DNA of 46,217 bases, from the NCBI GenBank assembly GCA_021851065.1, contig JAJZJQ010000010.1, forward strand, positions 1-46,217. The letters are read 5' to 3'. The position numbers and the translations under genes are program-made. The stretch comes from Microcaldota archaeon (GTDB taxonomy: Archaea; Micrarchaeota; Micrarchaeia; Micrarchaeales; CABMGC01). Below, piece after piece: positions 1-46,217 of the stretch. How positions within the stretch are numbered: the first letter of the stretch is position 1; each line of letters begins with the position of its first letter. The notes beneath the pieces were generated by a model, which had not been told where the DNA came from, did not search any database, and saw only the letters and a program-made list of their open reading frames with translations.

Positions 1-1593
1 AGTAAGTAGCTGCGCAGGTTGGTTGCTTATGTTGTCTATTGTGTAGCCAATCCCTGTTGCCTGTGTACCAAGATTCTGGTACGCCTGCACGCCTCCTGAA
101 GATACAGACTGCGTGGTGAACTGCACAGGATCGTAGTTCGTGCCCAGCGTGTCGCCTACGAAGTTGACCTTCCAGGCAGTCATGTTAGGTGTTACGAAGC
201 TGTAGCTCCCTCCAGGCCTTAGGTTTACAGGGGTCTGGTTTACCACTACTATGCCCTGCAACTCGTTTGCCTTGTTGGTTGAGCCTGAAGTTGCAGTGCC
301 GTTGGTCCACAGCAGGTACGCTGTCCAGCCGTTTGCATTTGTCTTGTTGAGCGGCTGCGAGTCGGTTATGTTGAACACGCCGGAGTAGAGCTTCATCTTT
401 GCCCACTTCTGGTATGCATACAGACCTGCGAAGGTGCTGCCAACCTGCACGTACAATGAGTGGCCGCTGACCTGGAACTTTGTCGTGGAGAACTCATCAA
501 GCTGCGTTGTGTTCGTAAGCGTGCCGTTGTAGAACACGTCTACTGCAGCAGGCGAGCTTCCTGCATTGTTTGGCTGACCCAAGTCCTCAAGCTGCACTGT
601 GAACCCTCCGCTTGACACGTTGTGGCCCACATATACAGTCTGGTTAGGCGTGAGTGTTGCGCCAAGCTCGAGCTTTCCGCCATTTACTGCAGTTGTGGTA
701 GTAACTGAAGTAGGGCCTGGCTCGGTGTAGTTCAGTATTGTCCAGTTCTTGCCAAGGAACTCTATGGCGGCGTTATTTATCGAGTTGCCGCTCTTTATAT
801 AAGGCTCCTGTATTGGCTTTGCAAAGGTCACCTGGTATGCGCCTCCTGCGCTTAGTACAGAGAATCCCGGAGCTATGGAGCTTCCAGTTGCCTGGTCATA
901 TACAGGGAATCCTGTGAGCCACAGATACTCGCTCTCGCTGTTTGCGCCCCAGTTGCTTGCAAGAGCAGGGAGCTGCGATGAGGTTACCTCAAGCAGGTTG
1001 TCCCTGGTGCCGTTGCTGAAGCTTGAGAATGTCAAGCCTCCTGAGTTGCTGCCATATGCAGTTGCGTTTGTGTTAACGCTGCCCAGTACCGAGTACGGGC
1101 TTGCAACAGGAGAGATCTGCAGCGGAACCGGATACTGCCTTAGATAGGAGTATGCAGTGTTGCCTGTAACGGTCTTGGTGCTCTGAGGCGATCCGAGCTG
1201 TACGCCCTGGTTGAGCACTGAGCCGATCAGCGCAGAGAAAGTGTACGATCCGCTTGGCCCTGCGTATCCCTTTACCCCGAACCGTACCTGCTGGTTTGAG
1301 AGGGTGCACGAAGGCGTAGTAACAACGCACTTTACGTTGCTCAGGCCTGACGGCGTTGCGGTAACGTTCTGGCTTGTGAACGCCAGGTTCCCGATCACTG
1401 CAGCGATGTTAGCTGCAACGACACCGTCGCTAGGCTGCGCCGTGGATCCAACTACTATCTGCACTACTGGTTGTCCCTGATTATTTATTATAGGGATATT
1501 ACTCCAGGTTACGCCTCCGGTGCCTGCAAATGCAAGGCCCATCAGCAAACTCGCCGCGACAGCGGCTATTCTCTTTGCGTTTATGGTTTTCAT
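1..1593 (-). CDS. Archaeal S-layer protein, N-terminal 531 codons (gene runs off the left edge)
   Basis: Not in the ORF track because it has no stop inside the window. Manual translation from ATG at 1593 (minus) is open to base 1: MKTINAKRIAAVAASLLMGLAFAGTGGVTWSNIPIINNQGQPVVQIVVGSTAQPSDGVVAANIAAVIGNLAF... Signal peptide followed by the 'VVVG..A..SD.VVAANIA..IG.LA' motif typical of archaeal S-layer proteins. Confidence 0.85.
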   Translation of the reverse strand, partial: MKTINAKRIAAVAASLLMGLAFAGTGGVTWSNIPIINNQGQPVVQIVVGSTAQPSDGVVAANIAAVIGNLAFTSQNVTATPSGLSNVKCVVTTPSCTLSNQQVRFGVKGYAGPSGSYTFSALIGSVLNQGVQLGSPQSTKTVTGNTAYSYLRQYPVPLQISPVASPYSVLGSVNTNATAYGSNSGGLTFSSFSNGTRDNLLEVTSSQLPALASNWGANSESEYLWLTGFPVYDQATGSSIAPGFSVLSAGGAYQVTFAKPIQEPYIKSGNSINNAAIEFLGKNWTILNYTEPGPTSVTTTTAVNGGKLELGATLTPNQTVYVGHNVSSGGFTVQLEDLGQPNNAGSSPAAVDVFYNGTLTNTTQLDEFSTTKFQVSGHSLYVQVGSTFAGLYAYQKWAKMKLYSGVFNITDSQPLNKTNANGWTAYLLWTNGTATSGSTNKANELQGIVVVNQTPVNLRPGGSYSFVTPNMTAWKVNFVGDTLGTNYDPVQFTTQSVSSGGVQAYQNLGTQATGIGYTIDNISNQPAQLLT

Positions 1594-1629
1594 TCGACCA
1601 CACTTCAACATTTTGTAGTTTATAGTGCA

Positions 1630-1655
1630 AAAGAAAGGTATTTAAACCCTTACTG
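1630..1655 (-). promoter_or_regulatory. Archaeal TATA-type promoter of the S-layer gene
   Basis: Minus strand reads GGGTTTAAATACCTTTCTTTTGCACTATAAAC, with a TTTAAATA box about 50 nt upstream of the S-layer ATG. Confidence 0.5.
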
Positions 1656-1869
1656 CCTGCTTGGGTTGTGGAACACAAACAGGCCAAAATCTTCGTCAGT
1701 TGCAGTATGCTGCTTCTTCTCAAGACGAACAACTTCGACGGAAGCCGATTTCGTCAATTGTTGACATGCCTTGAAGCAGCTGGATTCGCGCATGCCCATA
1801 TTGCTAGGTGGACTGGAAGTGGGCTGGGAGACTTATAAACCTTCATGGAGCTATCTAACTGATGATTGC

Positions 1870-2220
1870 ATGATGCCAAATGTAGACCCAAGGCAGCTGA
1901 AGAGGATGATGGAGAGCATGGGAATTAGGAGCACTGAGATAGATGCCCAAAGAGTCATCATAGAAGGCACAGACATGGACATAATAATCGACAGCCCACA
2001 GGTCACGGCCATAGATGCGCAGGGAAGCAGGAGCTTCCAGGTGGCAGGCAGCATAAGGGAGGTTGAGAAGGCTAAGGCCAAGGCCGATATAAGCGATGAC
2101 GACGTGAGCATGGTTGCCGAGCAGTCTGGGGTTAAGGATCCTGATAGAGCAAGGAAGGCGCTTGAGGAGACAGGGGGGGACATAGCAGCTGCGATAATAA
2201 AACTAAGGGAAGGCAGCTGA
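1870..2220 (+). CDS. nac: Nascent polypeptide-associated complex (alpha-NAC) protein
   Basis: MMPNVDPRQLKRMMESMGIRSTEIDAQRVIIEG... plus C-terminal UBA-like DDVSMVAEQSGVKDPDRARKALEETGGDIAAAIIKL. The in-frame ATG at 1870 fits better than the ORF-track start at 1771; TATA-like ttataaac lies about 35 nt upstream. Confidence 0.93.
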   Translation: MMPNVDPRQLKRMMESMGIRSTEIDAQRVIIEGTDMDIIIDSPQVTAIDAQGSRSFQVAGSIREVEKAKAKADISDDDVSMVAEQSGVKDPDRARKALEETGGDIAAAIIKLREGS

Positions 2221-2262
2221 GCGGCATCTGCGCCTGGCCCGGAACCCCATAAGGATAGGATG

Positions 2263-2571
2263 CTACTTGTCAACCTTGAACAGATGCACGTACATTATGC
2301 CGTCAACAGTCTTGGCCTCCCCATCCTTTATTATGCCTTTTTTTACCAGTACCCCTACTGACTTGTTGCCCACCACATTGGCAGAGTATACCCTTCCGTT
2401 TATGCGCCTTGCGGCCTCCTCTTCGCTTATAAGGTCGCCCTTGTAGAATCCGCCGTAGTCCCTCAGGTTTATCTCGACCTTGCCCTCCCTGAGAAGCCTG
2501 CCCATCAGGTCCTCATCGCACATGGCTAGCATTATGCCCTTAGGAGTCTCGAACTTGTTGAAGTATATCAT
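2263..2571 (-). CDS. DUF424 family protein
   Basis: 102 aa: ML-AMCDEDLMGRLLREGKVEINLRDYGGFYKG..; archaeal DUF424/COG2412-like pattern. Confidence 0.7.
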   Translation of the reverse strand: MIYFNKFETPKGIMLAMCDEDLMGRLLREGKVEINLRDYGGFYKGDLISEEEAARRINGRVYSANVVGNKSVGVLVKKGIIKDGEAKTVDGIMYVHLFKVDK

Positions 2572-2592
2572 TTGAACCGCGCCTGCAATAGT

Positions 2593-4155
2593 CTAGCCGT
2601 ACTTGTAGAAGAATATGAATGTTGACAGGTAGAGGGCGGCATACCATATGAGCCATGCAGCCCCATATATGTTATTGATTATAAAGGCGAGCGCCCCGAG
2701 CATGAACAGCACTGATGAGAACGCCGTCTCCGAGAAAGCCCTCCTTAGAGTCTTCATGGTCTTGCCGCTGCCCTGTATGGCTCCGCCCCTGGACCAGCTA
2801 AACGATGGGCCTGTGCCAAGAGATGCAGCTATGGCAGCCCTTGTGCGTATGAAAGAGAGGGAGAAGTTAAGCAAAAAGACCATGAAGCCCTTGCGTATGG
2901 ACTTGAAGTGCATTTTGGTGAGCACCACCGGAGCTATTATGGACACAACGAATGTGCTTATGCCAAGTATTTCTATCGTAGTCGCTATGTACTGCGCCTG
3001 GATCAGCTGCTGTATGGTGATGCTGGATGGCACGTGAGCCTCGAATATGACGAACACCGATACCAGGGTGAATAGTATAAGCATTATGGAAACGTAGTTT
3101 AAGCCAAATCCGTGCGTTATGTAGTCTATGGTGGAGAGCAGCGACTGCTTCTTGCTATTGCCGTTGCCGCTAATAGACCTCCTGAAGAAGTACATTAGAA
3201 ACTGCGTGTCCCCGTAGTTGTACCTCCACTGCTGCTTAACAAGCTCCGTGAATGTGAGTATGGGTTTCCCGTATGCATAGACCTTTGGAAGATAGAGGCT
3301 CTTGAAGTTGTGCAGGTCGGATTCGTAGCTGAAGAATGTATCCTCTATGATGTACTCGGGGAAGCCCCCTATCCTGTCCAGGGCAGCGTGCCTTATTATC
3401 CCGCACGACCCTGCGAATATGGCAGTATTGTTCAGGGCCCTTGACGGCTGTATGAACTTGAAGAAGAACGCGTCAAACAGGTCAACGGTATCCGAGAAGA
3501 ATGTTCCCTTGAAGTATCTTTTCTCTGTCTGTATATACGAGAGGTCCTTGTCGCCAAAATACGGAAGCGTATCCATTAAAAAGTCCTGGTTGGTGAGGTA
3601 CTCGTCGTAGTCGAATATGGCTATGAAGTCCTCCTTGGAGCGGGATAGCATGTTGTTAAGGGCGCCTGCCTTGAATCCCTTCCTGTCGCTCCTGTGAAGG
3701 TATGATATGCCGCTGGCCTTTGCAAAGCGCCGCAGCTCCCGCCTGGTAGCCGCATTGGTGGAGTCATCGAGAAGGTAGAACGTGAGCCTCTCCTTTGGAT
3801 AATTGACGGTCTTGAGCCTGAGCATGTTGCGCTCCACCGAATCGACATCCTCGTTGTATACAGGCATAGCTATTGCCACAGTGGGGTACCTTGACATAGG
3901 GCGCGTTGACGCAGTGACCTTTGCAAGATATTCGTCGTAGAATGCCGACCTGTAGTACGAGTAGGCCGTGAACACGTTAAAGAAGCCCGACACCGCGGAT
4001 AGTACCAGGAATGTGGCGGCTATTGCGTACATTGAAGCGCTGTGCGCGCCGAAGTAGATGAGATAGAGGGAGAAGCCGATCCCGGATATTGTGAGGAAGA
4101 CGAAGATCACGACTACGAAGAGCCTTATAGTGGATTTCCTAACCAGTTCCTGCAT
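2593..4155 (-). CDS. Membrane glycosyltransferase family 2 (cellulose-synthase-like)
   Basis: PTVAIAMPVYNEDVDSVERNMLRLKTVNYP...YLLDDSTN...IFDYDEYLTN...QQWRYNYGDTQ (D, DxD and QxxRW-like motifs) with several TM segments. Confidence 0.88.
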   Translation of the reverse strand: MQELVRKSTIRLFVVVIFVFLTISGIGFSLYLIYFGAHSASMYAIAATFLVLSAVSGFFNVFTAYSYYRSAFYDEYLAKVTASTRPMSRYPTVAIAMPVYNEDVDSVERNMLRLKTVNYPKERLTFYLLDDSTNAATRRELRRFAKASGISYLHRSDRKGFKAGALNNMLSRSKEDFIAIFDYDEYLTNQDFLMDTLPYFGDKDLSYIQTEKRYFKGTFFSDTVDLFDAFFFKFIQPSRALNNTAIFAGSCGIIRHAALDRIGGFPEYIIEDTFFSYESDLHNFKSLYLPKVYAYGKPILTFTELVKQQWRYNYGDTQFLMYFFRRSISGNGNSKKQSLLSTIDYITHGFGLNYVSIMLILFTLVSVFVIFEAHVPSSITIQQLIQAQYIATTIEILGISTFVVSIIAPVVLTKMHFKSIRKGFMVFLLNFSLSFIRTRAAIAASLGTGPSFSWSRGGAIQGSGKTMKTLRRAFSETAFSSVLFMLGALAFIINNIYGAAWLIWYAALYLSTFIFFYKYG

Positions 4156-4244
4156 CGGATCAACGACTCTATAATGCCCACTTAGCTATATATTACTTAG
4201 CAGCGCGCTTAGGGATTTGCGCCGTGCACGGCAGCTCATGGAGC

Positions 4245-5294
4245 CTAGCTTAGGCTTGGCTCCCAGGTCAGTTTGTTGTACTCCCGCGCGATATCCATGC
4301 TCCTTATGGGGAGGCTGCCCAGCAGTACGCTTTCCACATCCCCGTAGATTAGCCGCACGCCCTGATTCTCGAATAGATGCCTGTGGTACATCACGTCCCT
4401 TTTGTATGCCGTCTCGAAGCTGTCGAATGCGCCAAGGGTGAAGAAATCGTAGCTGCCTATCAGTGGAGCGCAGATGAGGTATCTGCTCACAAGTGAATCC
4501 CGATCGTCGCTCATGAAAGCCTTCCTCGCAGCTGCTGAGCATGCCTCGTATCCAGCCTTTGGCCTGTATTTCGAGAAGAATGACATGAGTGACACCCCCT
4601 TTGGAACCCTGGCAGTTATTGTGAACCTCTTTATGTACCCGCTCTCGACCAACTTGTTGAAGTTGTATGCCACAGTGTTGAAGTGCATGCCAAGGCGCTT
4701 TGATATGTGCCTAAAAGGCATCCTTGCATTGCCATGCAGCATGAGCATTATGCGCTTGTAGTCTTCAGGCGCATCCGTCCTGCCCACAAGCTCGCTGCGC
4801 AGCGGGAAAAAGCCAAGCTGCTTGTGAACTACCTCGGACGGCCTCCAATCCACACCGTAGTCTGACAGAAGTATCTGCATTGTCTTGTCCCAGTGGGCAT
4901 AATCCCTTCTTGATGTAGATGCCGCGTATATCAGCATGTCGTAGCTGCCCTTCATGTGGACTGCAAGCTGCGGTATGTATGATTTTGCAAGCAGCCTGGA
5001 TATGGCGTCAAGGTCGGGCTTTGAGTTGAATTTTACGGCTATAAGGTGCTGGCTGGATAGTTTTAGCACGGACTCGTCGAACTCGATGGTGTAGTGTATG
5101 CCGAACTCTTTCTCCATTGCCCCCATCCTCTTCCTCACAGTTATCCTTGACAGCCCAAGAGCCTTGGACATCTCGGATATAGATACCCTCGAATTCTCAG
5201 ACAGCATCCTCATCATCCGGCGGGTCACCGCGCCGTAGCTGCTGTTGAATTCGCTCTCGAATTCGTATTCGTGATCAGCCAAAGACCTTACCAC
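4245..5294 (-). CDS. Lrp/AsnC-type transcriptional regulator with two winged-helix segments
   Basis: RRMMRMLSENSRVSISEMSKALGLSRITVRKRMGAMEKEFG and a second HTH-like RIMLMLHGNARMPFRHISKRLGMHFNTVAYNFNKLVESGYI. Confidence 0.72.
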   Translation of the reverse strand: MVRSLADHEYEFESEFNSSYGAVTRRMMRMLSENSRVSISEMSKALGLSRITVRKRMGAMEKEFGIHYTIEFDESVLKLSSQHLIAVKFNSKPDLDAISRLLAKSYIPQLAVHMKGSYDMLIYAASTSRRDYAHWDKTMQILLSDYGVDWRPSEVVHKQLGFFPLRSELVGRTDAPEDYKRIMLMLHGNARMPFRHISKRLGMHFNTVAYNFNKLVESGYIKRFTITARVPKGVSLMSFFSKYRPKAGYEACSAAARKAFMSDDRDSLVSRYLICAPLIGSYDFFTLGAFDSFETAYKRDVMYHRHLFENQGVRLIYGDVESVLLGSLPIRSMDIAREYNKLTWEPSLS

Positions 5295-5365
5295 ATGAAC
5301 AGACTTGTTCGCTAAAAGTGTTGTTTTTCTTAACTATTTAAATGTTTTGAGAGCGAAGACGGATT

Positions 5366-6595
5366 ATGGGAATAAAGAGCGCTGCTTACGCTTACCTGTT
5401 TTTTGCGCTGGTCCTTGGCGCACTGCTACCCATAGCGCTGGACTATGCATCGAGCATGGGTATTTACGAGTTCCTGTTCGTAACCTATGCCATATCCGTG
5501 CCTGCATCGCTGGTGTTTGTGCTTGCAAGGGGAAAGTGGCGCAGGCTTGCAAGCTACCTTGGCAGCTGGAAGGATCTTGGCATAATAGCAGCCATAGGGC
5601 TGCTAAACTATGCCACGCTTGAGCTTGGAATGGCATATGCTGAGCGCTTTGTGACTGCATCCCTGGCAACGGTGGTGTACAGAACCTACCCGCTGCTAAT
5701 GCTGGCCTTCCTGCCCATAGTGCTCAGGGAAAGGGTAAGCAGGTACCAGATTGCTGCGCTGTCGCTTGGCTGCATTGGCCTTTGCATAGCGCTTAGCGCA
5801 GGGACTCTGAACATATTCGCAGGCTCGGACCCCGCCATAGTGGCCTTGCTTGTAGGGGTGGCATTTTCAGGAGCTTTTGCTGCAGTGCTTGTAAAGAAGT
5901 ACGCATACGACATGGAGAGCTCGATGTTCATATTCAACCTTGCAAACTTCCTGCTCTTTGCGGCTCTCTTCGCATACGGGGGGTTTCAGCTTCGCGCAAT
6001 TACAATAGGCAGCATGATGCCAGCCCTATACGTAGGCATATTATACAACGTTATCATTGGCTTCATGTACTACGGCGCGCTGCGAACCCTGAAGACTACG
6101 ATTGTAACCAACATATACTTCCTCTCCCCATTCATAACCATACTGTTTGCGTATGTTCTGCTTGGCGAGGCCATAGAACCGTATTACCTTGCAGTGGCGT
6201 TTCTGGTAGGATGCGGCATATTGATACAAAGTTTCGATAAGACAGGAGGAACGTACCGTGCCAGGGCGCAGTCTAGGCGCAGGTTCGCGGTATTTGATGT
6301 GACCGGAGCTTTTGTGGATACTGGGGAACTTGCCATAAGCGCTGCCATAAGGAGCGGGGGACGCGTCTTCGCCGCCAAGCTTGAGGGTAAGCGCGGCAAT
6401 GCGGTTGATGAAGTCGTGAGGCTGGGAAGCTACCCGAACGTGTTTGGTCCCGACGACATAGCAGCACACGAGTCCGATTTCGTCAAGGACGTGATAGGGG
6501 CAGGGGATGGGGATACGGTAATAATAAAGGCAGGGGACATAGAGAGCGGGGAGAGGTTTTTCGAGGATCTTTCGCTCAAGATGGAGGGCCCGTAG
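5366..6595 (+). CDS. EamA/DMT-family membrane transporter with an extra C-terminal soluble domain
   Basis: About 10 hydrophobic helices arranged as two EamA-like halves, then about 118 hydrophilic residues (RRRFAVFDVTGAFVDTGELAISAAIRSGGRVFAAKLEG...). Confidence 0.8.
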   Translation: MGIKSAAYAYLFFALVLGALLPIALDYASSMGIYEFLFVTYAISVPASLVFVLARGKWRRLASYLGSWKDLGIIAAIGLLNYATLELGMAYAERFVTASLATVVYRTYPLLMLAFLPIVLRERVSRYQIAALSLGCIGLCIALSAGTLNIFAGSDPAIVALLVGVAFSGAFAAVLVKKYAYDMESSMFIFNLANFLLFAALFAYGGFQLRAITIGSMMPALYVGILYNVIIGFMYYGALRTLKTTIVTNIYFLSPFITILFAYVLLGEAIEPYYLAVAFLVGCGILIQSFDKTGGTYRARAQSRRRFAVFDVTGAFVDTGELAISAAIRSGGRVFAAKLEGKRGNAVDEVVRLGSYPNVFGPDDIAAHESDFVKDVIGAGDGDTVIIKAGDIESGERFFEDLSLKMEGP

Positions 6596-6627
6596 CAATA
6601 CGCAAGCAGCCAAGGCGTCTGCAATCC

Positions 6628-6652
6628 ATTTATAATATTTCAGATTTATAAT
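6628..6652 (+). promoter_or_regulatory. TATA-like element(s) upstream of tRNA-Ser
   Basis: ATTTATAATATTTCAGATTTATAATCG ends about 10 nt before the tRNA 5' end. Confidence 0.45.
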
Positions 6653-6660
6653 CGCTATGC

Positions 6661-6780
6661 GCCGGGATGGCAGAATCCGGTATCGCGCCAGAAGCAATGG
6701 CGAAACTCGAGATCTGGTGGCCTTCGGGCCTTTAGGGTTCAAAATGCTCCGATATCAGCATGAAACTCCCTATCCCGGCG
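6661..6780 (+). tRNA. tRNA-Ser(CGA), type II, with two candidate introns (about 6692-6704 and about 6744-6766)
   Basis: Acceptor GCCGGGA (6661-6667)/TCCCGGC (6773-6779), discriminator G6780. Anticodon stem CCAGA/TCTGG (6713-6717) with loop CTCGAGA once about 13 nt are removed. Long variable arm GGCC-TTCG-GGCC (6719-6730). T stem TAGGG (6733-6737)/CCCTA (6768-6772), with a 30-nt T 'loop' containing ATGCT-CCGATATC-AGCAT. D stem is weak (A-C mismatch). Confidence 0.8.
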
Positions 6781-6797
6781 ATTTGTTTGCCGGTATT

Positions 6798-6917
6798 TTA
6801 TCCGCTTTGCTGCTTGGCAGCCGGTTGTTCGTTGGAATAGACCAGCATGATAAGGCTAGGAATAAACAGCATGAAGACGTAGTTTAGGCCAGTTGAGGGC
6901 ATCAACGCCTTGAACAT
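6798..6917 (-). CDS. Possible small membrane protein (39 aa)
   Basis: MFKALMPSTGLNYVFMLFIPSLIMLVYSNEQPAAKQQSG with one TM helix and basic upstream codons. Too short for the ORF track; no homology evidence. Confidence 0.25.
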   Translation of the reverse strand: MFKALMPSTGLNYVFMLFIPSLIMLVYSNEQPAAKQQSG

Positions 6918-7087
6918 ACGCACAGTGCTTCTATGTTTTTTGCTTGATTTCTTCTTGCCGGATTAGATGCGCCCTGATCCTTGCTTGCCAATGGCATATT
7001 ATTGATTTGGCGGCGTTTCTTGATCAGCAGGCATCTATTGCATTTTAGCCTTGCCGGGCAGATTTTGGCATCGGCCGTATTGCCGCA

Positions 7088-8293
7088 TCATACGGCTTTT
7101 GTTATTTCCAGTAGCAGTATGGTGGCGTAAGAGCCGGTAGGCAGCGAGAAGTCTACCTTAAGGTCGCTGCCGTCCATATGGCACTTTAGGTCTTTTGCCG
7201 GAACGATAAGAGGCCTTGTGCTGCCCTTTGCGCTCACTTCGGGCATGGATGCGATCTTGAAGTCTTCCCTGGCTAATCCGGCCTGTGATAATGCCTGCTT
7301 GTCATATGCGCTCATGGCCTTCTCGTCTGTAGTGTACCCGGCAAGCGCGCCGAGCGGGAATCTGCCAGCAGGCGAGAGCGCATTAAGGTCTGGAAAGCCG
7401 TAGAAGTTCTCAGTGCATCTTAAGGGAGACTCGAAGTCTGCGGCCTTGATTCTTGACTCGAGTGCTGCGTTGAACACCATGGACTGCACAGAATGCACGA
7501 ACATCAGTAGCACCCCACGTGGCAGCTTCCTTAGCGCGTTTGCCGGATTGTCGTACCTTGACATGTACTCTATTACGCTTCTCTCATTGCGCATGCCTGC
7601 AGGAAAGTATCCCAGCGCTGCCCTGAAGTCCTGCTCCTGCGCAAGCCTCTTGCGGGCCGCTATGCATGCCTCGTTCCTCTCGTTGCTGGTATCTGTCAGG
7701 AATTTCATAACTGCACCCCTGAAGTCGCCATGCATGATCAGCATGCCCACCTCATGGTTGTTCATCCTAAGGCCAAATCGTTGCCTGTCGAAGTAGTTTG
7801 GCATCCTTCCGTCAAGCTCGTCGATTACCCTGGCTGCATTTTCAGGCTTGCTGCACCCCCTTATCACCGCAGTGAATGAGTTACCTACGTTGCTGCCCAG
7901 CTCCACGGCGCCGGCGCTTTTCCATGCACCGTTGACCTTCATGTCCCTTATGCGCAGCCCCATGACCTGCGCAGGTTCCACGCCGAATATGCTTGCAAGC
8001 TGCACGGATATGGATTGCTTGTCCTTTACGCCGCAGTAGCCTATGGATTTCTTCCCGTGCCCCATCATCTTTGCCATCCTAAGCAGCAGCTGCACAGTGT
8101 CCCAGCTCCTTTTCTGCAGCACGAATGTGGTGAACTTGCCTTCTGGGGATTCTTGTTCCCCAAGCTGCTGCGCGTCATAGGATTGATCGGGGATTGGAAT
8201 GCGGCCTTTTGTGGTTATCTCCTTCACAATGAAGTCCTGCGGCCCTGCCTTGAAGACGCCGCCTGATCCCGAAGCAGTGGACAGGTATAGCAT
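7088..8293 (-). CDS. truD: tRNA pseudouridine(13) synthase TruD
   Basis: DFIVKEI, KRSWDT, GYCGVKDKQSISVQLASIFG, GNSFTAVIRG, MPNYFDRQRFG, LPTGSYATILLLEITK. Confidence 0.93.
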   Translation of the reverse strand: MLYLSTASGSGGVFKAGPQDFIVKEITTKGRIPIPDQSYDAQQLGEQESPEGKFTTFVLQKRSWDTVQLLLRMAKMMGHGKKSIGYCGVKDKQSISVQLASIFGVEPAQVMGLRIRDMKVNGAWKSAGAVELGSNVGNSFTAVIRGCSKPENAARVIDELDGRMPNYFDRQRFGLRMNNHEVGMLIMHGDFRGAVMKFLTDTSNERNEACIAARKRLAQEQDFRAALGYFPAGMRNERSVIEYMSRYDNPANALRKLPRGVLLMFVHSVQSMVFNAALESRIKAADFESPLRCTENFYGFPDLNALSPAGRFPLGALAGYTTDEKAMSAYDKQALSQAGLAREDFKIASMPEVSAKGSTRPLIVPAKDLKCHMDGSDLKVDFSLPTGSYATILLLEITKAV

Positions 8294-8370
8294 GATGCAT
8301 CTCCTTTATAAAGGCTTAAACAACGCTATGATATATTAAGCATAGCTGCTCAGATACTATTTATTCTCCC

Positions 8371-9198
8371 GTGATCCTCTTGGAGCACGAACATGAACCA
8401 ATAGTAGAAAGGATAATCCACAGGCTGGTGCGTAAGCACATTGCAGGGACCACGATGGAATCGGCGCTTGATGCTGCCAAGAGCCTTGGTGGAAAGAACA
8501 TGGGCGCTTCGATCACCTTCCTGAGCTCCAATGTGCTGGACAAGCCAAAAGCCAGGTACATAACCACTACATACAGCGAGCTTGTGCGCAGGATAGGGCG
8601 CTCTGGGATAAAGGCTAGCGTGCAGGTGCCTCTTGAACAGATAGGCGGAGTGATTGACGAGGGAACTGCGCTTGAGAACCTTGAGGAGATAATGGCTGTG
8701 AGCGGCAAGTACGGGGTGTTTGTGTGGATAGATCCGGATGGGCTTGGCAGCCGCATTGCCCCAAAAGCGCTTGCCAGGAGAAAAGGGGCCGGGCTTGCAA
8801 TAAGCGAGTCCGAATCAGGCGCATACGCAAAGTACGGCAGGGCGCTTGGATGCGTCAAGCTTATGTTCAAGGATTACAAGCCGATGAATGCCGGGGAGGC
8901 TGTGAAGAGGCTTGCTGAAGAGCGCAAGACCTACCGCAATCTCGTGCTCTCGCATCCCCCTGAGGAGATGCTAAGAGAGGTGCTAAAGTCAAAGGACAGG
9001 GCTGGCATATCCATAGAAGTGGCGCTTGGGTACAGCCGCAGGAGGATAGGAAGGGTTGTGAAGAAAGGGATAGCCGTTAGCACCCTTGTTCCGTTTGGGA
9101 AGGACTGGATAAAGTACGCTATGAACAATGTTCCTGAGGGCTACATGCGCTTTGTTGCAGGCAAGCTCCTTAAGGAAGGTGGTGGCAATGTCGCCTAG
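8371..9198 (+). CDS. Proline dehydrogenase-like TIM-barrel protein
   Basis: RLVRKHIAGTTMESALDAAKSLGGKNMGASITFLSSNVLDK...ISVKPSxxG-like start and R-R-ending barrel. Overlaps the next CDS by 11 nt, suggesting an operon. GTG or upstream starts possible. Confidence 0.6.
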   Translation: MILLEHEHEPIVERIIHRLVRKHIAGTTMESALDAAKSLGGKNMGASITFLSSNVLDKPKARYITTTYSELVRRIGRSGIKASVQVPLEQIGGVIDEGTALENLEEIMAVSGKYGVFVWIDPDGLGSRIAPKALARRKGAGLAISESESGAYAKYGRALGCVKLMFKDYKPMNAGEAVKRLAEERKTYRNLVLSHPPEEMLREVLKSKDRAGISIEVALGYSRRRIGRVVKKGIAVSTLVPFGKDWIKYAMNNVPEGYMRFVAGKLLKEGGGNVA

Positions 9199-10186
9199 GA
9201 AAATAAACAATACCGAGAATACGCCGGCCAGGAGGAAGGTGGCCAAAAGGAAGGCGCTAGTCACTGGAGGAGGGGGAAGGATGGGCAGGGCGCTATCAAT
9301 AGAGCTTGTCAGGAGGGGCTACGAGGTGCTGTCGCTCTCGCATAACAAGGACTTCGTGCATACGATGCCTAGCGGCGTTGTGCCCTATGTAGGCGACATA
9401 ACAGACAAAAAGACGCTCATGAACATGTGCCATGGAGTCGACGTGGTGTTCCATCTTGCGGCCGTAGTAAGCGAATACAAGGAGCCGACGCAGAGGCTAA
9501 TGCAGATAAACGTCCAGGGCACCTCAAACGTACTCGATGCCTGCAGGCAGAACGGAGTGGGCCACATAGTATTCACTAGCTCCATAGATGTCTACGGCCA
9601 TGCCAGGAAGGATACGCTTACCGAGGACTCAGAGCTTAAGCCTGCAGACAGGTACGGGTACAGCAAGATGATGGCTGAGAAGGAGATAGAAGGCTACAAG
9701 GACAAGATAGACTACACCATACTGCGCATAGCAGCTGTGTACGGAAAGGGCTTTGAGAGCTCGTACTTCAAGCTGTTTAAGGCCATAAAGGAAGGCAAGG
9801 CATATCTTATAGGAAGCGGAAACAACCATCTGTCCTTAATACACATAGATGATCTTGTGAATGCGCTGGTGCTTGCTGCGGAGAACAAGAAACAGAGCGC
9901 CAATGTGTACAACATAGGTGACGGTGTGTCGTACACACAGGCAGGGCTCTTTGGCATGACGGCAGACATGCTTAAAGTAGGCAGACCTACAAGGCACATA
10001 AGCCCAATGATAGTAAATCTTGTTGCTAAGAGCAGGGGGCTTGACAGCGATGAGCTCAGGTTCCTGACCAGCGATAGGGTAATGAGTATAAGCAAGGCGA
10101 GGAAGGACCTCGGATTCCAGCCCAGGGTGCGCATAGAGAGCGCAGGGCTGCAGATGGTAGGGGAGTTCCTGAGCCACAACAAATAA
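9188..10186 (+). CDS. NAD-dependent epimerase/dehydratase (extended SDR)
   Basis: ALVTGGGGRMGRALSIELVRRGYEV (Rossmann), DVVFHLAAVVS, VFTSSIDVYG, YGYSKMMAEKE (YxxxK). ATG at 9188 preferred over the ORF-track start at 9128. Confidence 0.9.
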   Translation: MSPRKINNTENTPARRKVAKRKALVTGGGGRMGRALSIELVRRGYEVLSLSHNKDFVHTMPSGVVPYVGDITDKKTLMNMCHGVDVVFHLAAVVSEYKEPTQRLMQINVQGTSNVLDACRQNGVGHIVFTSSIDVYGHARKDTLTEDSELKPADRYGYSKMMAEKEIEGYKDKIDYTILRIAAVYGKGFESSYFKLFKAIKEGKAYLIGSGNNHLSLIHIDDLVNALVLAAENKKQSANVYNIGDGVSYTQAGLFGMTADMLKVGRPTRHISPMIVNLVAKSRGLDSDELRFLTSDRVMSISKARKDLGFQPRVRIESAGLQMVGEFLSHNK

Positions 10187-10198
10187 GCAGGAGATGCC

Positions 10199-10999
10199 AT
10201 GCCAGACAAACTAGGGAAGACCGAGAAGTATATATACGACAGGCTTGCTGAGAAGGGGGCCCTCATGTTCATGCTGGTTGATCCGGTGGACTACAAGACC
10301 CCGGATGCAGCCATAAAGACGGCAAAGGAGGCCGAGGAAGGCGGAGCTGACCTGATACTCATAGGAGGAAGCATAGGAGCCCAGGGAGAGCTTCTGGATT
10401 ACGTTGCCAAGGGAGTGAGGGACGTGGTTTCATCCCCGGTGGTTCTCTTCCCTGGAAACATAGCCACGCTTACAAGGTATGCAGATGCGGTATATTTCAT
10501 GTCGCTGCTCAATGCAAGAAGCACGTACTGGATAACCCACGCGCAGATGCTCTCTGCGCCTCTTGTAAAGCAGCTCAAGATAGAGCCGCTTCCGGTAGGC
10601 TACATAGTAGTTGCGCCTGGTGGCACAGTAGGATGGGTTGGAGACGTCAACTTAATACCAAGGCAGAAGAGCATGCTTGCAGCATCCCTGGCCCTTGCAG
10701 GCCAGTACCTTGGCAACAGGTTCATAGTTACTGATGTAGGATCGAACCCGCAGCTGCAGGGGCAGGGGCCGGTGCCTCCTGAGATGATACGCGCAGTCAA
10801 GGACACCATAAGCGTGCCGTACATAGTAGGGGGAGGCATACGCGATGCAGACAGCCTGAGGGCAACAGTAAAGGCGGGCGCAGACATAGTCCAGATAGGC
10901 ACCGCCATGGAGCAGTCTAGCGCAGGCGGAGCTCGCAGGCAGGCCGAGGTCTTCTCAAAGGTAATAAAGGAGGAGGGCATAAAGCGCATAAGGAAGTAG
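10199..10999 (+). CDS. Geranylgeranylglyceryl phosphate synthase (PcrB/GGGPS family)
   Basis: LMFMLVDPVDYK, GADLILIGGSIG, SSPVVLFPGNIATLTRYADAVYFMSLLN, PVGYIVVAPGGTVGWVG, VGGGIRDADSLRATVKAGADIVQIGTAME. Confidence 0.93.
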   Translation: MPDKLGKTEKYIYDRLAEKGALMFMLVDPVDYKTPDAAIKTAKEAEEGGADLILIGGSIGAQGELLDYVAKGVRDVVSSPVVLFPGNIATLTRYADAVYFMSLLNARSTYWITHAQMLSAPLVKQLKIEPLPVGYIVVAPGGTVGWVGDVNLIPRQKSMLAASLALAGQYLGNRFIVTDVGSNPQLQGQGPVPPEMIRAVKDTISVPYIVGGGIRDADSLRATVKAGADIVQIGTAMEQSSAGGARRQAEVFSKVIKEEGIKRIRK

Positions 11000-11065
11000 C
11001 ACACTGGCCTTTAGTTGCAGTATAATTATTATCCTGCTGCTGGATAATTCAATGCGTGGGCAATC

Positions 11066-12181
11066 ATGCATGCAATAACATCCCTTGAACTCAGTCTTGC
11101 AATAGGCGAATTGAAAGGAAGGATCGAAGGCAGCTACCTCAAGAAGTTCTATGATCTTGGGGATGGGCAGTTCAGGTTCTTGTTCCACTCCAGGGAAGGC
11201 AATATGATAGTATATTGCAACCTGGCATCAACATTCAACAAAACCTCGTTTTTGGAAGAGAGCAAAAGCGCCACCAACTTTGCAATAGCTATGAGAAGGC
11301 GCATAGAGGACTCTAGGGTAATATCCATAATGCAGCACAACTCCGACAGGATAGTGGTAATGGAACTTGAGTCAAAGGGCATTGCGCATAGGATTGTAGT
11401 CGAGATGTTCGCGAAAGGAAATCTGGTGCTTGCAGACGCGCAGTGGAATATAGAGCTGTGCTACAGGATCGCGTCGTACAAGGACAGGGAGATAAGGCCC
11501 AGGGAGAGGTACATGTTCCCTGAGTCTAACTCCGTGGCGATGGAGGGCTTGTCTGATGATGCCATAAGCGACATGCTTTCGAAAGCCAGCAGTTCTGGCG
11601 CAAGGATGATAGCCGAGTTGTCCAAGACAATGAACATAGGCCCCCTCTATCTGGAGAATATAATAACATCAGCAGGACTGGATCCAAAAGCTGCTCTTGG
11701 AAGCAGCGATGTGGGCAGGCTTGGCCAGGCAATGCGCAGATTCATGGAAAGACTAAGGCAACCTGAACCGGTGGCGTACATAAGGGATGGCAAGATAGTG
11801 GACTATGCAGTGGTGCCATTGAAGAAGTATGAGGGCCTTGCGCTTGAGTCCTTTGCAAGCGTAAATGATATGCTTGATAGGGCGTGGCTTGCTGAGCGCG
11901 GCAGGTCTACTGCTGCAGACCAGCCGCACACGAAGGAGGTGGAGGAGATAGAGGCCAGCCTGGGAAAGCAGAAACAGCTTGTCGATGAGTTCAACAGCAA
12001 CTCCGCCATGTTCGCAGAATATGCAAGGGCCATATTCCAGAGGATGGGGGAGATAAACGCGCTGGTCGCAAGGATAAGGGAGCTGAAGAAGCCTTCGGCC
12101 CAAGAGCTTAGGGAGGAGTTTGAGGATCTCAACATAACTGAGATAAACCTGAAGGACAAAAAGGTAATCATCGATATATAG
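11066..12181 (+). CDS. NFACT/RqcH (Rqc2-like) protein lacking the NFACT-R domain
   Basis: NFACT-N features (SLELSLAIGELKGRIEGSYLKKFYDL; HNSDRIVVMEL with D94-R95; YKDREIRPRERYMFP), HhH region and a short coiled coil. Stops at 371 aa, and rnz begins 9 nt later. Confidence 0.85.
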   Translation: MHAITSLELSLAIGELKGRIEGSYLKKFYDLGDGQFRFLFHSREGNMIVYCNLASTFNKTSFLEESKSATNFAIAMRRRIEDSRVISIMQHNSDRIVVMELESKGIAHRIVVEMFAKGNLVLADAQWNIELCYRIASYKDREIRPRERYMFPESNSVAMEGLSDDAISDMLSKASSSGARMIAELSKTMNIGPLYLENIITSAGLDPKAALGSSDVGRLGQAMRRFMERLRQPEPVAYIRDGKIVDYAVVPLKKYEGLALESFASVNDMLDRAWLAERGRSTAADQPHTKEVEEIEASLGKQKQLVDEFNSNSAMFAEYARAIFQRMGEINALVARIRELKKPSAQELREEFEDLNITEINLKDKKVIIDI

Positions 12182-12189
12182 GGAGGGAT

Positions 12190-13083
12190 ATGGAAATACG
12201 CGTTACTATGCTTGGAACTGCAGGATCCTCGCCTGCAAGGGGAAGGTCGCTGCCGGGCGTGGCCATCTCCTATGAAGGAAGCGTTCTGCTGTTCGACTGC
12301 GGCGAGGGCACGCAGATGCAGATGCTCAAGTACGGCACCAACTATTCCAGGATAGAGGCAATATTCATAACCCATGCCCATGGCGACCACATAATAGGCA
12401 TAGCAGGGCTTGTGCGCACCATTGCGATGAACAAGCGCGCAGAGCCGCTGTGCATCTTCGTGCCAAAGGGCTACGAGAGCATAATAAAGACCCTAATAGC
12501 TTTTGACAGGGCAATGATAGGCTACAGGATAGATGTAAAGGGCATAGGAGCAGGATTCGTGTACAGGGGGAAGGGGTTTAGCGTGAGGGCTTTTAGGCTT
12601 AGGCACACCATCGCTGCGCTAGGCTATGTATTCAGGGAGGATGAGAGGAGGAATTTTGTTGTGGATAAGTGCGAGAAGCTTGGGATAAAGGGCGAGATGT
12701 ACGGCATTCTCGAGAAGAATGGCAGAATAAGGGTGGGCAAGAAGACAGTAAGGCTTAATGACGTAACCACCATAAAGGAAGGCAAGAAAGTGGTCTATGC
12801 GTCTGACTCAAGGCCCGTTAGCACTACTGTAGCTGCTGCAAGGAACGCTGATCTGCTAATACACGAATCCTCGTATGCAGACAGCGAGATGGAGCTTGCC
12901 AGGGAGAGGGGCCACTGCACAGCTGGAGAGGCGGCTGCAATAGCCAAGAAGGCGGATGCGAAGAAGCTGGTGCTCACGCACATAAGCGCAAGGTACAGCA
13001 GCCCTGGGACCATAGAGAACGACGCAAGGAAGATTTTCAGGAACTCTGAAGTAGCTGAGGACGGAGAGGTTATAATTGTTTAG
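12190..13083 (+). CDS. rnz: Ribonuclease Z (tRNA 3' endonuclease)
   Basis: MEIRVTMLGTAGSSPARGRSLPGVAI, LLFDCGEGTQMQML, FITHAHGDHIIGIAGLVRT, YASDSRP, LIHESSYAD, LVLTHISARY. Confidence 0.95.
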   Translation: MEIRVTMLGTAGSSPARGRSLPGVAISYEGSVLLFDCGEGTQMQMLKYGTNYSRIEAIFITHAHGDHIIGIAGLVRTIAMNKRAEPLCIFVPKGYESIIKTLIAFDRAMIGYRIDVKGIGAGFVYRGKGFSVRAFRLRHTIAALGYVFREDERRNFVVDKCEKLGIKGEMYGILEKNGRIRVGKKTVRLNDVTTIKEGKKVVYASDSRPVSTTVAAARNADLLIHESSYADSEMELARERGHCTAGEAAAIAKKADAKKLVLTHISARYSSPGTIENDARKIFRNSEVAEDGEVIIV

Positions 13084-13099
13084 TGCAACTTATTCTCGC

Positions 13100-13170
13100 G
13101 GGGGCATCGTCTAGTGGTAGGATGGCAGATTGACATTCTGCAGGCAGGAGTCCAATTCTCCTTGCCCCCA
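13100..13170 (+). tRNA. tRNA-Val(GAC)
   Basis: Acceptor GGGGGCA/TGCCCCC, D arm GTCT-AGTGGTA-GGAT, anticodon arm GCAGA-TTGACAT-TCTGC (anticodon GAC), T arm AGGAG-TCCAATT-CTCCT, discriminator A. Starts 16 nt after the rnz stop codon. Confidence 0.9.
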
Positions 13171-13249
13171 GGTTTCCATGTTTATAGGCATTTATAAGGC
13201 TTTGTCCGACTTTTGCATCTAGAAGCACGCAGACTTAAAAACAACATTT

Positions 13250-16200
13250 CTAGAGTAGTTGGTTGTCGCTACCCCAATTCTCCTCTGCAAAGATGCTTTC
13301 GTCAGCAATGCCATCTATCAGAAGCTTGTACATGACCCTCTGTCCGTCAAGTTTCTGCGAGGTTACCTGATCCATTGTACCCTGTTCGAAGAACAAAGTG
13401 TAAGCTGAAGGTAGATCTTCATAATCTGAGTCAGCAGGCTGGGCATCTTCGTATGCGCCTGCGCTATTCTTTCTCAGCTTAACCTGCTTCATGTCCTCCA
13501 GAAAGTCTTCGGGATACCTGCTAAGCACCCTGTAGTATTTAACATCGTGGTGAGTTCTCGTGATGTCAGAATCAATTCTGTGGGCCCTATCCTCTGCCTG
13601 ATATAGCTGTACAAAATCGTCTGGAAGGTCATCAAATACAACTGCCTTTGCTGCATTAAGAGTTACTCCGACTCCGCCAGTTCCGTATGTGCAGATAATG
13701 ACCTTTCTATCAGGGGCGTTCATGAATGTTATACGTTCATAATCCAGGGCTGACATCGGCTCTCCTTTTGGATTAGGTTTGGGATATCCATTCTCCAGCA
13801 CCCACCCTGCTTCGTTAGCTTCGAATTTCATGACATTGCCTTTCTCGTCCTTTACGCTTTCTTCGCCCTGGCCAGCGCCTGCAAAGATAGCGGGTTTATA
13901 ATCCTCGAGTAACCTTGCATATTCCTCCACCTGCCTAAGATACCTGCAGAAGATTATCGTTTTTCTCCCTTCTTCCTCGACTGCCTTTCTCACTATACCT
14001 TCAACTTCTGCATGCTTTGGAGAAGCTGCATCTTCGCCTACGTATAAGGGATCGTTCATTATGTGCCTCAAGGCATGCCCTTTTGCCAAGGAATTTCCAC
14101 TGTACAGGTTGTCCAGCTTGCTTGTTGAATCATTTGGAGGCAGGTAATGGCCATACTGATCGGTCCATGCTGCCCAGTCTTTAAATAGAAGGTATACTGC
14201 TTCTGCCTGTTCTCTAGTAGTTGTAAACTCAACTTCCGGCATGAACTCTTTCCTTGGCAATCTGCCGGTTTGCTCTTTTATTGGAATTCTGGGATCGTAT
14301 TCCTCAAAAACATCTTCTTTCCTGAACCTTACTACATGCTGACTTATCATGTGGTGCAGTGCAATCAATTCATTAGGGTTGTTTTCGTCGAAAGATCTCC
14401 TGAAGGCTGCATCACTGCTAAATCTACTATCATCTGGCAGTAAGTGCCCCATTATTCTCCTCACAGTTACTGGATTCTTGAACGGCGTCGCAGTTACAAG
14501 CAGTAAGAACCCAGGATTAAGCATCTGCAGCCCCTGCGTCTGCTTGGTATCGAGATTTGTAGTCCAGTGCGCTTCATCAAGAACTAGTATGCCACGGTTT
14601 GATGGATTCTGGTTTAACACATTATTTATCAGGGTGAATCTTTCCTCATCATGTGTTCCTTGTAGAAATTGAACATTTGTAGCTATTCTTAGAGATAGGC
14701 CAGGTTCTCTTTCGATGCCCCTTAATGCTGCAGCCTTTAAGACCTTTATTCTCTCGGCTCTGGACATGAACTGCATCCCCGTTATAGACCCATGGCCTAT
14801 AAAATGCCTTCCCTGTTCTACCCATGTGCTTACAACGTTGTTTGGAGATATTATTACTGCAGGTTTTCCTTCAGTAGCTACTAAAGCGACAACTGTCTTC
14901 CCAAGTCCAGGATCATTTGCAAGTATAATACCAGGCAGACCGTCACGCATGGCTCCAACAACACGGTATACGCAGTATTTCTGGAAGAAGAATAAATGCT
15001 CACTGCGCTCTAATGGCGCCTGTACGGTTTCGTTTACCCTCCTGAAATTGTCCAGTACCTGATCGAGTATGCCTTTGATTACAGGATTCCCCGTCTTTGC
15101 TAGCAACAATTGGAGATGCATCTCCCCTTCCTCAAATGATCTGCTGAATTTCTTTAAGGTCAATTGCTCCAATTCTCTTATAAGTAGTTCGGTCCTTTTC
15201 TCATCATTTTGGAGCTGTAGAAGAATTTCTTTCTTGGATTTTGACAATAACTGTATTAAGACTTCTACATCATCAGGCTTTGGGCTTAGCTGCCTTACTT
15301 TCTGAAATTTGATTTCGCTTCTAGTTAAGTCATTTGCATTTATTGCAAATATTCTAAACTCGTTTAGTTCTGCAACCTTTAGGGGTATTTTTGCGCTAAA
15401 CTTTCCATTTCTGTCCACAGTTATTCTCCTATTCCACGAACCTGCAACGTAAATGTGTGTTGCACCTGGAGCTTCGCCTTCCAACTTTACGGTGTTTTCA
15501 GTTGTATTTACAAATTTGGTTATGATTGTAGGCTGTGAAATCTTTACGTCATATCCTAAATAAGTTTTTTCGCGACTATTCAGCCGAGTCACAAGTCCCT
15601 TAAAGCTAGTTTTTACAATATCATTTAGCTGAATCTCTGCGAGGTCTGGTCTAGTTAACATTAGGTAAATTTTAAGTCTAATGGGGTCGCTACCAAGTAG
15701 AGCTACAAGATTCTCAAGGTTAAGTTCCTCAATTTTTGCCATTATATTGTCCAACGCCTCCCATTTCGCCTGGCCACTTTTTATAAAAGTTAATGCCTCT
15801 TCATGGCTCATGCCTTTCTTGACAATTTCGATATATTGTCGCGCTTCTGATAAACCATTCAAGCCACAGTTCCTGGATACCCTATTTAATATCGCATTGA
15901 AACTATCGCCGTATGTTTGCCGATCATATGCAATAGTGTATCTTTTTGTATCCATTACTGAGGTATCTCTTATTCCTTTGCCACTCTCCGCATTCATTAG
16001 TCCATCCAGAAATTCCAAGAAACTACTTGTTTTTATTACTTCAGGCGGCACATTTGCTCTATTTTCAAGAAGGGTGCGCGTTTCGTCAGGACGCATGCCT
16101 TGCCTTATAAGTTCCAAGTAATCCCTTGCTGCTGCTACGTTTTCTATCCAATTGAATTCAGGATTGCTCCTAATTCTTTTGGTGAGGGCACTTATACGAG

Positions 16201-17743
16201 TCTCATAACTTCTGCCGTTGTAGCTAAATCTCAAAATCGTAGCATCCTCGGCTTGAACAGTAGAAAGATCCCTTCCGGTTTCTTTTATGCATGCTTCATT
16301 TAGTGCACTAACAAATCCTTGTGATTTCAGTAGGTTTATGTCTATTTTTGCTGAAACTTCAATTCCCAGTATAGCGGCAATATGACTCCTGGCCTCATCT
16401 GGGGTCTTTATGCTGCTGAATTTCTTACTCGAACTTATTCGTCGTATTATCGCACTTACATTTGTTTCGTAAGTTTTACCTTTATAGTCCAGGCGTATAG
16501 TCCTTCTGTCATCATTGTCTGCACTTGGCATAGGCAGATCTCTGCCGATTTCCCTAACGCATGCTTCATTTAATGCTCTTATAAAGCCAGGGTCTTTTAG
16601 CATGTCGTCGCTGACTTTGCCGGTTACCTTAAGTCCCAGAATATTTACAAAATATTCTCTTGCTTCTGTACGCCCACTCCCACTAAAGGAAGGGCTGCGA
16701 GCCAAAGATCTCCATAAGCTGCTTAAAGTAGTCTCGTAAACCTTATCCCCATAGGGTATATGAAGAAGAGTATTATCAAACACAACTGCCTGAGATATAT
16801 CCTTTCCAGTTTCCCGCATATAGGCATCATTTACTGCAGTTATGAATTGGGGGTCCGTAGGATCTATAGCTAAATGCCCTCGCGTTCTCTCAATATTGTT
16901 GGCCTGCTTTATTCTTTTGATAGGGGCATCTAAGCCTATTAGAGTTGAAAGATATAACCTTGCTTCTGCCTGCGATCCGATTTCATGGAATTGTGAACTT
17001 CTGCTTATTCTACCAGTAATCGCATCAAAAGGTGTATGGTAGACTTTACCATTATATTCTACCGCTAATACCGTTCTGTCACTTACAGGCACATCTGATA
17101 TGGTTTTGCCGGTTTCGTAGATGCATTTGTCGTTAAGGGCATTGACAAATCCCGGGTCTCGCAGCAGTTCGTCCGTAAGTGGTACTACTTCTTCAAGTTT
17201 CAGAGTATTCACAATATGTTGTTTTGCAGCCCCTTGTGTGGTTATGTCAGCAAACTCAGGACTGTCTTTGATTCTTTGGGTTATAGAATGAATTGTTGCC
17301 TGATAGACCTTACCCCCATATTCTATGGTCAGGACCGTAGAATCTTTCGAGCTGACTTCTGAGAGATTTTTGCCTGTTGTCCTTATACTCGCTTCGTTAA
17401 TGGCTGCCATAAATCCATTATCCTTAAGTAGCTCTGCTGTAACTCTGCCACTATATTCAAGACAGCCGATTTCTGATAGAAACTCTCTGGCTTTAATCAG
17501 AGTGTTTGCTTCTGTAAACGTTGAATTGCCTTTTACTCTTTCTGTAATGCTACGTACACTCGTTTCATAAGTAGCGCCTTTATATTCTATGTGCAGTGGA
17601 GTTCTATCCAGTATGCTGACATCTGAAAAACTGGTGCCAATTTCCCTTTTGCATGCAGCATCTAATGTGCGTACAAACTCGCGTTCCCTTAGAAATTCAA
17701 TGGGTATAGTTTTTCCTTTAACTACTGGTGACATATTTCTCAT
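13250..17743 (-). CDS. 1497-aa SNF2-like superfamily 2 helicase with seven N-terminal tandem repeats and an Ig-like/carbohydrate-binding-like middle domain
   Basis: Helicase motifs: ILANDPGLGKTVVALV (Walker A), ILVLDEAHW (DEAH), LLLVTATPF, KTIIFCRYLRQVEEYARLL, IICTYGTGGVGVTLNAAKAVVFDDL, QLYQAEDRAHRID. N-terminal repeats follow 'ALNEACxxETGKDxS...D.T.L.IEY.GKxYETxxxxIxxRIxxSxxF'. Confidence 0.9.
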   Translation of the reverse strand: MRNMSPVVKGKTIPIEFLREREFVRTLDAACKREIGTSFSDVSILDRTPLHIEYKGATYETSVRSITERVKGNSTFTEANTLIKAREFLSEIGCLEYSGRVTAELLKDNGFMAAINEASIRTTGKNLSEVSSKDSTVLTIEYGGKVYQATIHSITQRIKDSPEFADITTQGAAKQHIVNTLKLEEVVPLTDELLRDPGFVNALNDKCIYETGKTISDVPVSDRTVLAVEYNGKVYHTPFDAITGRISRSSQFHEIGSQAEARLYLSTLIGLDAPIKRIKQANNIERTRGHLAIDPTDPQFITAVNDAYMRETGKDISQAVVFDNTLLHIPYGDKVYETTLSSLWRSLARSPSFSGSGRTEAREYFVNILGLKVTGKVSDDMLKDPGFIRALNEACVREIGRDLPMPSADNDDRRTIRLDYKGKTYETNVSAIIRRISSSKKFSSIKTPDEARSHIAAILGIEVSAKIDINLLKSQGFVSALNEACIKETGRDLSTVQAEDATILRFSYNGRSYETRISALTKRIRSNPEFNWIENVAAARDYLELIRQGMRPDETRTLLENRANVPPEVIKTSSFLEFLDGLMNAESGKGIRDTSVMDTKRYTIAYDRQTYGDSFNAILNRVSRNCGLNGLSEARQYIEIVKKGMSHEEALTFIKSGQAKWEALDNIMAKIEELNLENLVALLGSDPIRLKIYLMLTRPDLAEIQLNDIVKTSFKGLVTRLNSREKTYLGYDVKISQPTIITKFVNTTENTVKLEGEAPGATHIYVAGSWNRRITVDRNGKFSAKIPLKVAELNEFRIFAINANDLTRSEIKFQKVRQLSPKPDDVEVLIQLLSKSKKEILLQLQNDEKRTELLIRELEQLTLKKFSRSFEEGEMHLQLLLAKTGNPVIKGILDQVLDNFRRVNETVQAPLERSEHLFFFQKYCVYRVVGAMRDGLPGIILANDPGLGKTVVALVATEGKPAVIISPNNVVSTWVEQGRHFIGHGSITGMQFMSRAERIKVLKAAALRGIEREPGLSLRIATNVQFLQGTHDEERFTLINNVLNQNPSNRGILVLDEAHWTTNLDTKQTQGLQMLNPGFLLLVTATPFKNPVTVRRIMGHLLPDDSRFSSDAAFRRSFDENNPNELIALHHMISQHVVRFRKEDVFEEYDPRIPIKEQTGRLPRKEFMPEVEFTTTREQAEAVYLLFKDWAAWTDQYGHYLPPNDSTSKLDNLYSGNSLAKGHALRHIMNDPLYVGEDAASPKHAEVEGIVRKAVEEEGRKTIIFCRYLRQVEEYARLLEDYKPAIFAGAGQGEESVKDEKGNVMKFEANEAGWVLENGYPKPNPKGEPMSALDYERITFMNAPDRKVIICTYGTGGVGVTLNAAKAVVFDDLPDDFVQLYQAEDRAHRIDSDITRTHHDVKYYRVLSRYPEDFLEDMKQVKLRKNSAGAYEDAQPADSDYEDLPSAYTLFFEQGTMDQVTSQKLDGQRVMYKLLIDGIADESIFAEENWGSDNQLL
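15880..17700 (-). repeat. Region encoding seven tandem ~85-95 aa protein repeats
   Basis: Copies: DAACKREIGTSFSDVSILDRTPLHIEYKGATYETSVRSITERV; NEASIRTTGKNLSEVSSKDSTVLTIEYGGKVYQATIHSITQRI; NDKCIYETGKTISDVPVSDRTVLAVEYNGKVYHTPFDAITGRI; NDAYMRETGKDISQAVVFDNTLLHIPYGDKVYETTLSSLWRSL; NEACVREIGRDLPMPSADNDDRRTIRLDYKGKTYETNVSAIIRRI; NEACIKETGRDLSTVQAEDATILRFSYNGRSYETRISALTKRI; DGLMNAESGKGIRDTSVMDTKRYTIAYDRQTYGDSFNAILNRV. Confidence 0.92.
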
Positions 17744-18152
17744 CTATTTTGTGGCATTTACAATACCTTAACCGTGATCAATTGCAGCCCTTGCCAGCTA
17801 AGGTAGCTCAGTTCGTGCATAGTCTTTACGCCGTATTCTTCCCTGTAAGATAGGGAGCTACACCCCCATCTTTTTTTTAAAATTGCTCAGTCTTTACTAT
17901 TACTATAGAACAATTTTATGATATATAAAGCAATAGGATTCTTGTCAGAAAGTTGACGAATTTTCATTGTTTTGGCAATTTATGAAGAGGACTTTTATTG
18001 GCATCGTGAGAATTCAGAGAGTTATAATTCAGAACATCACAAGTACTTTAAGCGGGCTAAACCGTTTCGACTTAAAAGAGCCATTACTCCAAGCATCGAG
18101 AACTTGCCCCCATATGGCCATAACTATGTGCCTAGACGCATATGCCATCTGG

Positions 18153-20648
18153 CTACGCCACAAATCTGCCGCGGTTTCTTATCCTAAGGAAGTAAATAGC
18201 CATGGCGATAGCCACTATAAGCGTTATTATGGCTCCTGCCTCCAGGGAATACAGGCTGCTATGCTGCATAGCAGGAGCCGAAGTTGTAGGCTGGGAGGTT
18301 GCAGCTGTAGTCTGGTTCTGTTCTGCTGTCTTCATTATCGCTATAGTAGGATCGCTTGGGATCGCAAAAGTGATTGAGCATGCGCCTGCATTCACTGAGA
18401 ATGGCCTTATCTCAGACCAGCTGTCATTTTTGAGCATGAACGGGGCTATGGCATAGGGTGAATAACTGCATGGATAACGTACCACTGCATCCACGGTGAT
18501 GTTACGGTTGCTGACTGTGAAATTGATAGCGCGGATGAGCACGTTATTTCCACTAGGCAGGCCCGTATCCTTTGAGGTGGTGTTTATTGCAGTCATATTG
18601 AAGCATCCGATGACTCCTGACCCCACGTTGAATACAGCACCGAGAAGAGTATAGTTTATACTGTAGCCGTACTGGTTGCCGTTGCATATAGGAGGCGCTG
18701 TCTGTCCTGACACTTTGATAGATACTTCTATGGGGCTGGGCGACGATGTGGTCGTAGGAATTGTAGAGTATACAGAAGTAGTTGCAATTGATGTTGTAGT
18801 TGCACTGGATGTAGTCGTCTGGCTAGTTGAAGTAGGAGATGTGGTTGGTGGAGTTGTACCGTACACCCCAGTTCCTCCGCTTCCGCAGATTCCCCCTCCG
18901 CAAGGAGGGGCTGTAGTTACTGCAGATGAGGTTGCATTAGTTACAGTTATAATCTGGTTTGCACTGTGAGCAGTGTATCCTGCTGCGTCTGTGACTGTCT
19001 CAAGCACATTGTAGGTTCCTGCGGTACTAAAGACTATGGTGTTCCCATATAGAGCCCAACCCGATGGTGGATTGACAGTATATGCATAAGTATAAGGGGG
19101 TGTACCTCCGGTTACGGTGTTAGTGAATGCGACACTTCCCCCCTGCGCTATTGTGTTGGTCAGCGGTGAGAATGAAGTGAACGCTGGAGGAGCATTGTAG
19201 GTTAGGGTGAGCAGGTTTGACCTTGCCGAAGACCCCGTATTATCTACAACATTCTCGTCAAGGTAGTAAGTCCCTGCGCTGGAGGCTGTGAAGGCGTTGT
19301 CCGATTCAATTAAACCGATGGCATTGTAAGAATATGTAAATGGAGATGTACCGCCAGATACAGTATTTGTGATAGAGATATAATGCCCCACATCAGTAGC
19401 AGTGGTATTTGCGGCGATGAAGATGGAAGGGGGAGGGGCAACAAGCCGTAGGCTGCCGAATGTAGAACCCGGCATGATGCCATTCGGAGGGTATGCTCTT
19501 TCCCTAAACCATTGCCCTTTCCAGTACTCCTCCGAATACAGCCAATTTTCCATATAAATCCCAAAGGCCATAGAGGTTAGATTCTCAGTTTTTGTTGAGG
19601 TGAGTGGATTAGAATAGTTTACATAAAATGTCTGCTGAGATGGCGATGCCGTTAATGTAAGCGCATGCCATCCCGTTGATATAGGAAGGCTTCTTGCCAC
19701 AATATTGCTAGTAGGGTCGATAATGTTAGTCCCTGCCCCATAGGTTATTAATCCGGCTACTCCTGATTTCCAGGTGCCGTAATACCAAAAGGCGCCTTCT
19801 AAGCCGACTTGAGAAGCTGTATTTGGATATGCCTCTGAGATTAACGCATCTTCTGCAAAATTGCCATTATACCCATTTGCGCCATTTGTACCAGCATTTG
19901 TAGTTAACTGGGTTATTCCGCCCGAACCCCCGATATGCGCATAGTCCAGTATCCCATTGGCTATCGTAATGTTTGCGTAGGCATTATTTAACCATAGAGT
20001 CGTATTAAGCGTATTCCCGTGGAAATTGTCGTAAATATTGAACACGTTTGCCCCATCATCATAATATCCATATGAACTTGTACCAAAACTACATCCAGAT
20101 ACAGTGTTCCACGGCTGCGGGCAGGAGAGCTGCGGGGCCTCCCCGGTTATAGTGTTGCTGAGCAGGCTTGTTGAAGTGCCCGCCCACCCAAGGTATATCG
20201 TGTTCTGTGTTGCTGTGCCAGTATCTGCGGCAAGGAACGTATTTGTTGGTATCCTCACCCAGTACAGCACATTCGCGCTGTCTGCAAGGGCATTTGCCGA
20301 GGAATCCGATGTGCATGTCGAATTTGCTGCGTTCTCGTTGATGATGTTGCCCTCCATCCACGAGTTGAGCACGGTGCCGTTTGCTAGGAAGAATTCTGCA
20401 TTGCCAAGGTTGCAGGACTCATACTGTTTGTATGCAATGGCATTGAAGCCTGTGATACTGCTGCTGAATGCATTAGTTGCGCCTATAGCTATTGGAGTAT
20501 TGGCTGCAACTGCGGTGTCCTGGTAGTTGGTTAGCGTTATAGGCAGATATGCGACAATATTTTGAGGCGCAACAACATTTGAGCCAAATGCAGTGCCGCA
20601 TAACAAAGAAGCTAGAATAACCACATATAAGCCGGTACTGCCTGCCAT
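18153..20648 (-). CDS. Secreted/anchored surface protein: DUF2341/lectin-like domain, PKD-like repeats, Thr/Ser-rich stalk, C-terminal TM
   Basis: Signal peptide; YLPITLTNYQDTAVAANTPIAIG...NAEFFLANGTVLNSW...NTIYLGWAG; two 'TNTVTGGTPPYTYAY' modules; TTSPTSTSQTTTSSATT stalk; LEAGAIITLIVAIAMAIYFLRIRNRGR anchor. Confidence 0.85.
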   Translation of the reverse strand: MAGSTGLYVVILASLLCGTAFGSNVVAPQNIVAYLPITLTNYQDTAVAANTPIAIGATNAFSSSITGFNAIAYKQYESCNLGNAEFFLANGTVLNSWMEGNIINENAANSTCTSDSSANALADSANVLYWVRIPTNTFLAADTGTATQNTIYLGWAGTSTSLLSNTITGEAPQLSCPQPWNTVSGCSFGTSSYGYYDDGANVFNIYDNFHGNTLNTTLWLNNAYANITIANGILDYAHIGGSGGITQLTTNAGTNGANGYNGNFAEDALISEAYPNTASQVGLEGAFWYYGTWKSGVAGLITYGAGTNIIDPTSNIVARSLPISTGWHALTLTASPSQQTFYVNYSNPLTSTKTENLTSMAFGIYMENWLYSEEYWKGQWFRERAYPPNGIMPGSTFGSLRLVAPPPSIFIAANTTATDVGHYISITNTVSGGTSPFTYSYNAIGLIESDNAFTASSAGTYYLDENVVDNTGSSARSNLLTLTYNAPPAFTSFSPLTNTIAQGGSVAFTNTVTGGTPPYTYAYTVNPPSGWALYGNTIVFSTAGTYNVLETVTDAAGYTAHSANQIITVTNATSSAVTTAPPCGGGICGSGGTGVYGTTPPTTSPTSTSQTTTSSATTTSIATTSVYSTIPTTTSSPSPIEVSIKVSGQTAPPICNGNQYGYSINYTLLGAVFNVGSGVIGCFNMTAINTTSKDTGLPSGNNVLIRAINFTVSNRNITVDAVVRYPCSYSPYAIAPFMLKNDSWSEIRPFSVNAGACSITFAIPSDPTIAIMKTAEQNQTTAATSQPTTSAPAMQHSSLYSLEAGAIITLIVAIAMAIYFLRIRNRGRFVA

Positions 20649-20764
20649 GTACCCAACAGATAAGTTGCTACAACATAGCTTAAAAAACTTTGCAAATACT
20701 CATGGAGGCAGTAGCTGCCGGCAGGTCACTTCATCTGGAATCTGCTGTTAACAAAGTCAGAAGG

Positions 20765-23700
20765 CTACTGTGTATGTTGAGTTAGTTGCCCAGGCTGCAT
20801 CGCAGGAAGTTTAGAAGTATCCATGCCAGGTGGTTTCGCACCCCATGGATGGCGTTTTCTCATCACAAGGTAGTATAGAATACCGACTATCACTGCAATG
20901 GCCAGTATAACTGCGAATATGTGGATTGGACCGCTGCTGGAACTCGTTCCATTGACATCAGAGAGTATTGTTGTTTGGGATGTCTTCTGCGCTGCTGGTG
21001 TAGTGGAATTCTTGGTTGTTATTGTAGTAGTGGCATTATTGCCCACTATTGATGCAGTAGCAGTTGTAGTAGCATTGGTCAATGCAGTAGTTGTAGTTGA
21101 ATTTGCTGCGATAGAATACTTGTTTAATGTGAAGACGTCCAGGTCAACAGTATGCTCTATTGGAAGATAGGATATTGACCTAAGATCTATATATGCAGGG
21201 CCATTGACTGCAGTAATCTGCCCATCTGATACAGTATAAGCATCTCCATTTACAGATATACCTGCTGTTGTTGGAGTTATGAAGTTTATGGTGATAGTTA
21301 TGCTATTGTCGATGAGTTTGACAGTGTGAGTATCGTACTGGGTCTGGTTGTATAGGTGATAGCCGCTTACGATTACATTACCAGTATGTCCGGTAATTAT
21401 CGTGTGATTGTCAAAGGTTATTTCATTGCCAGTTTCAGTTACAGTTGTGTTGAACTGGACAGCCGACGCAGCAGCACTTATGCCGCCACCCCCGCCGCTC
21501 CCGCCGCCTCCTGAGCTGCCTGAACTTCCTGCGGCGCTTATAGTAGTTGTTGCATTGCCAGATTGGTTGACGGTTGCTGTATCGCCAGCTGAACATGAAC
21601 TTTCTGGGGTTGAAGCGAAATCAGAAACACGATAGGCATAAGTACTTGTAGCTGTAGGGGATACGGTAATCGTGTTTGATGTTGCTCCGTTTATTGCATT
21701 GGAATTTGTGCAGGTTGGTGCGACTGAGCCAGATATTACGTACCATTGATAATCATAGGGATTTATCCAGCCGCCCTGGGATTCTTGCCCGTATGTTGAA
21801 TCTGGCATGGCCCCGTTTGGAGGCATAAGTCGTGCCCTTGCCCAGTTATAGTACTCCGTAACCACATAGGAACTTGAAGTAGAAGACACCACGCCAAGAT
21901 AAAGATTTTGTGCTCCGCTCAATGGATTTGAGGATATGGTACCCGAATATCCCCCAAAAGTCGAGTATAGCTGCGGGGCGGTGTACCCGTAGAATGAGGT
22001 CGCTTGGGGCCCGTTATAGCTTACGCTGCTGTATACCCAGCTGCTTGTTGCAATGCCTGCTGGGTTATAGTCCGTGGTAAGCGCACCATCAGAAAGAAAG
22101 GCCTGCTCAAAATATTCGCCGCTATAGCCCATGTTTGTGCTGATCCCATTGGTAATAGAACCAGCAGATGCATTGTTCATTAGACCTATCAGGCCAGAGT
22201 CTGAGTCTGTCTGTGCGCTGGGGTCCCTGACATTTGCCTCTGCTATAAGTGCAGAGTTTGGTAAAGTAGAACCGTCGTAGGAGAATGACGGGACAGTGCC
22301 ATCATATCCATTAATCTCAATCGCATTTATTGTTTTGGAGCCATACGGCTGGCTGGTGGCCTTGCTTACAATATATCCGCCTGGAGATGAGAACAGGACA
22401 TTGGAAGTGTCTCCGTTGAAGTAGGCGGCAAAAACATAAGCGCCATCATCATATTCCCCATAGCTTGGGCTTAGCTGTGGGGCCTCGCCTGTGGGCCCCG
22501 AAGCAGACAATATCCCGCTTGGCATGAAGTCCATGTAGATCACATCATTGCCATTAGCTGGGATAGTATTGTGGAGCCGCACCCAGACCATAGTGTTGGT
22601 AGAAGTGTCTGTTGCATTGGATTCTACCCATGCATATATGGCATTGCCGGATGCAGGGCCATCGGTGAATTCCACATTAGTCCAGTTTGCATCGATATAG
22701 GACACATATTTGAGGCTGTTTATGTTTAACATAACCTGTAAGTTGGCGGCGGTAGCGATGCCCTGGCCGTTGGTTAGCGTTATTGGAACGTAGTATACGT
22801 AGCCTTTAGAGCCGCCTGAGGGGCTGGCGGACAGTGTTATCGGCTGGCCCGCACTTATAGCAGGAGATGCAGGCGTTATTGGCCCTGCAGACAATGCAGG
22901 ATTGACTGTTATTATTGCATTGGTTGTATTTGCCATATCACCTGACCAGTCAGTTACAGTTTCATGTACCGAGTAGGTGCCCGGATCAACAAATTTTATC
23001 GTATTCCCGGTTATCGTAACGCCAGCCATGTCATTAACTGCGTATGCATAGGTGTACGGGGGAGTGCCCCCAGTAACAGCATTGGCGAATGTGACTGACT
23101 GACCAGAATCCAGTGTTGAGGTCTCAGGAGCGAATAGCGTAAATGATGGACGGGCATTGAAAGTCAGTGCAACGAAATTGGAGATGGAATTGGAGTCCTG
23201 AGCATCTTGCACATTTTCAGTTATGTAGTACGTACCTGGAACAGATGCTGTAGCAGTATTGCCACTGAAAGTTACCTGTGATGGGCCGCTGTATGCATAG
23301 GTGTACGGAGGAGTGCCCCCAGTGACAGTATTTGTTAGGTAGATATACTTGCCCACGTCTGTTGATGAGTGGTTAGATGCAATGAAGATGGCCATGCTAT
23401 ATGGATCGTACGTTGCCGACCAGGTGAAATTGTTTACTGTGAAGTTCTCGGTATGGTTATGGGTGTCGCATACCTCATAGCCAAAACTACCGCTGCTCCA
23501 GGTGACGTTGTTCTGCAGGTATCCGTTGTGCTCCAGCCAGACAATCATGGATTTTATATCAATTACGCCAGATTTGCGGTTGATCATGTTGGAGTCGTTG
23601 GTGCCTGGCTTCCATACCAGCTCTGAGCCGAAAACGCACAGGTGCCAAGGCATGCCATCAAATGTGGCAGTGGCATTTGCTGCGCAGTAATACCAAGATG

Positions 23701-25177
23701 GCGCAGTTATGTTTACCTGTATCATCACTTCGTTGTGAGGCGAGCTGTTGAACCACAGATCATATGCAGCCCATGCGGCAGTGTAGTTGTTTTTTGGTAT
23801 GGTGACATTGAAAGATGAAGTAATGGAGGAGAAACTATCCACTCTGCCGGTCATCTTAAATCCTATGTTTGGATAGGTCTCCACGCCCCCCCAATTGCTG
23901 TTTACCTTTCCGGTGATGAACCAATTACCAGGGCCGTACGAGTAAAGTTCTTGCGTATAGTTGTCTGCACCTCCCCAAACATTCTGGCCTACAGCAGGAT
24001 TTGAGGCCGCTCCGATTATATAAGGATCTGGAGAGTAATTACAAAGCCCATATCGTGAGCTTGAGTTGTATTTGGTATATTCGCATATTATAGCATTGGC
24101 ATTTGGATTATAAGCAGTTGGAAGAGGCAGTAGAGTGAATACATTAGCATCGCCACCCCCTGAATCGGCCACATAGCCCAGGGTGCCGGATGGATTTAAG
24201 GCTAAATTTGACATTTCTCCACTTCCGCCGATGACAGGGATTTCATCTGCGAATAATGTGCTGCTTATTGTGTTAATTGCGTATACATCAGTGCTTACGC
24301 CATATACATAAGCAATAGGAGCCCCAGATGGATTGAATGTCACACCACTAGGAGAACCTACATTTGATATGGGCGGCCCTTCCACCGAATTTGTAACGAG
24401 GTTGACTATATCTATCCCGTAATATGTGGAGGAACCGGCGATATAATAAGGCACGTAAGCGAAGGAATCTGATGGGCTGATTGCAATGCTGCGCGGTCCA
24501 GGATCTACTCGTATGGTGCCAGTTACAGAATTAGTCGACATGCTGACCATGCTGATCTCATTTGAATTATAATCAGCAACATAAAGAATCGTGCCAGAAG
24601 GGTTGAATGATATGCCTACAGGGTCGTTGACCCCGGTTATCGTGCCAGTTATGTTATTGGTTTTTGTGCTGATCACGCTGATGGTGTTATTATCCTGGTT
24701 CGCCACGTATACTAAGGTGCCGGATGGATTTATCGCAATTGAAGAAAGGCTTCCGCCAGCAGCATTCATTGGTATTGTGTCTATTATGGAGTTGGACTGG
24801 ACACCCAACACGATAACAGATCCAGCCCACATGGCAGCATATGCGCGTGTGCCATTAGGCATGAATACAAGTGGGGTAGTAAGGCCAGATGGATTCGGAC
24901 CTATGGCATTTATAGTGGTGTTTGTAGCCGTGCTTATTACGTGTATGTATGCACCGCCATAGTTATCTGATATGTATAGGAGCGTTCCGGATGGGTTGAG
25001 GCTTGCTGTTGCAGGGGTAGAGGAGTTTGGTATAAGGATGGTTCTTACGACGCTTAAGGCGCCAGACGAACCGAACGCAGTATGTGCAAGAGCAATGGTT
25101 GCAATGCCTATGGCCAGAAATAAGTGAAGACCTTTGAGGTTGATTCCTGAAGAAGAATTACCCTTCATGCATCCCAT
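20765..25177 (-). CDS. 1470-aa surface protein: YVTN-type beta-propeller, PKD-like modules, DUF2341-like domain, Gly-rich linker, C-terminal TM
   Basis: Repeated 'NPSGTLVYVANQDNNTISVISTKTNNITGTI' propeller blades; 'TNTVTGGTPPYTYAY' modules shared with 18153-20648; VYYVPITLTNGQGIATAANLQVMLNIN; SSGGGGSGGGGG linker; IFAVILAIAVIVGILYYLVMRKR anchor. Confidence 0.87.
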   Translation of the reverse strand: MGCMKGNSSSGINLKGLHLFLAIGIATIALAHTAFGSSGALSVVRTILIPNSSTPATASLNPSGTLLYISDNYGGAYIHVISTATNTTINAIGPNPSGLTTPLVFMPNGTRAYAAMWAGSVIVLGVQSNSIIDTIPMNAAGGSLSSIAINPSGTLVYVANQDNNTISVISTKTNNITGTITGVNDPVGISFNPSGTILYVADYNSNEISMVSMSTNSVTGTIRVDPGPRSIAISPSDSFAYVPYYIAGSSTYYGIDIVNLVTNSVEGPPISNVGSPSGVTFNPSGAPIAYVYGVSTDVYAINTISSTLFADEIPVIGGSGEMSNLALNPSGTLGYVADSGGGDANVFTLLPLPTAYNPNANAIICEYTKYNSSSRYGLCNYSPDPYIIGAASNPAVGQNVWGGADNYTQELYSYGPGNWFITGKVNSNWGGVETYPNIGFKMTGRVDSFSSITSSFNVTIPKNNYTAAWAAYDLWFNSSPHNEVMIQVNITAPSWYYCAANATATFDGMPWHLCVFGSELVWKPGTNDSNMINRKSGVIDIKSMIVWLEHNGYLQNNVTWSSGSFGYEVCDTHNHTENFTVNNFTWSATYDPYSMAIFIASNHSSTDVGKYIYLTNTVTGGTPPYTYAYSGPSQVTFSGNTATASVPGTYYITENVQDAQDSNSISNFVALTFNARPSFTLFAPETSTLDSGQSVTFANAVTGGTPPYTYAYAVNDMAGVTITGNTIKFVDPGTYSVHETVTDWSGDMANTTNAIITVNPALSAGPITPASPAISAGQPITLSASPSGGSKGYVYYVPITLTNGQGIATAANLQVMLNINSLKYVSYIDANWTNVEFTDGPASGNAIYAWVESNATDTSTNTMVWVRLHNTIPANGNDVIYMDFMPSGILSASGPTGEAPQLSPSYGEYDDGAYVFAAYFNGDTSNVLFSSPGGYIVSKATSQPYGSKTINAIEINGYDGTVPSFSYDGSTLPNSALIAEANVRDPSAQTDSDSGLIGLMNNASAGSITNGISTNMGYSGEYFEQAFLSDGALTTDYNPAGIATSSWVYSSVSYNGPQATSFYGYTAPQLYSTFGGYSGTISSNPLSGAQNLYLGVVSSTSSSYVVTEYYNWARARLMPPNGAMPDSTYGQESQGGWINPYDYQWYVISGSVAPTCTNSNAINGATSNTITVSPTATSTYAYRVSDFASTPESSCSAGDTATVNQSGNATTTISAAGSSGSSGGGGSGGGGGISAAASAVQFNTTVTETGNEITFDNHTIITGHTGNVIVSGYHLYNQTQYDTHTVKLIDNSITITINFITPTTAGISVNGDAYTVSDGQITAVNGPAYIDLRSISYLPIEHTVDLDVFTLNKYSIAANSTTTTALTNATTTATASIVGNNATTTITTKNSTTPAAQKTSQTTILSDVNGTSSSSGPIHIFAVILAIAVIVGILYYLVMRKRHPWGAKPPGMDTSKLPAMQPGQLTQHTQ

Positions 25178-25569
25178 TTGAGTATAAGTATTTGGTTATA
25201 TAAATCCGTGAGCAAGCGGCTATGCGCGAGCAGTCCGGGGATAATGCCATGCGGTAAATGAGATATTTGTTTCTGTTGCAACATAGCAGTAAGTGCACTG
25301 CCAAGTTGCCATACGGCTTAATCTTCTCGATGCCAAGTAGCGCGGCAGGTGAGCAGCAAGCGCACATCACGCTTCTTGCAATGTGGATATGATATTGCCT
25401 GCAAGATCTTCGAGCCAGGCCATTTCAGAGACCCGAGTGCAGATATGCACGCACATTATGCCATATGGGTAATGCCAGAACCTTTCGTAGCGCTCGAACT
25501 TATGCCATTTCCTTTGGATTCGGCAACAGCCTTGACAGTGTCGGCAGCAACTTAGGCTGAGCTTGGAGC

Positions 25570-26194
25570 TTAGGTTATGACATTGCCTGACGGCGACATC
25601 AGATACCACAGGCCCAGAAGCCCCTGGCCTTTTATCTGGCCCGGCGCGCTGTCCCCGCTGTAGTAATACAGCGGCCTGCCGTAGTACGTCAGCTGCTTTG
25701 TCCCATCTGTCCTGCTTATCGTGTTGAACGCCTTTGTATTCACCGTGGAGTTAGCAGCTGCAGTCACATTGGAAGCATAGAATGCATGCCATATTGTTGC
25801 GCACGAGCCGTAGCAGCTGCTGGTGCCGCCGTACGGGGTGTCTAGCATGTATATGTACAGCGACATGCCCTTGCCATCGGTTACGTAGTTGCCCACTGTA
25901 GCGTTATATCTTGAAGCTACGGAGTATGTACCCGGAGTTATTGTAGTGGGCTTTGTAGTGTTAGTTACATTTGCTGTGGTTACGGTGTTTGCGGTAGCAG
26001 TGTTTGCAGTTGTGGCGTTGGTAGTGGTTGCATTTGCTGTAGTGGTGTTTGCGCCTACTGTGCTTATAGCAGCAGTTGTTGGAGTCGACGAGCTTGATGA
26101 TGCTGCAGCTGGGCCGCTATAGCTAAGGGCATAGGCAGCTGCAATTATGATTATTGCCAGCACTATTATTCCGGCTGCGGCTGTTTTGGCATTC
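25570..26194 (-). CDS. Membrane-anchored protein with COG4315/PF03640-like 'secreted repeat'
   Basis: [24 protein letters not shown] anchor, low-complexity Ala/Thr/Asn linker, then [36 protein letters not shown]...[40 protein letters not shown]. Internal ATG at 26194 preferred over the ORF-track start at 26319. Confidence 0.78.
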
Positions 26195-26328
26195 ATGATA
26201 TCACTTGTGATAGGGATAATGGCGCAAAACTTTAAAAACAGTTCCTTATGCTTTCGGTTGGCGCTTGCAGATGATTGGATATGCGTAACCCATTTTAAGC
26301 ATGATTGTGCATCTATCATCGGGTATGC

Positions 26329-27276
26329 ATGATACTGTTTACAATTGTAGAAATGGTCGCTGCGATACTGGGCTTCTTTGTAGCTGCAGAGCTGACTGCC
26401 ATAGGCACTGACAGGATAGAGCCGCTTGTTGGCCAGGGAATGGCCGGAGGAGTTGTGCTTGGTCTGCTGGGCGCACTCCCTGAGACAGTATTTGTGGTAG
26501 TTGCAACGCTGTCAGGGTCTTACGATGTGGCAGTAGGCTCGGCGATAGGAGGCAACATAATACTGTTTACCCTGGGCATAGGTGTGCTCGGCATACTATA
26601 TGCCATGAAATGGAAAGGCCCGATAAAGATGAAGGGCGATTACAGGGTTGAGCTGTGGTTCCTTCTGGGATCGACAGTTGCGCTTGTGCTGCTTATGCTC
26701 TATGGATCGCTAGACAGGCTTACCGGGCTGCTGCTGTTCGTGCCGTATCTTGCATACATTGCCTACAGATACGCAAGCGCACACAGGATGATAAGGAAAA
26801 ATGCAGGTACAGCAGAAGGAAAGAGGAGGATACTGAAGGCACTTGCTTATATATTTGTTGGGATGCTTCTCATTGCGCCACTGTCGGATATATTCGTTGG
26901 GCTCATATCTTCCCTGTCTTCAGACATAGGGATATCGGCGCTATGGATAGCGCTAGTTATAGTGCCGATAGCGTCCGATCTTGACGAGAATATAAGCGGC
27001 TACAGGATCTTGTCGAAGAGCCGCTGGGGGGGATCCACTGCCATAGTGAGCTTCATAGGCAGCAAGCTGCAGAACAACACCATGCTGCTTGGCCTAATTG
27101 GCCTTCTTGCAATGCAGCCAATAGCCCTGGCAAGCGCAAGGTTTAGCCTTTCTGCAGTCATAATGGTCAACCTTATAGCCATAGTTGTGGTGATAAGGGG
27201 AAAGTTCACTGTGCGCGAGAGCGTGCTGCTTATAGCAGCATATGTTTCGATTGTAGCGGCCGCTTTTGTGTTTTAG
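26329..27276 (+). CDS. Sodium/calcium exchanger (CaCA)-family membrane protein
   Basis: Two inverted [30 protein letters not shown] and [40 protein letters not shown] segments among about 10 TM helices. Confidence 0.75.
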
Positions 27277-27320
27277 CCTTGCTGCCTAATGGAGGAATCA
27301 ATATGGACTGCATTCTGGAG

Positions 27321-28010
27321 TCATATGTTGTTTAGCCTTGCCTTTATCTCTTCCGTAGTGAGCTTTGTGGAGAGCAGGGGTATGCGCTCTATCTGAGCTA
27401 TTTTTATGGCAAGCTTGTCCATGTTATCAACGTTCTGTATCACGACTATCCGCGGCTTTATTGGAGCCACCCTTATCACCACCATTGGAGATCTTCCAGT
27501 GCTTACCTGGTCAAATACAAAGGCGCGCTCGTTTGTAGTGCCAAAAAGCTTGGGATACTCGCTGGGAGAGATCTCGAGTATGACCCTGATGCTGTCTATA
27601 AGCGTGTACCCAAAGATCTTTATAGTGTCAAGGTAACTTGGATTTGATATTATCTTTGCGTCTATTATCCTGGCGAAATCGGTTCCTGTTATTGGAGCAG
27701 AGAAGTCCTTTATAGTGTAGAACGGGTCCTTCTCCTGCGGCAGGTTGTACTTCTCCAGATTCTTTATGACCTCGCCGCCGTGCTGGCCGTCTATAGTGAA
27801 TAAGGCGTTCACGAATCTCTTTATTATGCCGACCCCAGGGCTTGCCCTCCTGTTGCCCTCATAGTCGCTTATCGTGGATGTGGATATCTTTAGGTACTTG
27901 GCGAGCTCGACCTGGGATATGCCAAACAGCTCCCTCCACTTCTTCATTGTGCTGCCCGGGCTGTCGGACAGAGCCACTTCGCCTGCTATCCTCTCCTGCA
28001 ACGTGTCCAT
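27321..28010 (-). CDS. XRE-family HTH transcriptional regulator (archaeal type)
   Basis: MKKWRELFGISQVELAKYLKISTSTISDYEGNRRASPGVGIIKRFVNAL. Confidence 0.88.
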   Translation of the reverse strand: MDTLQERIAGEVALSDSPGSTMKKWRELFGISQVELAKYLKISTSTISDYEGNRRASPGVGIIKRFVNALFTIDGQHGGEVIKNLEKYNLPQEKDPFYTIKDFSAPITGTDFARIIDAKIISNPSYLDTIKIFGYTLIDSIRVILEISPSEYPKLFGTTNERAFVFDQVSTGRSPMVVIRVAPIKPRIVVIQNVDNMDKLAIKIAQIERIPLLSTKLTTEEIKARLNNI

Positions 28011-28014
28011 GATA

Positions 28015-28791
28015 TTACCTTGCCTGAGAATGCTTTAAACCCTTCCTCCCGCGCTTACCTGCAGCAGTATTGGGGCCGTTGCCCTGCAGCTTGCGCCTTT
28101 GCTTTGCCTCAAGCGCATCGTATGCCTTGTAGATATCCTCCTCGTTCGCTGTCTTGGCGTCCCTGCTGCCTAGAAATATGGAATACAGTGCAGCTATTAT
28201 TCCGCCTATAAAGAGCACTGCTCCCACAAACCCATATGCCGCGTTTGAGAACAGTCCAGAGCTTATCTGGCTCTGTGTTTTCTCTATCGCGGAGTAGTAT
28301 ATGGTGACATTCCTGCTGCCGGTGTTCTGGAACACCTCGTAGTAGCTGCCGGCAGGCACTATGGTTGAGGAATTGGATTCGTATTCCGAGTACGGCTGCA
28401 CCTGGTTGGAAGTGGCGCCCTGCTGGTAGGGGTACTCGCCTGCAGTGCTGTTATGCACTATGGCAATGGCACCGTTTCCCTCAAGCGAGTTGGCATGGGC
28501 ATAGAGAATGGAATTTGACTCTATGTAAGGCAATGCAGCATCGAATCCTGTCTGATTGAGCAGGTAATAGTCTATTGGGGTGCTATTGGTGTAGAATAGC
28601 GTGCCAAGGGCTGTGCTGTTGGTAAGGTTTATCGATGCATATCTTATAGTGTTTGCGGCAAGCAGCATAACGTCAAGCTGCCCTGGAGCGAACCCGCTCT
28701 GTATTTGCAGCGAGTTTACATATAGCACGCCAAGCGATATGACAACGAGCAGTATGCCGATTAGTGTGAGCCTTTTCACAGAGATTACCAT
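28015..28791 (-). CDS. Membrane protein with N- and C-terminal TM helices (unknown function)
   Basis: RLTLIGILLVVISLGVLYVNSL...AAYGFVGAVLFIGGIIAALYSIFLGSR plus basic tail; head-to-tail upstream of the HTH gene. Confidence 0.7.
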   Translation of the reverse strand: MVISVKRLTLIGILLVVISLGVLYVNSLQIQSGFAPGQLDVMLLAANTIRYASINLTNSTALGTLFYTNSTPIDYYLLNQTGFDAALPYIESNSILYAHANSLEGNGAIAIVHNSTAGEYPYQQGATSNQVQPYSEYESNSSTIVPAGSYYEVFQNTGSRNVTIYYSAIEKTQSQISSGLFSNAAYGFVGAVLFIGGIIAALYSIFLGSRDAKTANEEDIYKAYDALEAKQRRKLQGNGPNTAAGKRGRKGLKHSQAR

Positions 28792-28849
28792 GCCGTATAA
28801 GATACAATCGCAGCATAGTTTATAATAGCAAACGGTGAAAGGTAGGTAT

Positions 28850-29602
28850 ATGGATTCGGATGACGGGGCAACAGGCGTGGAGTTAGTGCCTACAGGAATA
28901 GCAGGACTTGACGCGATGCTCTACGGCGGCATACCGAAAGACAACCAGACAATAATTGCCGGAGGGCCCGGAGCAGGGAAGACCCTGCTTGCATTCGAAT
29001 TTCTCTACAGGGGCGCAAAGGCCGGCCAGACAGGTATATTCTTCGCTCTTGAGGAGGACCCGAAGAAGATAGTGCAGAACGCAAAGAACGCATTCCTTAA
29101 CTTCGATGACGTTGACGAGTTTATAGACAGGGGCAGGATAATAGTAAGCGGAAGGGATGTTACTGTTGACATGGACAGAATGGAGAAGGGTTCGTCGCTG
29201 GAGTTCGGGCACATGGTCGGCGAGATCGAGGATGCTATAACAAGCTACAAGGCTACGCGCGTAGTGATAGACTCTTCGTCCGCAATAGAGCTTATAATAA
29301 AGAATTCTGCAGAGTACAGAAGGTCTATGTGGGCTCTTGTTGCCAATCTGCGCAGGCTGGGAGTCACATCCATACTCACATCGGAACTGGCCACTTCAGA
29401 CAAGAGAAGGCTGGAATTCAGGCCAGAGCACTTTATATTCGACGGAATGATAGTCATGTACCAGAGCGGGGAGGAGAAGCGAAGGGTGCAGTCAATGGAG
29501 ATAATAAAGATGAGGGGCTACAAGCACAGCTTCGTAACCGCGCCATATGACATAACGCCGGGAGGATTTAAGGTCTTCTCGCCTGAGTCTATGACCACGT
29601 GA
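28850..29602 (+). CDS. KaiC-like RecA-superfamily ATPase (single domain)
   Basis: GIAGLDAMLYGGIPKDNQTIIAGGPGAGKTLLAFEFLYRGAKAGQTGIFFALEEDP; RVVIDSSSAIELI; GMIVMYQSGEEKRRVQSMEIIKMRGYKHS. Confidence 0.92.
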   Translation: MDSDDGATGVELVPTGIAGLDAMLYGGIPKDNQTIIAGGPGAGKTLLAFEFLYRGAKAGQTGIFFALEEDPKKIVQNAKNAFLNFDDVDEFIDRGRIIVSGRDVTVDMDRMEKGSSLEFGHMVGEIEDAITSYKATRVVIDSSSAIELIIKNSAEYRRSMWALVANLRRLGVTSILTSELATSDKRRLEFRPEHFIFDGMIVMYQSGEEKRRVQSMEIIKMRGYKHSFVTAPYDITPGGFKVFSPESMTT

Positions 29603-29767
29603 CTATTGCGTTGGAATAGCATGGTAATGAGCAGATCGGATACAGGCAGTTATGCATTGCTGCTTTTGGTTGGGCAGAAGCCATTTTTCACCATATGCGC
29701 CCAATGGGAAGGCATATCTGCCAGTTCCCTAAACAAATGTTAAATACATTATCTGAAAAATAGATAT

Positions 29768-30874
29768 TTGCTGTGTGATGCATTGGATGGCAAGGATAGT
29801 GAAAAAGAAACCGGCAGGCAGCATGGGGAGAACAGACTCATAGCATATGTGGCTGTTGCAATACTTGTAGCGCTTGCAGCAGTGTCTATGCTCTTCTCTT
29901 CAGGCCAAGGAGGTAGCAGCATTTCGCACTGCAACTCTTATGCTTTCCAGCAGGACAGAGACAGCTGCCTTGAGTCGCTTGCAGCAAGCACATCGAATGC
30001 ATCGCTGTGTGCAAGCCTGCCTTCGTCTTACGCTGACGGATGCTACCAGGCCATAGCGCAGAACACCTCAAATACATCCATATGCGGCAGGATAAGTTCG
30101 CAGAGCCTGCAGGGGCAGTGTTACATGGACCAGGCATATTCCAGGATGGATCCAGGCATATGCATGATGATAAACGGCAGCTCCGCTGATGCCTGCATAT
30201 ACAAGCTTGCGGCGCAAATGCACAATTCCACTGCATGCAGCCTGATCCCAAATTCCAGTGCGCAGGTGTGCTACGCGGCCGTGTATCTTGGAGAGGCCAT
30301 AGAGCAGGGCAGCGGCGCGGTGTGCTCGCGCATAGTCTCAGACAACAGCACTGCAGTTGCCGAATCTGCGCTGGAGAATGTGAATATGAGCCAGTATTAC
30401 GGAGTTGACATCAACCTGACACAGACGCTTGAATACGATGCGCTGTCCAGTTATACCATTGGAGCGCGAGATCTGTGCTATGTTTCAGTGGCTTACCGCA
30501 CAGGAAATTCGTCTTACTGCGGCTATGCCCAGGACAAGAACCTTAGCGAGTCGTGCAACACCACCATAAGCTATGCGCTTAGCGGATCTGCAGCAGTGGT
30601 CAATTCCACGGCCAACTTCACCGCACTGCTAAACAGCTGCAACGGGCAGACGGATTCGCAGCAGTGCACGTACGGAGTGTTTTATGTTGAAGCCGTACAG
30701 AGCAAGAATGTGAGCTACTGCAAACACATACCTGCTCCGAATTCCTACCAGTGCTACTATGCCATGGCATCAGAGAACAACGATACATCATACTGCAGCT
30801 ATATAGGCAATGCAACGCTAAACAACGACTGCGTCTCTGCAGTGGATGGGTTATTTGCAGTAAACAGCAGTTGA
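29768..30874 (+). CDS. Membrane-anchored Cys-rich repeat protein
   Basis: One N-terminal TM (IAYVAVAILVALAAVSMLF) then repeated 'A..TSN.SLC..L.S.....GCY.AIA' units. Start uncertain (no ATG; TTG used by the ORF track). Confidence 0.65.
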   Translation: MLCDALDGKDSEKETGRQHGENRLIAYVAVAILVALAAVSMLFSSGQGGSSISHCNSYAFQQDRDSCLESLAASTSNASLCASLPSSYADGCYQAIAQNTSNTSICGRISSQSLQGQCYMDQAYSRMDPGICMMINGSSADACIYKLAAQMHNSTACSLIPNSSAQVCYAAVYLGEAIEQGSGAVCSRIVSDNSTAVAESALENVNMSQYYGVDINLTQTLEYDALSSYTIGARDLCYVSVAYRTGNSSYCGYAQDKNLSESCNTTISYALSGSAAVVNSTANFTALLNSCNGQTDSQQCTYGVFYVEAVQSKNVSYCKHIPAPNSYQCYYAMASENNDTSYCSYIGNATLNNDCVSAVDGLFAVNSS

Positions 30875-30875
30875 A

Positions 30876-32279
30876 GTGATGATGTTGCGCGGACTGGTAT
30901 CGTGTGTGAAGAACCCTGATTCGGCAAGGGCATCCTACTTTATCGTTTCGTGCAATGGTGCAGCGCTGCACACATCTGTTGCTGAGGGAGGCATATCCGC
31001 AGGCACAGGAGATGTGGTCGAATTCGACGGTGGAAGAATAGAATCAGTTGAAGAGGATCCGGGATATGCCAAGGCGGTGGAAAAAGATCTGGCAGCATTC
31101 TGCAAGGGGCTTTTTGGCAGCAAGGCGCATAAGTATGGCAATGCCGATATCGATGCAGTTACTTCGAGGCTCTGGGTAGCTGCCATGAATGCAGGCAAGC
31201 TTCTTGCCAGAAAGATAGCCTATTGCGCCCCCATAATAGTAAGATTCCACAATGATGCAGATGGCTCTGGAGGCGCGCTTGCCCTTAACTGTGCGCTGCG
31301 TGAGCTTGTGCCAAGGATCGGAGAGGCAGGAAACATCGTATGGATGATGCAAAAAGGCGTCTCTTACAGTGCCTATGATGCCGCAAACGATATGCTTATC
31401 GCAAACGGCTACAGCTCCATGGAGAAACCGCTGCTTATCATAATAGACTTCGGGACCACGACGCAGAGCAATGCGGGAATAAGGGCAGTTGACGGGAAGT
31501 TCGATGTCATCTGGCTTGACCACCACCCGATAGTGGATGGATTTGAGGGTGCTGTGCTTGGCAACTACATAAACCCATGGAATTATGGCGGCAATTCGAA
31601 CTACACGGCAGGCCTTCTTGCTTCGGTTTTCGCCAAGACATTCTCAGACGCCGATACAGGCCTCTTCGAGAGGGCCTCGCTCATAGGGGACTACAGCGAG
31701 TATGCGCCCATGGATGACGCAAAGGCGCAGCAGGCTTCTATGCTCCTTGATTTCATAACAAGCGACCTGCAGGCTGCCTTTGGGCCTTCGAAGCAGAACG
31801 TGACGCCGCAGGAGATAATGTCAGTGCTTTCAGACCGGAAAAGGAGAAAGGAGCTGCTTGACTACGCCAACATAAGGCTTGAGGAGGCAGTGGAGCGCGG
31901 CATGGATGCGGCAAGGATGTACGAGGCTCCTGGCGCGTTCGTATACCTGCTTGATTTCGATGTAGTCAAGTCAGGGGAGACGCGCTACCCTCTGCCAGGC
32001 AGGTTCGCGTCGAAGCTGCTTGCCAGGATAAATGGTACAGACATGCGAAGGGCGATAGTGGTGCTTTATGTTGGGGCATACATAATGATGCGGGCCGACA
32101 AGGAGCTGTGCACAGACCTTAACATTCTGGACGTTATAGCTGAGGTGAAGAGAAGGTATGGCAATGACGTTGAAAACGGTGGAGGCCACAGGTGCGCAGG
32201 CGCAGTGAAGCTTGCAGACAAAAGCCGGAGCAGGGAGGTTGCGATTGCTATTGTAAGGATAATAAAGAATGCAATTTGA
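30876..32279 (+). CDS. DHH/DHHA1-family phosphoesterase (RecJ-like)
   Basis: PIIVRFHNDADGSGGALAL, DVIWLDHHPIVDGF, GDYSEYAPMDD, NGGGHRCAGAVKLAD. Start codon GTG 30876 or ATG 30879/30882. Confidence 0.88.
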   Translation: MMMLRGLVSCVKNPDSARASYFIVSCNGAALHTSVAEGGISAGTGDVVEFDGGRIESVEEDPGYAKAVEKDLAAFCKGLFGSKAHKYGNADIDAVTSRLWVAAMNAGKLLARKIAYCAPIIVRFHNDADGSGGALALNCALRELVPRIGEAGNIVWMMQKGVSYSAYDAANDMLIANGYSSMEKPLLIIIDFGTTTQSNAGIRAVDGKFDVIWLDHHPIVDGFEGAVLGNYINPWNYGGNSNYTAGLLASVFAKTFSDADTGLFERASLIGDYSEYAPMDDAKAQQASMLLDFITSDLQAAFGPSKQNVTPQEIMSVLSDRKRRKELLDYANIRLEEAVERGMDAARMYEAPGAFVYLLDFDVVKSGETRYPLPGRFASKLLARINGTDMRRAIVVLYVGAYIMMRADKELCTDLNILDVIAEVKRRYGNDVENGGGHRCAGAVKLADKSRSREVAIAIVRIIKNAI

Positions 32280-32289
32280 CGGCAATGTT

Positions 32290-33273
32290 TTAGTGCGGGG
32301 AAGATGGATCTGGGCGCCTGTCACTGCGCAGAATGTTGATATATGCGAGCATCTTTTCCCTGGCTGCAGTGTATGCCTCGGAAGTTGGATCAATCTGCAC
32401 TGCCATTGTGAAGTGGTGCAGCGACTGCTGATAGCTGCCTACTGCACATAGCAAGCTGCCTGAATTGTACCACAGGCTGGCGCTGCCTGGGAACTTCCCT
32501 ATGCCCTCCTGATAGGCTGCGATAGAACCTTGCAGGTCGTTGCGCATGAATAGGGCAAGTCCTATGTTGTGATACGCAACTGCTGCAAGCTCGCCTATTT
32601 CCGCTTCCCTATGCCACCCGTACTTTTCGCCTACCTCGTCTTTTGGAATAGTCAGCTGTGGGGCATTGGACCGCAGCACCTCAAGTGCGCAGTACTCTCC
32701 GCCGAGCAATATGTGTTCAGGGTTTCTTACAGTTATAAGGCTCGTGACTTTTCCAAGCCTCTCAAGAGAAGAAGCAAACAGCATTGCGGAAGTGGAATCG
32801 TTGAAGCGGCCGTTGTAGATTGCTGCGCATAGTGTGCTGCGTTCCCCTGTTTCCACTGCGCCCATGTCTACGTAGAACGCATCGGATACTGCCCTGAATA
32901 ACTTTGCCTCGTCAATGCCGGCAGGGCCAACGGCGTTTGCATGCAATTGAAGTTCATGATCTTTGAACCCAGCACTTGGCGCATATAGAGCCGCAAGGTC
33001 TGAGACTATTGTCTCGGACATGTGTTTTATGCTGCGGCGTAGCGCCCGCTTTATGCCCAGCAGGCGGAATTCAGCCTCAAGTACGCTGTCTAGCGGCACA
33101 TGGGACATATTGTGCTCCGGCCTTCTGATGCTGCCATCAATAGTGTCTGGCACTGCACTGTGGCATCTGCCTGGCATCATACCCATTGTTATCACGCGTT
33201 TGCTGAGTGAACGCCACGCGCGACACCCACAGTTCTCAGTATCAGCATGCCTGATATTTATAGCCATAGCCAA
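32290..33273 (-). CDS. Protein with C-terminal TPR-like region
   Basis: AAVAYHNIGLALFMRNDLQGSIAAYQEGIGKFPGSASLWYNSGSLLCAVGSYQQSLHHFTMAVQIDPTSEAY. Confidence 0.75.
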   Translation of the reverse strand: MAMAINIRHADTENCGCRAWRSLSKRVITMGMMPGRCHSAVPDTIDGSIRRPEHNMSHVPLDSVLEAEFRLLGIKRALRRSIKHMSETIVSDLAALYAPSAGFKDHELQLHANAVGPAGIDEAKLFRAVSDAFYVDMGAVETGERSTLCAAIYNGRFNDSTSAMLFASSLERLGKVTSLITVRNPEHILLGGEYCALEVLRSNAPQLTIPKDEVGEKYGWHREAEIGELAAVAYHNIGLALFMRNDLQGSIAAYQEGIGKFPGSASLWYNSGSLLCAVGSYQQSLHHFTMAVQIDPTSEAYTAAREKMLAYINILRSDRRPDPSSPH

Positions 33274-33313
33274 GGCAAATACACCAAGGCAGATACATTG
33301 TCCTTACCGAAAT

Positions 33314-33372
33314 AATGTCCTCTCGACAAGGGAATATGTCTTTTACCGTGACAATCAGATCACGAGGACATT
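33314..33372. repeat. Nested inverted repeats
   Basis: AATGTCCTC (33314-33322) / GAGGACATT (33364-33372), with inner CGTGA (33347-33351) / TCACG (33360-33364). Confidence 0.7.
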
Positions 33373-33741
33373 AACCAACCGTAGTATAAGATGGGTGACA
33401 CCTTCCCACGACTGAAGTCTGTGGGCTTCCCCTGCGTTTGCAGGGTCTGCTCTCAGTTCCCTGATTCCTGCCTCCTGCCGAGGTCTTACTGAATCTACCT
33501 GAACGTGACCTCCCCTCTGTCCGAGGGTAGCTCTTTTGAGTATATTTATTGATGCGGTTATGCCTCTGCCCAACTGCAACCTGCATATATCGCAGTTGAA
33601 CTGTCTTTGTGATAGGGGCATGTCCGTGATATTGCCGCAATCGCTGCATGTCTTTGAAGTGTTATTTGGATTTGCCTCTTTCTGCTGCCTGAGTATCGGG
33701 TTGAGGCTGAAGTAATATGGGAGAGCAGTTGTTTCTTTCAA
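33355..33741 (-). pseudogene. Decayed TnpB (IS200/IS605 OrfB), C-terminal Zn-ribbon/RuvC-III remnant
   Basis: NNTSKTCSDCGNITDMPLSQRQFNCDICRLQLGRGITASINILKRATLGQRGGHV. Only the last third of a TnpB; the third RuvC Asp position reads GRGITASINIL instead of DRDVNASINIL. Confidence 0.85.
33391..33550 (-). ncRNA. TnpB-associated omega-RNA/right-end-like sequence (copy A)
   Basis: Minus strand: ctaccctcggacagaggggaggtcacgttcagg...ggggaagCCCACAGACTTCAGTCGTGGGaaggtgtcaccc. Terminal hairpin and conserved core shared with copy B. Confidence 0.55.
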
Positions 33742-34080
33742 TGTTCTGCATCCGCAGGGCTTCTGCTGTGAATGAAGGAAATCCTGGATATCCCAGCCAC
33801 CGAAATGGCCTTTTCCCCGACACTTGTTGCATAGAGTGCAAGATGCCTATCCTGTTCTCTTAGCCCCTGTACTCTTTTGCACATCCAAGAATAGACCCAT
33901 GCTCTTACAACACAGCTCTGCCGCGTTATGTTGGGGCGAAGATCCATGACGCTTTCGTTACGAAAGACTTTATTGTAGAGCCATTCTAGCCAAGACTGCG
34001 GAACATGCCACCACTGCTGTGCATCTACAGTGAAGGAACAGATCATTACGAATAAAAATACATGCGCGTAATATTTTCAT

Positions 34081-34965
34081 ATGAGAAAGGAACAGTTTGA
34101 ACTTGCAGTTTTCTTCCTTACCATAGCGATAGGTGCGGTGCTTGCTGTGATCTCGCCAGCTATTCTTGATTACGTGGGGCGCAACGCCGCGAGCTACGCG
34201 ATATATCTCCGGGCATTTTTTATTGCAGTGTTCGGATACCTTGCAGTACGCCTGCTGGGATCCATGATTCTGTCTTACGGTAAGGGAAAGCCGCGCATGG
34301 ATGAAAGGTCGCTTAGCAATGTAGTAAACCTAATCGGATACATAATGATACTTATATTGCTCCTTGCACTATTCAATTTAAACCTCGGCGGACTGCTTGT
34401 CGGAGCCGGATTTCTCGGCATAGTTGTCGGCCTGGCTTCGCAGACCACCCTTGGCAACTTCTTCTCCGGAATAGCCATGATGGCAGCCAAGCCATTCGCT
34501 GAAGGAGACAGGATAACATTCTCCACTTGGCAGTATGGGATGATGCCCCCATCATATGCCCACCACACCATGCTACCCGGCTATTCTGGGGTAATAGCCG
34601 ATATAGGGCTTATGTATACCAGAATCAAGCTTGATGACGGCCCGGTAACGTTCGTCCCAAACTCCATAATAAATCAGGCAATAATAATGAATTATTCTAT
34701 ATCTGATATCAAGGATGTGATAGTCAGGGTTGAGTTAGTCAAGAAGAGGTTTGAAGCCTTTGCTGAGGAAGTATCCAGAAGGGTGCAATCCGATCGGAAG
34801 CTCTCCAAGCTCATCTGCGGCGAACTGGACATACGCATAACAGACATAGGCATTGGCAACTACGGGGTAACGGTAAGGGCCACTGTACCTGTGAACAGCG
34901 AGGCGCATGTCAGCAGCATGCTCCCTGCCATAATACTCGACATATCCGGCAAGTTCCAGAAGTAG
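34081..34965 (+). CDS. MscS-family mechanosensitive channel
   Basis: LLVGAGFLGIVVGLASQTTLGNFFSGIAMMAAKPFAEGDRI...GVIADIGLMYTRIKLDDGPVTFVPNSIINQAIIMNYS. Confidence 0.92.
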   Translation: MRKEQFELAVFFLTIAIGAVLAVISPAILDYVGRNAASYAIYLRAFFIAVFGYLAVRLLGSMILSYGKGKPRMDERSLSNVVNLIGYIMILILLLALFNLNLGGLLVGAGFLGIVVGLASQTTLGNFFSGIAMMAAKPFAEGDRITFSTWQYGMMPPSYAHHTMLPGYSGVIADIGLMYTRIKLDDGPVTFVPNSIINQAIIMNYSISDIKDVIVRVELVKKRFEAFAEEVSRRVQSDRKLSKLICGELDIRITDIGIGNYGVTVRATVPVNSEAHVSSMLPAIILDISGKFQK

Positions 34966-35035
34966 ACACAGGACTGCAGGTTTAATGCAGAGGGGGTAAA
35001 AGGTAGGAGCCTGATGGCATGCTCAAGCCGCAGGA

Positions 35036-35743
35036 CTATGCACCGTGGAACCAGTAGCCCTTGTCCCCCTTGTTCTTCCCCCTGCCAAGCACCTTGTCTA
35101 GCAGGGATACCTTCTTCTCCTTTGGGGTGTAGCCGTACTCCTTGGCAACGTCAGGATGCTGCCCCAGATAGGAGTCCTGCCACCCCTTGAACTTGTCCCT
35201 CTTGTTGGATTCGCCTTCTGCCAGTTTCCGTAGGTACTCTGGCTTCATGCGCTTCCACTCCTGTATGGTGTAGCCATACGGGGCGTGCTCCCTTATTGAG
35301 GCTGGCTCGAACTGGTACTTGTATATCTCCTCGAAGTAGTCTACGTCGCGTTCAGCTATGCTCTGCCTGTTTACTTTAACCCCTTCCTTTGACAGGAACT
35401 CTATGAGCTGCTCCCTGCTTACCTTCTCCTTCCTGTTTTCCGCCTCAAGAGGGTTGTATGTTACGGTTATTTTGTTTCTTATGAACTCTACCTTGGCCTT
35501 TAGCACAGCATCCATTAGAAGCAGCCTGTACTGCAGCCTTGCGCTGTACTCTATGCTTGATAGCTCGTTGCTGCTAAGGTTTGAGAAAACTACCTCCTTT
35601 ATCATCTTGTATGGTACCCTGTAGGTCTTCCCCTGATACTCGACCTTGTCATCATATTCTACCTCCTCTGACTGGAGATCCTTTAGGAATCCGCTCTCCT
35701 GTGGTGTAGATTCGCGTCTGTCCATAGTCTTCGCCTGTGCCAT
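35036..35743 (-). CDS. Uncharacterised protein (235 aa)
   Basis: Long ORF with archaeal codon usage, co-directional with and 57 nt downstream of the Tes-like gene; no confident family. Confidence 0.7.
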   Translation of the reverse strand: MAQAKTMDRRESTPQESGFLKDLQSEEVEYDDKVEYQGKTYRVPYKMIKEVVFSNLSSNELSSIEYSARLQYRLLLMDAVLKAKVEFIRNKITVTYNPLEAENRKEKVSREQLIEFLSKEGVKVNRQSIAERDVDYFEEIYKYQFEPASIREHAPYGYTIQEWKRMKPEYLRKLAEGESNKRDKFKGWQDSYLGQHPDVAKEYGYTPKEKKVSLLDKVLGRGKNKGDKGYWFHGA

Positions 35744-35799
35744 AGGCCATATGGCGTGCTTACGCCAATTTCAGCTTGGGCTTAGCACCTATTTATGGC

Positions 35800-37761
35800 T
35801 TACTGCCCGCCGCATCCGCAGCTGCCCCCTTCAGATTGTGCGCCGCCGCCACAGCCGCAGCCGCAGGTCCCTCCGCATCCGCAGCCATCGCCGCTTTCCG
35901 CATGTTCTGGATGCGCGGCCGTAGGCGCAGCAGACATGACAACCCTTGGTGCCGGTGCCTGAGACTGCTTTTGGTAGGTTCTTCCAGTGCGCGCTGCAAT
36001 TGCAGCGGCCTCTGCCTTGTTTACAGGCAGCGAGAAGTAATCTATCATCTGCGCGTAAGCCTTCTTGTAAGAGTCGGTAGCTTCGATCTCCTTCACGTTC
36101 CTCACGTACTTATCGCCACCGTAGGTCCACTCGTGGTGCATGTTCTGCCATTCCTTGGACGGTATGCTGTACTGCCTCTGTATCTTGTCCCTGTATACTT
36201 CAGGGAAGACATTGAACGTGCAGAAAGGAAGGACCCTGCCGTCAGGCATGGCGTAGTGTATGTCGCACTTCTCCACTCTCTTTATGTCGTAGGTATACTC
36301 GTCCTGGAAGTGCATCATGCCAAGGAACAGTGACCTTAGCTGGAACTTGCCCATTGTGGCGAAGTCGTGCTTGAAGATCACTGACATGAGAAGCCTGCTG
36401 AAGTTCACTGACTTTGGCTGCTTCTCCTTGTCTACGTACCTGCGCATGCCTGCAACAGCCTTGAGGGCTATGATCCTTCTCTGGAGCTTTGACTTGCCAG
36501 CCATCTCGTTGACTGCGGCCTGAAGGTGCTCAAGCAGTCCTGCCGCATCCACGAACCTTGTGAGCGGCACTATCTTGCCGTCTGGGTCCTGGAATATGTA
36601 AGAGCCTGCGCCGCATGCAAAATGTATGGAGAGATCGTACTTGTACTCGCCTGTCAGCGCCTCTATGAAGCGGTTTATGCCGCCTACGTATGGCACTGAG
36701 AACCAGTCCTCTTTGGTTATGACCCCTCCGGTCTGCTCCTCTATGAGCTTTATGGCCCCGGGTATTGATATCCTCTGCTTCTCCCTTAGCCTTGAAGGCA
36801 TCCTGCCGACCAGTGACACCGGCTGGAAGTTCACTGCCTTGACCACATCGCTGTTGTTAAGCGCGAAGTTTATTATGTTGCCAAGCTCGTGGTCGTTTAT
36901 TGTCCTTATTACAGTTGGCACGAGCACTATGCCAAGGCCTGCCTTTTTGCATGCGTCGAATGTCGAAGGCACCTCCCAGTGGTTCTTTGGATTTGCCCTC
37001 TTGGAGACTCCGTCAAAGCTCATGTACAGGCAGCTGACCCCAGCGTGGCGCAGCTTTACTGCCATCTCTGGGTTTGCGCCTATGTTTATGCCAGTGGTAT
37101 TTAGCTGTATCTGATCGAAGCCGGACTTCTTGGCCATGTCTACTATCTTTACAAGGTCCGAGCGCATCGTAGGCTCTCCTCCAGTTATCTGGAGCGCGTT
37201 TGATGGTATCGGCTTTTGGTTTCTAAGCACGCTGAATATGCGGTCCAGCTCGTCTGTCGTAGGCTCGTATATCGCCTCGCCTTCCTTTGCGTAGAAGAAG
37301 CAGTACCAGCATGAAAGATGGCACCTGTTGGTTATGACCACGTTGGCAAGGCCGGTGTGAGACTTGTGCCTCTCGCAGATCCCGCAGTCGAATGGGCAGT
37401 TCTCCCCCTTGTTCACGTAGTTAGGATTATCGAATCCCCTCCCGTAGTAATTGTAATTCTTCATCTTTATGTACATGTCGTAGTCCTCCCAATACTTCTC
37501 CACAGTCCATCCATGCTCAGGGCAGAACTTGCGTATCATAACATTCTCGTCATCCTTGTATATGGTTCCGTCAACTATGAGCTTGCACTCAGGGCATACA
37601 GTCTTTGTGCGCTCCAGAACAGGCATTCTTTCCATGTCCTCCATGGTCCTGTGGTATGGAGCAAGCACGGGATTTGCCGAAAGATCCTCAACCTTAAGTT
37701 CTGCCTTTGCGACAGATAAATCAGCGCCTTTATTGTTTGCGTTTTCCAATGACACGTACAC
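35800..37761 (-). CDS. Tes-like radical SAM protein (tetraether lipid synthase family, MJ0619-like) with Cys/Gly-rich C-terminal tail
   Basis: TKTVCPECKLIVDGTIYKDDENVMIRKFCPEHGWTVEKYW; CPFDCGICERHKSHTGLANVVITNRCHLSCWYCFFYAKEG (CxxxCxxC); LQITGGEPTMRSDLVKI; C-terminus GDGCGCGGTCGCGCGGGAQSEGGSCGCGGQ. Confidence 0.88.
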   Translation of the reverse strand: MYVSLENANNKGADLSVAKAELKVEDLSANPVLAPYHRTMEDMERMPVLERTKTVCPECKLIVDGTIYKDDENVMIRKFCPEHGWTVEKYWEDYDMYIKMKNYNYYGRGFDNPNYVNKGENCPFDCGICERHKSHTGLANVVITNRCHLSCWYCFFYAKEGEAIYEPTTDELDRIFSVLRNQKPIPSNALQITGGEPTMRSDLVKIVDMAKKSGFDQIQLNTTGINIGANPEMAVKLRHAGVSCLYMSFDGVSKRANPKNHWEVPSTFDACKKAGLGIVLVPTVIRTINDHELGNIINFALNNSDVVKAVNFQPVSLVGRMPSRLREKQRISIPGAIKLIEEQTGGVITKEDWFSVPYVGGINRFIEALTGEYKYDLSIHFACGAGSYIFQDPDGKIVPLTRFVDAAGLLEHLQAAVNEMAGKSKLQRRIIALKAVAGMRRYVDKEKQPKSVNFSRLLMSVIFKHDFATMGKFQLRSLFLGMMHFQDEYTYDIKRVEKCDIHYAMPDGRVLPFCTFNVFPEVYRDKIQRQYSIPSKEWQNMHHEWTYGGDKYVRNVKEIEATDSYKKAYAQMIDYFSLPVNKAEAAAIAARTGRTYQKQSQAPAPRVVMSAAPTAAHPEHAESGDGCGCGGTCGCGCGGGAQSEGGSCGCGGQ

Positions 37762-37862
37762 ACCAACCCAGTCTTACTACTGAGTTATAACAGTCTGGTA
37801 AAAGAAGATATTTAAACCCATAGTTTTTTTCATGGATTTGATAATTTTACTGGCGAGCTGGC

Positions 37863-38786
37863 CTACCTTCTGTTGTACCTTCTGGGCCGATTTGGCCTAA
37901 AACCATGCTGGTTGCCTTGTCGCTGCGGCCTGCTCTTCCACCCATTGCCGCCAACCGGGGCAGTGCCTGGGCAGTCTGGCCTTGGAGGATGCTCCCTTTG
38001 CATGCTTATAGCCTTATCTATCTGCTCCTTTAGCTTGTCTGCTATGAAGTTCTTCGTGATTGCGTCTGCCCTTGCGGCTATGGCTATCTTGGTAGCATAA
38101 ATGCGCGCTATCCTGCCCCTCTCCCTCCTTCCTGCGCCGCCTACCTGCTGCAACTTGAATAGCGTGCCATACTTTGGCGGCTTTGTGCCGAACTTTATGT
38201 GCTTGAATAGAGCCTTCTCGGCCCCGAGCAGCTGCACTGTCCCTGATGGCATGGTAGCCAGCTTGCCTAGCGACCCTGCCCTCCCAAGAAGCTCAGCGGC
38301 GACTTTGTAGTCTATGAGATAGGTTATGTTGGGCATGAGTTTTTTGGTTGAAGAATCAAGGTACTTGTCGAGCATGGCCTGGGTATCGGCTATGCTGACC
38401 TCGAGCTGCGCTAGCGCCCTGAGCTGCTCGAACTCCTCTGCAGTTGGTTCGCGGCCTATGCTCTGGGCTGCCTGCCTTGAGACTGCATCTGCTGCAGTGC
38501 CTAGGAGCTTTGCCAGGTCATCCGCTGCAGCCGCCTTCTTGTCTGCGCCAAACTCCGCAACAAACCTTGCATAGGTAAGCTGGTTGGACAATTTGAGCTC
38601 CGGGAAGAATATGCCGTACCATTCCTCGAGCTTCTCGTGCACTAGGTTTCTTGTCTTCTCTAGCTCATTGTACGAGGCTATGGCCTGGGCTATTGAATGC
38701 TCGCTTCCTGAGTACACATCGCTAAGGCTGGCCTTTGCAAGTCCAAGAAGCCTCTGCCTCTTCTCCTCAGCAGTCTCCTTTCTCAA
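37863..38786 (-). CDS. Nop5/Nop56-like C/D RNP protein, short form (Nop domain)
   Basis: EFEQLRALAQLEVSIADTQAMLDKYLDSSTKKLMPNITYLIDYKVAAELLGRAGSLGKLATMPSGTVQLLGAEKALFKHIKFGTKPPKYGTLF...GRIARIYATKIAIAARADAI. Confidence 0.92.
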   Translation of the reverse strand: MRKETAEEKRQRLLGLAKASLSDVYSGSEHSIAQAIASYNELEKTRNLVHEKLEEWYGIFFPELKLSNQLTYARFVAEFGADKKAAAADDLAKLLGTAADAVSRQAAQSIGREPTAEEFEQLRALAQLEVSIADTQAMLDKYLDSSTKKLMPNITYLIDYKVAAELLGRAGSLGKLATMPSGTVQLLGAEKALFKHIKFGTKPPKYGTLFKLQQVGGAGRRERGRIARIYATKIAIAARADAITKNFIADKLKEQIDKAISMQREHPPRPDCPGTAPVGGNGWKSRPQRQGNQHGFRPNRPRRYNRR

Positions 38787-38894
38787 TTAAACGACCTGAT
38801 GATATTACTCAAGGGAAGGAATAATAAGGGTATCTTAGACAACTGTCAAGCGCCGTCTAAGTGCGTAAATAAGAGATTAACGATATTGAAGATT

Positions 38895-39503
38895 ATGGCA
38901 GAATTTAAGGCAAGCGCCAGGGCTATTGAGGTAGCTCTAGCCCTTGGCAGGAACGATGCGAATATTCGTGGAGTTACCTTTGTGCACGAGTTCAATTCTG
39001 CGCAAACAGTGTATTTTGACGCATGCGATCCGCAGGTGGTGAAGTTTGTCCTGGGATACCATGAGCGCTTACGCAGGTACTCGGCCTACTTGGAGCAGCA
39101 TGGGGACATGTCGTTGTTTGCCCTTACAAAGACATACCTGGAATTCACATTCCATTCGGGGCAAACTGATAAGGCCCAGGTAGATATTGGAAGGGTCCTT
39201 GCGACAGGGAAGGGAGAATGCCTGGAAAAGGCAATTGGAGCCCAGGTACTATTTTCAAGCGTAGGCATAGACAGCAACGTTACCATAGGCATATATGCAC
39301 ACATGATACAGAAGGGTTCTGGACATGCATGGACAGAGATTTCTGTAGGCAGAAGACGGATATTTGACCCTGCTGAGGATCTTGGCAGGTGCGTGATTGA
39401 CGCAAAAAGGGCATACGACTTTAACAGCATGGTAGCTCAAAGGGGTTTGGGATACATACCAGCACAGCAGGGGTTAAAGTTTGCACAAGCCCTAAGAAAG
39501 TAA
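38895..39503 (+). CDS. Transglutaminase-like cysteine peptidase-fold protein
   Basis: GKGECLEKAIGAQVLFSSVGIDSNVTIGIY...GSGHAWTEISVGRRRIFDPAED: Cys-His-Asp triad order. ATG at 38895 (MAEFKASARAI) preferred. Confidence 0.7.
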   Translation: MAEFKASARAIEVALALGRNDANIRGVTFVHEFNSAQTVYFDACDPQVVKFVLGYHERLRRYSAYLEQHGDMSLFALTKTYLEFTFHSGQTDKAQVDIGRVLATGKGECLEKAIGAQVLFSSVGIDSNVTIGIYAHMIQKGSGHAWTEISVGRRRIFDPAEDLGRCVIDAKRAYDFNSMVAQRGLGYIPAQQGLKFAQALRK

Positions 39504-39586
39504 TGCATTACTGCCAGCAACCAAGGATCACTGGAACTGCTGCCTGCAAGGAAAAGCCGCTAAATGCTTATAAAAGATAAATAGGT

Positions 39587-39670
39587 GGCGCGTGAGGTTA
39601 TCACGCGCCGATTGGGATTGGGTATGTTGGGTCTGTTTTACAAAAACAGCGTGATTTAGAACCAAATAAA
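39587..39670 (-). ncRNA. Candidate structured small RNA with two strong hairpins
   Basis: GGCGCGTGA-ggtta-TCACGCGCC (39587-39609) and CTGTTTT-aca-AAAACAG (39633-39649). Minus-strand TTTATATA at 39687-39694 suggests a TSS near 39665; U-rich ATTTATCTTTTAT follows the GC hairpin on the minus strand. Confidence 0.4.
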
Positions 39671-39787
39671 GCTTATTCATAACCACTATATAAACATAAC
39701 GCCCAATAAGTGGATGTTTTTGGGAAAGGTTTAAAAAACCAACCATTAAATTGCGGTTTGGCAGTATATTTCATGTTAGGCCGCAGG

Positions 39788-41269
39788 TCACACAGCATCT
39801 GGAGGCTCTGACCTTGAGGCTATGAATTCTGCGAGTTCGCTTATTTTGACTCTGTGCTGCCCTTTTGTGTCCCTGTCCCTTACAGTAACCGTGCCGTAAT
39901 TCTGCGAGCTGCTGTCTACAGTATCGAAATCCACCGTTATGCAAAAAGGCGTGCCTATCTCGTCCATGCGCGCATACCTTCTGCCTATAGAGCCGGAATT
40001 GTCCCTAAACACCCTGAATCTCTTTTTAAGGCTCGCGTATATTTTCCCGGCCTCTGCTGCCAGCTTCTCTTCCTTCTGCAGCTGGAAAACCGCAGCGGAG
40101 AATGGAGCAAGCCATGGCTTTAGCCTGAACACGTCCCTCTCCCCGTCCTTCACGTGGAAAAGATCCAGGAGCATCCACACATTCCTATCAACCCCGAAAC
40201 TAAGCTCCAGCACATTTGGCACCATCTTCTTGCCGTTTATTGTGACTGAAAGGTCCTGGCTTGAGCCGCGGGTATGTGATGAGAGGTCATAGTCGCCGCG
40301 GTAATGAAGACCGCCGACTTCCTTGAAGCCGCCCCAGCTTTCCACATCGACTTCTATGTCCATGTGCAACTTGTTGTAGAATGCTTTCTCGTCGCCCCCT
40401 TTCTCAAGGAACCTGAGCTTTTCAGGCGGCACCCCGAGCACCTCGGTGTAGAAGCGCTGTATCAGGGCCATGTGATAAGCATAGAACTGCGGAATGGTGT
40501 TCTGCTCGATAAGCTTGCCAACAGGCACGGTTATCTGCTGCTTCGTAGCATACGGGATTACAGTGACTTCTACATCCTTATGCCAGCCCATCTGCGGCGA
40601 GAAGCTTTCGGGGTCGAAGAATATCTGAAGCTCTGCCTGTGTAAGCTCCCTAAGCCTGTAAAGTCCCTGCCTTGGGGATATCTCGTTTCTGTAAGCCCTG
40701 CCTATTACCGCAAGGCCCATTGGAAGGCTCTTGCGCAGCACATTGAACTCCCTGAAGAAGTTGAGGTATGCCGACTGGGCAGTCTCGGGCCTCAGATAGC
40801 CCCTGTCTGCCTTCTCGGGGCCCAGATTCACATCTACCATCATGTTGAATGCCTTGGCAGGCAGCATAGAGCCGCCGCACTTGGGGCACCTGACCGAGTT
40901 CTTTTGTATGAGCGTATCCATCTCTGCGGCACCGGCACCCTCTGATACTTTTATCTTGAGTTCAGAGAGCATCACATCAGCCCTGTAGTAGGTATGGCAC
41001 TTGGAGCAGCCCACAAGTATGTCGTTGAAGCGCTCGGCGTGCCCTGATGCTATTAGGGGCTTCTCCGGAAGTATGTTGGACCCCTCTATTAAGTAGTAGT
41101 CATCGCAGCTCTCAACGAAGTACGAAAGCCACAGCTGCTCGAACCTGCGTTTTAGTAGCACGCCCAGATGGCCGTAGTCGTATATGCCTGCACTGCCGCC
41201 GTATATTTCGGCACTGGGCCAGAAGAAACCCTTGCCCTTGGCAAACGCCACTAAGTCGTCAATTTTCAT
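39788..41269 (-). CDS. glyS: Glycyl-tRNA synthetase (class II, archaeal/eukaryotic type)
   Basis: FFWPSAEIYGGSAGIYDYGHLGVLLKRRFEQLW; YLRPETAQSAYLNF; AVIGRAYRNEISPRQGLYRLRELTQAELQIFFDP; HYRGDYDLSSHTRGSSQDLSV; PFCITVDFDT; VTVRDRDTKGQHRVKI. Confidence 0.95.
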   Translation of the reverse strand: MKIDDLVAFAKGKGFFWPSAEIYGGSAGIYDYGHLGVLLKRRFEQLWLSYFVESCDDYYLIEGSNILPEKPLIASGHAERFNDILVGCSKCHTYYRADVMLSELKIKVSEGAGAAEMDTLIQKNSVRCPKCGGSMLPAKAFNMMVDVNLGPEKADRGYLRPETAQSAYLNFFREFNVLRKSLPMGLAVIGRAYRNEISPRQGLYRLRELTQAELQIFFDPESFSPQMGWHKDVEVTVIPYATKQQITVPVGKLIEQNTIPQFYAYHMALIQRFYTEVLGVPPEKLRFLEKGGDEKAFYNKLHMDIEVDVESWGGFKEVGGLHYRGDYDLSSHTRGSSQDLSVTINGKKMVPNVLELSFGVDRNVWMLLDLFHVKDGERDVFRLKPWLAPFSAAVFQLQKEEKLAAEAGKIYASLKKRFRVFRDNSGSIGRRYARMDEIGTPFCITVDFDTVDSSSQNYGTVTVRDRDTKGQHRVKISELAEFIASRSEPPDAV

Positions 41270-41407
41270 CAGAATCCACAGAATTGCTTACTATACAGTG
41301 AGGCAGATTATAAGCCTTTGCGAATATTTGCTGTTTGCAGGTCTTTCTTGAAGCTTGCTTTTTGCAGTACTTGCATGCATACAGGATCTTGGGCCAGTGC
41401 CCAGGCC

Positions 41408-41563
41408 TTATGAAGGCTGCGGGTACCCGCCTGCCCAGGCCTGCGTGTAGAATATGTTTGCCGTTATCACCGAATAGCGGTTTCCGCTGTAATCATTTGT
41501 ATTCCCGTTGAGGGGCCACCGCCCCTCCAGATCGTTAAGGCCTATTTGGTCCCACCTATGCCC
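41408..41563 (-). pseudogene. Possible remnant of a LamG/concanavalin-like surface protein
   Basis: Minus-strand open frame without a start: ...DQIGLNDLEGRWPLNGNTNDYSGNRYSVITANIFYTQAWAGGYPQPS*, resembling the 'W.LNGN.NDYSGN' LamG-type motif. Confidence 0.4.
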
Positions 41564-41833
41564 TCAGAATACAACGCCGGTATGTTTTGTAGTTAGGTAT
41601 TCATTGAAGCCTGATGCTTTGATGATGTCTCTTTAACCCCGCTTTTCATGCGTGTACATTGTAATAGGCATTAATAATTGGTGTGGCCTCGTCCAGGATG
41701 TTTGCAGGTACTGCAGGAGCTGGTGTTAAGATCGCCGTCCAATTCTGGTCTTTTTCAGGCAGCAGGATCTTTAGGAAGCAAGCTATTAATACCAGCAGAG
41801 ACATATTATGCCATACCTGATGGTGGCAGCGTT

Positions 41834-42151
41834 ATGGCTGAACAGAAGCTTGGTATAAGGCTAGACGAACTTGAAGATGATACAGTGGTAGCCGTGTCTG
41901 TAGGCGAAGTGTCGCTTGCGGTGGTCAAGCATGGAGGCAAGGTATATGCACTTGATGGTAAGTGCACGCATGAAGGCGGTTCGCTTGGCGAAGGATACAT
42001 GGACAACAATGAATTGATATGCCCATTGCACAGCGGCGCTTATTCGATTGAAAGCGGCAAAGCCAATGAGAATACGCCATGGGTCAGCGATGTACGCGCC
42101 TATATGATAAGAGCTGATTCTGCTAGCAGAGAGCTGTATGTGGATGTCTGA
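41834..42151 (+). CDS. Rieske-type [2Fe-2S] ferredoxin
   Basis: GKCTHEGGSLGEGYMDNNELICPLHSGAYSIESGKA (CxH...CxxH). Confidence 0.92.
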   Translation: MAEQKLGIRLDELEDDTVVAVSVGEVSLAVVKHGGKVYALDGKCTHEGGSLGEGYMDNNELICPLHSGAYSIESGKANENTPWVSDVRAYMIRADSASRELYVDV

Positions 42152-42466
42152 ATGGTAAAGAACGAGAAGCTGCTCAAGTCCATTGCGCAAGACAGGGTAG
42201 CCAGGCTGTTTGATATGGCAAAGGATAGGACATTGAAGCTGGGTAGCAACGATCCATTGTCAAAAAGGTATGTCGGCATTGCAAAAGACATATCTACTCA
42301 TTACCGCATTCCTGCTGATATGAGGATGAAAGCAGAGGTTTGCAAGGCCTGCGCAGCAGTGCTGATACCTGGAATGACGTGTTCAGTTAGGCTTGCCAGC
42401 AGAGTGGGCTATCTTGTTCTAAGATGCAAGTGCGGCGAAGAGAAGCACATATTCTACAGGAGGTAA
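42152..42466 (+). CDS. rnp4: Ribonuclease P protein component 4 (Rpp21/Rpr2-like)
   Basis: Basic N-terminus IAQDRVARLFDMAKDR...LSKRYVGIAKDISTHYRI, Zn ribbon VCKACAAVLIPGMTCSVRL...LRCKCGEEKHIFYRR. Start codon abuts the upstream stop. Confidence 0.88.
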   Translation: MVKNEKLLKSIAQDRVARLFDMAKDRTLKLGSNDPLSKRYVGIAKDISTHYRIPADMRMKAEVCKACAAVLIPGMTCSVRLASRVGYLVLRCKCGEEKHIFYRR

Positions 42467-42546
42467 GCTTCCGTTAATTCTAGACTTCCTGCCCGCCACG
42501 TATAAAAATTCTGAGGAGGAATTTAGCCACATGCAGTTGGCACGTA

Positions 42547-43068
42547 TCACTTTGCGCCCAGTTTCTGGAGCATAAGGTCTGCGAAAGGCAGTATCTTGTC
42601 GTTATTGCTAAGCGTCAGTATGCCCTTGTCGTACTCCACGTCCTCCTTGGAGGGTGTGCCGTGATATAATATTATCAGCCTCCTTGCATCATCGTCGCTT
42701 GGCATCGCCACCTTGACGTTGGATACCACGTTTGCCCTTGCGACTATCTTGGTAGCATTGCCTATAGAGGCTATCATCTTATTGCGCATTGAGAAGAGCT
42801 TGACAGTATCCAGCAGGGGCCTGAAGTCATACAGCTTGTACGAATCAACACCTTTCCCGTCTATCAGCACAAGAGCATCGAACTCATCGGGAGTTATCCT
42901 TGCAGAGTTGATCTGCGGCGCATAGACGGCACCGTGATAGCCTACGCAGTCGTGGGTTGAGTAGCTGGTTATCACTGCCTGCACGTCCCATTTGCCCAGC
43001 ATAAGCTTAAGCTGTGCGACAGACTCATCCTTGAAATCTTTTGGAGCCACCAGAAGAGCCACTTTCAT
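42547..43068 (-). CDS. DJ-1/PfpI-family protein
   Basis: MKVALLVAPKDFKDESVAQLKLMLGKWDVQAVITS...FDALVLIDGKG...IASIGNATKIVARANVVSNVKVAMPSDDDARRL. Confidence 0.7.
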   Translation of the reverse strand: MKVALLVAPKDFKDESVAQLKLMLGKWDVQAVITSYSTHDCVGYHGAVYAPQINSARITPDEFDALVLIDGKGVDSYKLYDFRPLLDTVKLFSMRNKMIASIGNATKIVARANVVSNVKVAMPSDDDARRLIILYHGTPSKEDVEYDKGILTLSNNDKILPFADLMLQKLGAK

Positions 43069-43099
43069 GGTTTCAGTATGGCCGATAAGAAATAAAGCC

Positions 43100-45079
43100 T
43101 TATTGGTTGCGCTTAATCCCGTTGTGGAGCTTCCTGCTTATAAGCAAATAGGAGATAATACCTGCTGCGACAATGCCACCAAGGACTTCCAGATCCAGAT
43201 CTGAAACGAAGGTAACCCTGGCAATGCTGCTGTCCTTGGTATTTGTATTTACCACCTGGCCTATTGAAGTGGCAGATATGGTGGCCTCGCCATAAGGCAC
43301 ATTTGGCACTATTATTATGCCTTCAGGGCCTGAATAGACCGTCTTTGTTGTGCCATTTAGAAAACTTAGGCGCACCGAGGCGTTGACAGGTATGCCGAAT
43401 ACGTCTGCCGTCCTTATTTCAATATTGTATACCGGGAGCATGATGTCCACAGCGCCTGGAGAGCTCAGGCTTATGCTCTGGTTCACGCGCAGCCTCACGC
43501 CTTTGTAGTATGCCCCAGATACATTGTAGCCATAACCATCGAAAAGGAAGGTCTTGTTTGCAACGGTGCCGTTGCCAATGTAAAACGTGCCTGCGCCTAT
43601 CGGGTTGCCGGAGCTATCGATACCGACAAGAGTGGCTAGCGACTGGCCCCTGAATATTGCATTGAGTTCTACAGGGGCAGTTACGTTTACTGTAATGTTG
43701 GGCTTTGGATAGCCGTTGTTCCAGGAGAAGAATGCTATCCTTGTTGAGTTCCCTGTGGATTCGTAGGTGGTGTTAAGCCGTATCGTAGCCACTGAATTCT
43801 GGGCGTACCAGCCTGATCCGCTCACGCCCCCGTATGATGAAGACGCATTTACGAGATACTGCTTCTGCCAATTGGCAGTGATTTGGAGAGGTTTAGTGAC
43901 TATCGTATTCGATACGATGCCGTTTTGCCCAGTGCTCCAATTCTCAAACACCCATCTTCCCTGGTCTCCGGAGTAGACCACGTTGTATGGAACTGAGTAG
44001 GTTGCTGTGCTGTTCGCATCATACCATCCCGTACCATTCGCGTGACCGACATTGGATGCTACCTCTATTAAGTATTGTATATTCCAGTCTGCTATCTCGG
44101 TTATGTTGCTGAACATTGTGAGGTTGATGTCGCTATATGGCCCCGTGTATGCCGAGGCGCCATAGCCAGACCATCCTGCAAACTGGGCCTTTGTGCCGTT
44201 GTCAAGAGGTATGTAAGTAGGAGCATACAGATCTGCATTCTTGTAAGCAAGATAGGTGGTTGTACCTGAGAGGTTGCCATATTGTGAGATTACATTGAGA
44301 TTGTATCCTAGCTGCCATAGCTGCTCGTTTGGCTGCGGTATTGGCAGGTTGCTACCGACCCTGAAATAGTTTACCCTGTTGTCTACCTCGGCCACCCCGT
44401 ACGGGTTCTGTGCTGATGTCATGCTCCCTACGCCGTAGCCCGAATAAGCATAGCCGTAAGGAGCAGGGATGAACTTGCCGTCTTTGTATATGGAAAGATT
44501 TGACATGGCTACAGGTATTATGGCATCTATGCCGTCGCTGACGTTCGCAGCCTCTACGAATGCAACAGCATCGTTAGTACCGGAGTTGTTTGTACCAAGA
44601 TTTATCTGCCCTAGGGTAGTGTTATCCATGGTTACGTACCAGGTGTCACCGCTGGAGTAGAAACCATACGTGTGAAAAGTGCCGTTGGCCCCTGCTGAGT
44701 CGTTTGGGCCTATCTCCCCCATGAAAGCGGAATCGTTGCCCGGATTGAAGTACTCGTAGAACCACTCCGGGGCGTTCTTTGATATGAACTCGTGGGAGCG
44801 GCATCCTGACGAGGTGCATTGTGTTGAGTAGTAACCAGATTCGTTTGGTATGAGATAACCTGCCTGTATGAACGCCCCGTTTTGAAGAGTCTCGCCCACC
44901 CAGAACGCTATCGATCCGTCCTGCACGTGCTGGCCAGTTAGGGTTTGGATTGTAAGCCTTGCACCGCTATTGAAGTCTGAACTGTGGCCGCCTCTTGCAC
45001 CGGTCTGGAACCAATACTGAGCGCCCGCAATGGCAGGCGCAAGCAGCATGGCCATTAGTACAAGCCTATACCCTTTCAT
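43100..45079 (-). CDS. Surface protein with InlB-like B repeats and C-terminal TM
   Basis: Signal peptide MKGYRLVLMAMLLAPAIAGAQYWFQTGARGG; 'QYLIEVASNVGHANGTGWYDANSTATYSVP' / 'QYLVNASSSYGGVSGSGWYAQNSVATIRL' repeats; LEVLGGIVAAGIISYLLISRKL anchor. Confidence 0.82.
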   Translation of the reverse strand: MKGYRLVLMAMLLAPAIAGAQYWFQTGARGGHSSDFNSGARLTIQTLTGQHVQDGSIAFWVGETLQNGAFIQAGYLIPNESGYYSTQCTSSGCRSHEFISKNAPEWFYEYFNPGNDSAFMGEIGPNDSAGANGTFHTYGFYSSGDTWYVTMDNTTLGQINLGTNNSGTNDAVAFVEAANVSDGIDAIIPVAMSNLSIYKDGKFIPAPYGYAYSGYGVGSMTSAQNPYGVAEVDNRVNYFRVGSNLPIPQPNEQLWQLGYNLNVISQYGNLSGTTTYLAYKNADLYAPTYIPLDNGTKAQFAGWSGYGASAYTGPYSDINLTMFSNITEIADWNIQYLIEVASNVGHANGTGWYDANSTATYSVPYNVVYSGDQGRWVFENWSTGQNGIVSNTIVTKPLQITANWQKQYLVNASSSYGGVSGSGWYAQNSVATIRLNTTYESTGNSTRIAFFSWNNGYPKPNITVNVTAPVELNAIFRGQSLATLVGIDSSGNPIGAGTFYIGNGTVANKTFLFDGYGYNVSGAYYKGVRLRVNQSISLSSPGAVDIMLPVYNIEIRTADVFGIPVNASVRLSFLNGTTKTVYSGPEGIIIVPNVPYGEATISATSIGQVVNTNTKDSSIARVTFVSDLDLEVLGGIVAAGIISYLLISRKLHNGIKRNQ

Positions 45080-45869
45080 GGTCAATGCCAATATTGCCGA
45101 GAGCTTTTATAATCCTTGACCTGGCCTGCGAGTTGAAGCTCTTCCACTCTATTACGGCAATATCAGGCCTCTGCGCAGACCTGGACTGCGCCTGGGCAAG
45201 CATTCCCAGGTTGTCTGTGCCATCCTCGTTGAACACAGCATGCCTTGGCATGATGTGGCCGAATGCATAGCCCTTGCCGATGGCAAGCTGCGTGAACTTC
45301 GACGGATAGTGGCTTCCGCCTATGCCAATTGCAACCCTGCTGTACTCTGCATGATGGCTTGCGATCTGAACTGCTGCGCCGTACACGATTAACCCCATCT
45401 CCCCTGCCATGCGGCTGTCTTTGGTTATCGTTTCGTTGCCGCCAACTTCTGCGAAAAGCGATGGAGTGCTTAGCTGCGGGCCGTGGTGCGTTGCTTCGTA
45501 GGTTTTCTCGGTTTTAATCTGGGAGCCAGACATACGCGTCAGGATAGCTAGCATCGCTGAAGGAGCTGCCGTGGAAAGAGTGTGCGGCTTTCCCCCGAGC
45601 TTTGTATCGCTCCCCCAGTTCCCAAGGGAATGGACGGTGAGGGAAGGAACGCCGGCTCTGCTGCTGTGCTGGCTAAGGAATATTATTAGATCTGATCCGA
45701 TGCCGTCCGCCGCTTCGCTGCGAAGCATGCTGCCTTCCACCCTGCGTAGCTCTATGCGGCCGGATCCATGCAACCCAATGCCCTTCTCTTCAAGGCCATG
45801 GTAGGATATTATGCGCTGCGCAGCATTTAATGAAACAGGATCACTTTCGGAATATGCTATTGTTATCAT
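45066..45869 (-). CDS. dtdA: D-aminoacyl-tRNA deacylase, archaeal type
   Basis: MITIAYSESDPVSLNAAQRI; DLIIFLSQHSSRAGVPSLTVHSLGNWG; YEATHHGPQLSTPSLFAEVGG; AIGIGGSHYPSKFTQLAI; FGHIMPRHAV. Confidence 0.9.
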   Translation of the reverse strand: MITIAYSESDPVSLNAAQRIISYHGLEEKGIGLHGSGRIELRRVEGSMLRSEAADGIGSDLIIFLSQHSSRAGVPSLTVHSLGNWGSDTKLGGKPHTLSTAAPSAMLAILTRMSGSQIKTEKTYEATHHGPQLSTPSLFAEVGGNETITKDSRMAGEMGLIVYGAAVQIASHHAEYSRVAIGIGGSHYPSKFTQLAIGKGYAFGHIMPRHAVFNEDGTDNLGMLAQAQSRSAQRPDIAVIEWKSFNSQARSRIIKALGNIGIDHERV

Positions 45870-46050
45870 GGGTGACATCCTCCCACCCGTAAACGGCGTG
45901 GGCTTGCTCTGCGTTCATGCAACCACTGCATCCCGCAAAGGATGTGTTTTATCGGTTCTCAGTTCTTCGAGAGTCGCCTCCTTTTGGGGTTTTACATTCT
46001 CTCCCTGAGCGTGACTTCCCCTCTGTCCGAGGGTAGTTGCCCTGTGCAAT
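45870..46050 (-). ncRNA. TnpB-associated omega-RNA/right-end-like sequence (copy B)
   Basis: Minus strand: ctaccctcggacagaggggaagtcacgctcagg...gcaagCCCACGCCGTTTACGGGTGGGaggatgtcaccc, ending at the dtdA start codon. Confidence 0.6.
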
Positions 46051-46217
46051 ATATTTATTGATGCATTTACGTCCCTGTCCTTTGACATTGCGCACCTCTG
46101 GCAGTTATAGGTTCTTTCCGATAGTGGCATGTCTTGTATGTTGCCACAATTGCTGCACTCCTTTGAGGTATTTCTTGCATCCACTTTGATTACCCCCATA
46201 CCAGCACTTTCAGCCTT
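45915..46217 (-). mobile_element. tnpB: TnpB (IS200/IS605 OrfB), C-terminal part, gene continues off the right edge
   Basis: KAESAGMGVIKVDARNTSKECSNCGNIQDMPLSERTYNCQRCAMSKDRDVNASINILHRATTLGQRG: CxxC...CxxC ribbon and DxNASINI RuvC-III motif. Frame stays open to base 46217. Confidence 0.92.

Follow-up and report, generated by a model that had tools for sequence, protein, structure and literature searches.

The window analysed here, i.e. the whole stretch of 46,217 nucleotides, is contig C1 of a metagenome-assembled genome of Ca. Micrarchaeota (1.13 Mb in 36 contigs, 87.5% complete), an ARMAN-type lineage as a sequence-only reading of the stretch had supposed. An interrupted tRNA gene lies at 6661-6780, flanked by genes for an EamA-type transporter with a C-terminal extension (5366-6595, +) and for TruD, tRNA pseudouridine synthase D (7088-8293, -). 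The same window carries an ordinary, intronless tRNA-Val(GAC) at 13100-13170 (+), just upstream of which a gene at 12190-13083 encodes a metallo-beta-lactamase / tRNase Z-like domain. The features of the interrupted gene are as follows.

6629-6637, +: AT-rich TTTATAATA, a putative archaeal TATA box read from the sequence, about 24-32 nt upstream, a position that fits
6661-6780, +: pre-tRNA-Ser(CGA) gene without encoded CCA, identified by ARAGORN after excision, the excision grid and orthologues
6661-6691, +: exon 1, with the 5' strand of the acceptor stem, the D-arm and positions 27-30
6661-6667 and 6773-6779, +: acceptor stem, GCCGGGA paired with TCCCGGC
6686-6689, +: exon CGCC, 5' strand of the central helix of intron 1, pairing with 6699-6702
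6688-6691 plus A6705, and 6713-6717, +: anticodon stem, CCAG plus A paired with TCTGG
6692-6704, +: intron 1, 13 nt, at position 30/31, in 34 of 36 parsed orthologues with an exact empty site in two
6699-6702, +: intron GGCG, 3' strand of the central helix of intron 1, invariant in 34 orthologues
6703-6705, +: AAA bulge carrying the 3' splice site of intron 1
6705-6743, +: exon 2, with A31, the anticodon loop, the variable arm, the 5' strand of the T-stem and TTCAAA
6706-6712, +: anticodon loop CTCGAGA, with the anticodon CGA at 6708-6710 (ARAGORN)
6719-6730, +: long variable arm GGCC-TTCG-GGCC (ARAGORN)
6733-6737 and 6768-6772, +: T-stem, TAGGG paired with CCCTA
6738-6743 plus T6767, +: T-loop, TTCAAA plus T
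6744-6766, +: intron 2, 23 nt, in the T-loop at position 59/60, in 19 of 36 parsed orthologues
6744-6761, +: inner hairpin of intron 2, ATGCT/AGCAT
6762-6764, +: intron GAA pairing with exon TTC at 6738-6740
6767-6780, +: exon 3, with T60 and the 3' strands of the T-stem and acceptor stem, changing in a compensatory way with exons 1 and 2
6780, +: discriminator G (G73)

Excision of both introns from 6661-6780 leaves an 84-nt sequence that ARAGORN calls as a type II tRNA-Ser(CGA), and the program found no tRNA in the unspliced form or in either form with a single excision. The two introns that had been proposed from the sequence (6692-6704 and 6744-6766) hold almost to the base. A grid of 14,027 pairs of excisions was also applied as a control for chance. 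ARAGORN called a tRNA 1,423 times on the real locus, never on the reverse complement and never on any of six dinucleotide shuffles. The serine identity, read earlier from the discriminator G and the GGCC-UUCG-GGCC arm, is borne out by the spliced form, which has the long-variable-arm cloverleaf, the Ser anticodon and the G73 of a type II tRNA-Ser; G73 is present in all parsed orthologues.

The unspliced locus was detected by neither ARAGORN nor Rfam. When 12 homologous loci with and without the T-loop intron were scored by Rfam, 11 fell under the gathering score; L029, an orthologue with the 30/31 intron only, had a tRNA score of 46.4 bits. With only one of the 12 loci reaching the gathering score, Rfam cannot be used at this locus to judge pseudogene status. 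Introns of the self-splicing groups I and II were considered and rejected, as their catalytic core is far longer than inserts of 13 and 23 nt and the Rfam intron families gave no matches.

The locus was used as a query against sixty genomes, comprising the window's own and relatives. The intron counts are based on 36 distinct orthologues found in this way, each parsed for its exons and introns. Spliced length is 84 nt in 29 of them. The orthologue in G010, a genome of the same genus, lies on contig C30. Across the insert, the T-stem covaries (TTGGG/CCCAA, CTGGG/CCCAG, TAGGG/CCCTA and CAGGG/CCCTG), and the acceptor-stem pairs likewise change in a compensatory way. Together with the conserved splice bases, these changes have the look of selection for the spliced product.

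Intron 1 is bounded by a motif of 4 bp with an AAA bulge and, on its 5' side, a loop, and a proper outer helix is not seen at 30/31; the earlier description of a relaxed bulge-helix-loop (BHL) with AAA at the 3' site was the right term. The introns at this position are mostly 11-15 nt long, with two of 44-45 nt among the 34 orthologues. All 34 have the same GGCG, complementary to exon CGCC, and in the short ones two to six middle bases vary freely. The hairpin on its own does not fold significantly better than shuffles (z -1.1), so the evidence for intron 1 is conservation rather than energy. An exact natural empty site, GCGCCAG|ACTCGAGATCTGG, occurs in G053 and G048. A boundary shifted to 31/32 was ruled out, given that the introns of nine orthologues start with T or C.

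For intron 2, the bulge-helix-bulge (BHB)-like structure previously placed at about 58-60, with its ATGCT/AGCAT hairpin and TTC/GAA pairing, is upheld with one correction: the central helix (TTC/GAA) has 3 bp instead of 4 bp and is flanked by AAA and ACT bulges (the latter NNT across orthologues), making it a relaxed BHB. The T-arm including the intron folds better than its shuffles (z -2.8). Among the 19 orthologues that carry it, the T-loop intron ranges from 14 to 45 nt and little of its sequence is conserved. In 18 of the 19, however, a triplet able to pair with TTC (positions 54-56) stops two bases short of the junction with T60, against a mean of 1.4 and a maximum of 6 in shuffled introns. 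The T-loop intron drifts freely save where splicing constrains its sequence. Orthologues that lack it have an intact T-loop, either TTCAAAT or TTCGAAT. Homologues mark both introns as insertions by comparison with natural empty sites. Precise removal restores a standard tRNA, as is expected of BHB-type introns, and the exon-intron helix with splice-site bulges of about 3 nt is present in relaxed forms.

The two introns are nested in their distribution. The one at 30/31 is more widespread and occurs in f1 and f2, the two families sampled from the order, whereas the 59/60 intron of Ser(CGA) was seen only in one, the window's family f1, of which members G017, G026, G030 and G034 are without it. 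On a tree of the endonuclease, the genomes with the T-loop intron are clustered (4 changes, compared to a shuffled mean of 13.4); the backbone of this tree is poorly resolved and its root was not inferred, and hence it does not decide between a single gain and loss of the intron. In the D-stem, position 12-23 (window 6672 and 6684) is an A12-C23 mismatch in this locus, which ARAGORN accepts regardless in the spliced tRNA, and in 13 other orthologues, with A-A in two more. All 16 orthologues with 12-23 unpaired carry the T-loop intron, and those without the intron have G-C or A-T. The association is not strict, as a paired D-stem and a T-loop intron occur together in, for example, L022, L030, L080 and L082, four loci outside the parsed set of 36 in which the intron was recognised by eye.

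The serine tRNAs found in the genome are GCT (no intron), TGA and GGA (both with canonical introns) and CGA at this locus. No second Ser(CGA) was found among the tRNAs detected in the 87.5%-complete assembly, where a copy could be missing; this was one of the checks that the sequence-only reading had called for. The weak Rfam matches in the genome likewise include no Ser(CGA). ARAGORN labels a candidate at C4:38416-38537 as Ser(cga), which was rejected as it is a type I tRNA without the long variable arm, has the anticodon CAT and carries a canonical intron. In a number of genomes, the Ser(CGA) found (L089, L091, L095, L097, L192, L194 and L195) is a different gene, which is Ser(TGA)-like and, except in G013, carries a canonical intron; these genomes have apparently replaced the isoacceptor.

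An epsilon-type splicing endonuclease, which the sequence-only reading had listed for checking beside a heterotetrameric one, is encoded by the one endonuclease gene found in the genome. The protein is full-length and closest to the ARMAN-2 enzyme (PDB 4FZ2/9W2K), to which it aligns almost end to end (435 bits, residues 10-386), while the remaining solved endonucleases align mainly with its catalytic unit. By sequence it is of the epsilon2 type, being a three-unit chain of about 390 amino acids with the ARMAN-loop residues Y160/K161 and the catalytic residues Y236/H251/K282. The equivalents of Y160, K161, Y236, H251, R275, K282 and W384 are identical in 50 of 50 aligned sequences. In vitro, the ARMAN-2 enzyme cuts both BHB and BHL pre-tRNAs and requires Y160 and K161 (PMC12397907). 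The RtcB ligase is encoded at C20:6752-8056.

On the gene layout, conservation, empty sites and enzyme genes and residues observed here, we consider the locus, at a probability of about 0.95, to be a functional, probably single-copy Ca. Micrarchaeota tRNA-Ser(CGA) gene with two non-canonical BHB-type introns, at 30/31 and 59/60, which would be cleaved by an epsilon2 enzyme and joined by RtcB. Transcription, cleavage and ligation of this pre-tRNA are predicted to proceed through a precursor in which C25-G26-C27-C28 pair with the intron GGCG, so that the D-stem and anticodon stem would be incomplete until intron 1 leaves, and in which intron 2 would sit atop an intact T-stem. The epsilon2-type endonuclease may then recognise and cut the BHL at 30/31, formed by exon CGCC with intron GGCG, and the relaxed BHB in the T-loop, formed by TTC with GAA and the inner hairpin. 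Joining of the exons by RtcB would yield the 84-nt tRNA, reading UCG. Points that weigh against this reading are the unremarkable folding of the intron-1 hairpin, the want of an outer helix there, the A12-C23 mismatch, the incomplete assembly and the sub-threshold Rfam scores of 11 of the 12 homologous loci.

A decaying tRNA pseudogene with random insertions that are never removed would be invisible to general tRNA finders, as this locus is, and could carry a D-stem mismatch such as A12-C23. We regard this as very improbable, considering that the exons are kept in dozens of genomes and their stems change in a compensatory way, that the conserved bases inside the introns are those of the splice motifs, and that the 87.5%-complete assembly yielded no other Ser(CGA). 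The T-stem can form around the T-loop insert, which itself makes a stable hairpin; this would suit a real tRNA-Ser(CGA) in which the 30/31 insertion alone is spliced and the other stays as an extended hairpin. A 30-nt T-loop is nevertheless expected to break the contact between the D-loop and T-loop, and relatives keep a 7-nt loop intact. The fixed-offset triplet that pairs with TTC is moreover in keeping with a splice motif, and it competes with the T-loop's usual fold; we regard retention of the insert as very improbable.

The same gene and mechanism could also operate with the second splice site at 58/59, where a cut in the style of the canonical BHB, between bases 2 and 3 of the 5' AAA bulge, would fall. 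Base 59 would then be variable, with C here and A, G or T among relatives, yet intron-free loops always have A59. We prefer 59/60 because it is the only choice that keeps A59 constant, as in all intron-free loops, and consider 58/59 unlikely.

Positions 30/31 and 59/60 are both in the published list of archaeal non-canonical intron sites, for which lengths of 11-129 nt are reported (PMC4090602, which reviews Marck and Grosjean 2003, Sugahara 2007-2009 and Chan 2011), and tRNAscan-SE 2.0 counted 673 non-canonical introns in 217 archaeal genomes (PMC8450103). The introns described here are like those listed in position, short length and BHB or relaxed splice motifs; they differ in that, in a Micrarchaeota family, a single Ser(CGA) holds both and has none at the canonical 37/38 site, and in their nested pattern. 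The earlier remark that two non-canonical introns in one tRNA are uncommon was only partly fair, since multi-intron tRNAs have been published, those of ARMAN-1 and ARMAN-2 included (PMC4033280 Table 1; PMC4090602), and Pro(UGG) of Pyrobaculum islandicum has three introns (PMC4090602). The multi-intron tRNAs of Thermoproteales also have two or more introns per tRNA with one in the T-arm (PMC4090602), but belong to another lineage with an (alpha-beta)2 enzyme and a crenarchaeal loop in place of the epsilon2 enzyme and ARMAN loop found here. Also close are the systems of ARMAN-1 and ARMAN-2 (PMC4033280; PMC12397907; 4FZ2, 9W2K), which share the phylum, an orthologous full-length endonuclease, the same catalytic and ARMAN-loop residues, and BHL substrates. 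Our literature search, which did not extend to the 2011 ARMAN report (10.1093/nar/gkr692), found no paper on this tRNA in Micrarchaeota.

Both intron positions, multi-intron tRNAs and BHL cleavage by this type of enzyme are hence already known in archaea. This analysis contributes the series of orthologues across the family, empty sites included, the TTC pairing at its fixed offset, and the finding that T-loop introns recur in Leu(CAA). One tRNA occurs with no, one or two introns in dozens of related genomes, all with a single type of endonuclease, and this natural series is useful for testing the origin and spread of relaxed splice motifs. As general tRNA finders miss such genes, ARMAN-type genomes appear short of tRNAs.

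Other tRNAs of the order show comparable insertions. The tRNA-Leu(CAA) gene at G000:C20:6411-6507 (L070, L104), which adjoins the RtcB gene, has a short T-loop intron with GTTC...GAAC pairing followed by AAAT. Among the Leu(CAA) orthologues L105-L133, T-loop introns occur in both families of the order, and Leu(CAA) in G013, G048 and G050 has an intact T-loop with no intron. In L087, from G029 of another genus in the same family, tRNA-Ser(GGA) combines a short T-loop insertion, TTCAAAATATCTATGAAAATCCC, with an intron at the canonical position. T-loop introns might be a recurrent trait of this order, in Leu(CAA) of both families, in Ser(CGA) of one and in Ser(GGA) of one genome, and with a reduced 3-bp central helix made from the invariant TTC of the T-loop might form a distinct minimal class of epsilon2-endonuclease substrates that general tRNA finders under-call, an idea which we put forward tentatively.

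One of the weak Rfam matches in the genome looks like a real Leu(TAA) (G000:C35:35232-35321; L099, similar in L090) that scores only 20 bits. Its D-loop holds roughly 20 additional bases, AATGGCCCACTCGGCCACGG, which are probably a further non-canonical intron near 20/21.
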